Assembly (NCBI GenBank): GCA_040743155.1
Contig: JBFLJU010000001.1
Coordinates: 1,919,144 to 1,983,143, forward strand
Source: Cycloclasticus sp.
GTDB taxonomy: Bacteria > Pseudomonadota > Gammaproteobacteria > Methylococcales > Cycloclasticaceae
Reading direction: 5' to 3'
Length of the DNA: 64,000 nucleotides
The notes under the pieces were generated by a model that was not told the origin of the DNA, did no database searches, and saw only the letters and a list, made by a program, of their open reading frames with translations. Positions within the stretch are counted from its first letter, which is position 1. Each line of letters begins with the position of its first letter. The position numbers and the translations under genes were made by a program. This document shows, piece by piece, positions 1-64,000 of the stretch.

Positions 1-217
1 CTTTTTCAAAAAAGCCCCAGTGATCGGCCGAATAAGGTCCTGTTTACGCCTTTGAGTTAGCTACCTGAAATCTTGCAAAAAGCGCTGTTCAACTTCGTCT
101 TTCTTTAGGCCATTGCCCAATCCAAAGCTGTCTATATTTATCACGTTAAGAGCAGGCTGGTGGCAGCGTATTTCACCAAAATACGTTATTTATTAATGAT
201 GCATAAGAAAAATGAAA

Positions 218-238
218 CGCCCCTTTTTTAAAGGGGCG
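218..238 (-). terminator. Intrinsic terminator of the chemoreceptor gene
   Basis: A perfect 9-bp stem (CGCCCCTTT / AAAGGGGCG, 3-nt loop) lies 20 bases past the chemoreceptor stop codon. Read on the minus strand it is followed by TTTCATTTTT, as expected for a Rho-independent terminator ending the porin/binding protein/MCP cluster. Confidence 0.8.
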
Positions 239-257
239 GTAATCCATAGCTGGGCTT

Positions 258-1880
258 TTAACCTAACTTAAATTGCGAAGTAGTGTGTTGTAAGCTCTCT
301 GAAAAAGAAGTGAGTTTTTCAACAATCCCTTCAACCTCTTGAATGTTAAGACGAGTAGCTTCAACAGAGTTGATCATCACACTCATATTCACCATCACTG
401 TATTTGCTACGGTTGCTTGCTCTTTCGTACTGGAAGAAATATCACTGCTCAATGTGGAAATGCCAAATACTTGCTGCTGAATACTACTTAATGCATCACC
501 CGCAATTCGTGTTTGTTCGGCATTATTTTTTGACTTTTCAGTCGCAGAGACCATCGACTCAACAGATTGCTGAGCTGCATTACTGAGCTTAACGACTAGC
601 TCTTTAATATTATTAGTCGCCTCGGAAGTCCTTGACGCTAACGTTCGAACCTCATCGGCCACCACCGCAAATCCGCGCCCATGTTCCCCTGCTCTAGCCG
701 CTTCAATGGCAGCATTTAACGCGAGCAGATTGGTTTGATCAGAAATATCATCAATAACGTTAAGGAATTGATCTACGTCCTTGGCATCGTTAGCGAGTGT
801 ATTGATTAAGATCGTCGCTTGATCCATTTCATGGTTGAGCGCATTAGAGATTTCTATCGTGCTATTAATAATAGCCTGGCCTTTTTTGACTTCATTTTCA
901 ACCTGCTTAGTTGAATCGACCGCTTTACTAGCATTATCAGCCATGCCATGAACATTTTCCTGCATTTCATGCATCGCCTGATTAACAGTAGAAACTTCAC
1001 TTTCTTGCTCATTCGTTAATAAATTAACCGCGCTCATCTTTCCTTTAAGGTCGTTAGAGGCGCTACTCAGTGGGTTCGCTACACTCACAACATCAGATAT
1101 AGAAGAGCGCAAAAGCTTCATAAATTTATTAAAGTGAGTTGATAATTGCCCAAGCTCATCTGTGCCGCTAACATTCAACTGCTGATTTAAGTCACCTTCA
1201 CCGTTAGATAAATCTAACAAAGATCCCGCAATATCACCGGCCGCTTTCACGATATTCCTACTAACGAATGTAGCGATAAAAATCATCATTGCTAAAAGAA
1301 CAATACCAATAATAATTGTTGTATAAATAGATTTCTCAGAAGAATCAATAGAGTTACTAATCACTTTGCGGAAAGAGAGATCTGTATCTTTTTGATAAGC
1401 TAAAACGCCTTCAGTTAATTGTTCATACAACTTTGCTTTGACCCCTGCCTTCGCCGTAATTTTCTCAAAATCTATCTCTTCACTGAGCATTGCAGTTGCA
1501 ATATCAACATTGAGGGCTTCATATTGGTTAAGGCGCTTTTTAATTTGCTTTAATGAGGCGGCAGATTTTGGGTCAAATTTAATTAACTCATCAATATTTT
1601 TTTTAATTAATCGATTGGTCGCCCCCGCCTGATCAAGCAATTCCGCCTCGGCCGTCGAAACGGCTTGGGTATAAAGCTCTTCTACACGTTGAATTTGCAG
1701 GCTATTTTCATTAGATAGTCTAATTAAAGGATAGATATTAGTCTGTAAATTATTCAGGTTTGATTTAACCTGGTTTGCCCCATAGATGCTAACAGCCAAA
1801 GTCACTAAAAAAGTGGTGACCGCCAGAGCAGTAATAAGAGCAATTTTATAAGATAGTTTTAAATTATTGAGAGAAAACAT
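258..1880 (-). CDS. Methyl-accepting chemotaxis protein
   Basis: 540-residue transmembrane chemoreceptor that would signal to CheA/CheW. TM1 is at about residues 12-35, followed by a periplasmic helical sensor region of about 150 residues, TM2 at about 186-208 and a HAMP linker. The cytoplasmic coiled-coil signalling domain carries the family hairpin tip around [19 protein letters not shown] and [15 protein letters not shown]. It is the last gene of a same-strand cluster with a porin and a PstS-like periplasmic protein, which suggests (inference) that it reports on the ligand of that binding protein. The C-terminus lacks a CheR-docking pentapeptide of the NWETF type. The ligand cannot be read from the sequence. 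Confidence 0.95.
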
Positions 1881-1989
1881 GATTTTCTTACCTTCGGTAA
1901 TAGCAAACTTTAATAGATCATACTTTCGTTACTCACCTCCCCTCAACAAAAAGAGAGGAGGCGATAACGATTTTTTTTAAACGTTTAGT

Positions 1990-2400
1990 TTAAAACGTAC
2001 CAACGACTTTAACATCAGCCGTTACTTTTGCACTATCGACAAAACCAATAGTGCTAGGGTTGCTTTTAACCAACTCTAACATTTCATCAGAAGAAACACT
2101 TTTAGGGGGTTTAGCCTTACCCGTAAAGACGAGTTTAGCCCAATAAGCTTTCAATTGACTCGACGATTTACCCAGTAGTTTAGTATTAAACTCATCAGAG
2201 ATCGTACCGCTTTGTGTTAACGGAATAATGGCTCCGCCACTAGGAAATGACTTTGTCTTACCGAGAAATATCTTTGAAACAGCCGCTTTATCTATCACAT
2301 CCGCATTAGATGGGTGGACGATAACAGACACTTCAGCAGAGGCCACGGAAGCAGCAAGAAGCAAAGCCGCTAGAGTAAGTACTTGATTAAGTTTTTTCAT
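1990..2400 (-). CDS. Small PstS-like periplasmic substrate-binding protein
   Basis: 136 residues with a signal peptide cleaved near ASVASA, then a single lobe resembling the phosphate ABC transporter substrate-binding (PBP-like) family: an N-terminal VIVHPSNADV strand, a KIFLGKTKSFPSG segment and a C-terminal STIGFVDSA segment. It is about half the length of true PstS, and no ABC permease or ATPase genes are nearby. It starts 11 bases after the porin stop, so the two are almost certainly co-transcribed, and the chemoreceptor follows 109 bases later. A role in phosphate or oxyanion capture or sensing is inferred from the family and neighbours. Confidence 0.8.
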   Translation of the reverse strand: MKKLNQVLTLAALLLAASVASAEVSVIVHPSNADVIDKAAVSKIFLGKTKSFPSGGAIIPLTQSGTISDEFNTKLLGKSSSQLKAYWAKLVFTGKAKPPKSVSSDEMLELVKSNPSTIGFVDSAKVTADVKVVGTF

Positions 2401-2411
2401 TGTTTAATTCC

Positions 2412-3554
2412 TTAAAAGATAAAGTCCACGGCAAAGCGGAATGTGTTTTCGTCATTAACATTATTGTCATAATCAGTCGATGAATACTCTGCTTTTAGCG
2501 CGATATCGGACGTCAAGTCATAACGACCACCAATAGCCCAACCTTCGGCATTAGAACCTGCAGACAACGCATTGAAGCCCGCATCTAGCGCAGGATCTCC
2601 TGTTGCTGTTACCGTCGTATTATTATCATCATTCTTACTAAGCGTTAAGTAAGGCGTAAACTTTTCTGTCACACGGTAGCCCGTAGTGATATAGGCGCGT
2701 TCTTGATGAGGGAACAACAGGTCGTCAAAGCTAAGGATGTTGTACTCAGCGATAAAAAATACTTTTTCAAAATCGGCGCGAGCGTGGAACCCCATAAAGA
2801 TGCCTAACTGGTCGCCTTTTGTTTTCTTATCCATTGAAGAACCAGCACCGAAGATGCCCACCGCTGCTGCGTTAAGCCCCTCAAGTGAATCAGAATCAAG
2901 ATCAAGGTGCCCTTCATTATAAGTAACACGCGTGGTTAGCCAGTCGTAGTTTGATGTCAATGACACACCGTATACTTCGGAATCATCAAACGCGATATCA
3001 GGCGTAGGTGAACGAAGCTCAAGCGTATCTTCCATAACAGAAGCATACATTTCAAGCGTATGATCAATGGCACCAGTAGAAAAGGTCGTGAGTACGTTAA
3101 TACCCGTGATATGGTCAGCAGGTACGATATAAGCATTTGTAGGGGCACTGATCCAAGGTAAGGCAAAGCCCACGTCTTGGAAGTCTGAGTAAGGGTAGTA
3201 AGGGGCTTTCATACGTCCCACTCGAATTTGTACCGCGTCAGTTGCTTGATAATTAACATACAGCCACGGTAGTTCAAGTTCCCAATCCCTTGCTCCACGA
3301 GTTATCACTTGACCAACAACAGAAAGATCGCTATTAAACTGAGCAGTAAATTGTACAGCCAAGCGGCTTTCAGCATCGATATCAAAGCTTTGGTCGTAAT
3401 AACCATCACCATGTTTTACAGATGGTTGGTAATCCGCTTTATCGGTTGTCAGACCACCGACGAGAGAGCCAAAGCCCTTGTAGCTAAAATCTACCGCTTG
3501 TGATGTTAATGGGAGAGCCGCGATAATAGCTGCTGCTAATAATTTGTTTTTCAT
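2412..3554 (-). CDS. Outer-membrane porin
   Basis: 380 residues with a signal peptide ending at SQA, followed by an aromatic-rich beta-barrel pattern (for example SYKGFGSLVGG near the start) and a C-terminal strand ending in Phe (FRFAVDFIF), the signature recognised by the Bam complex. Alternating hydrophobic strands and acidic loops run throughout. It is the first gene of the porin/binding protein/chemoreceptor cluster. The substrate is unknown; phosphate or another anion would fit the neighbour. Family: proteobacterial general or phosphate-selective-type porins. Confidence 0.85.
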   Translation of the reverse strand: MKNKLLAAAIIAALPLTSQAVDFSYKGFGSLVGGLTTDKADYQPSVKHGDGYYDQSFDIDAESRLAVQFTAQFNSDLSVVGQVITRGARDWELELPWLYVNYQATDAVQIRVGRMKAPYYPYSDFQDVGFALPWISAPTNAYIVPADHITGINVLTTFSTGAIDHTLEMYASVMEDTLELRSPTPDIAFDDSEVYGVSLTSNYDWLTTRVTYNEGHLDLDSDSLEGLNAAAVGIFGAGSSMDKKTKGDQLGIFMGFHARADFEKVFFIAEYNILSFDDLLFPHQERAYITTGYRVTEKFTPYLTLSKNDDNNTTVTATGDPALDAGFNALSAGSNAEGWAIGGRYDLTSDIALKAEYSSTDYDNNVNDENTFRFAVDFIF

Positions 3555-4101
3555 TCTTTGCCTTCGTTTTAGTGTAAATAGGAATTATAGGCAGAGCGGT
3601 TTAGTCCATTAAACGAGTAATGCATCCTTAAGATCACCCTGTTCGTACAACAGCATAGTTGAGGTTTTTTATTTTGCTGTGTTTTCCTATAAAAAACATT
3701 AAAATATTCTAATATTTGCTTTTTTGCTGTATTTAATATGACAATCACTTATAAAGAATAGCGCGGTTGAGGCCCTCCCCTTCCGTAAATTCGACTTCGT
3801 TGCATTACAGTCTTCTTATTACATTAGCCGGCATTGGGGACTTAAATAAAACGCTGCAATAACGGGATCAGGCCTTGCGTTGCCATTCGTTAGCGCCATT
3901 TTATGGCGTTTTATTCTCTATTTATTTACAATAGAATTCGCTCCTAGGTAGTCATTAGCCGCTATTTATTTGACTGAGAAAGGTGACGTATCTGTCGCTT
4001 CTTTAGCCCTCCGAATTGCTTTACAAACTGAACTTTTGCTATACTTAGCAGTCTTATGTTGCGAGTGCTACATCCATCAGCACCAATAATGGAGGGATAC
4101 T
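3555..4101. other. 547-base intergenic region between porin and rpoH
   Basis: No convincing coding sequence was found. The region holds a 13-base direct repeat (TTTTGCTGTGTTT at 3672 and TTTTGCTGTATTT at 3722, exactly 50 bases apart), a terminator-like hairpin (CGCCAT / ATGGCG at 3894-3908, followed by TTTTATT on the plus strand) and the probable rpoH promoter near 4016-4045. The ftsYEX genes, which precede rpoH in many gammaproteobacteria, are not here. Confidence 0.6.
4016..4045 (+). promoter_or_regulatory. Probable sigma-70 promoter of rpoH
   Basis: TTGCTT (4016-4021), an 18-base spacer and TATACT (4040-4045) lie about 57 bases upstream of the rpoH start codon. The match to consensus is good at -10 and moderate at -35. 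Read by eye only. Confidence 0.5.
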
Positions 4102-4971
4102 ATGACACGTGCTTTGGCATTACCTAATCAGTTATCAGCTGGATCTTTAGATGCGTATATCGCTTCTGTTTCTTCTGCGCCCGCTCTAACGGTTGAGCAA
4201 GAAAGAGATTTAGCGAATCGTTTACGTAATGACAACGATTTAGAAGCTGCGCGCACACTCGTGTTATCCCACATGCGTTATGTTATTCATATTGCTAGAA
4301 GCTATAGCGGCTATGGACTAGCACTTCCAGACCTTATTCAAGAAGGCAGCATTGGCTTGATGAAAGCGGTTAAACGCTTTGACCCTGACATGGGTGTACG
4401 CCTTGTGTCTTACGCCGTACATTGGATTAAATCCGAGATCCATGAGTTTGTTATCAAAAACTGGCGCATCGTTAAAATCGCCACCACCAAAGCCCAGCGT
4501 AAATTATTCTTCAACTTAAGAAAACATAAAAAGAACTTAGCCTGGTTAAACGAACATGAAGCAGATGCCATCGCCAATGACCTTGGCGTTGATAAGTCAG
4601 CCGTCTATGAGATGGAAAAACGTTTAAGCAATTTCGACATGGCGTTTGATGGTCATCAAGATGACAACACAGAATCAGACGAACTGATTCATACGCCTGC
4701 GACTTTCGTCACAAAAGAAGAACACGACCCTGCCAGCGTTGTCGAAACGCATAACGATAAGGCTCACAATTCTTCTAGATTAAATAAGGCATTAAGTAAT
4801 CTTGATGATCGAAGCCGTGTAATTTTAGCTGAACGCTGGTTGAGCGAAGAAAAATCAACCTTGCATGAACTAGCGGATAAGTATCAAGTATCCGCCGAGC
4901 GTATTCGTCAACTTGAAAAAAATGCGATGAATAAAGTTAAGCAAGAATTACTAGAGTTACACCCTAGTTAA
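4102..4971 (+). CDS. rpoH: RNA polymerase sigma factor RpoH (sigma-32)
   Basis: 289-residue heat-shock sigma factor. The family-specific RpoH box is intact as QRKLFFNLR at residues 132-140. Region 2 is recognisable at LPDLIQEGSIGLMKAVKRFD and region 4 at the C-terminal helix-turn-helix (SAERIRQLEKNAMNKV). It directs RNA polymerase to chaperone and protease promoters. A strong ribosome-binding site (GGAGGGA) precedes the ATG. Its stop codon overlaps by 4 bases the end of the convergent protease gene. Length is normal for the family. Confidence 0.98.
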   Translation: MTRALALPNQLSAGSLDAYIASVSSAPALTVEQERDLANRLRNDNDLEAARTLVLSHMRYVIHIARSYSGYGLALPDLIQEGSIGLMKAVKRFDPDMGVRLVSYAVHWIKSEIHEFVIKNWRIVKIATTKAQRKLFFNLRKHKKNLAWLNEHEADAIANDLGVDKSAVYEMEKRLSNFDMAFDGHQDDNTESDELIHTPATFVTKEEHDPASVVETHNDKAHNSSRLNKALSNLDDRSRVILAERWLSEEKSTLHELADKYQVSAERIRQLEKNAMNKVKQELLELHPS

Positions 4972-5525
4972 AAGCTTCTCGTAGCCGACGCTTTCTTCTT
5001 CGGCTTTAGACGTAAGGTTAATTGCTCATCTTTTTGCGTCATTTCGACGTGCTTTAGAAAGCTCATTCCCAATAGAACAGCACTGCCATCCATATGCGGA
5101 TTAATATGCGCGGCAACATTCTTTAGTTTGATAGAACCCAGTTCAACCGAATCAAGCGTAATTCGGTAAACAATAATGTCTCCGTTTGCCGTTCGCGTCC
5201 CTTCTGGGCGCCCCTTCGTTAAATTCATCGCTCCCGCTACTTTTGCTGGAATGCTGATATTGGTTGCACCCGTATCCAGTACAAATGTTACCCAGTGGCC
5301 ATTCAATTTACCGTCCGCGATATAATGGCCCTGTCGGTTTTGTTTTAATGTCACTTCAGCACTGCCATCAGAGTCATAAATAACGTCAGGGCGTTCATTG
5401 GGGTTTGACTGCTTTTCTAGATAACGGTCAAAGCCAATCACTAACATCGCTAGAAAACCAAGCCACGCTAACGACACCATCATTTTTGATATTTTATTAT
5501 TTGGTTCTACGTTTTTCATACACAA
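4968..5525 (-). CDS. Retropepsin-like clan AA aspartic protease (TIGR02281 type)
   Basis: 185 residues with an N-terminal membrane anchor (about residues 13-30) and a single aspartic protease lobe carrying the catalytic motif VLDTGATNISIP, preceded by a GHYIADGKLNG segment; a typical LLGMSFL motif follows. Single-lobe bacterial retropepsin-like proteases must dimerise to form an active site. It is the last gene of the minus-strand run from SURF1 through ctaB and the Sel1 protein, 25 bases after the latter. A periplasmic quality-control role is inferred; the substrate is unknown. Confidence 0.85.
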   Translation of the reverse strand: MCMKNVEPNNKISKMMVSLAWLGFLAMLVIGFDRYLEKQSNPNERPDVIYDSDGSAEVTLKQNRQGHYIADGKLNGHWVTFVLDTGATNISIPAKVAGAMNLTKGRPEGTRTANGDIIVYRITLDSVELGSIKLKNVAAHINPHMDGSAVLLGMSFLKHVEMTQKDEQLTLRLKPKKKASATRSF

Positions 5526-5550
5526 CTGTTAACACGATCTAGTGATAGGG

Positions 5551-6132
5551 TCACATCATGGTAGATAGTAATTTCAAGAAGTCTTTGGCTTCATCAACAC
5601 CATTTTCATCTGCTTTTTGTAACCACTTTTTAGCTGCTATGCGCTGTTCGTCTGAACTGCTCGCTAAACCCTCGCCATAATTAGTTGCCAACATCACACC
5701 GAGGTTAAACTGCGCTGTTTCATCGCCTTGCTTCGCTGCTTTTTCTAACCAATAGGCTGCTTGGCTCAAATCTCTCTCAACACCCAGGCCATTTTCATAA
5801 GCCATCGCTAATTGATATTGACCTCTAGTATCGTTTAATTCTGCAGCTTTCTTTAGCCATATAACTGATTTAGCTAAATCTCGCTCTACGCCTTGCCCCT
5901 GATCATAGAGGTTAGCCAGATTAATCATGGCCGTTGTATTGCTTTTTGCAGCTAACATCAACCAGATTTCACGCGCTTCTTGGTAGTTCCCCATTTTATA
6001 TTTTGCATAGGCTTCTAACGATTGAATCGCTTGAACGCTATTTTCATCACGCCCATCTTCAAAGTCATTTGAATACGCTGGGTTAACACAGCAAAACAAT
6101 AAAACTAAACAAGAAATAAATGGATGCTTCAT
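5551..6132 (-). CDS. Secreted Sel1-repeat (TPR-like) protein
   Basis: 193 residues with a signal peptide (cleavage near NPAYS), then at least three Sel1-like repeats with the recurring pattern A-x2-LA-x2-Y-x2-G-x-G-V-x-RDL-x-KA-x2-WL-x-KAA. Such solenoids act as protein-binding scaffolds. It begins 17 bases after the ctaB stop codon, so it is probably part of the oxidase-assembly transcript; a link to cytochrome oxidase assembly is only suggested by position. Confidence 0.85.
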   Translation of the reverse strand: MKHPFISCLVLLFCCVNPAYSNDFEDGRDENSVQAIQSLEAYAKYKMGNYQEAREIWLMLAAKSNTTAMINLANLYDQGQGVERDLAKSVIWLKKAAELNDTRGQYQLAMAYENGLGVERDLSQAAYWLEKAAKQGDETAQFNLGVMLATNYGEGLASSSDEQRIAAKKWLQKADENGVDEAKDFLKLLSTMM

Positions 6133-6149
6133 CTATTTCTCCCTTTAAA

Positions 6150-7040
6150 TTAAATGTAATGGTCGACTAATAAAGTAGCAAACAATACCATCAAATAGAC
6201 AATAGAATACCTGAAGGCTTTCATCGCAATAACATCATCTGCTGTTTTCTTGAGAAGCACCGCATAGTATAGAAACCCAAAACCCAACCCGATTGCTACC
6301 ACTAGATAAAGCAGGCCACTCATTCCCGTTAGAAATGGCAATACGCTAACTAATATTAATAAAATCGTGTAAAAAACAATATGCAGCCTAGTGAACTCAG
6401 CGCCATGGGTTACTGGCAACATCGGAATATCCGCCTTGGCGTATTCTTCTCGACGAGCGACTGCCAAGGCCCAGAAATGAGGCGGCGTCCATATAAAAAT
6501 AATTAAAAACAGTAATAACGCGTGTGGATCGATAGTTGCGGTTACCGCACTCCAGCCTAATACCGGTGGAGCCGCACCGGCAGCACCACCAATGACAATA
6601 TTTTGTGGCGTCGCATGCTTCAAATAAACTGTATAAACAACGGCGTAACCAATTAATGACAGAAACGTTAAAAAAGCCGTTAACTCATTGACCAAAAACA
6701 TCAGTACTAGCATGGCAATAGCACCGATGGTGAAAGCAAAACCCAGTACTTGTGTTCCGTTCAAATCGCCATGTGGTAATGGACGCCCTTTTGTGCGCGC
6801 CATTTTTGCATCGAACTTTTGATCTAAATAATGATTAATGGCCGCCGCCGACGATGCTGCAAGCCCAATACCGATAGTTCCAAAAATTAACGGCTGCCAA
6901 GGCACCATGCCCGGTACTGCTAAAAACATCCCTACAACCGCTGTAAAGACAATTAGCATGACTACTTTCGGCTTACATAGCTCGTAATAGCTTTTCCAGT
7001 TAGCCGTAGTTATCGAGTGATTGCTCATTTGTTCTGTCAA
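6150..7040 (-). CDS. ctaB: Protoheme IX farnesyltransferase (heme O synthase)
   Basis: 296-residue polytopic UbiA-family prenyltransferase that farnesylates heme b to heme O, the precursor of heme A. It carries the first Asp-rich motif [20 protein letters not shown] and a second-loop segment [19 protein letters not shown]. About nine hydrophobic helices. It follows ctaA by 13 bases, placing the two consecutive heme A steps together. Equivalent to cyoE. Confidence 0.96.
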
Positions 7041-7053
7041 AATAATACCCTAA

Positions 7054-8025
7054 TTACCGTGTCGTTTTGTTAAGCCTAAAATTCACGTAAACCACACTCA
7101 GTAGCAGCAATGCCGCTACCGCATTATGCGCTACAGCAACATGCAGTGGCAAATTTAGTACAACATTCAATATGCCAAGCATTATCTGCGTTAGCAATAG
7201 TCCGCTTACCATTAAAAATTCTTTAATTGCGCTTAGTCTGAAGAGGCAATATGCCAAAAGGCCAAATATGACTGCCGTCACTAATGCACCGATACGGTGT
7301 ACCCAATGGATAGCGGCTCTCGCCTCGTTAGCCAGTACACCAAACTCATAATCCACACCTAGACCGCGCCATAGTACAAACCCTTCCTTGTAGTCAACAC
7401 TGGGGTTCCAAGTATCGCCAAAGCAGGTTGGGAATTCAGGACAAGCTAGCGCCGCATAATTAGTACTCGTCCAGCCGCCTAGTGCAATTTGCGCCACTAA
7501 CACGATCAAAGCAACCGTTGCTAACGTCTTTACTAACCCAGTTTTTTTCTTATCCGCTAGGCGTTTTTTTCTAATTCTTAACAACAATAGAAGCAATAAA
7601 CTCAGTGTCGCTAAGCCTCCTAAAAGGTGGCTCATCACAATGACCGGTTTAACCAGTAAGGTCACTGTCCACATCCCTAAGGCACCTTGGAACATCACCA
7701 GTAATGATAAAAAGGTCGTTAATCCACGCTGACCTAGTTCGGGCCGCTTCCACGCCATCACAGTCAAGATAAGGATGAGTAGACCCAATGTGCTGGCAAA
7801 GTATCGGTGGATCATTTCTTTCCACGCTTTTGATGCTTCTAAGGGACGATCATAATTCTCAGCCGCGTTTGCGATACCTTCATGAGACTCATCTAAAATT
7901 AAACTCCCATAGCAGCCTGGCCAGTCCGGACAGCCTAGACCGGCATCCGACAATCGGACATAGGCACCTAAAACAACGACTAACAGCGCCAATAAAATGG
8001 CAACAATAGTTAAATTCCTAAACAT
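7054..8025 (-). CDS. ctaA: Heme A synthase CtaA (Cox15 family)
   Basis: 323-residue integral membrane protein converting heme O to heme A for the aa3-type oxidase. It has the N-terminal GAYVRLSDAGLGCPDWPGCYG motif region with its paired cysteines, a second loop ACPEFPTCFG with paired cysteines, and conserved His residues in helices (for example IHRYFAS, MSHLLGG, IHWVHRIGA, VAHN). About eight TM segments. It sits 4 bases after the Sco-like gene and upstream of ctaB. Confidence 0.97.
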   Translation of the reverse strand: MFRNLTIVAILLALLVVVLGAYVRLSDAGLGCPDWPGCYGSLILDESHEGIANAAENYDRPLEASKAWKEMIHRYFASTLGLLILILTVMAWKRPELGQRGLTTFLSLLVMFQGALGMWTVTLLVKPVIVMSHLLGGLATLSLLLLLLLRIRKKRLADKKKTGLVKTLATVALIVLVAQIALGGWTSTNYAALACPEFPTCFGDTWNPSVDYKEGFVLWRGLGVDYEFGVLANEARAAIHWVHRIGALVTAVIFGLLAYCLFRLSAIKEFLMVSGLLLTQIMLGILNVVLNLPLHVAVAHNAVAALLLLSVVYVNFRLNKTTR

Positions 8026-8029
8026 CTCC

Positions 8030-8611
8030 CTAGCCTATTTGTGAGGCTTTGAATAGGAGCTTTAAATCTTTCTGAATACCATAAGGGTCGGCATCTTGCC
8101 GATATCTCATCATAATGTTTCCTAACGGGTCCATTAACAACATATCACCATCTTCAGTCTGCTTAACTTGTTGGCTCAACGCAGTAAAGTTTTCATGATT
8201 CCATTTAAATACATGGAGCTCAGGGGCTTCAGATAAAAAAGGGGCAATTGATCCATTAGATTGATCTAAATACACTCGCTTTAAACGCTTTGCATCTTTG
8301 TTAAGCAACACATTTAATTGATGAACAATATGTACTGATTTCTCACATGATTCTGCACATTGCCCATCAACGTCTAAATGAACAAGGACCCAACGACCTT
8401 TTAGGTCATCCATATTTACTTCTGATCCATTGATAACATAGTTACTAAGTTTTGTTGCAATTGCTGGGCTGATCAATTCGCCATAATTTTTGGTTTCCCC
8501 TCCTTCTAGCCATTGGGGGTTTTCAAAAACAAGCCATGCAGACATAACAGGTAATGCAAATAAGCCTGCAATAAAGATCAGTTTTAATCTATTTTTTGTT
8601 ACTTTATCCAT
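8030..8611 (-). CDS. Sco-like membrane-anchored thioredoxin-fold protein of the cox cluster
   Basis: 193 residues with one N-terminal TM helix (about 10-28) and a periplasmic domain carrying C85-A-E-S-C89. This C-x3-C motif is like the copper-binding/thiol motif of SCO1/PrrC proteins, and it is followed by a helix VHIVHQLN. A conserved hypothetical of this kind is commonly found between SURF1 and ctaA in gammaproteobacterial cox clusters. The start overlaps the SURF1 gene by 8 bases. A role in CuA-site metallation or thiol reduction is inferred. A separate canonical sco1 gene was not seen after ctaB. Confidence 0.8.
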   Translation of the reverse strand: MDKVTKNRLKLIFIAGLFALPVMSAWLVFENPQWLEGGETKNYGELISPAIATKLSNYVINGSEVNMDDLKGRWVLVHLDVDGQCAESCEKSVHIVHQLNVLLNKDAKRLKRVYLDQSNGSIAPFLSEAPELHVFKWNHENFTALSQQVKQTEDGDMLLMDPLGNIMMRYRQDADPYGIQKDLKLLFKASQIG

Positions 8612-9320
8612 TTTTCTTTTTACCTAGTTTCACTGTTACTACAAAATAAAGAATGACCCAGGCCGTCGCCAATGCAAACCACTGGAATGCATAACCATGA
8701 TGCTTCTCGGGGCCCATCTTCATCGGCTCCCAATCACGATCATAACCATTGGGCTCACTCTTATTTAATAAAATTTGATAGGGCCAAATATCATACCCCA
8801 ACCGTTCCGACACTTTTATTACATCAACTATTTGAGTAACAGATGGCCAACCTTCAGAAAGCTCATCCGCGCCATCTAATTTTATACCTACACTCGGGAA
8901 GTAATCTAACTTGCCTACAATTGAAACATTGCTAGCGCTTAACCTCACCTCAGGCAACACTCTTCTATCTGAACCCAGTACAACCCAACCTCTATTCAGC
9001 AGAATGGCTTGTGTCGCATTCACTTTTATCGGTGTTAATACAAAATATCCCGCTCGGCCACCTTTTACTTGATTATCAATCAAAATTTGCTTGTTTGTAT
9101 CGAGCCAACCGCTCACCTTAACGGGCAAATAGCGTAGGCTTTTATCTTCAAGTTGAATCGTTTCTAATTCAACAGCTGGCAACTGTATTCTTGCTGATTG
9201 CAAATCTAACATATCTTGTTTTTGCTGCGCTCTGTCTAGCTGCCAATTTGCCAAACTAAGCAACAAAGCCAAAACTAGGACAGCAAGAATCGTTAACAAT
9301 AAATTGGCTTTAAACTGCAT
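8604..9320 (-). CDS. SURF1 family cytochrome oxidase biogenesis protein
   Basis: 238 residues with TM helices at both ends (about 7-25 and 210-230) flanking a periplasmic domain, the SURF1/Shy1 topology. Recognisable family segments are NWQLDRAQQK near the N-terminus, GYFVLTPIKV, LLNRGWV in the middle and HHGYAFQWFALA at the C-terminal helix. It is thought to assist heme A insertion into subunit I. First gene of the assembly operon, divergent from the small membrane protein gene at 9394. Confidence 0.93.
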   Translation of the reverse strand: MQFKANLLLTILAVLVLALLLSLANWQLDRAQQKQDMLDLQSARIQLPAVELETIQLEDKSLRYLPVKVSGWLDTNKQILIDNQVKGGRAGYFVLTPIKVNATQAILLNRGWVVLGSDRRVLPEVRLSASNVSIVGKLDYFPSVGIKLDGADELSEGWPSVTQIVDVIKVSERLGYDIWPYQILLNKSEPNGYDRDWEPMKMGPEKHHGYAFQWFALATAWVILYFVVTVKLGKKKNG

Positions 9321-9393
9321 TAATTAAAACTATTATTGGTTTTTAGCGTAAGTTTAAAAGACAATACAAACATTATTAAATGAGACCCGCATT

Positions 9394-9636
9394 ATGCCGC
9401 CATTAATCAAATACTTAGTTATTTTTACGTTGTGCTTCATTATCTACAACTTATTTAAAGCGTTTTACCATCTGTCTAGAAGAAAATCCGCACCGAAAGA
9501 AGTTGTTAAGTCATTAGCCCTACGTGTCGGGCTCTCTTTGACCTTATTCGCCTCATTACTATTGGCTTCATACCTTGGTTTCATTAAACCTCATGGCATC
9601 ACACCGGTTCCACAAGAGATAGAAGAAACACGCTAA
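9394..9636 (+). CDS. Small twin-TM protein of the cox cluster (DUF2909-like)
   Basis: 80 residues with two predicted helices (about 4-24 and 45-64) separated by a basic loop (SRRKSAPKE). A small twin-helix protein of this kind typically lies between coxC and SURF1 in gammaproteobacterial oxidase clusters. The function is unknown. It is transcribed opposite to both flanking operons and ends just before the coxC terminator. Confidence 0.8.
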   Translation: MPPLIKYLVIFTLCFIIYNLFKAFYHLSRRKSAPKEVVKSLALRVGLSLTLFASLLLASYLGFIKPHGITPVPQEIEETR

Positions 9637-9644
9637 CTAGCAAT

Positions 9645-9670
9645 AAAAAAGGCGCTACAGTGTAGCGCCT
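9645..9670 (-). terminator. Terminator after coxC
   Basis: An 8-bp GC-rich stem GGCGCTAC / GTAGCGCC with a 3-nt loop (9651-9669). On the minus strand it is followed by a run of six T residues, placing termination just past coxC and insulating it from the SURF1 operon. On the plus strand it lacks a T tract. Confidence 0.8.
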
Positions 9671-9690
9671 CATTAAACTGTTTAGGCTTG

Positions 9691-10554
9691 CTATAACCAG
9701 TATACGAATATAAACAGCCCTAACCAAACCACATCAACAAAGTGCCAGTACCAAGCAGCCGCTTCGAATGCAAAATGATTTTCTGGTGTGAAGTGCCCCT
9801 TTATACTACGAACGAGCATCACCGCTAACATAATCGCACCAACCGTTACATGAAAGCCATGAAAGCCGGTCAACATATAAAAGGTTGAGCCATAAACACC
9901 TGAGCCCATTGTTAAGTTTAATTCGTTGTAACCATGGCTATATTCTAAAACCTGTAAACAGACAAACAAAAAACCTAGAAATACAGTTAGTGCTAAGCCA
10001 ATAATAAGCTGCTTACGTTTATTTGCGATTAAACCCCAATGCGCCCATGTTACCGTAACGCCGCTACTCAATAAAAGCAGAGTATTAATGGCCGGCAAGC
10101 CCCAGGGACCCATTTTTTCATATACGCCGCCCACTTCAGCTGGGCCATTGGTAGGCCAGATTGCCTCAAAGCCACTCCAGATAAACTCATTTGTCGCAGC
10201 CCCAGAACCTTCACCAGCTAACCAGGGTACTGAGAAGACTCGAATGTAATATAAAGCACCAAAGAAAGCGGCAAAAAACATAACTTCAGAAAAAATAAAC
10301 CAAATCATTCCGATACGAAATGAAGCATCTTCAGCACTGTTGTACGCGCCAGATTCGCTCTCATTAATTACATCACCAAACCAGCCAAACATCATATAGA
10401 CCAATACTAAAAAGCCAATCATCATAATGATTGAGGCCGATGAAGCATCATTTAATTGGCCAGCAAACCCACCCAAAAACAATGTTAAGCCAATTGAACC
10501 AACAATGGGCCATTTAGCATCATGAGGAACGTAATACGCATTTTCTGAAGACAT
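9691..10554 (-). CDS. coxC: Cytochrome c oxidase subunit III
   Basis: 287 residues with seven TM helices, the size and pattern of aa3-type subunit III. Conserved segments include WFIFSEVMFFAAFFGALYY, HWGLIANKR, the HGYNELNLTMGSGVYGSTFY loop region and the C-terminal AAAWYWHFVDVVWLGLFIFVY. It stabilises the catalytic core and sustains proton uptake. It is the last gene of coxB-coxA-small peptide-coxC. The gap to the 32-residue peptide gene is 55 bases. Confidence 0.97.
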   Translation of the reverse strand: MSSENAYYVPHDAKWPIVGSIGLTLFLGGFAGQLNDASSASIIMMIGFLVLVYMMFGWFGDVINESESGAYNSAEDASFRIGMIWFIFSEVMFFAAFFGALYYIRVFSVPWLAGEGSGAATNEFIWSGFEAIWPTNGPAEVGGVYEKMGPWGLPAINTLLLLSSGVTVTWAHWGLIANKRKQLIIGLALTVFLGFLFVCLQVLEYSHGYNELNLTMGSGVYGSTFYMLTGFHGFHVTVGAIMLAVMLVRSIKGHFTPENHFAFEAAAWYWHFVDVVWLGLFIFVYWL

Positions 10555-10609
10555 AAATTTACCTATTCCAATTATTTATTCTTAAAGAAGTATTTATTCA
10601 ATACCCTAT

Positions 10610-10708
10610 TTATTCAGTTAGAAATATAAACGAACCCACATAAAAACTGATGGCTACTGTCACCAAAATAGCGACTGTGATTAAATTTTTTGTTCGTTGT
10701 TTTTTCAT
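10610..10708 (-). CDS. 32-residue membrane peptide of the cox operon (small assembly protein-like)
   Basis: Short reading frame of 32 codons between coxA and coxC: a basic N-terminus (MKKQRTKNL) then one TM helix (ITVAILVTVAISFYVGSFIF). Gammaproteobacterial cox operons commonly carry a tiny one-helix protein here, annotated as cytochrome oxidase small assembly protein and usually followed by ctaG. Position, strand, topology and charge pattern support it as a real gene. The ribosome-binding site is poor and ctaG is not present. Confidence 0.65.
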   Translation of the reverse strand: MKKQRTKNLITVAILVTVAISFYVGSFIFLTE

Positions 10709-10720
10709 ATTAATAATACT

Positions 10721-10741
10721 GCGCCTAGGTTCGCTAGGCGC
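10721..10741 (-). repeat. Hairpin between coxA and the small peptide gene
   Basis: Perfect 8-bp inverted repeat GCGCCTAG / CTAGGCGC with a 5-nt loop, six bases beyond the coxA stop codon. It has no T tract, so it is more likely an mRNA-stability or processing hairpin, or a partial attenuator, than a full terminator. Confidence 0.6.
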
Positions 10742-10747
10742 AAACAA

Positions 10748-12328
10748 TTATTTAATTTCAGGTGCCGTTGAAAAACTATGGTATGGCGGAGGTGAAGATA
10801 AAGTCCATTCAAGACCTTCTGCTCCTTCCCAAACTTCGTCAGTCGCTTTCTCACCACCTTTTATTGTTTTATAAACAATGAAGCAGAAGAACACCTGAGA
10901 TAAACCAAAGGCAAAACCACCAATGCTAGACCACATATTAAATTCTGCAAACTGAACTGAATAGTCAGGAATACGACGCGGCATACCCGCAAGCCCTAAA
11001 AAGTGCTGAGGAAAGAAAAGGACGTTAACTGAAATTGTAGACAACCAAAAGTGCCATTGACCCATCTTTTCATTGTACATATTGCCAGTCCATTTAGGGA
11101 TCCAGTAATAAACAGACGCCATAATTGAGTAAACAGCACCAGTAACCAGTACGTAATGGAAATGCGCAACCACGAAGTAAGTATCATGATATTGGAAGTC
11201 AGCAGGTGCAATCGCCAGCATTAGGCCAGAGAAACCACCTATCGTAAACATAATGACAAAACCAATCGCAAATAACATCGGTGTTTCAAACGTCATAGAA
11301 CCTTTCCACATAGTGGAGATCCAGTTAAACACTTTTACACCCGTTGGCACAGCAATCAACATAGTCGCATACATAAAGAACAGTTCACCCTCTAGCGGCA
11401 GACCGACAGTAAACATATGATGCGCCCAAACAATGAACGAAAGGAATGCAATTGATGACGTCGCGTAAACCATTGAGCTATACCCAAATAGTGGCTTGCG
11501 AGCAAATGTTGGGATAATAGCTGACACTATGCCAAAGGCTGGCAAAATCAAAATATATACTTCAGGGTGTCCAAAGAACCAAAAAATATGTTGGAACAAA
11601 ACTGGGTCGCCACCACCTGTAGCACTAAAAAATGTTGTGTCATAAAAACGATCTGTCAGCAACATCGTTACCGCACCTGCTAGCACAGGCATCACAGCAA
11701 TTAGCAAATAAGCTGTAATGAACCATGTCCACACGAACAAAGGCATTTTCATCAATGTCATGCCGGGCGCCCGCATATTTAAAATAGTCACAATCACATT
11801 GATTGCGCCCATCACTGAGGAGATCCCCATCATATGAATAGCAAAAATCATAAAGGGAAAGCCGTTTCCGCCTTGTAAGACTAATGGAGGATAAAGTGTC
11901 CAGCCACCTGCTGGTGCACCACCGTCCATAAAGAAGGTAGACAATAACATGGCAAATGCGAAAGGAAGAATCCAGAAACTCCAGTTGTTCATTCTCGGCA
12001 ACGCCATATCTGGACCGCCAATCATAATCGGCAACATCCAATTCGCTAAGCCAACAAAAGCCGGCATCACACCACCAAAAATCATAACCAATGCATGAAC
12101 CGTTGTCATTTGGTTAAAGAAACCAGGGTCAACAAACTGTAGGCCTGGTTGGAACAATTCCAAACGGATGACCATCGCCATCGCGCCACCAACCATGAAC
12201 ATCACTAACGCAAATATTAAGTAAAGTGTACCAATGTCCTTATGATTGGTTGTGGTTACCCAACGCATTAAGCCTTTTGCTGGACCGTGATCGTGATGAT
12301 CGTCATGTGAATCTGTAACAGTCGTCAT
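10748..12328 (-). CDS. coxA: Cytochrome c oxidase subunit I
   Basis: 526 residues with about 12 TM helices: the heme-copper oxidase catalytic subunit holding heme a, heme a3 and CuB. Visible ligands and landmarks are MTTVHALVMIFGG (heme a ligand region), FWFFGHPEVYILILPAFG (CuB His and cross-linked Tyr), WAHHMFTVG (CuB His pair), HDTYFVVAHFHYVL (heme a3 and a ligands). The HPEVY motif indicates an A-type enzyme. It starts 16 bases after coxB. Confidence 0.98.
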   Translation of the reverse strand: MTTVTDSHDDHHDHGPAKGLMRWVTTTNHKDIGTLYLIFALVMFMVGGAMAMVIRLELFQPGLQFVDPGFFNQMTTVHALVMIFGGVMPAFVGLANWMLPIMIGGPDMALPRMNNWSFWILPFAFAMLLSTFFMDGGAPAGGWTLYPPLVLQGGNGFPFMIFAIHMMGISSVMGAINVIVTILNMRAPGMTLMKMPLFVWTWFITAYLLIAVMPVLAGAVTMLLTDRFYDTTFFSATGGGDPVLFQHIFWFFGHPEVYILILPAFGIVSAIIPTFARKPLFGYSSMVYATSSIAFLSFIVWAHHMFTVGLPLEGELFFMYATMLIAVPTGVKVFNWISTMWKGSMTFETPMLFAIGFVIMFTIGGFSGLMLAIAPADFQYHDTYFVVAHFHYVLVTGAVYSIMASVYYWIPKWTGNMYNEKMGQWHFWLSTISVNVLFFPQHFLGLAGMPRRIPDYSVQFAEFNMWSSIGGFAFGLSQVFFCFIVYKTIKGGEKATDEVWEGAEGLEWTLSSPPPYHSFSTAPEIK

Positions 12329-12344
12329 TATCTAAATCTCCTAA

Positions 12345-13475
12345 TTATCTTAATGCTGCAATGTCCGCAGGCTGAACAGCATCGCCTACTTTATTACCTA
12401 ATGAATTACGTTGGTAAGTAATAACAGCTGCCAATTCAACGTCGCTTAATTGGTCTTTAAATGCTGCCATCGCAGTGCCTGCCTTACCGTTCATTATCAA
12501 GTCAATATGCGTATTGATATCACCTGTCGCGACAGCACTTCCGGTGATCGCAGGAAACACACCCTCGACACCCTCACCTTTTTTCTGATGGCAGGCCACG
12601 CAATTAGCACGATAAACTTTTTTGCCCTTCCTTTTCAGCTCTATTGGAGCAAGCTCTTCAATTGCTGCTAATTTTTCTGCCGCCGAACCTGCTTTTTGCT
12701 CAGCCAACCATATTGCATAATCAGCTTCAGATTTAACTTCAACAACGATTGGCATAAAGCCATGATCACGCCCACATAGTTCCGCACATTGGCCACGATA
12801 AATACCTGGCTCATCAACTTTCACCCATGCTTCGTTTATATAACCGGGAATAGCATCTTTTTTCCAACCGAAATCGGGGACCCACCACGAATGAATAACA
12901 TCGCTAGCCGTTAATAAGAAACTTACTTTCTTACCCACTGGAATAACTAACGGATGATCGACATTCAACAGGTAATTCTCTACTGTTGAAGGGTCTATAT
13001 CTGAGCCAACTTGACGCGCCTTGTTGCTCTCAGCATCCAATGTACTAAAAAAGTCTACATCTTCTCCAATATACTCATAACGCCACTTCCATTGATAGCC
13101 CGTTATTTTAATTTTCATGTCCGCTTCTGAAGTGTCATGCATTTCGATCAATACCTTAGTCGCCGGTATTGCCATAACAACTAAAATAACGAATGGGATA
13201 ACAGTCCAAACCAGCTCAGCGGTCATACTTTCATGAAACTGTGACGCCACCGCCCCCTGTGATTTACGGTGATAAATCATCGAATAAATCATTGCACCGA
13301 AAACAACCACACCGATAGCAACACAGACCCAAAGGATCAACATATGCAAATCATAAACCTGCTTGCTCGTCTCAGTTACACCTACAGGTAAATTCAACCC
13401 ATATTCCGCATGCGCGATGCTGGACATAAACGTCAGTACAGCGCCACTAGCAAAAAGTTGCTTTAGTTTAATCAC
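12345..13475 (-). CDS. coxB: Cytochrome c oxidase subunit II with fused cytochrome c domain
   Basis: 376 residues. A signal peptide is followed by two TM helices (about 43-67 and 88-108) and a cupredoxin domain with the CuA ligands H195, C230, C234, H238 and M241 (GQCAELCGRDHGFM). A C-terminal cytochrome c domain carries C292-V-A-C-H296. The fused cytochrome domain makes this a caa3-type subunit II, able to take electrons directly. The start is GTG with a strong ribosome-binding site (AAGGGAG). It lies 39 bases after the DUF2244 gene. Confidence 0.97.
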   Translation of the reverse strand: MIKLKQLFASGAVLTFMSSIAHAEYGLNLPVGVTETSKQVYDLHMLILWVCVAIGVVVFGAMIYSMIYHRKSQGAVASQFHESMTAELVWTVIPFVILVVMAIPATKVLIEMHDTSEADMKIKITGYQWKWRYEYIGEDVDFFSTLDAESNKARQVGSDIDPSTVENYLLNVDHPLVIPVGKKVSFLLTASDVIHSWWVPDFGWKKDAIPGYINEAWVKVDEPGIYRGQCAELCGRDHGFMPIVVEVKSEADYAIWLAEQKAGSAAEKLAAIEELAPIELKRKGKKVYRANCVACHQKKGEGVEGVFPAITGSAVATGDINTHIDLIMNGKAGTAMAAFKDQLSDVELAAVITYQRNSLGNKVGDAVQPADIAALR

Positions 13476-13514
13476 AGAAACTGTCTCCCTTATTTTTTAA
13501 CTTTCAAAACTTAA

Positions 13515-13994
13515 CTATGTTGGCTTGGTCAGCATTTTCTTAAGCTGTATCGCCAACTTTTCTCGTTCGCTTTCAACTAAAAAGCGCCCAACCTCAATCT
13601 TTTTACCGTGCGAACTCAACACAAGGTTTTTTGGATAGCCTTTATATTTTGGCTTCTCTAATTCAACCCGAACCCAACCTAACGGTAATTCACTCTTGCT
13701 TTCCGCCTTTTTTGATCCGCGCTCTACCCGTATTACTTTATCACTGATGGTAATGACTTCTCTAACACCGCATTTTTTCATCGTTATTACTAAGCAGTAC
13801 CCTAGCAATAAAAGCTCTATGCCAGAAAAAGGCAGTATCAACCACAGCCCCATAAAATAAAACAACAGCGCAACAGATAAAGAAACAACGGATATTCCAA
13901 CAAAAAAAATTATCGCTTGTCTAAACGGCAATGAAGAATTAGGCATTAATACGATATACCGTATTCCTGCGCCTCCATTACCATAATCCACCAT
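13515..13994 (-). CDS. DUF2244 family membrane protein
   Basis: 159 residues with two adjacent TM helices (about 27-47 and 50-70) after a short N-terminus rich in Gly, then a cytoplasmic-type beta-rich tail (SKSELPLGWVRVELE, GKKIEVGRFL). DUF2244 proteins are often located beside cox genes in proteobacteria, as here, but their function is not established. A good ribosome-binding site (GAGAGG) supports this ATG. It sits 41 bases after bioD and 39 before coxB, bridging the two operons. Confidence 0.8.
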   Translation of the reverse strand: MVDYGNGGAGIRYIVLMPNSSLPFRQAIIFFVGISVVSLSVALLFYFMGLWLILPFSGIELLLLGYCLVITMKKCGVREVITISDKVIRVERGSKKAESKSELPLGWVRVELEKPKYKGYPKNLVLSSHGKKIEVGRFLVESEREKLAIQLKKMLTKPT

Positions 13995-14035
13995 TTCTCT
14001 ACCTCTCTTTAGTCAAGGCATTATGGCTCAGCAAT

Positions 14036-14734
14036 TTAACGAAAACCAGTTAAATAATCAAGTAGACTCTCTATATTTCTTTGGCTACGTACGCTGTTCC
14101 TTTCTTTCTGTGATTGGTGTTCAACATAACCAATACATTGCGAAGTCATTTGATTTTTTAATGTCAGGATATTTTCATCGATTTCTTCAAACTCACCGCC
14201 AATGTCATTCCCAACCCAACCTGCTATTCGACAACCTTTATTGATGATGGCCGCCTCTGTTAATAGCGCATGATTAATGCAGCCTAACTTTAAGCCGACC
14301 ACAAGAATAACAGGGAGATCCAGCGCTAAAGCCAGTTCATCAAAGCCCACATTATTATCTAGCGGAACCATCCATCCACCCGCCCCTTCAACAATAACCA
14401 CTTCCGATGTCGCTTTATGCTTAGCATAGATAGATTGAATAGCTGATAGCTCCATCACCACATTCGCCTGTTGCGCTGCTAAATGTGGTGCTATTGCAGG
14501 CTCAAAGCAATAAGGGTTAACGTCGTTATATAAGAACGGTTCTGACGCCGCTTGCATTAGATCAAGTGCATCTTGGTTTTTTAACTGGCCATCAATCCAA
14601 CTTGCGCCGGCCGCTACCGGCTTAAAGCCCGACACTTTGACCTGACGCCTTCGAAAACCTTTGATTAGCTCCGTTGCAACATAGGTTTTTCCAACATCCG
14701 TATCGGTACCCGTTATAAAGAATCCTGTTGCCAT
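14036..14734 (-). CDS. bioD: Dethiobiotin synthetase
   Basis: ATP-dependent carboxylation of diaminopelargonic acid to dethiobiotin. The P-loop is GTDTDVGKT near the N-terminus, with FKPVAAGA and VVIVEGAGGWMVPL motifs following. An upstream in-frame GTG at 14755 exists, but the ATG at 14734 is preceded by AGAAGAGG at good spacing and begins the family-typical sequence directly, so it is preferred (232 residues). It follows bioC closely, giving the order B-F-H-C-D. Confidence 0.95.
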   Translation of the reverse strand: MATGFFITGTDTDVGKTYVATELIKGFRRRQVKVSGFKPVAAGASWIDGQLKNQDALDLMQAASEPFLYNDVNPYCFEPAIAPHLAAQQANVVMELSAIQSIYAKHKATSEVVIVEGAGGWMVPLDNNVGFDELALALDLPVILVVGLKLGCINHALLTEAAIINKGCRIAGWVGNDIGGEFEEIDENILTLKNQMTSQCIGYVEHQSQKERNSVRSQRNIESLLDYLTGFR

Positions 14735-14758
14735 CAAAGCGGCCTCTTCTGACACAGT

Positions 14759-15568
14759 TTACTTTTCAGCATAAACGTAGACGGCTTGGAATGTGGCAGG
14801 AATCCCTTGCTTTGTGCGTAAAGCCTCATACTCGAGCAACATAGATTTGAAGCGCTGAACACCCGTCAACCCGAGTCGGCGCCCTCGATTTATATTGTGC
14901 GCACCCATTCCCTTTAGATCTAACATCAGTTGTTTTGGTGAGTCATAATATTTCACAATATCCTCACTAACAATTGAGATGTTTTTAAACCCCGCCAGTA
15001 GCAAGTTTTCTCTTATTTCACTCTCATTGACAAACGAGTTCACGTGTACAGCCTTGTCAATTGTTTGCCATGATGCCTTCAATTCATGCAAGGTTGACGG
15101 CCCGAACGTACTGAACACAAAAGAACCTCCTGTTTCTAACACTCTATGAGCCTGACCAAAAACCTTCGCCAAATCATCGCACCACTGAAAGGCCACATTA
15201 GAGCAGATGGTCGTCATCACTTTATCTGTCAGCGGCAGCTTTTCTGCGTCAGCACAAATAAGCCCTTTGACCTGATAATCACCTAAATTACGTTTTGTCT
15301 GTTGCAGCATGCCCGCAGCAATATCCAGCGCATACAAATTTTCAACAGCCTCTAACTCACTTAGTTTTTTGGTTAAGTAACCTGTCCCAGAACCGATATC
15401 AAGAACGCGCTTAAACGTCTGCGTTTTCGCGCCACATTGCGCGAGCAAACGATCACCAATCAATCGTTGTAGCGAGGTAAATCGATTATAGCCTTGTGAG
15501 GCATCATCAAAGGATTGCCGCACCATCTCTTTGCTAAATGCTTGCGTTTGAAACACATCAGTACTCAC
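14759..15568 (-). CDS. bioC: Malonyl-ACP O-methyltransferase BioC
   Basis: 269-residue SAM-dependent methyltransferase that methylates malonyl-ACP so that fatty-acid enzymes can build the pimeloyl chain. The SAM-binding motif VLDIGSGTGYLTKKL is at about residues 65-79, with CSNVAFQWC, SFVFSTFGPSTLHEL and GAHNINRGRRLGLTG as BioC-typical segments. It overlaps bioH by 4 bases. Confidence 0.95.
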   Translation of the reverse strand: MSTDVFQTQAFSKEMVRQSFDDASQGYNRFTSLQRLIGDRLLAQCGAKTQTFKRVLDIGSGTGYLTKKLSELEAVENLYALDIAAGMLQQTKRNLGDYQVKGLICADAEKLPLTDKVMTTICSNVAFQWCDDLAKVFGQAHRVLETGGSFVFSTFGPSTLHELKASWQTIDKAVHVNSFVNESEIRENLLLAGFKNISIVSEDIVKYYDSPKQLMLDLKGMGAHNINRGRRLGLTGVQRFKSMLLEYEALRTKQGIPATFQAVYVYAEK

Positions 15569-16347
15569 AACAAACCCTCACCGGCGCGCATAAAGCGATC
15601 TATTGCCTGAGATACTTGTAACGGGTGCGAAAGAAACGGCACGTGCGACGCGTTATTTATCACGCATAAATCGATATTAGGATTGAGACTCATTGAACGC
15701 TGCCCCGCTTCGACCGGTACTAGCTGATCTTTCTTACCCAACACCATTAATATTCGGCAAGTGAGACTTTTTAATACGCCACGAAGGTCATTCGTGCGCA
15801 AAATATCTAAGCCGCTAACAAGCCCTTCATGCGAATCGTCGACATTCGTTTTCACCAAGCCCCTAAGGAAAGCATTCATCTCTTTAGATTGCTCCACACC
15901 TTGCGTTTGCAGCTTAATAAAGCGCTTAATTGTCATCGCTGGCTTATCATTTATACCCAAAGAGAAGGCGTCAAACGCACTATTAGTCGTCGCACATTGC
16001 CAATCATCTGCTTGTACAAACTTAGGAGAACTCGCCAGCATAAGGAGCTTATTAACGCGTTGCGGATATGCTCCCGCGTAAGCTAACGCAACCATTCCTC
16101 CCAACGACCAACCCAGCACACTACAACTGTCTGGCAACTGTTCGGCCATCGCCTCTAACAACTCATTCATCTGCCAGCGCTCACGGTAGTCACTGTCACC
16201 GTGGCCCGGCAGCTCAACACAGATAACACGGTATGATTTTGCCAGATCAAGCAACCACTCCTGCCAAACTAAAGGACTCATTGCCCAGCCGTGTATCAAG
16301 ACAAGATTTGGCCCCTTACCCGACACATGCATATTCAATTTAATCAA
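15565..16347 (-). CDS. bioH: Pimeloyl-ACP methyl ester carboxylesterase BioH
   Basis: 260-residue alpha/beta hydrolase that removes the methyl group added by BioC, ending pimeloyl synthesis. It has the oxyanion-hole motif LIHGWAMSPLVW, nucleophile elbow GWSLGG, acid loop GKKDQLVP and catalytic His in NNASHVPFLSHP. The chosen start is TTG with AAGGAG seven bases ahead, overlapping the bioF stop; an ATG five codons downstream is the alternative. Its place inside a bio operon, rather than apart as in E. coli, supports the assignment. Confidence 0.95.
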   Translation of the reverse strand: MIKLNMHVSGKGPNLVLIHGWAMSPLVWQEWLLDLAKSYRVICVELPGHGDSDYRERWQMNELLEAMAEQLPDSCSVLGWSLGGMVALAYAGAYPQRVNKLLMLASSPKFVQADDWQCATTNSAFDAFSLGINDKPAMTIKRFIKLQTQGVEQSKEMNAFLRGLVKTNVDDSHEGLVSGLDILRTNDLRGVLKSLTCRILMVLGKKDQLVPVEAGQRSMSLNPNIDLCVINNASHVPFLSHPLQVSQAIDRFMRAGEGLL

Positions 16348-17501
16348 CAGACCGCTCCTTCAAGCGCAAGCAGCAATGCATCAACTTGCGATTCGGTGTG
16401 TGTCGCCGAGAGTGTTATTCTCAAGCGTTCGCTGGATTTTTTAACCGTTGGATGGCGAATAGCAGCAACCAATATGTTCCTCTCTTTTAGATAACTGCTC
16501 GCCGACATGACCGCTTTATTACTGCCCAAAATAACCGGCTGAATCGGCGTCTCAGATGGCATCAAACTTAAGCCCAGTTGCTCCGCACCTTGCCGAAACC
16601 GAGCGACTAAAGAGCTCAGCTTTTCGCGCCGCCAAGACTCTTGTTGACATATTTTTAAGCTTTGCCTAGTGGCAGCCATAATCGCAGGCGGCATTGCCGT
16701 TGTGAAAACATACGTTCGAGCACGCTGAATAAGCGTTTCAATCAACTCCTCACTACCGGCTATAAAAGCCCCAGAAGTGCCTAGGCCCTTACCAAACGTT
16801 GCCATTAGAATAGGCACTTGTTGCTGACTCAAGTCGTACTTTTCCAACAAACCGCCACCGCGTTTTCCGATGACACCGAAACCATGCGCATCATCAATCA
16901 TCAGCATAGCGCTTGCCTGCTCGGCCAACGTTGCCAACTCATTGATCTTAGCTTCATCGCCATCCATGCTAAAAACACCGTCACTAACAACAAGTTTCTT
17001 TTTGGCTGATGATTTTTCGAGTAATTGCCTTAAACGATTCATATCACCGTGCGAAAAGCGCTTTACTTGAGCGCCCGATATTTTTCCACCATCGATGAGC
17101 GACGCGTGATTGAGTTTATCCTGAAAAACGTCATCGCCTTTTTGCACTAGCGCTGCTATTGCACCGATATTCGCCATATAGCCGGTTGAAAAAACCAAGG
17201 CTCGCTGACGCCCAGTAAACTCGGCTAACTCCTCTTCTAAAGCGTGATGTTCATGGCTATGCCCGCAAATAAGATGTGCCGAACCACTGCCCACACCATA
17301 CTTCTCAGCCGCCTGTTGGAATGCTTTTACCACGCTTGGATGGTTTGCCAAACCGAGGTAATCATTGCTCGAAAAATTATCGAACAAGGCCCCATCTATT
17401 TCAACTTTAGCACCTTGCGGGCTGTCGATTAGCTGACGCGATCGATAAAGCTGCTGACGCTTTAACTCATCAAGCTCGCTGGAGAACTCCCACTGACTCA
17501 T
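16344..17501 (-). CDS. bioF: 8-amino-7-oxononanoate synthase
   Basis: 385-residue PLP enzyme of the alpha-oxoamine synthase family condensing pimeloyl-ACP with alanine. Visible motifs: NDYLGLANHP, GSGSAHLICGHSHEHHALE, the DDAHGFGVIG segment with the PLP-interacting Asp, and the PLP lysine in TFGKGLGTSGAF. Length is normal. It follows bioB by 8 bases and overlaps bioH by 4. Confidence 0.96.
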   Translation of the reverse strand: MSQWEFSSELDELKRQQLYRSRQLIDSPQGAKVEIDGALFDNFSSNDYLGLANHPSVVKAFQQAAEKYGVGSGSAHLICGHSHEHHALEEELAEFTGRQRALVFSTGYMANIGAIAALVQKGDDVFQDKLNHASLIDGGKISGAQVKRFSHGDMNRLRQLLEKSSAKKKLVVSDGVFSMDGDEAKINELATLAEQASAMLMIDDAHGFGVIGKRGGGLLEKYDLSQQQVPILMATFGKGLGTSGAFIAGSEELIETLIQRARTYVFTTAMPPAIMAATRQSLKICQQESWRREKLSSLVARFRQGAEQLGLSLMPSETPIQPVILGSNKAVMSASSYLKERNILVAAIRHPTVKKSSERLRITLSATHTESQVDALLLALEGAVC

Positions 17502-17509
17502 ACAAACAA

Positions 17510-18505
17510 TTACGCCGTTGCGGGATGGATCCCTAAGCGTTTAAACAACTGATGATCCGCGCTTTCTGATGGGTTTTCTGTAGTGAGTAATTGATCACCA
17601 TAAAAAATGGAGTTCGCGCCGGCAAAAAAGCACATCGCCTGCATTTCATCCGTCATATCAGAGCGGCCAGCCGACAACCTTACTTGTGACTTAGGCATTA
17701 AAATACGCGCCACTGCGATTGTTTTTATAAATTCTAGCGAATCAATGGCCGCCGCACCGTCTAACGGCGTTCCTTCCACTTGCACCAGCTTGTTAATTGG
17801 CACACTCTCAGGTGGGTGCTCCATATTGGCCAAGGTTTGCAACATCTTAGCTCGATCATCACTGACCTCACCCATGCCCACAATCCCGCCACTACAAACA
17901 TTAATTCCCGCACCGCGAACGGTCTCAATGGTATCCAACCGGTCTTGGTAAGTACGCGTGGTAATCACCTCTTTATAGTACTCTTCAGAGGTATCAATAT
18001 TATGATTGTAATAGTCTAAGCCCGCGTCTTTTAAACGCTTTGCTTGACTGTCCTCCAACATACCCAAGGTCACGCATGTTTCCATTCCCAATGCCTTCAC
18101 TTCTTCGACCATGCGCGTCACTTTATCTAAATCACGGTCCTTTGGGCTACGCCATGCAGCGCCCATACAAAAACGACTTGCGCCGTTGGCTTTAGCCTCT
18201 TTGGCGGCGTCAACAACCGCTCTAATTTCCATTAACGCCTCTTTCTCAAGCCCGGTGTCGTAACGAACACTTTGCGGGCAATAAGAACAATCCTCAGGGC
18301 AGGCACCGGTTTTGATGCTCAATAAGGTACTGATTTGAACCGCGTTGGGGTCAAAGTTTTCTCGGTGTATGGTGTGCGCTTTAAAAAGTAAGTCATTGAA
18401 GGGCAAATCAAACAACGCTTGAATTTTCTTCAGCGGCCACGTATTTCTTACTATATTAACCGACGCTCTTTTTTGCTCACCGATCGCTTCTGATGATATG
18501 CTCAT
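17510..18505 (-). CDS. bioB: Biotin synthase
   Basis: 331-residue radical SAM enzyme that inserts sulfur into dethiobiotin. The radical SAM cluster cysteines are C69, C73 and C76 in [12 protein letters not shown]. Further BioB landmarks are [36 protein letters not shown] and [21 protein letters not shown]. It is the first gene of bioBFHCD and has GGAAAGG upstream of its ATG. Confidence 0.98.
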
Positions 18506-18538
18506 TTGAAAACACCCTTTCCAACCTTAAAAAGAGTC

Positions 18539-18566
18539 ATGGTACATTAGACAGAAAAGTTGTCAA
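18539..18566 (-). promoter_or_regulatory. Probable promoter of the biotin operon
   Basis: On the minus strand TTGACA (18561-18566), a 16-base spacer and TACCAT (18539-18544) lie just upstream of bioB. The -35 matches consensus and the -10 matches four of six. A small inverted repeat (GACA-N7-TGTC) overlaps it. No clear BirA operator was recognised. Confidence 0.5.
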
Positions 18567-18583
18567 AATTAATTTAAATAAAA

Positions 18584-19273
18584 ATGAACAACTGGTCAAA
18601 TATTGCTCAATCAACCCTTTATCCATTAACTTGTTTTATCTGTAATCAGACTGGCCATAATGAGCTTGACCTTTGCCAGCCTTGTTTACTGGACCTGCAA
18701 TCAATTGAACTAAGTTGTAACATCTGTGATATTGAGCTAACGACCGAATCGTCCACCTGTGGCAGGTGCTTAAAAACCGCACCCTATTTTGATCAAGTCA
18801 CCTCGCTATACCGATATGACGGTATCGCACAGTTTTTAATCCAGTCACTCAAGTTTCAAGCCAAGCATAGCTGCGCTAGAACAATGGGCACATTAATGGC
18901 TCGCCACTTCAACAGGCTCGACAAACAGCCAGACGCCCTTATCGCTGTTCCGTTACACCCAAAACGGCTAAGAGAACGCGGTTTCAACCAATCGACGTAT
19001 ATCGCGCGATATATTCACAAGGAACTCAACATCCCGCTTATTCATCAAGCGCTTAAAAGAGTTGTCAATACCACTAGCCAAGCGACGTTGAAGGCCGCTG
19101 AACGTCGGAAAAATTTAAATAATGCTTTTTATTATGAAGCAACGGGGAAGATAAAATCGGTCGCCATTATCGACGACGTAGTGACAACAGGGGCCACCGC
19201 CAATGAAATTGCCAAAACGTTAAAGCAACAAGGCGTACAACGCGTTGAAATTTGGGCCTTTGCCCGAGCCTAA
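18584..19273 (+). CDS. comF: ComF family phosphoribosyltransferase-like protein
   Basis: 229 residues. The N-terminal Cys-rich double zinc-finger region (pairs CFIC, CQPC, CNIC, CGRC) is followed by a phosphoribosyltransferase fold with the PRPP-loop motif [16 protein letters not shown] and the ComF segment [10 protein letters not shown]. Homologues (ComF, GntX) take part in DNA uptake or nucleotide use; the exact role is unresolved. It is divergent from bioB, as in many gammaproteobacteria, and its stop overlaps the convergent ubiA end by 4 bases. Confidence 0.93.
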
Positions 19274-20154
19274 CTTATATAGCCCCTGACAGCATAGTCT
19301 GTCGCTATACCGACAAAAACAACCAGCCCTAGCCAGTTATTATTTAAAAACGCGACCATGCATTTTGCTGGCTCTCGATCCCTAATCAAATATTGATGGT
19401 AGATAGATAATAAGAGTGCCATAAACACTGCCGCAGAATAAGCCAAACCCATGTCCGTTTTTTGCCCAATCATAATCAGCGCAATAAAAAATAAGAATTG
19501 GAAAAAACCGATCAACACCCTGTCCATATCGCCAAATAAAATAGCGGTGGACTTCACTCCTATTTTTAAATCGTCTTCGCGGTCAACCATTGCATACATG
19601 GTGTCGTATACAACCGCCCAAATCACCGTTGCCACAAATACCAGCCATGCTATCGGTGGCACTGCGTTTGTTTGAGCTGCGAAGACCATCGGCACGGCCC
19701 AACCAAACGCCATCCCTAGAAACACCTGTGGCAAATGCGTATGACGTTTCATAAACGGGTACAAGCTCGCCAAAAAAACAGCTCCTAATGACAACCAAAT
19801 CGTTAGCGCGTTCATCAATAACACCAATAGAAACGATGCAAAAATCAGCACCGCGAATAATTGCAAAGCCTCTATCGGTTCTACTTGGCCTGAAGCAATC
19901 GGCCTATCTTTTGTGCGCGACACATATGGGTCTATATGCCGGTCGGCATAATCATTAATGACGCAGCCCGCCGAACGCATAAACACCACACCTAGAGTAA
20001 AAACAATGAAGACAAGCAAATCTGGCTGACCGTTACTGGCGATCCAAAGCGCCCAATACATTGGCCAAAGTAATAACAAACTACCTATCGGCTTATGCAT
20101 TCGCGTTAACAACCAATACGCCTCAAGATTTGATTTTTTTAAATGAAGCCTCAT
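19270..20154 (-). CDS. ubiA: 4-hydroxybenzoate octaprenyltransferase
   Basis: 294-residue polytopic prenyltransferase joining the polyprenyl tail to 4-hydroxybenzoate in ubiquinone synthesis. First Asp motif [19 protein letters not shown], second motif [19 protein letters not shown], and [14 protein letters not shown] near the N-terminus. About eight TM helices. It overlaps ubiC by 4 bases, pairing substrate production with use. Confidence 0.97.
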
Positions 20155-20711
20155 GCGCTCTCAAACAAGGCAGGTAAGAAAAACTCACTCACAAGGAAGG
20201 TACACTTGTTTATCTGATAAGTATTTCGACGCGCCCAGATATATGGCTGTCCAGCAAGCAGCTTTCGCGTTGTTATATTTAATTGAGCCGCATCAATCTT
20301 AGCCAAATCAAGTCTTACTCTTTTGAGATCTGGGTAGCTAAAAATAACTTCACCGAGTGGCTTACTGCCCAAATGTGTTAGTTCTTGTAGGTTATGGGCT
20401 ACTTTTCTAGGCAAGGTCGTGCGTGCAAATACGAAGGGCTTGCCGCCTATATTCAATTCAACTTCGCGAGTTAATGCATACCGGTACGGAGGTTGATTTA
20501 AACGTTGAGCGTCAGCCAAAAATGATTTTGCTAGGCCTTGCCCTTTCAAACTGACACTAAACGGTTTATGAAACGTCGTTTTTATACGATTTGTCAGCGA
20601 ATTAGGCTCAAGCAACCAATCGACCACATGTTTCGGCATCGTACGCAAAGGCCACTGACTCAGCTCACGCCACGCGGGTTCTTTGACGAAAAAATTATTA
20701 ATACTCTTCAA
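20151..20711 (-). CDS. ubiC: Chorismate lyase
   Basis: 186 residues. It converts chorismate to 4-hydroxybenzoate and pyruvate, the first committed step of ubiquinone synthesis. Family landmarks: [13 protein letters not shown] near the N-terminus, [44 protein letters not shown] and C-terminal [10 protein letters not shown]. The start codon is TTG, 15 bases beyond recG; no ATG lies nearby in a plausible position. Confidence 0.92.
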
Positions 20712-20726
20712 CGTGGCTCTACTTAA

Positions 20727-22826
20727 TCAAACTTGCGCATATTCTACTGAATTAGCTACCCAACGGTGAACTAAAGGTTCTACTAACTCTGGCTGTTTTC
20801 GCAAAATATTGTCCGCACATTCACTGACTTGTTCCAACACATCTGCATCACGCTCCATATCCGCTACTTTAAATTGCATAAATCCAGCCTGACGTTTGCC
20901 CAGCAACTCACCTGGACCGCGTAATTGCATATCTTTTTCGGCAATTTTAAAACCATCCGTCGTTTCACGCATAATCGATAATCGCTCGTTGGCATTTTTT
21001 GATAATGGCGGCTTATACATCAATACACAATGGCTAGCGCGCTGCCCTCTGCCCACTCTACCACGCAACTGATGCAGTTGTGCCAAGCCTAATCGTTCCG
21101 CATTTTCAATCACCATCAAACTGGCATTGGGTACATCAACACCCACTTCAATAACCGTTGTAGCAACCAATATATGTAACTCACGTTGTTTGAATTGTTG
21201 CATAACGGCCTGCTTTTCATCCGCTTTCATCCGCCCATGCACTAAGCCGATTTTTAAATTTGTTAATCTTTCTCGCAACAACTCGGCCGCCACCTCAGCC
21301 GCTTGACATTGTAAGGCTTCAGATTCTTCGATAAGGGTACAGACCCAGTACACTTGCCGGCCGTCTTCAACACCCTGTTTAATTCGTTCAATAACCCGTT
21401 CTCGTTTTGATACTGGCACCACCGATGTGGTCACCGCGGTGCGCCCAGGCGGTAATTCATCAATCACCGATAAATCTAGATCAGCATAGCCAAGCATCGC
21501 CAGTGTTCTCGGGATAGGCGTTGCCGTCATGACCAGCTGATGCGGGTGCAAACCATTCGCAGCACCTTTGTCACGCAATGCTAACCGTTGGTGCACGCCA
21601 AATCGGTGCTGCTCATCAATAATGACCAAGCCTAATTTAGCAAAAGTCACCTTTTCCTGAAACAACGCCTGCGTACCAATCACAATGCCAGAACGTCCTT
21701 CTCTGATATCTGCCGTAATCGCATCGTAGGTTTTCCCCTTATGCTGCCCCACTAACCAATCCACCTGAACACCCAGATCTGCTAGCCACGACTTGAAATT
21801 CTTAAAGTGCTGCTCGGCCAGTAATTCTGTCGGCGCCATAATAGCGACTTGAAAGCCGGCCTCTGTTGCCGCTAGTGCAGCGCAGGCCGCAACAATCGTC
21901 TTGCCCGAACCCACATCTCCTTGCAACAAACGCTGCATAGGACGTTGCTGAGCTAAGTCCAACTCTATCTCCTGAATAACGCGATGTTGCGCACCCGTTA
22001 AATCAAAGCCTAAAGAGTTTAAAAAATGTCGTCTATCTTTTCCATCCGAACTGAAACTTGGCGCGGTATTAAGTTGCACGCCTTCCTTTAAGCGACTTAA
22101 ACTCAAATGATGAGCCAATAACTCTTCGAATATTAAACGTTTAAACGCGGGGATTTTACTAGCGTCCAGTGGCGGCATCGTTTCGGGGTAATGTAATTGT
22201 TGCAAACTATCTGCTAATGTCGGCAAATAACGATCATTTATAACCTGTTGAGGTAAACAATCGCGCACCACCGCCCCTTGTTGAAGCAGCAAAAACGCTT
22301 GCTTTATTAACTTCCTAAAAGACGCCTGATGCAAACCCTCGGTTACTGGGTAGACGGCCAGCAGACCTTCTTCAATCTGACCACGTTGCCCCTCAGAAAT
22401 AAGCCTGTATTCTGGGTGAACAACATCAGCAGCGCCCGATTTATTGTGGGCTTTGATATCGCCAAAACAGCGTAACCACTGGCCGCGCTTCATCGCTTGT
22501 TTTTGAGTATTTGAGAAATGAAAGAATCGTAGAGTGACGAAGCCGGTACCATCGCTTACCCGAACTAACATTGAGCGGCGCCCTCTGAACACGACTTCTG
22601 CCAATTCAACTTGGCCTTCAAATAAGCACGACTCGCCAACTGGCAAAGACCCTATCGCCACCAGCTTGCTTCTGTCTTCGTACCTAAATGGCAGGTGAAA
22701 TAAGATATCCGCGACTGTTACGATGCCTAAGCGCTGTAACTTAGCCGACACTTTTTCGCCGACCCCCTTTAGCTGGGTAATGGGCAAATCATCCAAACAA
22801 CTTTTCACTGCTATCAATGCTATCAA
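20727..22826 (-). CDS. recG: ATP-dependent DNA helicase RecG
   Basis: About 699 residues. Branched-DNA helicase that reverses stalled forks. N-terminal wedge/OB-fold domain (THLKGVG-like helix, RSMLVRVSDGTG), Walker A GDVGSGKT, DEQH box IIDEQHRFGV, MTATPIPRT and C-terminal helicase motifs VGVDVPNASLMVIENAERLGL. The start is uncertain: the extreme 5' end is a 9-base tandem duplication (TTGATAGCA twice), giving TTG options at 22826 and 22817 and a GTG at 22808 that matches the family start better. Confidence 0.95.
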   Translation of the reverse strand: MIALIAVKSCLDDLPITQLKGVGEKVSAKLQRLGIVTVADILFHLPFRYEDRSKLVAIGSLPVGESCLFEGQVELAEVVFRGRRSMLVRVSDGTGFVTLRFFHFSNTQKQAMKRGQWLRCFGDIKAHNKSGAADVVHPEYRLISEGQRGQIEEGLLAVYPVTEGLHQASFRKLIKQAFLLLQQGAVVRDCLPQQVINDRYLPTLADSLQQLHYPETMPPLDASKIPAFKRLIFEELLAHHLSLSRLKEGVQLNTAPSFSSDGKDRRHFLNSLGFDLTGAQHRVIQEIELDLAQQRPMQRLLQGDVGSGKTIVAACAALAATEAGFQVAIMAPTELLAEQHFKNFKSWLADLGVQVDWLVGQHKGKTYDAITADIREGRSGIVIGTQALFQEKVTFAKLGLVIIDEQHRFGVHQRLALRDKGAANGLHPHQLVMTATPIPRTLAMLGYADLDLSVIDELPPGRTAVTTSVVPVSKRERVIERIKQGVEDGRQVYWVCTLIEESEALQCQAAEVAAELLRERLTNLKIGLVHGRMKADEKQAVMQQFKQRELHILVATTVIEVGVDVPNASLMVIENAERLGLAQLHQLRGRVGRGQRASHCVLMYKPPLSKNANERLSIMRETTDGFKIAEKDMQLRGPGELLGKRQAGFMQFKVADMERDADVLEQVSECADNILRKQPELVEPLVHRWVANSVEYAQV

Positions 22827-22853
22827 TGCTTTTCTAACGTCAAGCAGCTTCCA

Positions 22854-23243
22854 TTAGTCGTTACCTAGCACCATAACGGCATCCATTTCGACGCTACAAT
22901 CTTTTGGTAACGCCGCGACACCTATCGCCGCTCGAGCTGGGTACGGTTGTGAAAAATACTCGGCCATTTTTTCATTTACCACAGGAAAATCGGCCATATC
23001 TGTTAAATAAATATTAAGCTTAACAATGTCTGATAGTGAGCCACCCGCCGCTTGCGCTACAGAGGTTAAGTTCTTCAACACCTGCTCTATTTGATCTCCA
23101 ATATCACCCGTAACCAGCACCATTGTTTCTGCTACCAATGGAATCTGCCCTGACAAGTAAACAGTCTGATCAATTTTAATCGCTTGAGAATACGTGCCTA
23201 TCGCTTCCGGCGCTGAATCCGTATGAATAACTATTTTTTGCAA
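22854..23243 (-). CDS. RidA family reactive-intermediate deaminase
   Basis: 129 residues, the whole RidA/YjgF/UK114 fold. It hydrolyses reactive enamine/imine intermediates released by PLP enzymes. Landmarks: [30 protein letters not shown] and the conserved arginine in [16 protein letters not shown]. It sits 10 bases after spoT and upstream of recG, a common gammaproteobacterial neighbourhood. Confidence 0.93.
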
Positions 23244-23253
23244 AGCTCCCCCC

Positions 23254-25419
23254 TTAGTTCCTAATTCGAGTTATTTTTGTCAGTGCCGAAAGTCCCCGTA
23301 AACGGCGCATCACTCGAGCCAAATGTTTCCGATCACGCACTGTAATAGTAAAAACATCACTTGAAGCATCTTCTGAACGCGACGCTATTTTTATGTTTTC
23401 AATATTACAATCATATGATGAGAATATTGAAGTAATGGCCGCTAAAACACCGCGTTCATTCTTTAATTCTAAAGCAAGGTCTGAACTAAAATCACCTTCA
23501 ACTAGGTCTGACCATTGCACGCTCAACCAGTTTTTATGTTTACGCTTGAACTCCCTGGTGTTTTTGCAATGAATTCGGTGCACCACGACACCTCGTCCAG
23601 GGTTAAAGAAGCCAATAATTTTATCACCCGGAACGGGCCTACAGCAGGTACCTAGGTTAATAAGCATACCGTCTGCACCGTGAATATTGAGTGTTGCCGT
23701 GGACTGTTTGCCTTTAGCAATATCTATCGGCGATTCCTCCGCGCCTGCCGCCATCATTAGATGCTGAGCGACTAATAAGGGCATACGATTACCAAACCCC
23801 AAATCCATCAGCAAGGCGTCCAGCGAGCCGATTTGTTGTTCATCCAAAAATGCGTTCAGCTGCTCAGGGTCGAGCTCACCAAAATTCAAGCCCGCGCTTG
23901 TAAACTCAGCATTCAACAGTTGACCACCTAAGGCGATGGCATCACGCTCTTTAAATTCTTTTAGGTGATGACGAATAGCGTGCCTCGCCTTATTTGTAAC
24001 AACAAAGTTCAACCAGTTAGGGTTACAGACAGCAAAGTCACTGGTCATGATTTCAACCGTTTGCCCATTTCTAAGCACCGTATGCAAAGGTTCCATTCTT
24101 CTATTTATTTTCGCCCCAGCGCAGGTCATACCAACATCCGTATGTACCGCAAATGCAAAATCAACGGCAGTTGAACCTTTAGGCAATTTAACAATTTTCC
24201 CTTTTGGAGAAAAAACAAAAATCTCTGTCGGAAATAAAGCCACCTTTAAGGTATCAATAAACTCAAACGAGTCCTCTGAGTCTTTTTGGGTTTCTAACAA
24301 ATTCCTTAGCCACTCATGCGCTCTAACTTGAGTGTCATGCACAACATCTGTTGTTTTATATAGCCAGTGTGCGGCAATACCTGATTCAGCTACCCTATTC
24401 ATCTCAAGGGTTCTAATTTGAAGCTCGATTGGTACGCCGAAAGGTCCCACTAAAACGGTATGCAATGACTGATAGCCATTACTCTTTGGCAATGCAATGT
24501 AATCTTTAAACTTTCCCGGGATAGGTTTAAATAAATTATGTAGCACACCGAGTGCTTGATAGCACTCCCCCTTGGTTTCTACAATCACCCTAAACGCGTA
24601 CACATCAAACACTTCGTTAAACGGTATGCTTTGTCGCTTCATCTTCCGATAAATGCTATACAAATTCTTTTCACGACCGCTTATCACGCCAGGAAAGTTA
24701 GTCTCTAAAAAACCATCTATCAGTAACTTTTCAACTTTATCAACGACCTCTTTTCTGTTTCCTCGGGCTTTTTTAATGCTTTTGGAGATGATGGCTTTAC
24801 GCCGAGGGAACATCGCCTCAAAACTTAAGTCCTCTAACTCAAGTCGAAACTCATGCATACCTAATCTATGTGCGATCGGCGCATAAATATCGAGTGTTTC
24901 TTTGGCAATACGCCGCTTACTCGCCGGCTTCATAACGCTAATTGTTCGCATATTATGTAAACGATCAGCGAGCTTAATAATAATCACCCGTAAGTCTTTT
25001 GCCATGGCCAAAAACATCTTGCGCATATTTTCAGCTTGCGCCTCTTCGCGGGTTTTAAAATTAATTTTCGTTAGCTTACTAACCGCCTCAACAAGACCCG
25101 CAACGTCCTTGTTAAAAGAAGCCTCTAGGTCATCAAATGTTGTCTCCGTATCCTCTAACACGTCGTGCATAAGTGCCGCCATAATACAGTCAACATCCAA
25201 TTTCATATGACTCAAAATGAGTGCAACGGCAACCGGGTGACAAATATAATCTTCACCACTTAAGCGATACTGACCAAGGTGAGCGTCGCTCGCCACTTGG
25301 TACGCCTTTTCCACTTGTTCTAATTGGGCCACAGGCAGGTACTCAGTCAGCACCGACATTAATTCGGCTAACAACACTACTTGTGGTAGTTCACTTGTTT
25401 TTTTTGTCTCTACTTCCAT
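23254..25419 (-). CDS. spoT: Bifunctional (p)ppGpp synthetase/hydrolase SpoT
   Basis: 721 residues of the RelA/SpoT family. The HD hydrolase domain is intact (H85-D86 in [13 protein letters not shown]), indicating SpoT rather than RelA. The synthetase domain (about 230-345) includes DVYAFRVIV and [19 protein letters not shown], followed by TGS ([21 protein letters not shown]) and a C-terminal ACT domain ([20 protein letters not shown]). Sets the level of the stringent-response alarmone. It lies downstream of rpoZ but behind a probable terminator. Confidence 0.97.
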
Positions 25420-25440
25420 TAATGATTATTTTCCAACACA

Positions 25441-25475
25441 TATAAAAAATGCCCATGAATAACATCATGAGCATT
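25441..25475 (-). terminator. Terminator/attenuator between rpoZ and spoT
   Basis: On the minus strand an imperfect stem (AATGC-CATGA arms at 25448-25475 with one mismatch and a 6-nt loop) is followed by TTTTTTATA. It would end or attenuate transcription coming from rpoZ before spoT. A second hairpin (TCACCAA / TTGGTGA, 25484-25504) lies just ahead of it. Confidence 0.6.
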
Positions 25476-25527
25476 CGAGTCTATCACCAAAACTCTGTTG
25501 GTGAATAGAAGGTATTTCCAAACAGTT

Positions 25528-25809
25528 TTAGCTGACTGAGCCTTCTTCTGTAACTGCTTGTTCAGTAGAGTCTTCTTCATCGATAAACAGTTCTTCAATT
25601 GGTGGGTTATCCACTAAATCCAAAACGTCTTCTGTAATATTCCCTGCCGCAATCTCTCTTAAGGCAACAACGGTTGGCTTATCATTTTCAAGCTCAAGGC
25701 TTGGCTCTGCGCCATCCATAATTTGGCGCGCACGTCTTGAAGCCAATAAAACCAAATCAAAACGGTTGTCTACTTTTTCAAGACAATCAGAAACTGTTAC
25801 ACGTGCCAT
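25528..25809 (-). CDS. rpoZ: RNA polymerase omega subunit
   Basis: 93 residues. Starts [20 protein letters not shown], followed by [16 protein letters not shown] and the [14 protein letters not shown]-type segment (here [16 protein letters not shown]), the standard omega core with an acidic tail. It helps assemble the core enzyme and contributes to ppGpp response. It lies between gmk (63 bases upstream) and spoT. Confidence 0.97.
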
Positions 25810-25872
25810 TTGAGCCCCTTATAAAATATTAAATAATTTGAATAGCCGAGCATTGTACCCTATTTCACCCTA

Positions 25873-26499
25873 TTAATTAAGTAGCTGATTTATCAATGCT
25901 GAATGGGTGTGGCTTCCTCGTTGTATCAGTAGTCGCTGCGACTTCACAACCCCCACTATTTCGTTCAACGCAATCTCGAAATCATCGTTAACAACTAGAA
26001 AGTCATATTCATTGTAATGTGACATTTCATCAACCGCTGTGCACATCCGTTCTTCGATGATGTCATCACTGTCTTGCCCACGCCTTCTCAACCGCTCTTC
26101 TAGCACTTGCTTAGACGGCGGTAAAACAAAGATCGAGCAGCAATTTTCCATGACATCACGTATTTGTTGCGCTCCTTGCCAATCTATCTCAAGAATAATA
26201 TCGATACCTTGGGCCAGTTTCGCTTCAACCAGTGCTTTCGATGTACCGTATGAATTACCAAAAACACTCGCGTGCTCTAAAAAACCATGATGCTCAACAA
26301 GCCGCTGAAAGCCATCTGCGTCGATGAAATTGTAATCCACACCTTCTGTTTCGCCCGACCTTGCTGCCCTCGTCGTATGAGAAACCGAGACTTCTACACC
26401 AGAAACCGACTCTAACAACGCTTTCACTAGGCTTGTTTTACCCGCACCCGATGGTGCTGACACGATAAACAATTGCCCTACTGTCGTCATATTTTCCAT
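25873..26499 (-). CDS. gmk: Guanylate kinase
   Basis: 208 residues. It phosphorylates GMP to GDP. P-loop SAPSGAGKTSLVKAL, GMP-binding segment SHTTRAARSGETEGVDYNF and Walker B-like IILEIDWQGAQQIR. Two in-frame starts exist: ATG at 26499, and ATG three codons later preceded by GGAAAAT; the second may be the real one. Co-oriented with rpoZ and spoT, a usual grouping. The usual neighbour yicC is not upstream. Confidence 0.97.
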   Translation of the reverse strand: MENMTTVGQLFIVSAPSGAGKTSLVKALLESVSGVEVSVSHTTRAARSGETEGVDYNFIDADGFQRLVEHHGFLEHASVFGNSYGTSKALVEAKLAQGIDIILEIDWQGAQQIRDVMENCCSIFVLPPSKQVLEERLRRRGQDSDDIIEERMCTAVDEMSHYNEYDFLVVNDDFEIALNEIVGVVKSQRLLIQRGSHTHSALINQLLN

Positions 26500-27055
26500 T
26501 TATTCTATACGTTAAATTTGTTTTCTTTATGTGCCAATGAGCCGTTAAAACAGCGAATTTTTTCAAAATTCATATCAGAAACCACTAGCCTATCATTACT
26601 AAAACAACTGAGGTGAAGGCTTTATCACCTTGAGACGTTTTTTTACTATGTTAAAAACGTCTTTACCTAATAGAACAAGAACCGCACTTAAAGCAATGCC
26701 GCTCAGCACTAACTTTCATTAGTTGGCAAAGCCAAAATAGCGCCTAAACTTCTTACCGGCACTACCGATGTAATGTTTCGCCCATTGGCAGTTACGAATA
26801 TTATTATCGTATGCCCAGAATCGCTATTCACCATCATCTAAGCAACCTACTTGAACCCAGCTGTCTTATTAAACCGAACCACCCTGTAATGAGATGCGAC
26901 AATTTGCCACATTCCAAAGGCCGAAATAACTCGTTAAGCTATCATCAACTCTTACAGCAGTTTCAAGAAGTCTCCCTTTGTTGCTGCTTGTCGACCTCAA
27001 ATCTTTAAGAGTTCCTATATCGCCCTCTGTCCATCTGAGGGCGTTTTTTTTGATT
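26500..27055. other. 556-base non-coding block between gmk and argG
   Basis: No recognisable protein: the longest plus-strand frame (26811-27008) is low in coding character. The block holds several hairpins: AGGTGA / TCACCT near 26611-26630, a perfect 10-bp stem AGACGTTTTT / AAAAACGTCT at 26633-26662, TTGGC / GCCAA near 26731, and a strong plus-strand terminator at 27021-27051. This is the profile of a small-RNA locus, but no known RNA family (6S, tmRNA, RNase P, SRP) was recognised. Confidence 0.5.
27021..27051 (+). terminator. Strong plus-strand terminator with no assigned gene
   Basis: A 7-bp GC-rich stem CGCCCTC / GAGGGCG with a 9-nt loop is followed by eight T residues on the plus strand. 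On the minus strand, downstream of argG, there is no T tract, so it is oriented for a plus-strand RNA ending here, convergent with argG. Confidence 0.75.
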
Positions 27056-28273
27056 CTAAGATCGCTTTCTTGCCGCAATGCGCATACGCAGGGCATTTAA
27101 TTTAATAAAGCCTTCTGCGTCTTTTTGATCATATGCACCACCATCATCTTCGAAGGTTGCAATATTTTCATCAAACAAGCTATCTGTTGACGACTCACGC
27201 CCCACAACGATCACATTCCCTTTATAAAGCTTCAAACGAATACGCCCATTCACCGTCACTTGCGATGCATCGATCATGGTTTGCAACATTTCGCGCTCTG
27301 GGCTCCACCAGTAGCCATTATAGATAAGGCTAGCGTAACGCGGCATTAACTCATCTTTAAGGTGAGTCACCTCACGATCCAAGGTAATCGACTCGATAGC
27401 TCTGTGCGCTTTGAGCATAATGGTGCCACCCGGTGTTTCGTAGCAACCACGGGCTTTCATACCGACATAGCGATTTTCTACTATATCTGCACGACCAATA
27501 CCATTAGCACCACCGACTCTGTTCAACTCTGCCAGCACTGTTGCGGGAGACATCGCCTGCCCATCAATCGCAACAATATCACCCGCTTTGTACTCAAGTT
27601 CAATGTACGTTGCGTCGCTCGGCGCCGCTTCTGGCGATACCGACCAACGCCACATGTCTTCTTCAGGCTCAACCCATGGGTCTTCTAAAATATCGCCTTC
27701 ATAGGAAATATGTAGCAAATTGGCATCCATTGAATACGGTGATTTTTTACCGCGTTTCATTTCAACCGCAATACCTGCTTTTTCAGCATAGTCCAATAGC
27801 GACTCACGTGAGGTTAAATCCCATTCACGCCATGGCGCGATAATTTTTACGTCTGGTTTCAGCGCATACGCACCGAGTTCAAAACGCACTTGGTCATTGC
27901 CTTTTCCAGTTGCGCCATGCGAAATAGCATCAGCACCCGTTTCGTTGGCAATTTCAATTAAACGTTTGGAAATAAGCGGCCGCGCAATAGACGTACCAAG
28001 AAGGTACTCACCTTCATAAATGGTATTGGCTCTAAACATTGGAAACACAAAGTCACGAACGAACTCTTCTTTCAGATCATCGATATAAATTTCTTTGATA
28101 CCATACGACACCGCTTTTGCGCGAGCTGGCTCAACTTCTTCGCCTTGACCCAAATCGGCCGTAAATGTAACCACTTCACAACCGTATACATCTTCCAACC
28201 ACTTAAGAATAACGGACGTATCTAATCCACCTGAATAGGCTAAAACAACTTTATTCACTTCTTGCTTTGACAT
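27056..28273 (-). CDS. argG: Argininosuccinate synthase
   Basis: 405 residues. ATP-dependent condensation of citrulline and aspartate in arginine synthesis. The ATP-pyrophosphatase motif is [15 protein letters not shown] at about residues 11-25; other landmarks are [14 protein letters not shown] and [13 protein letters not shown]. Length is normal. A second arginine gene, argB, is at 37.5 kb. It is preceded by a minus-strand -10-like TATAAT. Confidence 0.98.
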
Positions 28274-28307
28274 GGGCTAACTCGCGACTTAAAAAAATAA
28301 TGCGCGA

Positions 28308-28313
28308 ATTATA
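28308..28313 (-). promoter_or_regulatory. Candidate -10 element of argG
   Basis: A consensus TATAAT on the minus strand 35 bases upstream of the argG ATG. No good -35 is visible at 16-18 bases, so the promoter would need an activator or is weak. Confidence 0.35.
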
Positions 28314-28336
28314 CCTGATTGGATGACCGCTTGGCG

Positions 28337-29491
28337 CTACCCTGAAATTGAAATATCAACGCGCCTATTCAATTGGCGTCCTGTTGGATAACGATTGCTG
28401 CTGGTTGGCCTACTTTCGCCATACGCTTTCGTAATAATTTGCTCGGACTTAACCCCTTTTGCTAGCAAATATTGCTTAATCACATTAATACGTTTTTTAG
28501 ACACCGCCATATTAGCCTGACGCGGCCCTTCACTATCACTATACCCCTTAAGCACGAGGGTACCTTCTGGTTTTTGTAGGCGCAAATAGTCCAACAAATA
28601 GTCCAATTTTGTATTGTCACGCTTATTTAACTGAGTTGAGCCCGACCTAAAATAAATATGGCTGAAAGGTTCTGGCCCAGCCACCTTAATGCGCACACTG
28701 CCCTCAGGCGTATCTAATGCTTCAGGGTCATCAAGCGCAATAACTTGCTCCGCGGGCATACCTTCTTTAATTAAGAAGTCACGTAACGTTTGCACACGCT
28801 TATCATAAACTCGCCGGCCATCTTTGACTGAAAAACCGTCTGTACCACGAATAAGGTCAATCCGCTCAGTAGGGCCCGCCTCTCTCACATACGTCACCGC
28901 CTTACTCAAAAGTTTGCGGTTTTTATGTGTGATTGTTGTACTTAAATTATTGAATAACGATAGTTTTTGATGCACATCTTTTCGACTAAATGGCAGTAAG
29001 TTTTGACGACATGCCTCAAACAGAGCCATCACATCCAAAAAATTAACTGACGATACAACGACACTTACCGCAGCGCCACCTTGCTTAGTTTCATAGTTAA
29101 ATTGCGGAAAACGCCCGTTAGAAAGTTCCTGTAACATCCTTTCAGACACATCACTATTGACCTCTACTTGATGCGCCGAAGCTTCAACTGTCGCTAACTT
29201 TAACGATGGTGCATCATGCATCCAAACCGGCGCCACAGAACTCAACATGGCCGTTTGAATTGGCGGCACATACGACTTGGCTTGTAAGGTAAAGTTAACG
29301 CGTTCGCCCGATTTTTGTTCAAAAACACCCACACCATACTGCGGAATGGTATGCGTTATTGAGCATGCCACCTTGTTACCTGAAAATTGCCATTGTGAAT
29401 GAGTAATCGGCGCTTGATACTGTTGCGCCTGCGTACTAGCGCTAAATAATATGACCGCTAATATTGATAACGTGTGATTAATTACTTTCAT
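28337..29491 (-). CDS. MotY-like protein with tandem OmpA-type domains
   Basis: 384 residues from the ATG at 29491, which opens directly into a signal peptide (cleavage near ASTQA); an upstream in-frame start at 29518 is less likely. The N-terminal domain resembles MotY (QWQFSGNKVACSITHTIPQYG and FEACRQNLLPF, supplying a Cys pair). Then come a degenerate OmpA-like unit (RIDLIRGTDGF to MPAEQVIALDD) and a complete peptidoglycan-binding OmpA domain (HIYFRSGSTQLN, LKGYSDSEG, RRVDISI). MotY belongs to the flagellar motor T-ring, but no flagellar genes lie in the window, so a general envelope role is possible. Confidence 0.8.
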   Translation of the reverse strand: MKVINHTLSILAVILFSASTQAQQYQAPITHSQWQFSGNKVACSITHTIPQYGVGVFEQKSGERVNFTLQAKSYVPPIQTAMLSSVAPVWMHDAPSLKLATVEASAHQVEVNSDVSERMLQELSNGRFPQFNYETKQGGAAVSVVVSSVNFLDVMALFEACRQNLLPFSRKDVHQKLSLFNNLSTTITHKNRKLLSKAVTYVREAGPTERIDLIRGTDGFSVKDGRRVYDKRVQTLRDFLIKEGMPAEQVIALDDPEALDTPEGSVRIKVAGPEPFSHIYFRSGSTQLNKRDNTKLDYLLDYLRLQKPEGTLVLKGYSDSEGPRQANMAVSKKRINVIKQYLLAKGVKSEQIITKAYGESRPTSSNRYPTGRQLNRRVDISISG

Positions 29492-29536
29492 GCCGCTTGT
29501 ATCGGCCGATAAAAGCAAAACTTTATAGCTTTTCCG

Positions 29537-30316
29537 TTAGCCTAGAAAATGATTGAGCATCTGCATAAATTCTGTTGGTGACTCGATGTGTGGCCAATGC
29601 CCTGCCCTTTCTATTGTTTGAAATTCAGCATTAGGGAACATATCTTTCGCCACGCCTTGGTAACGCAAGGCTAAGTAGCTGGACTTGCCACCATTAATAA
29701 ACAAGGCTGGATCGGTATACGCCGCTACCGCCTCATTCGCGGGGAAGCCCATAATCGCCAGCATGTTTTCTTCAATGCTCGCTAAGTTTACACGCCACTG
29801 GTAGCCGCCAGTCTCACCTTTCACTAAATTTTGTAATAAAAACTGCCGCAAACTTGGCACGGCTATTTTTTCCGCTAAGTATCGCTCCGCCTCTTTCCTT
29901 GAATTCACATGATCTAGCGGCACGTGATAAAAGCCCGCCAAAACGTCGTCAAAATTGTGCGTATACGCCACTGGCGCTATATCCACCAACACTAGTTTGC
30001 TTATTTTCTCTGGCGATGATAAGGCAAACTGCATAGCCACTTTTCCGCCCATACTGTGCCCAAGCACCGTCGCGCATTTTATTTGATGCAGCTCCATAAA
30101 CGCCAACACATCGGCTGACATAGATGAATAGTCCATTATGTCTGAATGTGGCGATCCGCCATGGTTACGTAAATCTAGCGCATATACGGTATAACGATCC
30201 GATAGCTGCTTGGCAATACCCTGCCAGTTCCGAGCACTACCAAATAGACCATGCAAAATAATTAGCGGCTCGCCTAATTCACCGTGTTGCGCGTAATTTA
30301 AAGTCACTGTATTCAC
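29537..30316 (-). CDS. Alpha/beta hydrolase (YbfF-like esterase)
   Basis: About 259 residues from a GTG at 30316. The open frame extends 23 codons further into lpdA, but the family sequence begins at NTVTLNYAQHG. Motifs: LHGLFGSARNWQGIAKQL (oxyanion hole region), LDLRNHGGSPH, nucleophile elbow GHSMGGKVAMQ and catalytic His in ERAGHWPHIESP. E. coli YbfF hydrolyses palmitoyl-CoA and short esters; the physiological substrate is unknown. It follows lpdA by 13 bases, so it is probably the tail of the PDH operon. Confidence 0.88.
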   Translation of the reverse strand: MNTVTLNYAQHGELGEPLIILHGLFGSARNWQGIAKQLSDRYTVYALDLRNHGGSPHSDIMDYSSMSADVLAFMELHQIKCATVLGHSMGGKVAMQFALSSPEKISKLVLVDIAPVAYTHNFDDVLAGFYHVPLDHVNSRKEAERYLAEKIAVPSLRQFLLQNLVKGETGGYQWRVNLASIEENMLAIMGFPANEAVAAYTDPALFINGGKSSYLALRYQGVAKDMFPNAEFQTIERAGHWPHIESPTEFMQMLNHFLG

Positions 30317-30329
30317 TGAATGCTGGCGC

Positions 30330-32072
30330 TTATTTCTTCTTAATGTATAAATCCGTAATCGAGCCTGCTTGCATTTCTGCCGCAAAGCACAAGGTTTCGG
30401 ACAGCGTAGGGTGCGGATGAATGGTTAAGCTCATATCTTCAACATCAGCGCCCATTTCCAATGCCAGAACCGCTTCAGCGATGAGTTCACCAGCATTTGT
30501 CCCCACGATACCCGCGCCTAATATACGCTTTGTCTGTGGATCCCAAAGAATTTTAGTCATGCCTTCATCGCGACCAATACTCAAGGCACGGCCACTTGCT
30601 GCCCACGCGAACACTGATTTTTCGTATTTAATGCCATCCGCTTTTGCCGTAGTTTCAGTTAAACCCATCCATGATATTTCAGGGTCGGTATACGCTACTG
30701 ATGGGATCGTCATCGGGTCAAACGCCGCCTTTTCACCGGCTATCACTTCTGCCGCTACTTTGGCTTCGTGTACCGCTTTATGCGCTAACATTGGGTTGCC
30801 GACGACATCGCCGATAGCAAAAATATGCGGCACATTGCTTCGCATTTGTTTATCCACCGAAATAAAGCCGCGTTCATCCACTTTCACGCCTGCTTTATCC
30901 GCACTGATCAACCCACCATTGGCTCGTCGACCCACCGATAATAAGACTCGATCGTACACTGCCGACTCGGGCACACCCTCACCTTCAAATGTCACTTTTA
31001 AACCGGCATCGGTGGATTCAATGGCTGTCACTTTTGCTTTTAAGTAAATATTTTCTAGCTGCTTTGAAAGGCGTTTGTGCAAGGGTTTAACTAAATCTTT
31101 ATCACAGCCCGCCACCAACTGATCCATTAACTCTATAACGCTTATTTTGGAGCCTAGGGCGTGATAAACCGTCGCCATTTCAAGCCCAATAATACCGCCA
31201 CCTATGACTAACATTGTTTCAGGCACATCCGCTAGCGCTAACGCACCCGTTGAGTCCATTAGTCGCTCATCGTCATATGGAAAGCCTGGAATTTTTACTG
31301 GCTGAGAACCTGCCGCAATAATCGCATTATCAAATGATATTGTTTGACTAGCACCATCACGCTCAACAACCACCGAATGACTTGAGGCAAAATTTGCATA
31401 CCCCGTCACTACCGTCACGTTTCGCTGTTTTGCCAGACCCGCCAAACCACCTGTTAAGCGCTGAATGATCTTTTCTTTATTACCACGAATGCCATCAATG
31501 TCTAACGTTGGCGGTTCAAATGTAACACCATGAGCCGACATCTCCGCCGCTTCATGAATCACTTGAGCTTGGTGCAACAAGGCTTTTGATGGAATACAGC
31601 CCACGTTCAAACAAACGCCGCCTAATGAAGAATAACGCTCAATCAACACTACTTTCTTGCCTAAATCTGCCGCGCGAAATGCTGCGGTATAACCGCCGGG
31701 ACCCGCCCCCATCACTAACACTTCAGCGTGTAGGTCGGCGTTAGCGTTTGCAGGAATGACCGGCGTAGAAACAGGCTTGGCCACTGGGATATCGTCAGAA
31801 GCGGCTTTGTCTTGCGTAGAAGCGGACGCCATAACTTCAAGCTTAATGAGCATATCGCCTTCGAGCACTTTATCACCCAAAGCAACCATAATTTCTTTAA
31901 CGACTCCGGCGCCGGTGCTGGGAATATCCATCGACGCCTTATCGCTCTCGAGCGTCACGATACTATCTTCGATAGCAACGATATCACCCACTGAAACAGC
32001 AATATCTATCACTTCGACACCCTCGTCAAACTCACCAATATCGGGAACATTTATATCTATAAAATCAGTCAT
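30330..32072 (-). CDS. lpdA: Dihydrolipoyl dehydrogenase (PDH E3) with N-terminal lipoyl domain
   Basis: 580 residues. An N-terminal lipoyl domain (lipoylation site LESDKASMDIPS at about residues 37-54) and an Ala/Pro linker precede a complete FAD-dependent disulfide oxidoreductase: FAD motif GAGPGGYTAAFRAADLG, redox-active pair GGVCLNVGCIPSK, NAD motif GGGIIGLEMATVYHALG and C-terminal His/Glu in IHPHPTLSE. It reoxidises the lipoamide of E2. Third gene of aceE-aceF-lpdA, 8 bases after aceF. Confidence 0.97.
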   Translation of the reverse strand: MTDFIDINVPDIGEFDEGVEVIDIAVSVGDIVAIEDSIVTLESDKASMDIPSTGAGVVKEIMVALGDKVLEGDMLIKLEVMASASTQDKAASDDIPVAKPVSTPVIPANANADLHAEVLVMGAGPGGYTAAFRAADLGKKVVLIERYSSLGGVCLNVGCIPSKALLHQAQVIHEAAEMSAHGVTFEPPTLDIDGIRGNKEKIIQRLTGGLAGLAKQRNVTVVTGYANFASSHSVVVERDGASQTISFDNAIIAAGSQPVKIPGFPYDDERLMDSTGALALADVPETMLVIGGGIIGLEMATVYHALGSKISVIELMDQLVAGCDKDLVKPLHKRLSKQLENIYLKAKVTAIESTDAGLKVTFEGEGVPESAVYDRVLLSVGRRANGGLISADKAGVKVDERGFISVDKQMRSNVPHIFAIGDVVGNPMLAHKAVHEAKVAAEVIAGEKAAFDPMTIPSVAYTDPEISWMGLTETTAKADGIKYEKSVFAWAASGRALSIGRDEGMTKILWDPQTKRILGAGIVGTNAGELIAEAVLALEMGADVEDMSLTIHPHPTLSETLCFAAEMQAGSITDLYIKKK

Positions 32073-32080
32073 AACGCCTC

Positions 32081-33670
32081 CTACAACAACACACGACGGA
32101 TATCGTTCAGATAACCAGATAAAGCCATCATGAAAGCCGCCGCATCGGCACCGTCGATCACTCGATGGTCATATGTCATATCTAACGGAAGCATTAATCG
32201 TGGAGCAAACTCTTTGCCATTCCAAACAGGCTGAATATCAGCACGAGTCGCCCCAAGTATTGCCACTTCAGGCGCATTAACGATGGGTGTAAAAGCCGTA
32301 CCACCAATGCCGCCTAAACTCGAAATGGTCATACAAGCACCCTGCATTTCTTTCGGTGACAGTTTGCCATCTCGCGCTTTTTTACTGATCGCACCCATTT
32401 GTTCCGCCAATTCAAAAATATTGGTTTTATCAACATCTTTGAACACAGGTACTACTAGCCCATTCGGCGTTGCCACCGCTATCCCTATGTTGTAATACTT
32501 CTTGTAAATAAGGCTCTGCCCATCAGGCGACAATGATGCATTAAATTGTGGAAATTCTTTCAAAGCCGCTACTAGAGCTTTCATAATAAAAGCGAGGAAA
32601 GTCACCTTAACGCCACGCTTTTCGGCGTCCGCCTTTAATGATTTCCGAAACGCTTCCATCTCTGTAATATCAGCTAATTCATGGTGCGTCACCATCGGCA
32701 CATTCAGCCAAGCTCTTGTAAGGTTAGTGCCCGTTAAGCGTTTAATCTTGCTAAGTGGCTTCTCTTCAATCTCACCAAACTTTGAAAAATCAATCGCTGG
32801 GATGGGCGGTATGCCTGAGCCCGTCGGTGCAGCTAACGTAGATGCGCCCGATATAATTTGTTTAACGTGATTTTTAATGTCTTCTTTTAACAGCCGACCT
32901 TTCGGTCCTGATGCCTTTGAGATCGTTGATAAATCGACACCCAGTTCTCTTGCAAACTTACGCACCGTCGGACTCGCGTGAATATGCCCCATAGGCTTAG
33001 AGCTAACAGGCGCTGGCGCAGTGCTAGCCAGTTGCGCAGGTTGTTTTGGCGACGGCGAAGAAGCCACTACCTTTTCCGAAGTTTGAGGCTCAGACACTGA
33101 ATCACTCTTCCCAGTTGTGATAGCCACTTGCCCAGACAAGACGACAATTAAACCGCCTTCAGATACTGAGTCGCCCACCACAACTTTTATTTCTTTTACC
33201 GTACCGGCCGCAGTTGAAGGGATCTCCATACTGGCTTTATCACTTTCAAGCGTGAGCAACGATTGCTCTTCTTCGACCACATCACCCACAGCAACATTCA
33301 CCTCGATCACTTCAACCGAGTCGAAATCACCAATATCGGGAACAAGGATGTTGATATCTGCTACCGACGCCGCCTCTTCTTGTGCCGTTTCCTTTACGGA
33401 TGGAGCACTGATTTCTTCTATAGCACTCACCTGTTTTAGGCGAACAACAACCGTGCCTTCTGCCACCGAGTCACCCACCGTTACCAAAATCTCTTCAACC
33501 ACACCGGCCGATGAAGAGGGAATCTCCATGCTCGCTTTATCGCTTTCAAGCGTTAGTAAAGCTTGCTCTACTTCAACTGTATCGCCAACAGAAACCAATA
33601 CTTCAATCACCTCAACCGCATCAAAGTCGCCAATATCGGGCACCGCTACATCTATTAAATCACTCATCAA
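32081..33670 (-). CDS. aceF: Pyruvate dehydrogenase E2, dihydrolipoyl acetyltransferase
   Basis: 529 residues. Two lipoyl domains, each with a LESDKASMEIPS lipoylation motif (about 43-54 and 147-158), are linked by Ala/Glu-rich segments. A peripheral subunit-binding domain (HASPTVRKFARELGVDL) follows, then the catalytic acetyltransferase core ending with the active-site DHRVIDGADAAAF. Forms the core of the PDH complex. It starts 18 bases after aceE. Confidence 0.97.
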   Translation of the reverse strand: MMSDLIDVAVPDIGDFDAVEVIEVLVSVGDTVEVEQALLTLESDKASMEIPSSSAGVVEEILVTVGDSVAEGTVVVRLKQVSAIEEISAPSVKETAQEEAASVADINILVPDIGDFDSVEVIEVNVAVGDVVEEEQSLLTLESDKASMEIPSTAAGTVKEIKVVVGDSVSEGGLIVVLSGQVAITTGKSDSVSEPQTSEKVVASSPSPKQPAQLASTAPAPVSSKPMGHIHASPTVRKFARELGVDLSTISKASGPKGRLLKEDIKNHVKQIISGASTLAAPTGSGIPPIPAIDFSKFGEIEEKPLSKIKRLTGTNLTRAWLNVPMVTHHELADITEMEAFRKSLKADAEKRGVKVTFLAFIMKALVAALKEFPQFNASLSPDGQSLIYKKYYNIGIAVATPNGLVVPVFKDVDKTNIFELAEQMGAISKKARDGKLSPKEMQGACMTISSLGGIGGTAFTPIVNAPEVAILGATRADIQPVWNGKEFAPRLMLPLDMTYDHRVIDGADAAAFMMALSGYLNDIRRVLL

Positions 33671-33688
33671 ATTCTCCTGTTGGCCTCT

Positions 33689-36367
33689 TTAAACTAACCA
33701 CGGTGCGGGTTTTGAAGCGTCTAAGCCATACTTTTCTATAGCCTGCTCAACAACAGATTTATCAATCTGCCCTAAATCAGCTAATGAATTCAACGCGGTA
33801 ACGGCAACGTAATAACGGTCAACTTCGAAGAAACGGCGCAGGTTTTCTCGTGTATCTGAACGACCAAATCCATCGGTCCCTAAAACGGAGCAATGCTTAC
33901 GGATAAAGGGTCGAATTGAGTCCGCCAATAAACGCACGTAATCTGTTGACACAATAACCGGCCCCTCGCGGTCATTCAAACACTGCGAAACATACGGGAT
34001 TTCTTTCTCTTGCGTTGGGTTCAAACGATTATTTCGTTCACACGCTTGTCCTTCACGAGCCAGCTCAGTAAAGCTGGTGCAACTCCACAAATCAGACGCG
34101 ACACCCCAGTCTGCTTCAAGCAATTCAGATGCGGCGATGACTTCATTAAAGATAGTACCGGAGCCCAGTAATTGAACCCGCAATTTACTTTTTTCAGCAC
34201 CTTGCTTGAATAAGTACATGCCTTTGATAATGCCTTCTTCAACACCTTCTGGCATCGCCGGATGTACGTAGTTTTCATTCATTACAGTTAAGTAATAAAA
34301 CACATCTTCTTGCTCTTGAAACATGCGTTTCAGACCGTCGTGCATGATAACAGCCAATTCATAATTGAACGTTGGATCATATGAAATACAGTTTGGTACC
34401 GATGATGCCCACAATAAGCTGTGCCCATCCTCGTGTTGAAGCCCTTCACCATTAAGGGTTGTGCGCCCTGCCGTTCCACCTAATAAGAAACCACGTGCGC
34501 GTTGATCTGCTGCTGCCCAAATCAAATCACCAATACGCTGAAAGCCAAACATCGAGTAGAAAATGTAGAACGGGATCATTGGCACATCACTAGTCGAATA
34601 CGACGTACCCGCGGCAATCCAGTCACACATACCACCGGCCTCATTGATGCCTTCTTGCAGCACTTGACCATTTTTGTCTTCTTTATAAAACATCAATTGA
34701 TCTGAATCTTGTGGTGTGTACAACTGCCCCACTTGCGACCAAATACCTAACTGGCGGAATAAACCTTCCATACCAAAGGTGCGAGACTCATCCGGTACAA
34801 TCGGCACAATACGCTTACCAATTTCTTTGTCTTTTAAGAGAATATTTAATAAACGAACAAAGGCCATCGTCGTTGAAATTTCACGCCCCTTAGAGGTGCC
34901 TTTCAACATCGGTTCGAATACCGCTAAGTCGGGGATCGTTAACGAATCGGACTTTTCACGACGAGCAGGCAGGTAACCACCCAAATCCATCCGTTTCTTC
35001 TTCATGTATTGTTGTTCTGCCGAGCCTTCTTCAAAGGTCAGGTAGGCCAAATCATCAACGTCTTCATCTGAGATAGGTAATTCAAATTTATCTCTAAAAT
35101 GCAGTAGCGAATCGTGGCTCATTTTCTTTTGCTGGTGTGTGGTGTTTTGCGCCTCACCCGACTCACCCATGCCATAGCCTTTTATCGTTTTGGCTAAAAT
35201 AACGGTTGGCCTTGTTGTTTCCTTGCACGCTGCATCATAGGCAGCAAATACTTTTGCTGGGTCGTGCCCACCGCGGTTTAAGTCCCAAATATCTTTATCA
35301 GACCAGTCCGCCACCATCGCTTTTAATTCCGGCGTATTAAAGAAGTTTTCTCGAACATACGCGCCGTCTTTGGCTTTCATTGTTTGATAATCGCCATCCA
35401 CACAATTCATCATGCGTCGGCGTAGATGCCCTTCTGTATCACGTGCTAACAACGCGTCCCAGCGATTACCCCAAATAACTTTGATGACATTCCAGCCTGC
35501 GCCCCTAAATTCAGACTCAAGCTCTTGAATAATTTTACCGTTACCTCGAACAGGGCCATCGAGTCGCTGTAAATTACAATTAATAACAAACACGAGGTTG
35601 TCTAGGTTTTCTCGCCCAGCCATACCAATCGCACCTAATGATTCCGGCTCATCGGTTTCACCATCGCCCAGAAATGCCCAAACTTTTCTATCGTCCGTTT
35701 TAGCAAAGCCCCGATCTTCAACGTACTTCATAAAGCGCGCCTGATAAATCGCCATAATGGGGCCTAGCCCCATCGATACGGTCGGGAATTGCCAAAAGTC
35801 CGGCATCAGCCAAGGATGCGGGTATGACGAAAGACCACCGCCATCAACCTCTTGGCGGAAGCCGTCCATTTGCTCTTCACTCAAACGCCCTAGCATAAAG
35901 GCGCGTGCATAGATGCCTGTTGCAACATGGCCTTGCACATAGACCAAGTCACCGCCATGCGTTTCACTCGCCGCGTGCCAAAAATGATTATAACCCACGT
36001 CGTATAGAGTAGCCGATGAAGCAAAACTGGCTATATGCCCGCCTACATTTGTACCTTTATTAGCCCGAAGCACCATCACCATCGCGTTCCACCGAACATA
36101 AGAACGAATTTTATGCTCTATGGAAGTATCCCCTACATACTGTGCTTGCTGGGGAACTGAGAGCGTATTAATATAGGCAGTGGCCGCACTAAACGGAATA
36201 TCCGCTCCAGCAAATCGGGCCTTTTCAATTAATGTTTCTAATAAGAAGTGAGCGCGTTCTTCACCCTCATGTTCAATGACCGCAGCAAGTGCTTCGATCC
36301 ACTCTTTTGTTTCCTGAGGGTCGCTATCGCTAGCACTAAGGTGAGAAGAAAATTTATCGACAGACAT
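33689..36367 (-). CDS. aceE: Pyruvate dehydrogenase E1 component (homodimeric type)
   Basis: 892 residues, the single-chain E1 typical of gammaproteobacteria. It decarboxylates pyruvate with thiamine diphosphate and acetylates the E2 lipoyl group. The TPP/Mg motif runs from GDGETDEPES to VINCNLQRLDGPVRGNG; further landmarks are GGHIASFASSATLYDVGYNHF and FLLGGTAGRTTLNGEGLQHEDGH. First gene of the PDH operon, with a ribosome-binding GGAG ahead of the ATG. Confidence 0.98.
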   Translation of the reverse strand: MSVDKFSSHLSASDSDPQETKEWIEALAAVIEHEGEERAHFLLETLIEKARFAGADIPFSAATAYINTLSVPQQAQYVGDTSIEHKIRSYVRWNAMVMVLRANKGTNVGGHIASFASSATLYDVGYNHFWHAASETHGGDLVYVQGHVATGIYARAFMLGRLSEEQMDGFRQEVDGGGLSSYPHPWLMPDFWQFPTVSMGLGPIMAIYQARFMKYVEDRGFAKTDDRKVWAFLGDGETDEPESLGAIGMAGRENLDNLVFVINCNLQRLDGPVRGNGKIIQELESEFRGAGWNVIKVIWGNRWDALLARDTEGHLRRRMMNCVDGDYQTMKAKDGAYVRENFFNTPELKAMVADWSDKDIWDLNRGGHDPAKVFAAYDAACKETTRPTVILAKTIKGYGMGESGEAQNTTHQQKKMSHDSLLHFRDKFELPISDEDVDDLAYLTFEEGSAEQQYMKKKRMDLGGYLPARREKSDSLTIPDLAVFEPMLKGTSKGREISTTMAFVRLLNILLKDKEIGKRIVPIVPDESRTFGMEGLFRQLGIWSQVGQLYTPQDSDQLMFYKEDKNGQVLQEGINEAGGMCDWIAAGTSYSTSDVPMIPFYIFYSMFGFQRIGDLIWAAADQRARGFLLGGTAGRTTLNGEGLQHEDGHSLLWASSVPNCISYDPTFNYELAVIMHDGLKRMFQEQEDVFYYLTVMNENYVHPAMPEGVEEGIIKGMYLFKQGAEKSKLRVQLLGSGTIFNEVIAASELLEADWGVASDLWSCTSFTELAREGQACERNNRLNPTQEKEIPYVSQCLNDREGPVIVSTDYVRLLADSIRPFIRKHCSVLGTDGFGRSDTRENLRRFFEVDRYYVAVTALNSLADLGQIDKSVVEQAIEKYGLDASKPAPWLV

Positions 36368-36458
36368 GCTTACTCCAAATTAATCAAATATTAAAAAAGC
36401 CAGTACCGGCTTGGCATTTTCACAAATGCCTTATTCTGAACTATACTCAATAGCAATT

Positions 36459-36529
36459 CATATACCAAAAGCAACACCTATAACCAGATTGAATATTAGA
36501 CTATGTGTCACCTAAACTTTTAGTATATG
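36459..36529. repeat. 13-bp inverted repeat in the aceE/DUF4124 divergent promoter region
   Basis: CATATACCAAAAG (36459-36471) and CTTTTAGTATATG (36517-36529) match in 12 of 13 positions as an inverted pair, with 45 bases between them. They lie between divergent genes, about 90-160 bases upstream of aceE and 50-120 upstream of the DUF4124 gene. Candidate pair of regulator half-sites; no known PdhR-type operator was recognised. Confidence 0.55.
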
Positions 36530-36581
36530 CCTATGATACCTGTTATTGAGTTGATCTTTTGATAAAAAATACGTTGAAAAT

Positions 36582-38440
<1,859 letters not shown>

Positions 38441-38461
38441 TCAAATTACTAAATTGTGGGA

Positions 38462-40843
38462 CTAAAAAGGTAACGCAATATCGGCGTCAATTTTTAACAT
38501 TTGCTCACGGAACACTTCTTTAATTCGCTCTAATGCCAACTCATCATCTGCTTCAAAACGTAATACCAACGATGGCGTTGTGTTAGACGCCCTAACTAAG
38601 CCCCAGCCGTCTTTAAATTCAACTCGCACACCGTCAATCGTGATAATTTTGGCATCTTCAAACGTTGCTTGCGATTGCAACTGCTCTACAAAACTGAAGT
38701 TCTCACCTTCTTCTAGGCTAACGTTTAATTCGGGCGTACTGACGCTATCGGGTAACTCGGCAAAAATTTCTGTGGTTGACCTAAATTCTGCGGTTACAAT
38801 TTCCAATAAACGTGACGCCGTATATAACGCATCATCAAAGCCGAACCATCTCTCTTTAAAGAAGATGTGCCCACTCATCTCACCCGCTAACTCAGCATTC
38901 GTTTCTTTCATTTTAGCCTTGATGAGCGAGTGCCCTGTTTTAGACATAATCGGTTTGCCGCCATGTTTCGCAATCACTTTAGCTAAATTGCGTGTGCATT
39001 TTACGTCATAAATAATGTCTGCCCCAGCTTGTCTCGACAATACATCCATCGCGTACAACATCATTTGTCGATCAGGCCAAATAACATTCCCGCTAGAATC
39101 CACAACGCCCAAACGGTCGCCATCGCCATCAAAAGCCAAGCCCAACTCGGCCTCTTCTTCGCGCACTTTATCAATAAGCTCTTGCAGGTTCTCAGGCTTG
39201 CTCGGGTCAGGGTGATGATTTGGAAAGTTGCCATCAATCTCACAGTACAATGGAATTACGTCACAGCCAAGCGTAGACAAAAGCATTGGCGCTGCTTCTC
39301 CCGCCACACCATTACCGCAATCCACCACCACCTTCATCATTCGCCCTAAGCGAACATCATTGGTAATAGCGCCAATATATTCTGGCAACATCCTTTGTTC
39401 TTGGTAAGACCCTACGCCCTTGTCGAAATCGTCTCGTTCGATGCGCTGATACAGTTGTTGAATGGCGTCACCAGATAACGTATTGCCCGCTATAACAATT
39501 TTGAGCCCATTATAATTTGCTGGGTTGTGGCTACCGGTAACCATCACGCCCGATTGAGTATCTAACTGATGCGTTGCAAAATACAACACCGGCGTTGGCA
39601 CTTGGCCCACATCAATCACATCACAGCCCGTCGCTTGAATGCCTTTAGCCAGCGACTCACTGAGCCTAGGGCTGTGCAAACGCCCGTCGCGTGCAATCGC
39701 TACGCTCTTTTGACCCGCATTCAACGCCTCACTAGCAATCGCCTGACCGATTGAAAAGACGCCTTGCTCAGTCAAGCTTTCATCGACAATCCCTCGAATA
39801 TCGTAAGCTCTAAAAATAGACTGCGGCACATCAGTTTGAGTCTCGACTTCAATTGCGTCATCCTTCATAAAAATTGGGCTTCGTGCCTCTTCGCTTGGTT
39901 TGCCCATATTTTCTTTTATAGCTTCGGCTAATTTTTCCCGACTCCCTTCTTCATCTTCTGCCCATGAAATAGATTCGTTTTCAGCCATTGGTAATTCCTT
40001 TGCCACCTTCTTTTTCCTTTTTCTAATCGAATTACCCAGCATTTGACGCTTACCTTTGTTCGATAACACACTAACAAGCACACCAAATATCAACACAACA
40101 ACTAACAGGCTTGCTGCATACATAAGTAACTCAGCTTCAGAAATAGGCGCGATTATCTCTCGTTGCTTAATGACAATTCTCCAACGAGTACCGGCTACTT
40201 GCACTGCGCCTAAGTCCACCCCTGTTTTATGAGAAGCGACACCGTGATCCGCAACTTTTAAACTCCCTTGTTTCAGCATTAACCAAGCAGATTTTTCATT
40301 CGCTAGTACTGATTTAAAAGCTGCCTGTATGGTGTTAACCTCAAAACTAATTAAAATCACCGCCAGTAACTTATTATCGTCTAGAACAGGAGCCGTAATG
40401 GCAAAATGGCGGTCATCACCACCCATCATATGCACTTCAGGCATTTGAATTTTCTTTGAAGCCTCGGCTTTCCTAATCAAGTCTAATCCTGCATAGCCCA
40501 ACGGCGGCTTAACGGATGTATCAACATGCATCAAACCAGGGAGAACAACTCTCAACATGGCCGCATCATTAACGATGGCTCTATTCTCGGCGATCCAGTC
40601 AGTTAGTGCTGGCCGACCATCATTTAAACTGGCAATCAAGGCAGGGTCGTTCGCAAGCAGCTCTAACTCTTTCCGCCACTTCTTCACTGTCACCGATAAA
40701 ACGCCACTCGCTTGTTGTACCCGTGCTTTTAATTGTTCAGCCTCTTCAACATTCTGCTGGCCGACCTGGCTGATATAAACATAGCCAGCACCCGCTGTCG
40801 CAATAATAAGCAGCATCAAAAAGAGTACAACTTTTTTTACCAT
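38462..40843 (-). CDS. algC: Phosphomannomutase/phosphoglucomutase with N-terminal membrane sensor region
   Basis: 793 residues from the ATG at 40843, which has GGACAGGG upstream; the open frame runs further into dut but is not needed. Residues 4-24 and about 238-260 are TM helices enclosing a roughly 210-residue extracytoplasmic domain of the double-Cache kind, then a charged linker. From about residue 342 comes the alpha-D-phosphohexomutase: phosphoserine loop VTGSHNPANYNG (S438), metal loop FDGDGDRLG and sugar loop GEMSGH. It makes mannose-1-P and glucose-1-P for LPS and exopolysaccharide. Long AlgC forms with such an N-terminus occur in Pseudomonas. Confidence 0.93.
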   Translation of the reverse strand: MVKKVVLFLMLLIIATAGAGYVYISQVGQQNVEEAEQLKARVQQASGVLSVTVKKWRKELELLANDPALIASLNDGRPALTDWIAENRAIVNDAAMLRVVLPGLMHVDTSVKPPLGYAGLDLIRKAEASKKIQMPEVHMMGGDDRHFAITAPVLDDNKLLAVILISFEVNTIQAAFKSVLANEKSAWLMLKQGSLKVADHGVASHKTGVDLGAVQVAGTRWRIVIKQREIIAPISEAELLMYAASLLVVVLIFGVLVSVLSNKGKRQMLGNSIRKRKKKVAKELPMAENESISWAEDEEGSREKLAEAIKENMGKPSEEARSPIFMKDDAIEVETQTDVPQSIFRAYDIRGIVDESLTEQGVFSIGQAIASEALNAGQKSVAIARDGRLHSPRLSESLAKGIQATGCDVIDVGQVPTPVLYFATHQLDTQSGVMVTGSHNPANYNGLKIVIAGNTLSGDAIQQLYQRIERDDFDKGVGSYQEQRMLPEYIGAITNDVRLGRMMKVVVDCGNGVAGEAAPMLLSTLGCDVIPLYCEIDGNFPNHHPDPSKPENLQELIDKVREEEAELGLAFDGDGDRLGVVDSSGNVIWPDRQMMLYAMDVLSRQAGADIIYDVKCTRNLAKVIAKHGGKPIMSKTGHSLIKAKMKETNAELAGEMSGHIFFKERWFGFDDALYTASRLLEIVTAEFRSTTEIFAELPDSVSTPELNVSLEEGENFSFVEQLQSQATFEDAKIITIDGVRVEFKDGWGLVRASNTTPSLVLRFEADDELALERIKEVFREQMLKIDADIALPF

Positions 40844-40847
40844 GCGT

Positions 40848-41303
40848 TTACCCTGTCCCAGTATGGCCAAACCCGCCTTCACCACGATGACTGTCATCGA
40901 AACTGTCGACTTGCTCAAACTCAACCTGCTCAACCGGCACAAATACCAGTTGCGCAATACGGTCACCAATCTCAATGGTGAATTCTGTGTTTCCACGATT
41001 CCAACACGAGACAAATAACTGACCTTGATAGTCCGAATCAATCAGCCCCACTAAGTTACCCAATACGATGCCATGTTTATGCCCCAAGCCCGACCTTGGC
41101 AAAATAACAGCGGCTAAATTTGCATCGCTGATATGAACCGCCATGCCGGTAGGGATCAGTTTAGTTTCTCCCGGCTTAAGCAATAAAGCCTCGTCTAAAC
41201 ATGCACGCATGTCCAACCCAGCCGAGCCGGTTGTTGCATATTCTGGTAAAGGGATGGATTGACCTAGGCGATCATCCAGTAATTTAAGCTGTATTTTTTT
41301 CAT
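40848..41303 (-). CDS. dut: dUTP diphosphatase
   Basis: 151 residues. It hydrolyses dUTP to dUMP, keeping uracil out of DNA. The five trimeric dUTPase motifs are visible: [44 protein letters not shown] and the C-terminal [10 protein letters not shown]. The start overlaps coaBC by 20 bases and the stop lies 4 bases before the algC ATG, so translation is likely coupled. Confidence 0.97.
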
Positions 41304-42492
41304 GGTACCTTTTTGCTATTAATGTCACTAATTCTCTGGCTAATTCTGGCTTTGGCATGCTGCCAAATTCCTGCTCGCCACCTTTCCAATACACTGTTAA
41401 AGCGTTCTGTTCGCTGTTGAAACCACCAGTGTCTCGGCCAACCCAGTTCGCCGCAATCATATCTAGCGATTTCCTCTCAAGCTTCCCTTTTGCGTACTCC
41501 TCTAAGTTGTCGGTTTCAGCCGCAAAACCAACACAAAAGGTTGTATCGTCCTGTGTTGCAACATTGGTCAAAATATCAATCGTTTTAACCAAAGTTAACT
41601 GCATCTCCGATGCATTTTTCTTTATTTTATTGTCAGCGATTTCGACCGGCGTGTAATCCACTACCGCGGCCGATGCTATAAAGATATCAGCCGGTTCAGA
41701 TTTCGACATCACCGCAGCAGCCATCTCACTTGCACTGATGACATCAATACGCTCAACACCCGACGGTGTTGGAATCTGCACGGGCCCAGCGACCAAGGTG
41801 ACATGCGCCCCCGCTTCAACACACGCTTGCGCGAGAGCAAAGCCCATCTTTCCTGAGCTGTGATTGCTGATGTATCGAACTGGGTCAATCGCCTCTCTCG
41901 TTGGCCCGGCGTTTAACAAAACATTCAAACCAGCCAATTCACCTGTTTGAAAGTGCTCTGCAACCGATTGAGCTAATTCCTCTGGCTCAAGCATCCTGCC
42001 CAAGCCAACTTCACCACACGCTTGAACACCTTCACCCGGGCCAAGAATAAAGACGCCTTGCGATTCAAGCTGACTAATGTTTTTTTGAGTATTAGGGTCA
42101 TCAAACATTGCACGGTTCATTGCGGGCGCTAACATCACTGTCTTTTCCGTCGCTAACAAAAGCGTCGTTAGTAAATCATTGGCCATACCCGAGGCTAAGC
42201 GCGCAATAAAGTCTGCGCTAGCCGGCGCAACTAAAATCACATCAGCCCAACGCGCCAAATTAATATGACCCATCCCAGCTTCTTCCTCAGCATCGAGCAA
42301 TTGAGTATGCACAGGCATACCTGATAAGGCTTGGAAGGTTAAAGGAGTAATAAACTCCGTCGCTGCTGGCGTCATCACAACGCGAACTTCAGCACCCATC
42401 GATTGACATAAGCGCAACACTTCAGCCGCCTTATATGCCGCTATGCCCCCCGTGACGCCCAGTAATACACGCCTATTTTGAAGTTTGTTCAC
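41284..42492 (-). CDS. coaBC: Bifunctional phosphopantothenoylcysteine decarboxylase/synthase
   Basis: 402 residues. The CoaC flavoprotein half (residues about 1-180) has [36 protein letters not shown] and [12 protein letters not shown]; the CoaB half has [26 protein letters not shown] and VGFAAET. It catalyses two consecutive CoA synthesis steps. First gene of its operon and divergent from radC. Confidence 0.97.
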
Positions 42493-42588
42493 GATACGTT
42501 TTACTTATTGATTTAACTAATAACCCATTATGTCACACAACACGATATATTCTATGCTCCAAACTATTAACGTTATCAAGGATTGATT

Positions 42589-43263
42589 ATGTCTATTACT
42601 GATTGGCCAGAACAGGAGAGGCCGCGCGAAAAACTTCTAAACCGAGGCGCCTTCTCTTTATCTGACGCCGAACTTCTAGCCATTTTTTTACGCACCGGTA
42701 CGAAAGGCGTTACCGCCGTCGATTTATCTCGTCTTTTGCTGAAACAATTTGGCTCATTAAATGCCCTAATGCACGCCAGCCAAACTGAGTTTTGCGACGG
42801 ACACGGGTTGGGCAATGCAAAGTATGCTCAATTACAAGCCGTATTAGAAATGGCTCGCCGATACCTGCATGAAAACATCAGCAATAAAAATGTATTAAGC
42901 AACCCTGACGATACTAAACGGTTTTTAAAAAGCCAATTAGCACATCAACAACGTGAGGTCTTTGCCTGCCTTTATTTGGATACCAAACACAAAGTGATTA
43001 CCTTTAAAGAATTGTTTTTTGGTACCATTGATAGCGCCAGCGTACACCCACGCGAAGTGGTTAAAAGCGCACTTCAACATAACGCAGCTGCAGTTATTTT
43101 TGCTCACAACCACCCATCCGGCGACGCAACAGCAAGTCAATCCGATATCGATATCACCCAACAATTAATTAGCGCTCTAAAGCTTGTTGATATACGGGTA
43201 CTAGACCATTTAATCATCGGCAATGGCGAAGCTACCTCGTTAGCTGAACTGGGTCATATTTAA
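42589..43263 (+). CDS. radC: RadC family protein (JAB/MPN fold)
   Basis: 224 residues from the ATG at 42589; a TTG two codons upstream is less likely because AAGG sits at proper spacing for the ATG. The N-terminal helix-hairpin-helix part ([25 protein letters not shown]) is followed by a JAMM metalloprotease-like domain with [14 protein letters not shown]. Despite the name its biochemical role is unresolved. It precedes rpmB-rpmG, a conserved gammaproteobacterial arrangement. Confidence 0.95.
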
Positions 43264-43306
43264 GTGATGTGCTCAGGTTTATTTAAGCCTATAATTTACC
43301 TTTTTC

Positions 43307-43335
43307 TTTACTCAAGCGCCGTATTCTGGTATAAA
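43307..43335 (+). promoter_or_regulatory. Probable promoter of rpmB-rpmG
   Basis: TTTACT (43307-43312), a 17-base spacer and TATAAA (43330-43335) lie 55 bases upstream of rpmB, four and five matches to the sigma-70 consensus hexamers. Confidence 0.55.
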
Positions 43336-43390
43336 TTCGCACCGTTTCGCAGTATGCTGCCAATCAATTAATTTTAATAGAGGTTTTATC

Positions 43391-43627
43391 ATGTCTAAAG
43401 TATGCCAAGTCACTGGCAAGCGCCCAATGTCGGGAAACAATGTTTCTCACGCGAAAAATAGAACTCGTCGCCGTTTTGAGCCAAACCTTCACCACCACCG
43501 TTTTTGGGTAGAAAGCGAAAACCGCTTTGTTCGCTTACGTGTTTCAGCAAATGGCATGCGTACTATTGACAAAAAAGGCATCGACGTTATTTTGGCAGAC
43601 ATTCGCTCACGCGGCGAAAAAGTTTAA
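43391..43627 (+). CDS. rpmB: 50S ribosomal protein L28
   Basis: 78 residues, the full-length L28. It begins [20 protein letters not shown] as in enterobacterial L28, then [19 protein letters not shown]. The zinc-free (C-minus) form, since the paired cysteines of the Zn-binding version are absent. A strong AGAGG site precedes the ATG. Co-transcribed with rpmG. Confidence 0.98.
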
Positions 43628-43637
43628 GGATTGAAAA

Positions 43638-43793
43638 ATGAGAGATATAATCAAATTAGTATCGAGCGCTAAAACCGGTCATTTTTATACAACGACTAAA
43701 AACAAACGCAACATGCCTGAAAAAATGGAAATCAAAAAATTTGATCCAACCATCAGACAGCACGTTATGTACAAAGAAGCTAAAATCAAATAG
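43638..43793 (+). CDS. rpmG: 50S ribosomal protein L33
   Basis: 51 residues, starting [20 protein letters not shown] and ending with [10 protein letters not shown], matching the short gammaproteobacterial L33. No cysteines, so this is the zinc-independent form. It starts 10 bases after rpmB with AAGGA as its ribosome-binding site. Confidence 0.97.
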
Positions 43794-43837
43794 TTTCAGT
43801 ACTCGCTCTTAAGTTAACACTTAAAGAGCTCGAATTT

Positions 43838-43867
43838 AAAAAGCCCGTCAACTTGACGGGCTTTTTT
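43838..43867. terminator. Bidirectional terminator between rpmG and the Rieske gene
   Basis: Near-perfect palindrome: AAAAAGCCCGTCAA is followed by its complement TTGACGGGCTTTTTT. It gives a GC-rich stem with a T tract on both strands. It ends rpmBG on the plus strand, and on the minus strand it overlaps the last codons of the Rieske gene and ends the giant protein/Rieske transcript. Confidence 0.88.
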
Positions 43868-44246
43868 CGATATCTAATAAAGCAATATAAGACATCCCTT
43901 CTTGTTCAACAAACCGCAAAGGCTTTAAAAACTTACCACTGCATGGCCCAGCAAAACATTCTCCATCGTCTGTTTTAAACATCGCACCATGAATCGAGCA
44001 CTGAATATATAAGCCGGCTTTGGTCAAGAACTGATCTGGCGTCCAATTCAAAGGTGCGCCGGTATGCGGGCAACTGTTTTTATACGCACGTAATGTCTGA
44101 CCCTCTTCACGCAAAAGAAAACCACTACAGGCCCCTCGTTCGCCAAGGTCAATCTCAAACGCTCTAGAACTCAAACTTGCCAGCGAGCCCACTTCTACCG
44201 CTTGCACATAGTGAACCCCATCGACTTCTATTTCTTTTATTTCCAC
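43848..44246 (-). CDS. Rieske [2Fe-2S] ferredoxin-like protein
   Basis: 132 residues. Rieske cluster ligands are C59-P-H61 (KNSCPHTGAPLNW) and C83-S-I-H86 (QCSIHGAMF), spaced as in soluble Rieske ferredoxins. An additional Cys pair (C97, C102) follows in GECFAGPCSGKFL. There is no signal peptide or TM, so it is cytoplasmic. Its GTG start lies inside the last codons of the giant upstream gene (10-base overlap), implying coupled translation. The electron-transfer partner is unknown; co-expression with a rhodanese/cNMP-domain protein suggests redox or sulfur-linked signalling (inference). Confidence 0.9.
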   Translation of the reverse strand: MEIKEIEVDGVHYVQAVEVGSLASLSSRAFEIDLGERGACSGFLLREEGQTLRAYKNSCPHTGAPLNWTPDQFLTKAGLYIQCSIHGAMFKTDDGECFAGPCSGKFLKPLRFVEQEGMSYIALLDIEKSPSS

Positions 44247-47200
44247 CAGCTTTTTTTCTTTTCTTTAGTTGGTTCTTCCACTAGCACATCCTGATTCGCT
44301 AGCGTCTGCATAGACAGTATTTTTTTCTTCAATGCTAAATTCATTTTCTCGCTATTTTCTACTTTTGCCTGCATCGCTTGAATATCTTTTTCAGTTTGCT
44401 CTCTCACTAAATTCAATTCCGACTGAAGGGCTTTTAATTCATTATTCTCTTCTTCACTCGGCTCCTCATTCACATCGACAGACGCAGACTCCATTTTAAT
44501 TTCTAAATCAAGCAACATCGTCGACGCTTCGTCTAATTGTTTTTCCAGCTCTTTTATTCGCGTTTCATCCACCTGGTTTTCAACGTCTTTAGACGCTTTT
44601 CTCTCAACATCCGCAATACGACGTCGCATATTTGCATTTTCTTTGTCAGCGGCTAGCAACTTTTCTTCAATCGCCTCTTTAGCTTTTTCCTCTGCTTTTT
44701 GAGAAGCCACTATTTCGTCCACACGTTTTAACGAGCTCCTCGCCTCATCTTGCGCTGCTAACAACTGTTCTGATAGTTGACCCACCTTATCGTCGTTGTC
44801 TTTACCTGCATTCGCAAGAGTCTGCTGTTTTTCCTCTTCACTTCGTTTTAACGATTGCTCTAGAGAATCAATTTTCTGCTGTAAAACTTTTGCATCATCT
44901 TTATCCGACACTTGCCCTTGTTTTAACTGATCTAACTCTAAAATCGTTTTCTCTTTCTCGTTAGCCGCCGTAGACAAACTGAACTCTATTGTCTGGAGTT
45001 TATCACTAAGTACTGCAACCTCTGCCTTAGATTGCTGAAGCTTGCTGTCCAACTCGGCCAATTGCTCTTTGAATAAACCTCCTTCTGTTTGCTGCTCTGA
45101 TGACTGATCATCTAAATTGTTCGACAATTCAGCACAGCGTCGTTCAGTGCGCTCATTAGCAAGTTGTGCTTGTTCAAGCGCTTGTTTAGACAACGCCAAC
45201 GCTTCTTCCAATTCAATTTTGCTATTTACAGCGGCATCTATTTCCGTTTGTTTCGAGCCAAGCATTTCTTTATGTTCAGCCGATTCCACACGCGCTTTAT
45301 CTATCTCTTCCAACAACGCTTTTTGGTCGCCTGTTGATCCAGATAACGCTGTTTCCACGTCCAACATTTTTTGCTGCAAGGCATCAATTCCTGCTTGAGC
45401 TGAAACAAGATCCTCCGCACTGGATTTTTTCTGACCTTGAACTTTTTCTAATTCGCTCTCTAGCTCAGATAGCTGCTGAATGCGAACGCTTTCTGCCTGC
45501 TTGGCTTGCTCGACCAATGACAATTCTGCAGCTTGCAATTGAACTTGCGCCTGCTGCAACGCCTCAGACAACTTACCCAGCTCTGCCTCACCTTCTTGAT
45601 TTGCCTTAGATAGTTTTTGACCTGCTTGCGACAATTGCTCGTTTAATTGTTGCTGACCATGGTGCCCCTCATCAACTTGGCGCTGTGACAGCAATAACGC
45701 CTGCTGAGCCTCTTCTTTACTAGACATTAGCTCTTCTAGCGCCTGCTCAGTCTGAACTTTATTATCTAGTAGTAATTTAATTTGATGTTCAAGCTCAGCA
45801 ATTTGTTGCTCACGACTCTGCTCATCTGCCACTAACTGTTGAGATTGCTCATTGAGCACAGCCTGTGTTTCGTCAAAACGCGACTTCGCTTGCTGTAACG
45901 ATTGACTCAATTGCTCTTTCTCGACGTTTCCAGATTGAACAGTCTCATCAAGTTCTTTACGCACTTGATCTAGTTGCTCAGTCAATAGCCGCTGTTCGTC
46001 TAAACCAGTCTCTAACTGATTTTTCAATTCCAATATTGCCTGTTGATCCGCCTCTTTTTCTTTCGTGCTGCCACCCAGTTGCTGCGCTAAAACCGCCTTA
46101 CTTTCTAGCGCATTTTCAAGACTCAATTTAGCCTCAGATAAACGCTGTGTTAACTCGCTCTCCAAGGTTTCTTTACCGGAGGTAACAGCATTCAATGAGT
46201 CTTCAACGTTCACCACTTGCTGGCGCAACACTTCTGAGTCTTGCTCAAGTTTTCTTACATGCTCACACGAATCATCTAATTCCTTAGCAGTAGCACCTAA
46301 ATCAGCTTCTACCTTCTCGTAGCGTTGCTGCCAACTATCAGAGCTAGCAACCAAGTCACCTTCTTTTTCTCTTAGTTCTTCAACTGAAAGTAATGCTGTA
46401 CTCAGTTGATCTTTTAGCTCTGTTTGCTCGCTCGACAGACTCAACAACCCAGTATTTAATTGCTCTATTTCTCCCAGTGAAGTATCTCGCTCACTTATTA
46501 CCTTTGCCAGCTCCTCAGCCGAGTGCGCCAGCAGGCCCTCTTTTTCTGACAATGCCGATTCTAAATCTGAGTACTGTTGATTTAACTGCAAGGTGACAGT
46601 CTCAGCCTCATTAAGTTGCTGAGTAAATGCCGCAATATCTGCTTCCTTTTCACTAAGTACCGTGTTGCGGCTTCGATTGTCATCGCCTAAGGATTGAAGC
46701 TCCCCTTCTAAAGATTTAATCCGCTCCTGCTCTTTTTCTAGAGCACCCGTCCTTTCCTTTAGCTGTTGCGTTAAAACACCCCGCTCATCATCAAATTCTT
46801 TACGTTCAGCATCCAAGTCAGCCTGGAGCTTTTCCTCTGCTGTTTTGCTACTTTCTCGCGTTTGATCAAGTTCAGCCTCTACCTCTAACAAATTACTCTT
46901 TGTAGCTTCTTGCGATTGCTCTGAACCCGCTAAGCTCGAACGTAATTCACTTAACTGGGCGTTAAGCAACTGGGTATCGTCTTCGTTCTTTGAATGACTT
47001 TGAATTGAATCCCGGCCCAACTGCTCTATTTTCTGCTCCAAGTCAGCCTTAGCTTCTGACAGCACATCAATTTCATGCATTGCCTTATCAGCACCATTAT
47101 CCAACAGCTCTTTCTGGTGGATCAGCTCGGCCACTTCTTGCTTAGCGCCCGACAACTCGGTCTGCAGCCTTTCAGCAGCCTCTTCGCCCTTCTCTTGGTG

Positions 47201-48778
47201 ATTAATTAGGGCTGCTTTAAGCTCGCCTAACTCCTCATCCTTAACAACAAGCTCTGCGGCCAAGTCATTAAAGCCTTTTTCTGCATTGCCCGACTGCTCA
47301 ACAAAGCCGGCCAGCTCTTGCCGCGCTTGACTCAACGCCACTAGCTTGCCTTCAAGCTCTAACGTGAGAGCGGTGTTTTCCTCTTTTTCAGCCAACAACG
47401 TCCGAGTCACTTCCTCATCACACTCTTTATTACGCCGCTGAGTGAGCGCAAGTTCATCATCCACAAGTTGAGAAGATGCCTGCAGCTTAGCGACTAAATT
47501 TGATTGCTGTTCGTTTTGTTGCTGTAAGCCGTTACGCTCCAACTCCAACTTATTAAGCTGCTCATTTGACTGGGCACACAACTTTTCAAGCGCCATTATT
47601 TTGCTTTGCGACTCTTTAAGCCGTTCTGCATGTTGCTGATCGCTAGCTGCCGTACTCGCCTGCTCACCCGACTTAGCCGCTACCGTTTCTAATTCTGCAT
47701 CAGGCGAAATCGTTGCAGATTCATTTGAGGCCGCTACACTTTTACTTAAACCGGCCATGCCGCCTTTCAAAATCAACGCATTGAAACCAAACTTCAATAA
47801 TAAGAAAGCCGCCGCTTCGCTCGTCCTGCCTTTTTCACACACGAGCACTTGCAATTGATCATGACGCAGGTCAGAAATTTTCATCCGGAGGGAAAAAAAG
47901 GGAATATTGACACCGCCATCAATATGGCCGTTTGCGTACTCGTCAACACTTCTAACGTCTAGCCAATTTGCACCCGCGTCGACTTTTTGCAGCCCTTCAT
48001 CATAATTGACATATTGCAGAACAGGCTCTTTGACCAAGGCAATAAAGTTCGCTTTTGAAAGGCGCAGCATTTGCCCCTTACCCCTCATCCGAACCGTCAC
48101 GTTTCTCGGGTTACCAGACAACAAGGCATCCTCACCAAAGGCATCGCAACTGTGCAATTCGGCCAACTTTACTGGTCTCGCCCCTTCTGATGGTTGACGA
48201 ATAAGTTCGCAATCACCCGTTTTAATTATGTAGTAATAGTCAGCCTCATCACCTTGCTTAACGACTACTTCGCCAGATTCAAAAGCAATCTCTTCCATTT
48301 TCATCATTACTTTTTGCAAGTTTGATGCTGGTAAGCGCTGGAAAACCGGTGATTGCAACATCGTTGTCATCCAGTCGCCGCCCTGTTCTTCCACCTCATC
48401 GACCATATAAGTCTGGCTGATATCTTCTGGGCGATCCATGTCGAGCAGATAGGTAGCAATACGCACAATACGCGCTTTCGATTTGGTAACCGCTTTTACT
48501 TTACGAGGAATATGGTGCGCTATGGCAAAACGCGCAACTTCTGATCCAGTGACAACCGTTTCAACCTCCATTTCACCTGCATACAAGCCAACCATCCCGC
48601 TGATCAGATAAATGAATTCCTTTGCATCATCACCTTGCTCAAAAAGAACCGTTCCTTTCGCGCATTCTTCAATATGGCACTCATCACAAATACTATTCAA
48701 GCGCGCACCCGACAAGGTATTTAAAGGAATAAAATTCTTTAAAATATCTTCAGTACTTTGATGTAGTCGCGCGTTCAT
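44237..48778 (-). CDS. Giant cyclic nucleotide-binding/rhodanese/coiled-coil protein
   Basis: 1513 residues, cytoplasmic by composition. A degenerate cNMP-binding-like domain (about 15-110) is followed by a second with a good phosphate-binding cassette (F214-G-E-DALLSGNP-R225), then a rhodanese domain (about 257-345) with the active-site loop C314-E-K-G-R-T-S, and from about 375 to 1495 an almost unbroken Glu/Gln/Leu/Ser-rich coiled coil; the C-terminus is basic/aromatic (KKKSWWK). The cNMP plus rhodanese front part is a known small architecture; a coiled coil of about 1100 residues appended to it is not one I recognise. It could be a scaffold or filament controlled by a nucleotide or sulfur signal. 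First gene of a two-gene unit with the Rieske protein. Confidence 0.88.
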   Translation of the reverse strand: MNARLHQSTEDILKNFIPLNTLSGARLNSICDECHIEECAKGTVLFEQGDDAKEFIYLISGMVGLYAGEMEVETVVTGSEVARFAIAHHIPRKVKAVTKSKARIVRIATYLLDMDRPEDISQTYMVDEVEEQGGDWMTTMLQSPVFQRLPASNLQKVMMKMEEIAFESGEVVVKQGDEADYYYIIKTGDCELIRQPSEGARPVKLAELHSCDAFGEDALLSGNPRNVTVRMRGKGQMLRLSKANFIALVKEPVLQYVNYDEGLQKVDAGANWLDVRSVDEYANGHIDGGVNIPFFSLRMKISDLRHDQLQVLVCEKGRTSEAAAFLLLKFGFNALILKGGMAGLSKSVAASNESATISPDAELETVAAKSGEQASTAASDQQHAERLKESQSKIMALEKLCAQSNEQLNKLELERNGLQQQNEQQSNLVAKLQASSQLVDDELALTQRRNKECDEEVTRTLLAEKEENTALTLELEGKLVALSQARQELAGFVEQSGNAEKGFNDLAAELVVKDEELGELKAALINHQEKGEEAAERLQTELSGAKQEVAELIHQKELLDNGADKAMHEIDVLSEAKADLEQKIEQLGRDSIQSHSKNEDDTQLLNAQLSELRSSLAGSEQSQEATKSNLLEVEAELDQTRESSKTAEEKLQADLDAERKEFDDERGVLTQQLKERTGALEKEQERIKSLEGELQSLGDDNRSRNTVLSEKEADIAAFTQQLNEAETVTLQLNQQYSDLESALSEKEGLLAHSAEELAKVISERDTSLGEIEQLNTGLLSLSSEQTELKDQLSTALLSVEELREKEGDLVASSDSWQQRYEKVEADLGATAKELDDSCEHVRKLEQDSEVLRQQVVNVEDSLNAVTSGKETLESELTQRLSEAKLSLENALESKAVLAQQLGGSTKEKEADQQAILELKNQLETGLDEQRLLTEQLDQVRKELDETVQSGNVEKEQLSQSLQQAKSRFDETQAVLNEQSQQLVADEQSREQQIAELEHQIKLLLDNKVQTEQALEELMSSKEEAQQALLLSQRQVDEGHHGQQQLNEQLSQAGQKLSKANQEGEAELGKLSEALQQAQVQLQAAELSLVEQAKQAESVRIQQLSELESELEKVQGQKKSSAEDLVSAQAGIDALQQKMLDVETALSGSTGDQKALLEEIDKARVESAEHKEMLGSKQTEIDAAVNSKIELEEALALSKQALEQAQLANERTERRCAELSNNLDDQSSEQQTEGGLFKEQLAELDSKLQQSKAEVAVLSDKLQTIEFSLSTAANEKEKTILELDQLKQGQVSDKDDAKVLQQKIDSLEQSLKRSEEEKQQTLANAGKDNDDKVGQLSEQLLAAQDEARSSLKRVDEIVASQKAEEKAKEAIEEKLLAADKENANMRRRIADVERKASKDVENQVDETRIKELEKQLDEASTMLLDLEIKMESASVDVNEEPSEEENNELKALQSELNLVREQTEKDIQAMQAKVENSEKMNLALKKKILSMQTLANQDVLVEEPTKEKKKSWWK

Positions 48779-48928
48779 TTAACTCAGTTAAGACCAACTA
48801 TTAGGGTTAGACATAATGTAGTGTAGCGCATGCTGTAAAAATGATCTTTTTTCTCCTTTAGAATTTGACATTTTGCCAATTACATCACGTCATCACACCC
48901 TTTCTTATAAAACGAGTTTGAACGTTCA

Positions 48929-48957
48929 TTAAGAGTTCAGTATTTTTCGGTTAGAAT
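48929..48957 (+). promoter_or_regulatory. Probable promoter of the DUF6524-degQ transcript
   Basis: TTAAGA (48929-48934), a 17-base spacer and TAGAAT (48952-48957) lie about 40 bases upstream of the TTG start. Four and five consensus matches respectively. The region is shared with the divergent giant gene. Confidence 0.4.
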
Positions 48958-48997
48958 AACTCTAAAGTCATAACAACCGCTACATAAGGACAAGCCA

Positions 48998-49417
48998 TTG
49001 AAAGCAAATAAATTCTCTTCTTCAAGCTTCTTTATTCGTTTATCTATCGCATTGGCACTCGTCTTTGCAAGCTACAACCCTGCTGGCATCTCTTATTACC
49101 ATTGGGCCATCACAAAAATACCGGACATTACACCCGTTATGGCTCTCGCAGGCCTAGTTTTATTGATTGGCTGGGTTGTTTATATACGCGCCACCCTTCG
49201 CTCACTCGGCATTATCGGCATTTCATTAGCAATCGCTTTTTTTGGCACCGTTTTTTGGATGATCATTGACTGGGGCATTATTGCAGCGGATAACACTCAG
49301 GTCGTTACTTACATCATTCAAACTATTTTATGTTTTATCATGGCAACCGGCATGTCTTGGTCACACATTCGCCGTCGTATGAGTGGTCAAATTGACGCGG
49401 ACGACGTTGACGAGTAA
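48998..49417 (+). CDS. DUF6524-like four-helix membrane protein
   Basis: 139 residues with about four TM helices. It starts at a TTG preceded by AAGGA with proper spacing. Typical segments are ALALVFASYNPAGISYYHWA at the N-terminus and WSHIRRRMSGQIDADDVDE at the C-terminus. A conserved proteobacterial family of unknown function. It ends 15 bases before degQ, so probably shares its transcript. Confidence 0.8.
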   Translation: MKANKFSSSSFFIRLSIALALVFASYNPAGISYYHWAITKIPDITPVMALAGLVLLIGWVVYIRATLRSLGIIGISLAIAFFGTVFWMIIDWGIIAADNTQVVTYIIQTILCFIMATGMSWSHIRRRMSGQIDADDVDE

Positions 49418-49432
49418 AGCAAAGGTCTCATT

Positions 49433-50797
49433 ATGCCAACATTTAAACATTTCCTGTTAGCGTGCTTATTACTTAGCTTTTCAAGCACCGCAACTTACGC
49501 GGCGATTCCCGCTTTCATTGACGAGCAACCTTTACCGAGCCTAGCGCCCATTTTAGAAAAGGTAACACCTGCCGTTGTTAATATTGCCACCAAAAATATG
49601 GTTCAGCAGCGCGAGAACCCTTTATTACAAGATCCGTTTTTCCGTCGTTTTTTCCAAATCCCTAATGCTCCAAGAAAGCGTTCCACACAAAGTTTAGGCT
49701 CTGGCGTTATTGTTGATGCAAAAAAGGGTCTTATTATCACCAACCATCACGTTATTGATAAGGCCGATAAAATTACCGTCACTCTTCGTGATGGACGTTC
49801 TTTTAATGCCAAAGTGGTTGGCAGTGACCCAGAGTCAGACGTTGCCGTCATTCAAATTAAAGCCGATCGGCTCACTGATCTCAAAATAGCCGACTCCGAC
49901 AAACTCCGCGTAGGGGATTTTGTTATCGCCATTGGCAACCCATTCGGTCTTGGGCAAACAGTAACGTCAGGTATTGTCAGTGCGCTCGGCCGTTCTGGTC
50001 TTGGCATTGAAGGTTACGAAGATTTTATTCAAACAGACGCCTCCATCAACCCGGGTAACTCGGGTGGCGCACTCATTAATCTCAGAGGAGAGCTCATTGG
50101 TATCAATACCGCTATCATTGCACCGAACGGTGGCAATGTCGGCATTGGCTTCGCGATCCCAAGCAATATGGCTGTTAGTTTAAAGGATCAACTCATTAAA
50201 TTTGGCAAAGTCAATCGCGGAAAGTTGGGCATTAGTGTTCAGGATTTAACGCCCGAACTATCTCAAGCCTTTAACCTGCACATAAAGCGAGGCGTCATCA
50301 TTAGCCAAGTTGAAACAAATTCTCCGGCTGAAAGAGCGCACTTACACCCTGGAGACATTGTGTTAAGCGTGAACGGTAAACTAATCAAAAACAGCTCAAG
50401 TTTGAGAAATAGCCTTGGTCTTTTGACTGTCGGAGATAAGGCAACTTTACAAATTTTACGTAATGGCGAGCAGCTGCAAGTGACGATAAAAATTGGCAAG
50501 AGAAAAGTCGCATCGGTGGATGGAACACGCATTCATAGGCAGCTAGAAGGAGTTAGACTTTCAAATTTATCCGACGACGATAAGCAACATAATATTCAAC
50601 ATGGTGTTAAGGTCATAGAGGCTATCACTAACTCCAAGGGCTGGCTCAACGGCTTACGCAAAGGTGACATTATCACTAGAGCCAATCGCGTAGAAGTACG
50701 CAACATCATTGAGTTAATCAACGCCACGAAGAAGCACAAGTCTTTGCTGCTCAATGTTCAGCGCGATAATAGCGCATTCTTTTTAATTATTCGGTAG
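49433..50797 (+). CDS. degQ: Periplasmic serine protease DegQ/DegS-type (HtrA family)
   Basis: 454 residues. The signal peptide ends near ATYAA. Trypsin-like catalytic triad: H106 (TNHHVID), D136 (ESDVAVIQ), S210 (INPGNSGGAL). Two C-terminal PDZ domains follow (GKLGISVQDLTPELS onward and the KVIEAITNSKGWLNGLRKGD region). Size and short Q-linker are closer to DegQ than to DegP. It degrades or holds misfolded envelope proteins. Followed by moaB after 5 bases. Confidence 0.95.
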   Translation: MPTFKHFLLACLLLSFSSTATYAAIPAFIDEQPLPSLAPILEKVTPAVVNIATKNMVQQRENPLLQDPFFRRFFQIPNAPRKRSTQSLGSGVIVDAKKGLIITNHHVIDKADKITVTLRDGRSFNAKVVGSDPESDVAVIQIKADRLTDLKIADSDKLRVGDFVIAIGNPFGLGQTVTSGIVSALGRSGLGIEGYEDFIQTDASINPGNSGGALINLRGELIGINTAIIAPNGGNVGIGFAIPSNMAVSLKDQLIKFGKVNRGKLGISVQDLTPELSQAFNLHIKRGVIISQVETNSPAERAHLHPGDIVLSVNGKLIKNSSSLRNSLGLLTVGDKATLQILRNGEQLQVTIKIGKRKVASVDGTRIHRQLEGVRLSNLSDDDKQHNIQHGVKVIEAITNSKGWLNGLRKGDIITRANRVEVRNIIELINATKKHKSLLLNVQRDNSAFFLIIR

Positions 50798-50802
50798 CTA
50801 AA

Positions 50803-51327
50803 ATGTCCACTAACTCACGTCAATTTGTTCCCCTTAACATCGCTATTATGGTGGTGTCAGATTCACGCACAGAAGAAACAGATACCTCAGGAAAAACCCT
50901 CGTTGACCGTTTAACCCAAGCCGGTCACCAATGTGCAGAGAAGGCCATCGTTGTAGATGATATTTATCTCATTCGCGCCAAAATATCCAGTTGGGTTGCT
51001 GACCCTAATATTAACGCCATCATTACGACCGGCGGCACCGGCGTCACTGGCCGCGATGGAACACCTGAAGCCGTGCAACCTTTACTGGATAAAGAGCTCA
51101 CTGGCTTTGGCGAAGTTTTTCGCACTATTTCATATGATGAAATAGGCACATCAACCATCCAATCACGCGCGATTGCTGGCGTCGCTAATGGTCATTATAT
51201 TTTTTGCGTCCCAGGCTCATCCGGCGCTTGTAGAACCGCGTGGGATAAGCTGATTAACGCTCAGCTTGATTACCGCACGCGTCCCTGTAACTTAGTTGAA
51301 GTAATGCCACGTTTATTAGAAAAATAA
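50803..51327 (+). CDS. moaB: Molybdenum cofactor biosynthesis protein MoaB
   Basis: 174 residues of the MogA/MoaB fold, which adenylylates molybdopterin before metal insertion. Motifs: VVSDSRTEETDTSGKTLVDRL (MPT-binding), ITTGGTGVTGRDGTPEAVQPLL and FCVPGSSGACRTAWD. No other moa/moe genes are nearby, but a MOSC-domain protein lies at 57.3 kb. It sits between degQ and DUF423 in a tight same-strand run. Confidence 0.93.
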   Translation: MSTNSRQFVPLNIAIMVVSDSRTEETDTSGKTLVDRLTQAGHQCAEKAIVVDDIYLIRAKISSWVADPNINAIITTGGTGVTGRDGTPEAVQPLLDKELTGFGEVFRTISYDEIGTSTIQSRAIAGVANGHYIFCVPGSSGACRTAWDKLINAQLDYRTRPCNLVEVMPRLLEK

Positions 51328-51333
51328 GCCGAC

Positions 51334-51708
51334 GTGACTAAATCCCCATTTATTACTCTTGGCGCTGCATTCGCCTTCCTCGCTGTCATGTTCGGCGCAT
51401 TTGGAGCGCATGCCTTAAAAGGTAGCTTATCCCCGCATTTTTTAGCCATTTACCACACCGCAACGGACTACCAAATGTGGCACGCCATCGGCCTGCTTCT
51501 AATCGGCGTATTACACCAGCAAAGGCCGTCTAGCTTGTTGCGCAGAGCCGGTTGGTTTATGTCCGCCGGCATTGTTATTTTTTCCGGCAGCTTATATGCA
51601 CTCAGCCTAAGCGGCATCAAAATTCTCGGTGCTATTACGCCAATAGGAGGCGTGGCTTTTCTTATCGCTTGGTCGCTACTGGCCTACAACTCTATCAAAC
51701 CCAAATAA
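51334..51708 (+). CDS. DUF423 membrane protein
   Basis: 124 residues with four TM helices and the family start LGAAFAFLAVMFGAFGAHALK followed by YHTATDYQMWHAIGLLLIG and ITPIGGVAFLIAW. The start codon is GTG, 6 bases after moaB. Function unknown (E. coli YgdD family). Confidence 0.88.
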   Translation: MTKSPFITLGAAFAFLAVMFGAFGAHALKGSLSPHFLAIYHTATDYQMWHAIGLLLIGVLHQQRPSSLLRRAGWFMSAGIVIFSGSLYALSLSGIKILGAITPIGGVAFLIAWSLLAYNSIKPK

Positions 51709-51713
51709 CTCTT

Positions 51714-54353
51714 ATGCCTAACACTGCTGCAAAAACCATTTACTTAAAAGACTACACCGTACCCGAGTTTCTCATCAGTCATACCGAACTGCATTTTGAC
51801 TTATCGGCCGAAGACACCTACGTGCGCTCTCGCCTGAATATCCACCGCAACCCTGACTGCAAAAAAGATCGCCCAGACCTAGTACTAGTCGGAGAGGAGC
51901 TAAGTCTCGTCTCCATTAGCATAGACGGTGAGACACTAAGCTCTGAAAAGTTTTCTGTGGACGATAAAACGCTCACCATCGAGAACCCCAGCGATGAGTT
52001 TATTTTAGAAATTACCAACCGCATTAACCCCTCTAAAAACACCGCCCTTAGTGGTTTGTACGAATCCAACACTATGCTCTGCACACAATGTGAGGCGGAA
52101 GGCTTTAGGCGCATCACGTGGTTTTTAGACCGGCCCGACGTGATGTCTATTTTTACCGTCACAATCGTTGCAGATAAAGATAATTACCCGATTTTATTAT
52201 CGAACGGTAATTGCTCTGGTCGTTCAAATGCAGGCGAATTAGAGAATAATAAACACTGGACTAGCTGGCACGACCCCTTCCCAAAACCGTGCTATTTATT
52301 TGCCTTAGTTGCTGGTGATTTAGCGTGTTTGAGCGACACCTTCACCACTTGTTCAGGGCGCGATATAGCTTTGGAAGTATATGTAGAAGAACATGATTTA
52401 GATAAAACTCAACACGCCATGCAATCCCTTAAAAACGCCATGCGCTGGGACGAAGAAGCCTTTGGACGCGAATACGACCTTGATTTATACATGATCGTCG
52501 CCGTTAGCCACTTCAATATGGGGGCAATGGAAAACAAAGGGCTCAATGTGTTCAATACCAAGTATGTATTGGCCAGTGAAAAAACCGCAACTGACAGCGA
52601 TTTTGAAAATATCGAAGCGGTCATTGGACACGAATACTTCCATAATTGGTCTGGCAACCGCGTAACGTGTCGCGACTGGTTTCAACTCAGTTTGAAAGAA
52701 GGCTTTACCGTCTTTCGAGATCAGCAATTTACCGCTCACCAAACATCCGATGCAGTTAAGCGTATTAAAGACGTCAATATGCTTCGTACGCACCAATTCG
52801 CAGAAGATGCCAGCCCGTTATCGCACCCTATTCGTCCCGAATCTTTCGTTGAAATAAATAATTTTTACACCCTAACCATCTACGAAAAAGGTGCCGAAGT
52901 TGTGCGGATGCTTCACACCCTGTTAGGCGAAAGCGGCTTTAGAAAAGGTTGCGACTTATATTTTCAGCGACACGATGGAGAAGCGGTCACCACCGAGGAT
53001 TTTATTGCCGCGCTCGAAGATGCGAATGACATCAACTTCAGCCAATTTAAAAACTGGTATGGTCAGGCAGGCACGCCTGTTGTCGCCGTATCCACGACAT
53101 ACGATCAGGATAAAAAGACTTACACGCTTAGCTTTACTCAACGCGACACAACGACCGCAGGACAACCGATAAAAGAGGCCTTCCACATACCTATCAGTAT
53201 TGGCTTGATCAATAACAACGGCGAAGAATTGGATTTAGGTCATGGACAAACATCTAACGTCCTTGAACTAACCGAGTCAAAACAAAGCTTCACCTTCAGC
53301 AATATCAGCACAGAACCTACAGCCTCTATTTTACGCGGTTTTTCAGCGCCGATAAAACTACAACAAACCCTTTCTATTGAGCAGAAAATTCATTTATTCC
53401 AACATGATAGCGACCCATTTAACCGCTGGGAAGCGGGGCAAAACTGTTTAAGCCACTTTATTTTTAATACCGTCGATGCGATACAACAAAAGCAGCCTTC
53501 GCCAGCATTACCCGACGCGTTAATTAACGCGTTCCGCACTATTTTGCAGCAGCCATTGGCTGACTTAGCCTACCAAACTTTGCTATTAAGCCTGCCCGCT
53601 AAAGCTTATCTCGCTGAACAAATGGAGGTCATCGACATCGATGCCCTATACCAAGCACACCACATCGTGAAACAAGCACTAGCATCCTCACTAGAGGATT
53701 TATGGCTAAGCCATTACCACGATAACCACCGAGTTGTCGCCGGTAACGACCCGCAAAGCATTGCTCAGCGTTCATTCAAAAATTTATGTTTAGATTACTT
53801 GATGGCACTCGATAATGACGGTAGCAGAGCAATCTGTATCAAGCAATTTGAAAGTGCTCAAAACATGACCGATCAAATCGCTGCTCTTGGGCAATTAAGC
53901 CACCTCGAAACGTCTAAAAACATAGCCTATTTCAATGCGTTCTATCAACAATGGACAAATGAAGACTTGGTCATCGACAAATGGTTCGCCTTGCAAGCTT
54001 GTTCTGAAAAAATGGATGCTTTAGAGGGTATTAAGAAACTGCTAGATCACCCCCTCTTTGACATGAAAACACCCAACCGTGTTCGCAGCCTTATTGGTGC
54101 TTTTGCCTCAGCAAACCCCTTGCACTTTAACGCCAAAGATGGCTCTGGTTATAAATTCATAGCGGATAACATCATTACTCTTGATGCGATTAATCCACAA
54201 ATTGCAGCCCGTTTAGCCAACTCACTGAGTCGTTGGAAAAAGTTTGATATCGCTCGCCAACAGCTTATCAAAGCCCAACTGTCACGCATACAATCACACC
54301 GGCCCTTATCAAACGATGTATTAGAAATTGTAACGCGCAGCATAAACGCTTAG
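51714..54353 (+). CDS. pepN: Aminopeptidase N
   Basis: 879 residues from the ATG at 51714; the frame is open further upstream but overlaps DUF423, and this ATG begins the family-typical KTIYLKDYTVPEFLI. M1 zinc metalloprotease: exopeptidase motif MGAMENKGLNVFN, zinc site HEYFHNWSGNRVTCRDW with the third ligand in SLKEGFTVFRD, catalytic Tyr in NNFYTLTIYEKGAEV. C-terminal helical superhelix is complete. It trims peptides released by ATP-dependent proteases. Confidence 0.97.
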   Translation: MPNTAAKTIYLKDYTVPEFLISHTELHFDLSAEDTYVRSRLNIHRNPDCKKDRPDLVLVGEELSLVSISIDGETLSSEKFSVDDKTLTIENPSDEFILEITNRINPSKNTALSGLYESNTMLCTQCEAEGFRRITWFLDRPDVMSIFTVTIVADKDNYPILLSNGNCSGRSNAGELENNKHWTSWHDPFPKPCYLFALVAGDLACLSDTFTTCSGRDIALEVYVEEHDLDKTQHAMQSLKNAMRWDEEAFGREYDLDLYMIVAVSHFNMGAMENKGLNVFNTKYVLASEKTATDSDFENIEAVIGHEYFHNWSGNRVTCRDWFQLSLKEGFTVFRDQQFTAHQTSDAVKRIKDVNMLRTHQFAEDASPLSHPIRPESFVEINNFYTLTIYEKGAEVVRMLHTLLGESGFRKGCDLYFQRHDGEAVTTEDFIAALEDANDINFSQFKNWYGQAGTPVVAVSTTYDQDKKTYTLSFTQRDTTTAGQPIKEAFHIPISIGLINNNGEELDLGHGQTSNVLELTESKQSFTFSNISTEPTASILRGFSAPIKLQQTLSIEQKIHLFQHDSDPFNRWEAGQNCLSHFIFNTVDAIQQKQPSPALPDALINAFRTILQQPLADLAYQTLLLSLPAKAYLAEQMEVIDIDALYQAHHIVKQALASSLEDLWLSHYHDNHRVVAGNDPQSIAQRSFKNLCLDYLMALDNDGSRAICIKQFESAQNMTDQIAALGQLSHLETSKNIAYFNAFYQQWTNEDLVIDKWFALQACSEKMDALEGIKKLLDHPLFDMKTPNRVRSLIGAFASANPLHFNAKDGSGYKFIADNIITLDAINPQIAARLANSLSRWKKFDIARQQLIKAQLSRIQSHRPLSNDVLEIVTRSINA

Positions 54354-54455
54354 CACAGTCGCGGCCCTTAATAATTAAGCGCCTATACGAGTTATAAACG
54401 ACACAAAAACACGTAACCTTGCGTTCAAAACACGACATAAAGAGTCTGCAAATTT

Positions 54456-54485
54456 GCCTACGTTGGCGTCAAAGCCAACGTAGGC
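54456..54485. repeat. Perfect 12-bp inverted repeat covering the ogt promoter
   Basis: GCCTACGTTGGC (54456-54467), GTCAAA loop, GCCAACGTAGGC (54474-54485). There is no T tract on either side, so it is not a usual terminator. It spans the -35 element and spacer of the promoter at 54463-54492, the position expected of a repressor operator; a transcriptional hairpin after pepN is the alternative. Confidence 0.8.
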
Positions 54486-54492
54486 CTATACT
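54463..54492 (+). promoter_or_regulatory. Probable ogt promoter embedded in a palindrome
   Basis: TTGGCG (54463-54468), an 18-base spacer and TATACT (54487-54492), about 31 bases before the ogt ATG. The inverted repeat at 54456-54485 covers the -35 and almost the whole spacer. Confidence 0.5.
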
Positions 54493-54523
54493 GAACAGGT
54501 CCTCTTATTTGCATTAACGCTTA

Positions 54524-55039
54524 ATGACGGTAACAGACAAAAAAATTCTGATTCAACATTACAAAAGCCCCGTCGGTGAACTGCTGATCGGTGCATTTGA
54601 AAATCAACTTTGTTTATGTGATTGGCAATACCGTCGCATGCGAACAACGATTGATAAGCGTCTACAAAGCGCTTTAAACGCTACATACATCGAAAAGCGT
54701 TGCCAAGTCACCGACAATACTGTGGAACAACTCAATAATTACTTCTGTAAAAAGCGTCAACAATTTGATCTGCCTTTATTGATGTTAGGAACTGATTTCC
54801 AGCAACAGGTTTGGAATGCACTACTCAACATTCCATATGGCGCCAACATCTCTTATCAAACCTTAGCCAACAACATAAATAATAAAAAAGCTGTACGCGC
54901 TGTTGCTAGCGCTAACGGCGCTAACGCCATCAGTATTATCATTCCTTGCCATCGAGTCGTCGCGAGCAATGGTGAATTAACCGGCTACGCAGGTGGGTTA
55001 AATGCTAAAAAACGCTTACTTGCACTAGAACAAGGCTAA
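54524..55039 (+). CDS. ogt: Methylated-DNA--[protein]-cysteine S-methyltransferase
   Basis: 171 residues. Suicide repair of O6-alkylguanine. Acceptor cysteine C142 in IIPCHRVVASNGELTGYAGG; the DNA-binding helix-turn-helix with arginine finger is at AVRAVASANGANA. There is no Ada N-terminal zinc/transcription domain, so it is Ogt/MGMT type. Promoter palindrome upstream suggests regulation. Confidence 0.94.
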   Translation: MTVTDKKILIQHYKSPVGELLIGAFENQLCLCDWQYRRMRTTIDKRLQSALNATYIEKRCQVTDNTVEQLNNYFCKKRQQFDLPLLMLGTDFQQQVWNALLNIPYGANISYQTLANNINNKKAVRAVASANGANAISIIIPCHRVVASNGELTGYAGGLNAKKRLLALEQG

Positions 55040-55122
55040 ATAAATGATGACAAAACACTACATCACGCGTTCTCATTGTAAAATAGGCAGCGCCAACCAG
55101 CCCATAACATTAGGATAACCTT

Positions 55123-55596
55123 GTGACCAATAACGATATTTTACGCCGCCTTCGCTACACCTTTAACTTCAATGACTCAAAAATGATTGAGATTTTCAAG
55201 TTAGCAGAGTGCGAGGTCACCCGCGAACAGATCAGCAATTGGTTAAAAAAAGATGATGACGAAGCGTACACTAGCTGTGGCGACATTCAGTTTTCAACTT
55301 TTCTAAACGGCCTCATCAGTGACAGACGTGGCAAGCAGGATGGCCCAGCACAAAAGCCAGAGGCAAAACTGACTAATAATATTGTATTACGCAAACTTAA
55401 AATCGCCTTCGACATGAAAAACGAAGATGTTTTAGCGTTTTTATCGTCAAACGGTTTATTCATTAGTAAACATGAGCTCAGCGCATTTTTCCGTCGTACA
55501 GACCACAAACACTACCGTCCATGTAAAGATCAAGTTCTACGAAATTTTTTACAAGGCTTACAAGCGAAGTACCGACCTAGTTCAGCCGAAGACTAA
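55123..55596 (+). CDS. DUF1456 family protein (YehS-like)
   Basis: 157 residues made of two similar DUF1456 modules (about 3-67 and 83-150), each with the pattern N-x2-LR-x-L-x2-AF / ISNWLKKDD-type motif; the second reads LSAFFRRTDHKHYRPC. Start GTG. Function unknown; such tandem modules occur across gammaproteobacteria. Confidence 0.9.
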   Translation: MTNNDILRRLRYTFNFNDSKMIEIFKLAECEVTREQISNWLKKDDDEAYTSCGDIQFSTFLNGLISDRRGKQDGPAQKPEAKLTNNIVLRKLKIAFDMKNEDVLAFLSSNGLFISKHELSAFFRRTDHKHYRPCKDQVLRNFLQGLQAKYRPSSAED

Positions 55597-55612
55597 ACAC
55601 ACAAACGGGAGG

Positions 55613-56194
55613 CTACCTTTTCTGCTGAGCGCTTAAGCGACCGGCAAAGGCGTACAGCATAGCGGCGGTAGCACCCCATATTTGGAAATCGTTGTACATC
55701 AGCTCCCAATACACCCTATTTTGGCCTTGCCAAAAGATTTCTTTTTGCTGATAACGTGATTGCTCTGCCAAAATGGATAGCGGCACCTCAAACACATCGG
55801 CTACTTCAAATTCATCGATATCAAGTGTAAAAGAAGGGTCAACAAATCCCACAATAGGAATAACATTGAAGTTTGTTACCGTTAAAAAGGGCTCGATAAT
55901 ACCGACAACGTCAATTAAACCTCGCTGAATACCCACTTCTTCTTCGGTTTCTCGCAGCGCTGTATGCACTGGCGAAAGATCTGTCGCATCCGCACGCCCG
56001 CCAGGAAAACTCACTTGTCCAGCATGGTGGTTTAAATGGTCCGTGCGCTTAGTTAACAACACCTGCCATTCTTCTCGCGCCACTAAAGGAATCAGTACAG
56101 CCGCATTATTTAGCCCGTCATCGCGCTTCTTATGCGACCAGTTTTGAAGGTTTGCCAGTGGTTCTAACGATTGAATAATCTGTTCGCGCTTCAT
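55613..56194 (-). CDS. Nudix hydrolase, CoA pyrophosphatase (NudL-like)
   Basis: 193 residues. The CoA-specific NuCoA region LLTKRTDHLNHHAGQVSFPG leads directly into the Nudix box (GGRADATDLSPVHTALRETEEEVG). Predicted to cleave CoA and derivatives to 4'-phosphopantetheine and 3',5'-ADP. It follows a second Nudix gene by 21 bases on the same strand. Confidence 0.9.
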   Translation of the reverse strand: MKREQIIQSLEPLANLQNWSHKKRDDGLNNAAVLIPLVAREEWQVLLTKRTDHLNHHAGQVSFPGGRADATDLSPVHTALRETEEEVGIQRGLIDVVGIIEPFLTVTNFNVIPIVGFVDPSFTLDIDEFEVADVFEVPLSILAEQSRYQQKEIFWQGQNRVYWELMYNDFQIWGATAAMLYAFAGRLSAQQKR

Positions 56195-56215
56195 AGAAAA
56201 CCTGCCTACCGCGCT

Positions 56216-56758
56216 TTATCGGGGTAGGCGTTTATGTATGTCCGCAGACCTAAACTTAAAAGCGCCCGCCTCTCTATCTTGAAAATAATATTCCAACGAC
56301 ATTCGTATAGCTTCAAACGCAAGGTCTTGCCAAGGGATTTCATGTTCTGCAAATAAGCGAACGTCTAGGCTTTCTATTCCGCTTGAAAATTCAGGCTTTA
56401 ATAAAACTGAGCGGTACATCATGTACACCTGGTTGATATGCGGTAAATTAAAAACGGCGTACAACGCTTCTGCTTGCACAATCGCTTCAGCTTCTTCTAG
56501 CGTTTCACGAATAGCCGCTTGCTCTGTCGTTTCGCCCAACTCCATAAAACCCGCAGGTAAGGTCCAAAAACCTTTTTGCGGATTAATCGCACGCTTACAT
56601 AACAAAACCTTATCTTCCCAAACAGGAATACAACCCGCAATAATGCGAGGGTTTTGGTAATGAATGATGTCACATGAGCCGCAAACATCCCGAAGTTGGT
56701 GATCACCATCGGGAATTTTTGATTCCGTTTTATTGCCGCATTGAGGGCAATATTTCAT
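56216..56758 (-). CDS. Nudix hydrolase with N-terminal zinc ribbon
   Basis: 180 residues from the ATG at 56758; a TTG five codons upstream is possible. The zinc ribbon has C-x2-C pairs (YCPQCGN and VCGSC). The Nudix box follows as GFMELGETTEQAAIRETLEEAEA, in which the usual Gly after EE is replaced by Ala. Related to NudC-like/ADP-ribose hydrolases, but the NADH-specific motif of NudC was not identified. It begins 7 bases after the rsd stop. Confidence 0.88.
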   Translation of the reverse strand: MKYCPQCGNKTESKIPDGDHQLRDVCGSCDIIHYQNPRIIAGCIPVWEDKVLLCKRAINPQKGFWTLPAGFMELGETTEQAAIRETLEEAEAIVQAEALYAVFNLPHINQVYMMYRSVLLKPEFSSGIESLDVRLFAEHEIPWQDLAFEAIRMSLEYYFQDREAGAFKFRSADIHKRLPR

Positions 56759-56765
56759 GATCGAT

Positions 56766-57224
56766 CTAGGCAAGCATTTCGCCTATCAATTCATCTTCGT
56801 GCTCGATCCGGTTAGCTAGGTGCTCACCCACTAAAGACAAATCATTCGACAGCTCGTTTAAAATCATAGCTGGCGTTAACTTTTGGTATTTATCATTAAA
56901 ATTCAACACCGCCTCAGTGGCCTTGGAAATTTTAGGGTAAATGCGCTCAGCGGCAACAACGACCGACTTCCTTCTTTCCGTGCCATCTAAAATACGTTGA
57001 TAAACACCAAAGTGTCCTAAGGAAATATAATCAACCGCTAGCTGGCAAAAATCCCGCACTAATTCTTCTATTGATTGCGGCCCCTTATACTCTTCGATAC
57101 CTGACACGGCACAGTACAATGACCACACTTGCTTTCGCTCTTCCAATAACTCACTAATCAAGCCAGTTGTTTGGTTTCTTTCTTTTATTTGAACGACATT
57201 TTCATTGGACATAGGCACACTCAT
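56766..57224 (-). CDS. rsd: Rsd/AlgQ family anti-sigma-70 regulator
   Basis: 152 residues, entirely helical. It matches Rsd/AlgQ in the central block LVRDFCQLAVDYISLGHFGVYQRIL and in LVGEHLANRIEHEDELIGEML. Family members bind region 4 of the housekeeping sigma factor and shift polymerase towards alternative sigmas; AlgQ also affects alginate genes in Pseudomonas. It lies ahead of the Nudix gene, likely in one transcript. Confidence 0.85.
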   Translation of the reverse strand: MSVPMSNENVVQIKERNQTTGLISELLEERKQVWSLYCAVSGIEEYKGPQSIEELVRDFCQLAVDYISLGHFGVYQRILDGTERRKSVVVAAERIYPKISKATEAVLNFNDKYQKLTPAMILNELSNDLSLVGEHLANRIEHEDELIGEMLA

Positions 57225-57297
57225 CTAGATTATTTTATGCCCCACACTCTATGCCATTAGGGCCTTTTCGACAATATATAATTTCCAGTATTTCTAC

Positions 57298-58074
57298 TTA
57301 AGCTTCAATACTGACAACATCGCCTAAGGCGATCAATTTTCCCACTTGATCCGGTTTGATCGTCGTATTAGCGCTTAATCTGTACCAATGGTCAAAACAC
57401 GCAACGTCCACCCAACTCGGCTTTGTTTGCTCACGGTTACGAACAAACACCTCATAAAAATCACTGTAGGATGCACCCGATTCAGAGTCTTTTGTCGGAA
57501 CAGAACAGCGAGCACAGGGATTAGATGCATAAATCTCCACATCCCCAATTCGTATGATTTTAGGCGTCTCATTTTGTCGGAACAATTGGTCTTCCCAAAA
57601 AGCTGGCGCTGACGATACTTCTAAATTAATACGAAATCGCGCCCTAACCTCATCGATAGACAACGCTGGATACCACGAAGCAACCGCTTCAAGTGACGCT
57701 TGTGAAACCACCGTTGGCCCCGATGCCTGCATATCATCTGGGAAGCCTTGCCGCTTATCTTCTTTTACAAATACTCGCTTGCCCAGCCTGTCAGTAAAGT
57801 ATTCTGATAGCCCAGCAACATCGTCTAGCGCAAATTTCTGCTTATTCCCCCCATCCTCTAAAAAACAAACCGTTTCAGAGGCCAAATCAAAAGACGGCTT
57901 CAACAAAAATATTTTTTTGTTATTCTTGCCATTCACCAATCCACCTTGTTCATCAACCATTGCCCAGCGACGGTCGTTATACAGGCTGCCGCCATCAGTA
58001 ATGGCGGCAGCATTCAACTGAACACCTGACAATGCTTTTATCGGGTAAACAAGAATTTTACTGAGCCTCATCAC
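57298..58074 (-). CDS. MOSC domain protein
   Basis: 258 residues. N-terminal MOSC-associated beta-barrel (ILVYPIKALSGVQLNAAAI, YNDRRWAMVDEQGGLVNGK) and C-terminal MOSC domain with the conserved Cys region NPCARCSVPTKDSES. Related proteins (YcbX, mARC) bind molybdenum cofactor and reduce N-hydroxylated compounds. There is no C-terminal ferredoxin domain, so a separate electron donor is needed. It overlaps the MutS-like gene by 4 bases. Confidence 0.9.
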   Translation of the reverse strand: MMRLSKILVYPIKALSGVQLNAAAITDGGSLYNDRRWAMVDEQGGLVNGKNNKKIFLLKPSFDLASETVCFLEDGGNKQKFALDDVAGLSEYFTDRLGKRVFVKEDKRQGFPDDMQASGPTVVSQASLEAVASWYPALSIDEVRARFRINLEVSSAPAFWEDQLFRQNETPKIIRIGDVEIYASNPCARCSVPTKDSESGASYSDFYEVFVRNREQTKPSWVDVACFDHWYRLSANTTIKPDQVGKLIALGDVVSIEA

Positions 58075-59708
58075 CCAGCTCTTCCAGCCGCCAATTTTTC
58101 TTCCAATATACGTTCGATATCTTGTTTTGAGAACCCAACCGAGCGCGCCACAAGGTCTGCGTGGCTAATAATAGAAATACCGTTTTCGAACCGGTGTGTT
58201 GCTCGCTCTCCGTCAAATTCTACTTGGCGAAATACCGCTGTATCTCCATCAAGGTAATGTTCGGCCAACTCATGGTTATGCGTCACCAAAATGGTTAATG
58301 AGCCTAAACGTTTGAAAGCTTCAAGAATCATCAATGATGTTTCTAGTTTTTCTTTGTGCGTCGTACCTTCGGCCAACTCATCAAGGATCACCAAACTATT
58401 CGTTGTTGCGGCCTTAAAAATATCACGTGTCCGTTTCAGTTCTGTGCCAAAACGTCCGACGTCATGGTCAAGCGAGTTAATCTCTGGTGTTTGATAGAAC
58501 ACTCGGTCCGCAATTGTTAGCGTTGCCGACTTAGCAGGCACATAACAGCCTACTTGCGATAACAGTTGGATTTGTGCAAGCGTCTTACAAAAAGCTGTTT
58601 TACCGCCACTATTGGGGCCGGTAAAAAAGGCCAAATTATGCTGACTGGTATCAAAATCATTGGCGACATAATGTTTGTCACTAAAACCTAGCACAGGGTT
58701 TACCGCCGCCTTAACGTCAATATATTGTTTATTTGACACCCTCATCGTCGGCAATATCGTGTTATGTACACTTTTCTCGGCATACAGGTGGTATGACATC
58801 AACTCATCTAATTGACCAATAACGCTAACCACTCGTTCCACTTCTTCTGATCGAACAAAAATACGTCGTAATGGAACAATAAAGCTATCCTTATCAAAGT
58901 CACCCACTATTGGCACGTAGAAAACCAGCAAAATAAATGGCAATAACGAGAACACCGTAAACTGTGCAATGCTGACGTTCAATATATAGGGCAGAAAGAC
59001 AGTAACGATAAAAATGATCGGCAAGAGCAACGGCTTAAACAACGTTAGCCTCATCTTAACCGCTGGTTTACCTGTCTTCTCGTGCTTTAAATAAAACTTA
59101 CCAAGCCAGCTATACACCGGGCCTTTCATTAATTTAAATGGGCGCGTGCTAGCGAAGCTTTTAATTTCATCAAGAAGCCCTTTCAAATAGGGGCTTTTAG
59201 GCGTTTTTACTTTTTCCGTTTCTTCAACAACACCTGGCAAAAACTTTGTGCCACCTTCAAAAAGTTTATAGCCGTAACCCGCCTCTTCCAACCTATCTTC
59301 ATCTGGTGAAAACAAATAACCAACAAAATTACAAAATAGTAAACGATAAAATGAGTTTTCATGCTTAGCCGCGCTCTTCAATATCGATTCGAGCCCGGCC
59401 CGCAGTTCATCGTCGGCCGCCAATTCTTTCAGCGCCTGGTGTTTTTCTTCCACCTGCTCTGGCGTTAAAACTTGCTGTGAAAAGACTTTATGGATAACAT
59501 CTTTACCTATCAATGTTTTGGCGTGGTCGACCACATCCAGTAAACTATCGACCTCAATCACGCTATACGAATTCTGGTCAATCAGGCCTTCACCATCAGG
59601 CACACCACTATTCCCTCTTAGCGATTTTTCATCCAATATCAAGTCGCGAAGATGCCGAAATAATCCGCACATTTTTAATGCTTTTTTCAATCCCAAACTC
59701 CTCTTCAT
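58071..59708 (-). CDS. Membrane-anchored MutS-family ATPase
   Basis: 545 residues. The C-terminal half is a MutS ATPase: Walker A FFTGPNSGGKTAFCKTLA (about 361-378), QVGCYVPA, and Walker B SLVILDELAEGTT followed by a conserved VTHNHELAEHY. The N-terminal half has MutS core-like helices but no mismatch-recognition domain. Two hydrophobic segments (about 224-244 and 250-268) lie just before the ATPase domain, which is unusual for a DNA repair protein. Possibly related to MutS-like proteins of unknown role; not canonical MutS1 or MutS2. Confidence 0.85.
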   Translation of the reverse strand: MKRSLGLKKALKMCGLFRHLRDLILDEKSLRGNSGVPDGEGLIDQNSYSVIEVDSLLDVVDHAKTLIGKDVIHKVFSQQVLTPEQVEEKHQALKELAADDELRAGLESILKSAAKHENSFYRLLFCNFVGYLFSPDEDRLEEAGYGYKLFEGGTKFLPGVVEETEKVKTPKSPYLKGLLDEIKSFASTRPFKLMKGPVYSWLGKFYLKHEKTGKPAVKMRLTLFKPLLLPIIFIVTVFLPYILNVSIAQFTVFSLLPFILLVFYVPIVGDFDKDSFIVPLRRIFVRSEEVERVVSVIGQLDELMSYHLYAEKSVHNTILPTMRVSNKQYIDVKAAVNPVLGFSDKHYVANDFDTSQHNLAFFTGPNSGGKTAFCKTLAQIQLLSQVGCYVPAKSATLTIADRVFYQTPEINSLDHDVGRFGTELKRTRDIFKAATTNSLVILDELAEGTTHKEKLETSLMILEAFKRLGSLTILVTHNHELAEHYLDGDTAVFRQVEFDGERATHRFENGISIISHADLVARSVGFSKQDIERILEEKLAAGRAG

Positions 59709-59777
59709 TACGATACGACCTTATGCTTGCCCAAAAGGCGCGCGCATTGATCTTTGTTTTTAGTTAATCTTAGCACT

Positions 59778-60932
59778 ATGAATATAACATTTCTCCACAG
59801 CATAACGGACATCTCGGCGAGCGACTGGAATGCTCTATTTGATACCGATTATCCGTTCATTCAGCATGCTTTTTTATCTGCACTCGAACAAAGTGGTTGC
59901 ACCAAAAAGTCAACTGGTTGGGAGCCTCAACATATTATTGTTTACCAAGCTGGAAAAATTGTTGCTGCCATGCCCTGCTTTCTTAAAACACATTCCTACG
60001 GCGAATACGTGTTTGATTGGGCTTGGGCAAACGCCTATCATCAACACGGCCTGCATTATTACCCTAAACTGCTTTCGGCCATCCCCTTTACACCCACCAC
60101 CGGCCCACGCTTGGCATTTAGTAAAAACATCCAATCCGAGCCTGAACAACTCGCCGTTATAAAGGCCATTGACCAAGCAATACGCGATAAGTTCATCTCA
60201 ACCAAATTATCAAGTTGGCACATCCTTTTCCCTATATCGGCACTCTCGTCACTTCTCGATCAGAGCCAATGGAAACAACGCATCGGCATTCAATATCACT
60301 GGTTTAATAAACACTACGACTCTTTTGAGGGCTTCCTTAATTCGTTTAAGTCACGCAAACGCAAAACCGTCCGCAAAGAGCGACAATCTGTTATTGAGCA
60401 AGGTATTTCTCTGAGTACCATTATTGGATCTGAGATTAGCGATGAGCTTATGACCGAGTTTTATCGCTTTTATCACCTCACCTATTTAAAGCGTAGTGGT
60501 CAGCAAGGTTATTTAAACCTAACGTTTTTTCGTTTATTACTCGCCAATATGAGCGAAAACTTAGTGATGGTCTGTGCCACAAAAGACGCCAAGCTCATTG
60601 GCGCCGCATTGTGTTTTCAGGACAGTGAAACATTATATGGTCGTTATTGGGGCTGCGAGAAAGAATATGAATTTCTACATTTCGAAGCCTGTTATTACCA
60701 AGGCATTGAATACTGCATTGAACACAAGCTCAAACGCTTTGACCCTGGCGCACAGGGCGAACACAAAATTCCACGTGGGTTTGAGCCTATCCAAACACGC
60801 TCTAATCATGTCATATTACATAACGACTTTCGTCAGGCCATAGATAACTTTATTGACGAAGAAAAAATACAAATTAACGCACATATTGATCATCTAACAA
60901 CGTTATTACCCTTCAAATCGGAGCACTCATGA
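59778..60932 (+). CDS. FemAB-like (DUF482) GNAT-fold acyltransferase
   Basis: About 384 residues from the ATG at 59778; a TTG at 59754 is possible. It matches the FemAB_like/peptidoglycan-related N-acyltransferase family: PFIQHAFLSALEQSGC, VFDWAWANAYHQHGLHYYPK, YHWFNKHYDSFEGFLNSF, FKSRKRKTVRKERQ and RFDPGAQGEHKIPRGFEP. Substrate not established. It overlaps the next gene by 4 bases. Confidence 0.9.
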   Translation: MNITFLHSITDISASDWNALFDTDYPFIQHAFLSALEQSGCTKKSTGWEPQHIIVYQAGKIVAAMPCFLKTHSYGEYVFDWAWANAYHQHGLHYYPKLLSAIPFTPTTGPRLAFSKNIQSEPEQLAVIKAIDQAIRDKFISTKLSSWHILFPISALSSLLDQSQWKQRIGIQYHWFNKHYDSFEGFLNSFKSRKRKTVRKERQSVIEQGISLSTIIGSEISDELMTEFYRFYHLTYLKRSGQQGYLNLTFFRLLLANMSENLVMVCATKDAKLIGAALCFQDSETLYGRYWGCEKEYEFLHFEACYYQGIEYCIEHKLKRFDPGAQGEHKIPRGFEPIQTRSNHVILHNDFRQAIDNFIDEEKIQINAHIDHLTTLLPFKSEHS

Positions 60933-61528
60933 ACAGAACAATCAACAACATCATCGACGAAATGCGTGACCTCGAAGAAGAGCTTGAAGCACTGATTGGA
61001 AAACAACAACGTGATTTCCTATACAACATTAAAGGCGCAAAAATAGAGTTTGAAAAAACCATCCTAGCTCAACAAAAAGCATTCAAAATGAGCCTAGCTC
61101 AATGGCTAAAAGCTAGCAGCATACGCTCCATTTTATCCATCCCCTTTATATATGGCATGCTAATCCCTATAGCCTTTATGCATATCACCATTGAGGTATA
61201 TCAGGCCATTTGCTTTCCTTTATACAACATCCCCAAGGTTAAACGCGCCGACTACTTTATCGCCGATAGACAGCAGCTCCCCTATTTGAATATTATTGAA
61301 AAATTTAATTGTGCCTATTGCAGTTATGGAAATGCAGTTATCGCCTACACGCGGGAAATAATTGGACGAACTGAGCTCTATTGGTGCCCCATTAAACACG
61401 CTAAAAAAATATTGGGTACCCACAAACACTATCAGCAATTTGTAGACTTTGGGGATTTTGAAAGCTATCACAAAAAAACTGAAAAGCTCCGTTCTGAGTT
61501 ATCGAATTTGGGCCAACAAGAGCCCTAG
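60929..61528 (+). CDS. Conserved hypothetical membrane protein with Cys cluster
   Basis: 199 residues of no recognised function. An N-terminal coiled coil (about 1-45) is followed by one or two TM helices (about 70-100), then a soluble C-terminus with three clustered Cys (C-A-Y-C about residue 128-131, and C-P-I-K-H about 151) that could bind a metal. Translationally coupled to the FemAB-like gene (4-base overlap), so it may act with it. Convergent with the lipoprotein gene (4-base overlap of ends). Confidence 0.75.
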   Translation: MNRTINNIIDEMRDLEEELEALIGKQQRDFLYNIKGAKIEFEKTILAQQKAFKMSLAQWLKASSIRSILSIPFIYGMLIPIAFMHITIEVYQAICFPLYNIPKVKRADYFIADRQQLPYLNIIEKFNCAYCSYGNAVIAYTREIIGRTELYWCPIKHAKKILGTHKHYQQFVDFGDFESYHKKTEKLRSELSNLGQQEP

Positions 61529-61935
61529 TTTAATTTAAAATCTGGCATATCACTGCCTAAGTACCATTGTTTCGACTCTTCATCAAACCACCAAACTTGA
61601 GTATGTTTTATTTGATAAACACGGCCAGTCTCATTCTGAATATAGCCAAATAACACCTGCGCCACGGTGGAATCATCGTTTTTACTCTCGACCGAGCCGA
61701 TCAAATCATAGGACGTCACCGTAATATTATTTAGACCATCAATTGAAGCAAGTTGACGAGCTGGGTTCCTAAAACGAATAACACTTGCTGCCGTCTCATA
61801 TGACTTCCAACGCAATGCTTTCATAAACAGTTTTTGTTTCGCCTCTAAGTGCTCCATCTTTTTTTGTTCGGATAAGTGCGCGCAAGCCGACAACATCATT
61901 ATCGAAACCATACAAAACCATTTAATCATTTTCAT
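61525..61935 (-). CDS. Putative outer-membrane lipoprotein
   Basis: 136 residues with a lipoprotein signal and lipobox LSAC (Cys at residue 18), followed by an alpha/beta domain with a Trp-rich C-terminus (TQVWWFDEESKQWYLGSDMP). Resembles short conserved hypothetical lipoproteins of gammaproteobacteria. Function unknown. Confidence 0.75.
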   Translation of the reverse strand: MKMIKWFCMVSIMMLSACAHLSEQKKMEHLEAKQKLFMKALRWKSYETAASVIRFRNPARQLASIDGLNNITVTSYDLIGSVESKNDDSTVAQVLFGYIQNETGRVYQIKHTQVWWFDEESKQWYLGSDMPDFKLN

Positions 61936-62128
61936 ACGACACCTTAGTATTTAGTCATACTAGTCTAGTCTGCTTAACAGACCATTTCCATGCCTGTTAA
62001 TAAAGCCGTCAGAAAACTTTATCCGGCTTTTATATTAAAATCTTCTAATATTAGGTTTGAGCAAGCCAAACTATCATCGTACAATGTACCGCTTATACTC
62101 GCTAAAAAACGATTTTACGGAGAGCCTT

Positions 62129-63202
62129 TTGAGTAAAAAAATCATATTCCTAGTCATTTTTATTCTGCTGCTATTTGGTGGCTTATTTGGCTCTAAATTC
62201 TTACAAATCAATCAAGCAAAATCATCCCGTAAGCCGCCCCCACCCCCTTTGGTGACCACAACTAATGTCACCGAGGAGCAATGGGAAGATGTTTTACTCT
62301 CCGTTGGCACCATTAATCCAGTACTAGGCGTTATTTTAAGTAATGAAATAGCCGGTATTATTACCGTTCTTCACGTTGAATCGGGGCAGTCCGTAAACAA
62401 AGGTGACCTAATCCTTGAACTGGACACCTCAACAGACAGGGCCAATCTAGACGGCTTAGTAGCGGCCGAAAAACTAGCGCAAATAAAATTTAATCGACAA
62501 ATTAAACTGTTAAAAAACAAAGCCACCTCACGTTCTAGCCATGATGAGGCGCAAGCAGAATTAGATATTGCAAAAGCGGCCGTGATCTCGCAAAAAAGCA
62601 TTATCGACAAAAAAAGAATACGCGCCCCATTCAGCGGTAAAGTTGGCATTCGACAAGTCAGCCTTGGCCAATACTTAGATAAAGGCACTCAAATAGCACC
62701 CTTAGTTTCCCTATCATCAACCATCGCTGACTTTGCTTTCCCAGAGCGCCACTTCGCACAACTTAGCGTTGGTCAAACGGTAAAAATTAAGGTTCAAGCT
62801 TACCCTAACGAAGTGTTCGAGGGAAAAATTCAAGCCATCAACCCAGGCCTACACCAAGAAACCCGAACGATTGCCGTTCGAGCGGTGGTCAAAAACCCTG
62901 ACGAAAAACTAAGAGCGGGTATGTTCGCGGAGGTGAGCGTGCTCACTTCAGGCACCAAACCCACGTTAACGCTTCCTGAAACAACCGTTCTGTACAGCAC
63001 CTATGGGGAAAATGTATATGTTGTAATTAACAAGGACGAGAAAAATATTGTAGAGCGCCGCACCATAGAAACGGGCGAACACCGCAATGGTCGCGTCGCC
63101 GTTTTAAAGGGCCTAACCCGCCTTGAAACAGTGGTAAACGAAGGACACGTTAAACTACGAAATGGTTTGACCGTCACTATTGCTAATCTTGACCAACCGT
63201 AG
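62129..63202 (+). CDS. RND efflux periplasmic adaptor (membrane fusion protein)
   Basis: 357 residues from a TTG at 62129, chosen because GGAGAG lies at ideal spacing and the sequence then opens into an N-terminal TM anchor; the frame is open a further 24 codons upstream without a ribosome site. It has lipoyl-like barrel halves (IAGIITVLHVESGQSVNKGDLI and KKRIRAPFSGKVGIRQVSLG), a short helical hairpin and the beta-barrel segment QTVKIKVQAYPNEVFEGKI. It links the following RND pump to an outer-membrane channel. No channel gene is visible. Confidence 0.92.
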   Translation: MSKKIIFLVIFILLLFGGLFGSKFLQINQAKSSRKPPPPPLVTTTNVTEEQWEDVLLSVGTINPVLGVILSNEIAGIITVLHVESGQSVNKGDLILELDTSTDRANLDGLVAAEKLAQIKFNRQIKLLKNKATSRSSHDEAQAELDIAKAAVISQKSIIDKKRIRAPFSGKVGIRQVSLGQYLDKGTQIAPLVSLSSTIADFAFPERHFAQLSVGQTVKIKVQAYPNEVFEGKIQAINPGLHQETRTIAVRAVVKNPDEKLRAGMFAEVSVLTSGTKPTLTLPETTVLYSTYGENVYVVINKDEKNIVERRTIETGEHRNGRVAVLKGLTRLETVVNEGHVKLRNGLTVTIANLDQP

Positions 63203-63210
63203 AGTTTACC

Positions 63211-64000
63211 TTGAAATTTACTGATATTTTTGTCACTCGCCCCGTGCTGGCTAGCGTTGTTAGCTTACTCATTCTAGTACTTGGCCTACGCTCAATCGCC
63301 TCATTAGAAATACGCGAGTACCCAGAAACAAAAGATACTGTTATTTCGGTGAGCACCTCTTATCCCGGTGCGAGTAGCGAACTGGTAAAAGGCTTTATCA
63401 CCACGCCTCTTCAACAAGCCATTGCACAGGCAGAAGGCATTGACTACCTTTCAGCCACGAGCACACAAGGTCGCTCATCCATAGAAGCTCACATGCGCCT
63501 AAACTATGATGCAAATGCCGCTATTGCAGACATACAAGCCAAAGTGGCTAGCCAGCGAAGCGTCTTACCTGATGAAGCAAGGGACCCGGTTATCACCTCT
63601 AAAACCGGCTCCACCACGTCATTAATGTACTTGGCCTTTTTTAGTGACACGATGAAGCCCACGCAAATAGCCGACTACCTTTTGCGCGTTGTTCAGCCAA
63701 GGCTACAATCAATTGAAGGCGTCGGCCAAGCAAAGCTTTTAGGCAATAGCGTCTACGCCATGCGAATCTGGCTACAACCAAAACGAATGGCAGCTCTGGG
63801 GGTTACAGCTGGCGACGTTACGCGAGTGCTTCGGAGCAACAACTACTTATCCAGTGTAGGAAAAACTAAGGGCAACCTAGTCAGCATCGACCTAGGCGCA
63901 ACCACTGATGTTGCCGAAGAAAAGGATTTCTACAACCTCGTTGTCGGCAAACAAAATAACACCCTGATCCGCTTATCCGATGTAGCTGATATTGAATTAG
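63211..64000 (+). CDS. RND efflux pump permease, 5' part (cut by window end)
   Basis: 263 codons with no stop before the window edge. TTG start 8 bases after the adaptor. N-terminal TM1 (RPVLASVVSLLILVLGLRSI) is followed by the AcrB/MdtB-like pattern LEIREYPETKDTVISVST, SYPGASSELVKGFITTPLQQ and PQRLQSIEGVGQAKLLG-type porter sequence. Belongs to the HAE1-like RND family; the substrate is unknown. Confidence 0.93.
   Translation, partial: MKFTDIFVTRPVLASVVSLLILVLGLRSIASLEIREYPETKDTVISVSTSYPGASSELVKGFITTPLQQAIAQAEGIDYLSATSTQGRSSIEAHMRLNYDANAAIADIQAKVASQRSVLPDEARDPVITSKTGSTTSLMYLAFFSDTMKPTQIADYLLRVVQPRLQSIEGVGQAKLLGNSVYAMRIWLQPKRMAALGVTAGDVTRVLRSNNYLSSVGKTKGNLVSIDLGATTDVAEEKDFYNLVVGKQNNTLIRLSDVADIEL

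Follow-up and report, generated by a model that had tools for sequence, protein, structure and literature searches.

The 64,000-nt stretch of Cycloclasticus DNA analyzed here (the window) contains an intrinsic terminator, CGCCCTC-loop-GAGGGCG followed by eight T on the plus strand, in a region (22000-31000) where plus-strand open reading frames are either short or antisense to long minus-strand genes. Which transcript ends there, and what drives its expression? The initial annotation correctly recognized the terminator and the lack of a gene on its strand, and proposed that the preceding hairpin-rich block of some 500 bases encodes a small RNA. The genome consists of one contig of 2.56 Mb, with 14 matches above cut-off to ring-hydroxylating dioxygenase alpha subunits, and is assigned to the Methylococcales in the GTDB sense (hereafter the order), NCBI placing Cycloclasticus in the Thiotrichales. 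The data presented below make it likely that the RegB/RegA redox system activates a free-standing gene at 26895-27051, encoding a small RNA of about 105 nt, as part of a regulon that includes TonB-type receptors. The orphan terminator would then belong to a delimited gene, for which a candidate regulator can be named.

The extent of the element is indicated by the comparison with relatives that the initial annotation had proposed for the gmk-argG spacer. All matches with E < 0.001 in the DNA of 60 relatives fall in window positions ~26894-27060, and the ~390 bases before the RNA gene (26500-26890) gave none at this threshold; when compared with the collected loci, these bases gave a single 27-nt match (E 0.11). 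Folding energies were z -0.4 for 26500-26890 (32/100 shuffles as good), z -1.0 for 26500-27055 (15/100 shuffles at least as good) and z -3.4 for 26947-27051, where one of 200 shuffles was as good. A structured RNA of 500 bases is ruled out by the absence of conservation in 26500-26890 and by its fold. The stem reported in this block does exist, as an isolated hairpin near 26632-26662 (10-11 bp; 11 bp in our fold) within the unconserved spacer before gmk, but an excess of hairpins over chance in the block is not confirmed. The proposed plus-strand RNA, which would end at the terminator and run towards the 3' end of argG, is well supported by conservation, promoter geometry and fold, at a length of about 105 nt rather than 550. 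We thus predict, from the sequence, a conserved small-RNA gene with its own promoter and terminator, the parts of which are given in table 1.

Table 1. Predicted features of the small-RNA gene (window coordinates)
Feature	Position	Strand	Basis
17-bp palindrome TGCGACAATTTGCCACA, predicted activator (RegA-type) site	26895-26911	+	recurrence in the order vs reversed control
TTCCAA, putative place of weak -35 element	26912-26917	+	deduced from spacing to the -10 box
Predicted -10 box TAAGCT	26935-26940	+	TAnnnT at fixed offset from site start
Predicted small RNA, about 105 nt	26947-27051	+	orthologues in genus; fold z -3.4; 5' end deduced
AACTCTTA, predicted 5' arm of closing stem	26947-26954	+	A(A/G)CTCTTA starts all 13 aligned orthologues; fold
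TCTCCC, C-rich, in variable middle	26971-26976	+	sequence; not common to all orthologues
GACCTCA, conserved, predicted unpaired in window RNA, candidate seed	26993-26999	+	10/13 orthologues; fold
TAAGAGTT, predicted 3' arm of closing stem	27006-27013	+	AAGAGT in 13/13 orthologues, before terminator; fold
Intrinsic terminator, 7-bp stem and eight T	27021-27051	+	sequence, terminator scan; helix of 8 pairs, 2 with compensatory change

By searching for ArgG in 18 genomes of the genus Cycloclasticus, we obtained matches in 17 (all except G013), 16 of which have a readable 3' flank (G003 being incomplete). An ortholog of the RNA gene lies beside argG in 13 of these 16 genomes, and is absent from this place in the other three (G005, G015, and G016). 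The 13 predicted RNAs are 93-164 nt long, with a variable middle, and single-sequence folds give a closing stem of 7-8 bp before the terminator. From the alignment of the 13 orthologs, RNAalifold recovered the terminator helix alone (compensatory change in 2/8 pairs); MAFFT misplaces the 3' stem arm in this alignment, and the closing stem is predicted from single-sequence folds, not from covariation. In four genus genomes (loci L013, L014, L015, and L017), a gene for a CobW/COG0523-like GTPase starts divergently next to the box of the RNA gene; for the L017 protein, CobW was the best model, below cut-off.

The most telling part of the gene, overlooked in the initial annotation, is the palindromic site at its upstream end, TGCGACAATTTGCCACA being one form of the palindrome TGYGRCA-ATT-TGYCRCA. 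Followed by TTCC and with at most one mismatch, this palindrome was present in 100 of the 301 order genomes searched and absent from the other 201, and the reversed control pattern gave one hit. We then considered 175 sites from 130 loci, some of them in the window's own genome, after removal of repeats identical over 120 bases; this set includes weaker matches and, given the palindromic motif, also sites that were read on each of the two strands. A terminator is found within 215 nt after the site in 106 cases (terminator-bearing sites). In 103 of these 106 sites and in 52 of the 69 others, the site start is followed by TAnnnT at a distance of 39 or 40 bases, compared with 0-14 and 0-6 sites, respectively, for twelve other offset pairs. 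Such a fixed spacing between box and -10 element corresponds to that of promoters in which an activator site adjoins a weak -35. Applied to the window, this offset gives the -10 box listed in table 1 and a transcription start that would lie near 26947. RNA genes of similar design recur across families of the order, among relatives that oxidize methane or hydrocarbons, and 16 loci have several terminator-bearing copies (two to four) on the same strand.

Several lines of evidence point to a RegA-type response regulator as the likely activator acting at the palindrome. An inverted repeat of the GCG type, such as this site, was proposed for PrrA/RegA in a study whose consulted parts report no strong consensus from PrrA ChIP-seq (PMC4263372); the palindrome would provide a regulator of this type with a sharp 17-bp operator at a fixed distance from the promoter. 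RegSR, RegBA, ActSR, and PrrBA are described as similar systems in the portion consulted of another report (PMC8139620). The window's genome encodes a RegB/RegA-like pair (G000:C1:784265-786094). With slightly trimmed queries, the best NCBIfam models were ActS/PrrB/RegB (NF033792; 235.2 of 350 bits, below cut-off) for the 426-aa RegB-like protein and ActR/PrrA/RegA (NF033791; 207.8 of 250 bits, below cut-off) for the 182-aa RegA-like protein. The former contains an H-box and a GGxxNPF segment (HELGTPLGT and GGATNPF), and the latter a receiver and a Fis-type helix-turn-helix, both above cut-off (Response_reg and HTH_8).

The box is moreover associated with regB itself. It is present upstream of the own regB with one mismatch, and 10 of 17 regB upstream regions in the genus score at least 15/17, compared with 3 of 1020 shuffles. 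Among the 130 site-bearing loci, 19 encode a RegB-like kinase with H(E/D)xGTPLG, and all 19 have a terminator-bearing site. Starting conversely from RegB, which was present in 30/30 chosen genomes of the order, we scored 25 loci (three were unplaced and two incomplete), a set that overlaps in part with the 130 loci: 11 of them carry a 16-17/17 site in the regB upstream region, and a good site is missing in the other 14. Four genomes of one genus have no site upstream of regB. Resemblance to redox regulons of the RegB/RegA type (PrrBA, RoxSR, ActSR, and that of Methylomonas sp. DH-1) lies in the RegB/RegA-like pair, the box at regB and the TonB-type uptake genes behind the box.

These other genes behind the box bear on the identity of the regulator. 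The genome of the window has perfect boxes at four places, the first being that of the window RNA. The box at 79318 belongs to a TonB receptor gene, with Pfam barrel and plug domains above cut-off and TonB-copper as best NCBIfam model (116.6 of 472 bits for a fragment cut by the locus end), and that at 2161563 to a TonB-receptor-like gene for which all NCBIfam models were below cut-off. The fourth (338379-338395; L266:1501-1517) lies between an outer-membrane-like gene, for which a -10 element is found at offset 40 by our count, and a gene of the AmoC/PmoC family; a longer inverted repeat (CCCATACC...GGTATGGG) surrounds it. When up to two mismatches were allowed, nine distinct places were found (four perfect, one with one mismatch and four with two) versus 6 for the reversed control, so that the two-mismatch boxes of this genome are not above chance. 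Matches to AmoC/PmoC-like copper membrane monooxygenase subunits occur at 338832-339551 (L294), 493682-494491 (L274), and 1251087-1251773 (L288), two of which were checked with Pfam. A box with two mismatches at the own copper-monooxygenase-like operon (L271) was rejected as unsupported in relatives: in 23 loci, among which the gene could be placed in 14, scores above 13/17 were obtained only for the own loci L274 (15/17) and L294 (17/17), and in L294 the box is across the spacer from the gene. In many loci from other orders, the site is followed by protein genes, including a TonB-dependent copper receptor (L071; 736 bits) and a copper uptake system-associated protein (L057), both above cut-off, as well as other TonB receptors and, by resemblance only, FecI-like sigma factors. 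In four loci (L131, L137, L139, and L141), a gene encoding a secreted-looking, Ala/Lys/Glu-rich protein of 92-110 aa lies about 200 bases past the box; the L137 protein, the one of the four that was tested, had no Pfam match.

Genes with such functions, largely in metal uptake, would also suit a metal-responsive regulator. The small-RNA gene may thus be the same but its activator another protein, for example a copper- or iron-responsive one, whose site also controls regBA, and the copper receptor and copper-uptake genes behind the site outside the order would fit this explanation. However, the regB neighborhood recurs in several families, with boxes at regB itself, and the GCG inverted repeat is of the kind proposed for RegA; at L071, a RegA-like gene lies about 1 kb from the box that precedes the copper receptor gene. 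We therefore regard another regulator as rather unlikely, and RegA as the better candidate.

The position of the RNA gene raises the question of its relation to argG. Convergent placement would allow the RNA to act in cis by interfering with argG 3'-end transcripts, all the more so as the argG strand lacks a T-run terminator at the 27021-27051 hairpin, and read-through from argG would for this reason be antisense to the RNA. However, in other families similar promoter-RNA-terminator units adjoin other genes, such as regB and ntrC-like genes, so that the argG neighborhood is not general, and a cis-acting role appears quite improbable. It is still less probable that the hairpin, found 5 bases beyond the stop codon of argG, simply terminates argG transcripts or works in both directions, with no separate RNA. 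Indeed, the terminator scan gave a call on the plus strand only, there is no T-run beyond the hairpin on the minus strand, and in G005, which lacks the RNA gene at this place, the hairpin on the argG side is followed by a T-run on the opposite strand. This comparison and the plus-strand T-run rule out a terminator working on the argG side only, the result that the initial annotation had named as contrary to its proposal, and the box, the -10 element and the RNA body are conserved besides; by its sequence, the terminator should serve plus-strand transcripts only. Finally, the probability that the locus encodes a small protein is negligible, because the reading frames are mechanical ones, such as that of 65 aa at 26811-27008, which begins upstream of the predicted promoter, because 8 of the 13 orthologous RNAs contain no ORF of at least 8 codons and those of the others differ, leaving no conserved ORF, and because the RNA lengths do not vary in steps of three.

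Does the RNA belong to a known family? The initial annotation could identify none, and the covariance-model search that it recommended agrees with this at Rfam gathering scores, with 0 matches in the 64-kb window; 26 further loci gave nothing but one tRNA. The best Rfam resemblance among the RNAs searched from other families was that of L138 to the suhB/mmgR RNA (RF00519), at 37.1 bits (E 4.7e-4), below the gathering score of 41; the window RNA had no match to this model at gathering score, and none was listed at the place of the RNA in L001 with E up to 5. The GacA-controlled RNAs RsmY and RsmZ are small RNAs driven by a two-component system. They resemble the window RNA in that an activator box precedes a short RNA with a terminator at its end and that some genomes have multiple copies, but both box and regulator differ (sequences were compared via the Rfam scans only). 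We also aligned 37 RNAs from another family (39 were selected and two left out), which recovered a closing stem and a terminator; of 12 pairs, 3 show changes on both sides, and these 3 belong to the terminator helix. The covariance model derived from this alignment (R1) was run against the window and 13 genus loci, where its sole match at the place of the RNA (L192, E 3.3) was not significant. Because R1 finds no significant match in the window's genus, common descent of the RNA bodies is not claimed; their homology between the genus and other families is unproven, and what these RNAs share is promoter and anatomy. A description of the window RNA was not found in titles and abstract openings of the open-licence papers listed.

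As to function, we propose that a RegA-type response regulator, encoded elsewhere with its RegB-type kinase, would bind the palindrome and activate the promoter through its weak -35 and -10 elements; we infer that the resulting transcript, in which a long-range stem would close the RNA, a conserved stretch would stay unpaired and an intrinsic terminator would mark the 3' end, probably base-pairs with mRNAs of the same redox/metal program. The best candidate seed in the window RNA is GACCUCA. The sequence TGAGGTCG occurs shortly before an ATG in 17 of 18 genomes, with 150 hits versus 97 for the reversed control; inspection by eye revealed no recurrent gene among these hits, whose genes are unnamed. 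Outside the genus, 52 of 95 RNAs contain 6-mers of the anti-Shine-Dalgarno type, versus a shuffled mean of 15.5 (maximum 26), an excess that counts sequences rather than independent events because the 95 RNAs are partly related copies. Within the genus such 6-mers are not enriched (1 of 11 RNAs vs 2.2 in shuffles). Pairing with ribosome-binding sites is plausible for the wider group of RNAs.

In Methylomonas sp. DH-1, RegA binds the promoter of feo, its proven direct target, and expression of the tbdr and tonB operons drops in a regA deletion without RegA binding, the intermediaries being left open (PMC13274454, 2026, in its consulted parts). The main text of that study, in which "sRNA", "small RNA", "motif", and "consensus" were not found, thus differs from the present prediction of a small RNA and a box. 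A box-driven small RNA is a candidate for such an intermediary. It is possible, and we suggest it only tentatively, that RegB/RegA in Methylococcales and their relatives has a dedicated post-transcriptional arm, in which box-driven small RNAs, some in tandem and often beside regBA, would target, by base-pairing, the ribosome-binding sites of mRNAs for metal uptake and respiration and so control TonB-dependent uptake without RegA binding at the promoters concerned.

The box is also found in a wider range of bacteria. One scan with TGCGACAATTTGYCRCATTCCA of genomes from named species retrieved 46 stretches, with titles including Methylococcaceae, Methylothermaceae, Crenotrichaceae, Nitrosomonas, Nitrotoga, Gallionellaceae, Methylotenera, Nitrococcus, and others. 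One locus is entitled Klebsiella pneumoniae (L102; CAMAPQ010000109.1), yet it derives from a metagenome-assembled genome and this label may be wrong. A literature search for the motif string gave a single paper, which has it in E. coli primers; the consulted text indicates an unrelated context (PMC10470549). In another locus (L026:1591-1623), box and terminator-like hairpin coincide because a palindrome resembling the box, TGCGACAATATGTCGCA, lies within a GGGGGC/GCCCCC hairpin that is followed by T.

Follow-up and report, generated by a model that had tools for sequence, protein, structure and literature searches.

Tandem CNB domains with an FGE...PR cassette are known from the regulatory subunit of PKA (PKA-R) and from PKG, and single-domain and membrane-anchored rhodaneses such as PspE and YgaP have the rhodanese fold with an active-site Cys loop. 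Rieske ferredoxins, such as CarAc, T4moC, and the naphthalene dioxygenase ferredoxin, are characterized by the Rieske fold and a CxH...CxxH motif. The locus analyzed here lies in a window of 64,000 nucleotides, this being the whole stretch of DNA under study, from the complete 2.56 Mb genome of a Cycloclasticus sp. It contains a giant gene (44237..48778, minus strand) that encodes 1513 amino acids organized as a cNMP-cNMP-rhodanese head, a long coil, and a conserved C-terminus, and a gene for a 132-amino acid Rieske [2Fe-2S] protein (43848..44246, minus strand). The giant resembles PKA-R and PKG in its two tandem CNBs, but no kinase or inhibitor segment was found attached to them by Pfam, the first cassette is degenerate, and they are part of a fusion with a rhodanese and a coil. 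Its rhodanese shares the fold and the Cys loop with PspE and YgaP, and in the family of the giant it is often attached to a transmembrane (TM) helix, but it is fused to cNMP domains and has a long coil between it and any anchor. The Rieske protein has the ferredoxin fold and motif, and differs in a 21-residue spacer, a C-X4-C pair, and the lack of an adjoining oxygenase. With SUMF1/FGE-sulfatase proteins, the likeness is found in long relatives outside Cycloclasticus, which end in PF03781 behind a TM helix, but Pfam found no such domain in the window protein. A long coil is also common to SMC and cytoskeletal proteins; however, the giant contains neither an ATPase head nor a hinge and belongs to no known filament family, and an SMC relationship was rejected because the weak model match was to coil composition only, with no ABC ATPase head or hinge. 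A role in anti-phage defence was similarly discarded, as the coil showed only a weak match to LmuB (E 3e-4) and the Rieske protein gave none.

In the giant protein, only cNMP_binding (5.9e-24, in two stretches) and Rhodanese (4.9e-13) were above the Pfam threshold; a match to the zinc-finger-associated PRE_C2HC at the C-terminus was under the cut-off, and the helix-turn-helix of CRP/FNR transcription factors was not found by Pfam. The tandem cNMP-binding domains are followed by the rhodanese with Cys314, about 1080 proline-free coil residues, and the terminal KKKSWWK. The first cNMP-binding-like domain (aa 15-120; 48419..48736, minus strand) was recognized by alignment, as the second Pfam stretch, and by a PF00027 match of 30.7 bits in a search of the organism's own genome. 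It lacks the FGE glutamate, with a ARFALAHQIPRK-like sequence where FGExALxxxxPR was expected, and its cassette Arg, R92, is retained in 81 of 84 homologues. The second domain (aa 165-250; 48029..48286, minus strand; Pfam), whose nearest solved relatives are the CNB domains of PKA-R and PKG, has an intact phosphate-binding cassette (FGEDALLSGNPRNV), delimited in the 84-homologue comparison as FGEDALLSGNPR at aa 214-225 (48104..48139, minus strand), where Glu E216 is present in 83/84 and Arg R225 in 79/84 homologues. The rhodanese domain (aa 264-344; 47747..47989, minus strand) was assigned by Pfam and by its PspE and YgaP relatives, and bears the loop CEKGRTS, whose active-site Cys, C314, is found in 77 of the 84 homologues and is gone in seven. 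Structure prediction of the head gave two CNB-like domains and a rhodanese (mean pLDDT 82.8, pTM 0.56), with the tandem CNB modules of PKA-R and PKG as the best solved-structure matches by both sequence and fold; with this pTM value, the packing of the domains within the model is uncertain. These results agree with the first-pass annotation, which had described two cNMP modules, the second with an intact cassette, a rhodanese with its active-site Cys, and the KKKSWWK terminus. Alternatively, the cNMP domains could be structural remnants that bind no ligand, with the rhodanese acting as a sulfur carrier of general function, in line with the missing glutamate of the first domain and with the fact that single-domain rhodaneses usually act alone; we consider this quite improbable, since the second cassette is nearly invariant in the family, which is unexpected of a remnant. 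The same genome also contains a 752-aa frame with two cNMP-binding stretches (L198, G000:C1:1239923-1240564).

A frame of this size might be an artefact of assembly or annotation in which two genes were fused, or a programmed frameshift could join the giant and the Rieske protein, and a run of seven A is located just ahead of their overlap. We give these explanations practically no credence. The continuous giant frame followed by the overlapping Rieske gene was found in eleven Cycloclasticus genomes, this one included, which excludes the assembly fusion that the first-pass annotation had named as fatal to its reading, and the frameshift is ruled out by the lack of conservation of this A run at the junction. 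In two genomes, G007 and G008, the giant was cut by contig ends. The genome G015 (99% complete) contains the Rieske gene at the same place with the giant absent, and G016 (98% complete) has neither gene. The absence in G015 is nearly clean, as the full Rieske gene and the DUF6524 gene are only 67 nt apart (L116:5886-5954). In the window, the DUF6524 gene (48998-49417) is divergent from the giant, with 219 nt between them; the Cycloclasticus loci that were read have it in this position, but other families do not and have an abutting HtrA-type gene instead.

A profile search with the 350-residue head matched 170 of 369 sampled Gammaproteobacteria (46%) at E 1e-30 or better, and 17 of the 299 genomes in a phylum sample, 12 of these 17 belonging to the same class. 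The domains are each of a known kind, and literature searches covering open-access papers found no published description of their combination; thus, the fusion is as unfamiliar as the first-pass annotation had stated, but it is not singular. Members of the head family have total lengths between about 345 and almost 2000 residues, and the tails were absent, a short coil (about 100 residues), a coil with one TM helix, a coil of 340-940 residues without TM helix that often ends in HDQxLLDELA, or about 1000-1600 residues of coil, TM helix, and a periplasmic C-terminal FGE-sulfatase-like domain. The Lys and Arg residues around the TM helix of relatives were more abundant on its N-terminal side in 21 of 34 cases and after it in six, indicating that the head is probably cytosolic. 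Within the order of Cycloclasticus, a Rieske neighbour is missing from most of the shorter homologues; these are positioned between an HtrA-type protease gene and rpmG-rpmB, and this shared place identifies the head gene as a syntenic orthologue throughout the order. At the loci L173, L174, and L187, head-family paralogues of about 800-1300 residues with a C-terminal HDQxLLDELA are arranged as tandem or divergent pairs, with a small ORF of cluster d144 (about 70-130 aa) between them. The FGE-like domains behind the TM helix, as in L158:9733-15315 and similar loci, have four invariant Cys (in ANCFNCGS, QDCYH, and one more), and their alignment showed no Cys in the RGGS region, the site of the catalytic Cys pair in formylglycine-generating enzymes; they are perhaps ligand-binding rather than enzymatic. 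One long form of 1684 aa (L153:6654-11708, in G407) is accompanied by PfkB and Rieske genes, has no TM helix or FGE domain, and ends in KRTSLGRLFRRK; this basic and aromatic tail, like that of Cycloclasticus, is perhaps a convergent peripheral membrane anchor.

The coiled-coil spacer, delimited by sequence comparison (aa 421-1413; 44540..47518, minus strand), has a hydrophobic periodicity of 3.526 residues, with a power of 48 for residues 371-1440 versus a maximum of 10.2 in 300 shuffles. The longest proline-free run of the giant is 1080 residues, which would extend about 160 nm if it formed one continuous helix, in keeping with the span of over 100 nm that had been anticipated. Within Cycloclasticus, identity to the window protein was 58-84% for the head and 51-84% for the last 100 residues (44240..44539, minus strand; ending in KKKSWWK), but 18-52% for the coil, which has large indels and varies in length by about 415 residues. 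Two conserved ends, the head and the C-terminus, with a coil between them that has diverged in sequence and length, are the pattern of a spacer joining functional parts, and the C-terminal 100 residues are a candidate anchor or docking segment. The KKKxWWK end is mostly retained in the genus, with KKKGLWK or LWR in two cases, and its conservation may partly reflect the overlap, since the GTG start of the Rieske gene lies inside the TGG codons. No TM helix was found in the Cycloclasticus giant; the C-terminal membrane helices of relatives point to tethering. The first-pass annotation had proposed a cytoskeletal or polar scaffold. In such a reading, the coil would form filaments, at the pole or as a ruler of cell length, and the head would only regulate their assembly. 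This is an unlikely explanation: the coil is very long, periodic, and proline-free, and long coils recur across the head family, but the poor conservation and variable length of its interior are unlike a sequence-specific filament, many genomes have the head without a coil, and the coil of relatives is followed by a TM helix. A scaffold is possible and less well supported than a tether, and a spacer between a sensor head and a C-terminal anchor would be the better fit to the sequences.

The Rieske protein was identified by Pfam (2.9e-10), and its AlphaFold2 model (pLDDT 92.7) matched the folds of ring-hydroxylase Rieske ferredoxins and the Rieske domains of oxygenases. Alignments placed the cluster motif, C59-P-H61-X21-C83-S-I-H86, at 43989..44072 (minus strand); the usual spacer of Rieske clusters is 15-17 residues, and that of 21 found here is longer. 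The additional Cys pair that had been reported is real and corresponds to C97-X4-C102, within GxCxxGPCxG (43941..43958, minus strand). It was invariant in 18 aligned Rieske relatives that are linked to the giant or found at the same locus, and it was also present in the unlinked L054, indicating that it marks the Rieske subfamily and not the giant-Rieske pair. The overlap with the last codons of the giant was also as first described, and comprises 10 nt (44237..44246) in which the GTG start of the Rieske gene falls within the TGG TGG codons of the giant; it is retained across Cycloclasticus, at 10-16 nt. The bidirectional terminator said to close the pair corresponds to a terminator-like palindromic hairpin with A/T flanks (43838..43866), for which folding gave 13 bp on either strand, -19.4 kcal/mol, and a z of -5.5, and which was absent from the listing of the promoter/terminator scan. 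The hairpin extends into the last codons of the Rieske gene; on its other side, it faces and is shared with the convergent genes rpmB-rpmG, whose ribosomal identity was read from the sequence. One hairpin arm contains the codons for KSPS, the C-terminal residues of the Rieske protein here and in many other Cycloclasticus, so that the hairpin and the protein end use the same bases. No oxygenase gene was found beside the Rieske gene, whose immediate neighbours, conserved across relatives, are the giant, rpmG-rpmB, or PfkB.

Gene neighbourhoods were read for linkage, defined as a downstream Rieske gene on the same strand within 2.5 kb, and homologues were classed as long-tailed when the gene was complete and the tail had at least 600 residues. 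The Rieske gene was linked in 23 of 33 long-tailed homologues versus 0 of 48 others, a comparison in which length class is partly confounded with phylogeny, and 12 of the 22 long-tailed forms outside Cycloclasticus were linked. Comparison of head and Rieske matches added further linked genomes beyond that count (G304, G417, G274, G159, and G264), and G075 is a linked exception of 751 residues. The linked Rieske proteins of long-tailed relatives belong to the same subfamily. Genomes that keep both genes together, which the first-pass annotation had suggested seeking, exist beyond Cycloclasticus, and the linkage is older and more widespread than that annotation could have known. Homologues commonly lacking the coil or the Rieske neighbour had been named there as a refutation; many do lack a long coil or such a neighbour, which weakens the first reading, and about a third of the long-tailed forms have a giant without a nearby Rieske gene. 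Judged from these neighbourhoods, the linkage is old but partial. In many long-tailed relatives, a gene for a PfkB-family kinase (about 290 residues) lies between the giant and the Rieske gene, and no match to this partner was found elsewhere in the Cycloclasticus genome at 1e-10. The Cycloclasticus operon looks like a reduced form, without the TM helix, the FGE domain, and PfkB; as the tree is unrooted, it is a presumption that these were lost in Cycloclasticus and not gained in the other genomes.

We regard it as rather unlikely that the Rieske gene is an independent neighbour whose linkage is the inherited gene order at rpmB-rpmG and not a partnership. Consistent with such independence, the Rieske gene stands alone at the same locus in G015 and, in a sister family, in G025 and G031 (rpmB-rpmG); it sits elsewhere in many genomes; and the linked label required 14 changes on the head tree, indicating that linkage was lost or gained many times. 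However, the linkage occurs in two genomic settings, rpmB-rpmG/radC/coaBC and AAA-ATPase/TerB/HU, it is found almost only with long-tailed forms, phylogeny being a partial confounder, and the two genes overlap in Cycloclasticus.

Our working model, held tentatively and at somewhat less than even confidence, is a tethered cAMP-responsive rhodanese with a Rieske redox partner, in a gammaproteobacterial family that is widespread and seemingly uncharacterised; its ligand, its anchor, and the Rieske partnership are what we infer. A class I adenylate cyclase is encoded in the same genome (E 7e-102), where no class III enzyme was found, and cAMP is thus predicted to be available in the cell. This cAMP would bind the second cNMP domain and alter the adjoining rhodanese, where Cys314, as a persulfide, may carry or sense sulfane sulfur. 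As a long spacer, the coil would keep the head attached to the membrane or to some other fixed position; in Cycloclasticus the attachment would probably be to the membrane and made by the conserved C-terminus, in the role that the TM helix has in relatives. Translated together with the giant, the Rieske protein could be the redox partner of the tethered assembly, e.g., by reducing the persulfide or an oxidised thiol, and the fuller operon of other genomes would consist of a head-coil-TM-periplasmic FGE-like protein, the PfkB kinase, and the Rieske protein. In favour of the tethered sensor are the retained cassette and rhodanese residues, the cyclase, the spacer-like pattern of the coil, the TM helices of relatives, and the linkage and overlap of the Rieske gene. 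Several points stand against it: the Rieske gene occurs without the giant in the three genomes mentioned above, part of the long forms have no Rieske gene nearby, Cys314 is not universal in the family, the packing of the head domains is uncertain, a TM helix is absent from the Cycloclasticus protein, and the KKKxWWK end of this protein is perhaps partly fixed by the Rieske start. A more specific version, a signalling system widespread in Gammaproteobacteria, is doubtful; here, a cAMP-gated head that senses persulfide or redox state would be held by the coil at least 100 nm from its membrane anchor and act with the Rieske protein. In the full version, a sugar kinase would take part as well, as would an FGE-like sensor domain in the periplasm.

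Although the head is present in almost half of the Gammaproteobacteria sampled, we found no paper that describes it. If the proposed model is true, a single tethered protein would bring cAMP signalling together with sulfane sulfur and the redox chemistry of a Rieske protein, and a bacterial coil would serve as a tether of variable length. Since the tails form a natural series, i.e., none, short coil, TM helix, long coil, and FGE domain, what each part contributes can be tested directly. The more specific version, if true, would link cAMP, the sulfur redox state, and the cell envelope.
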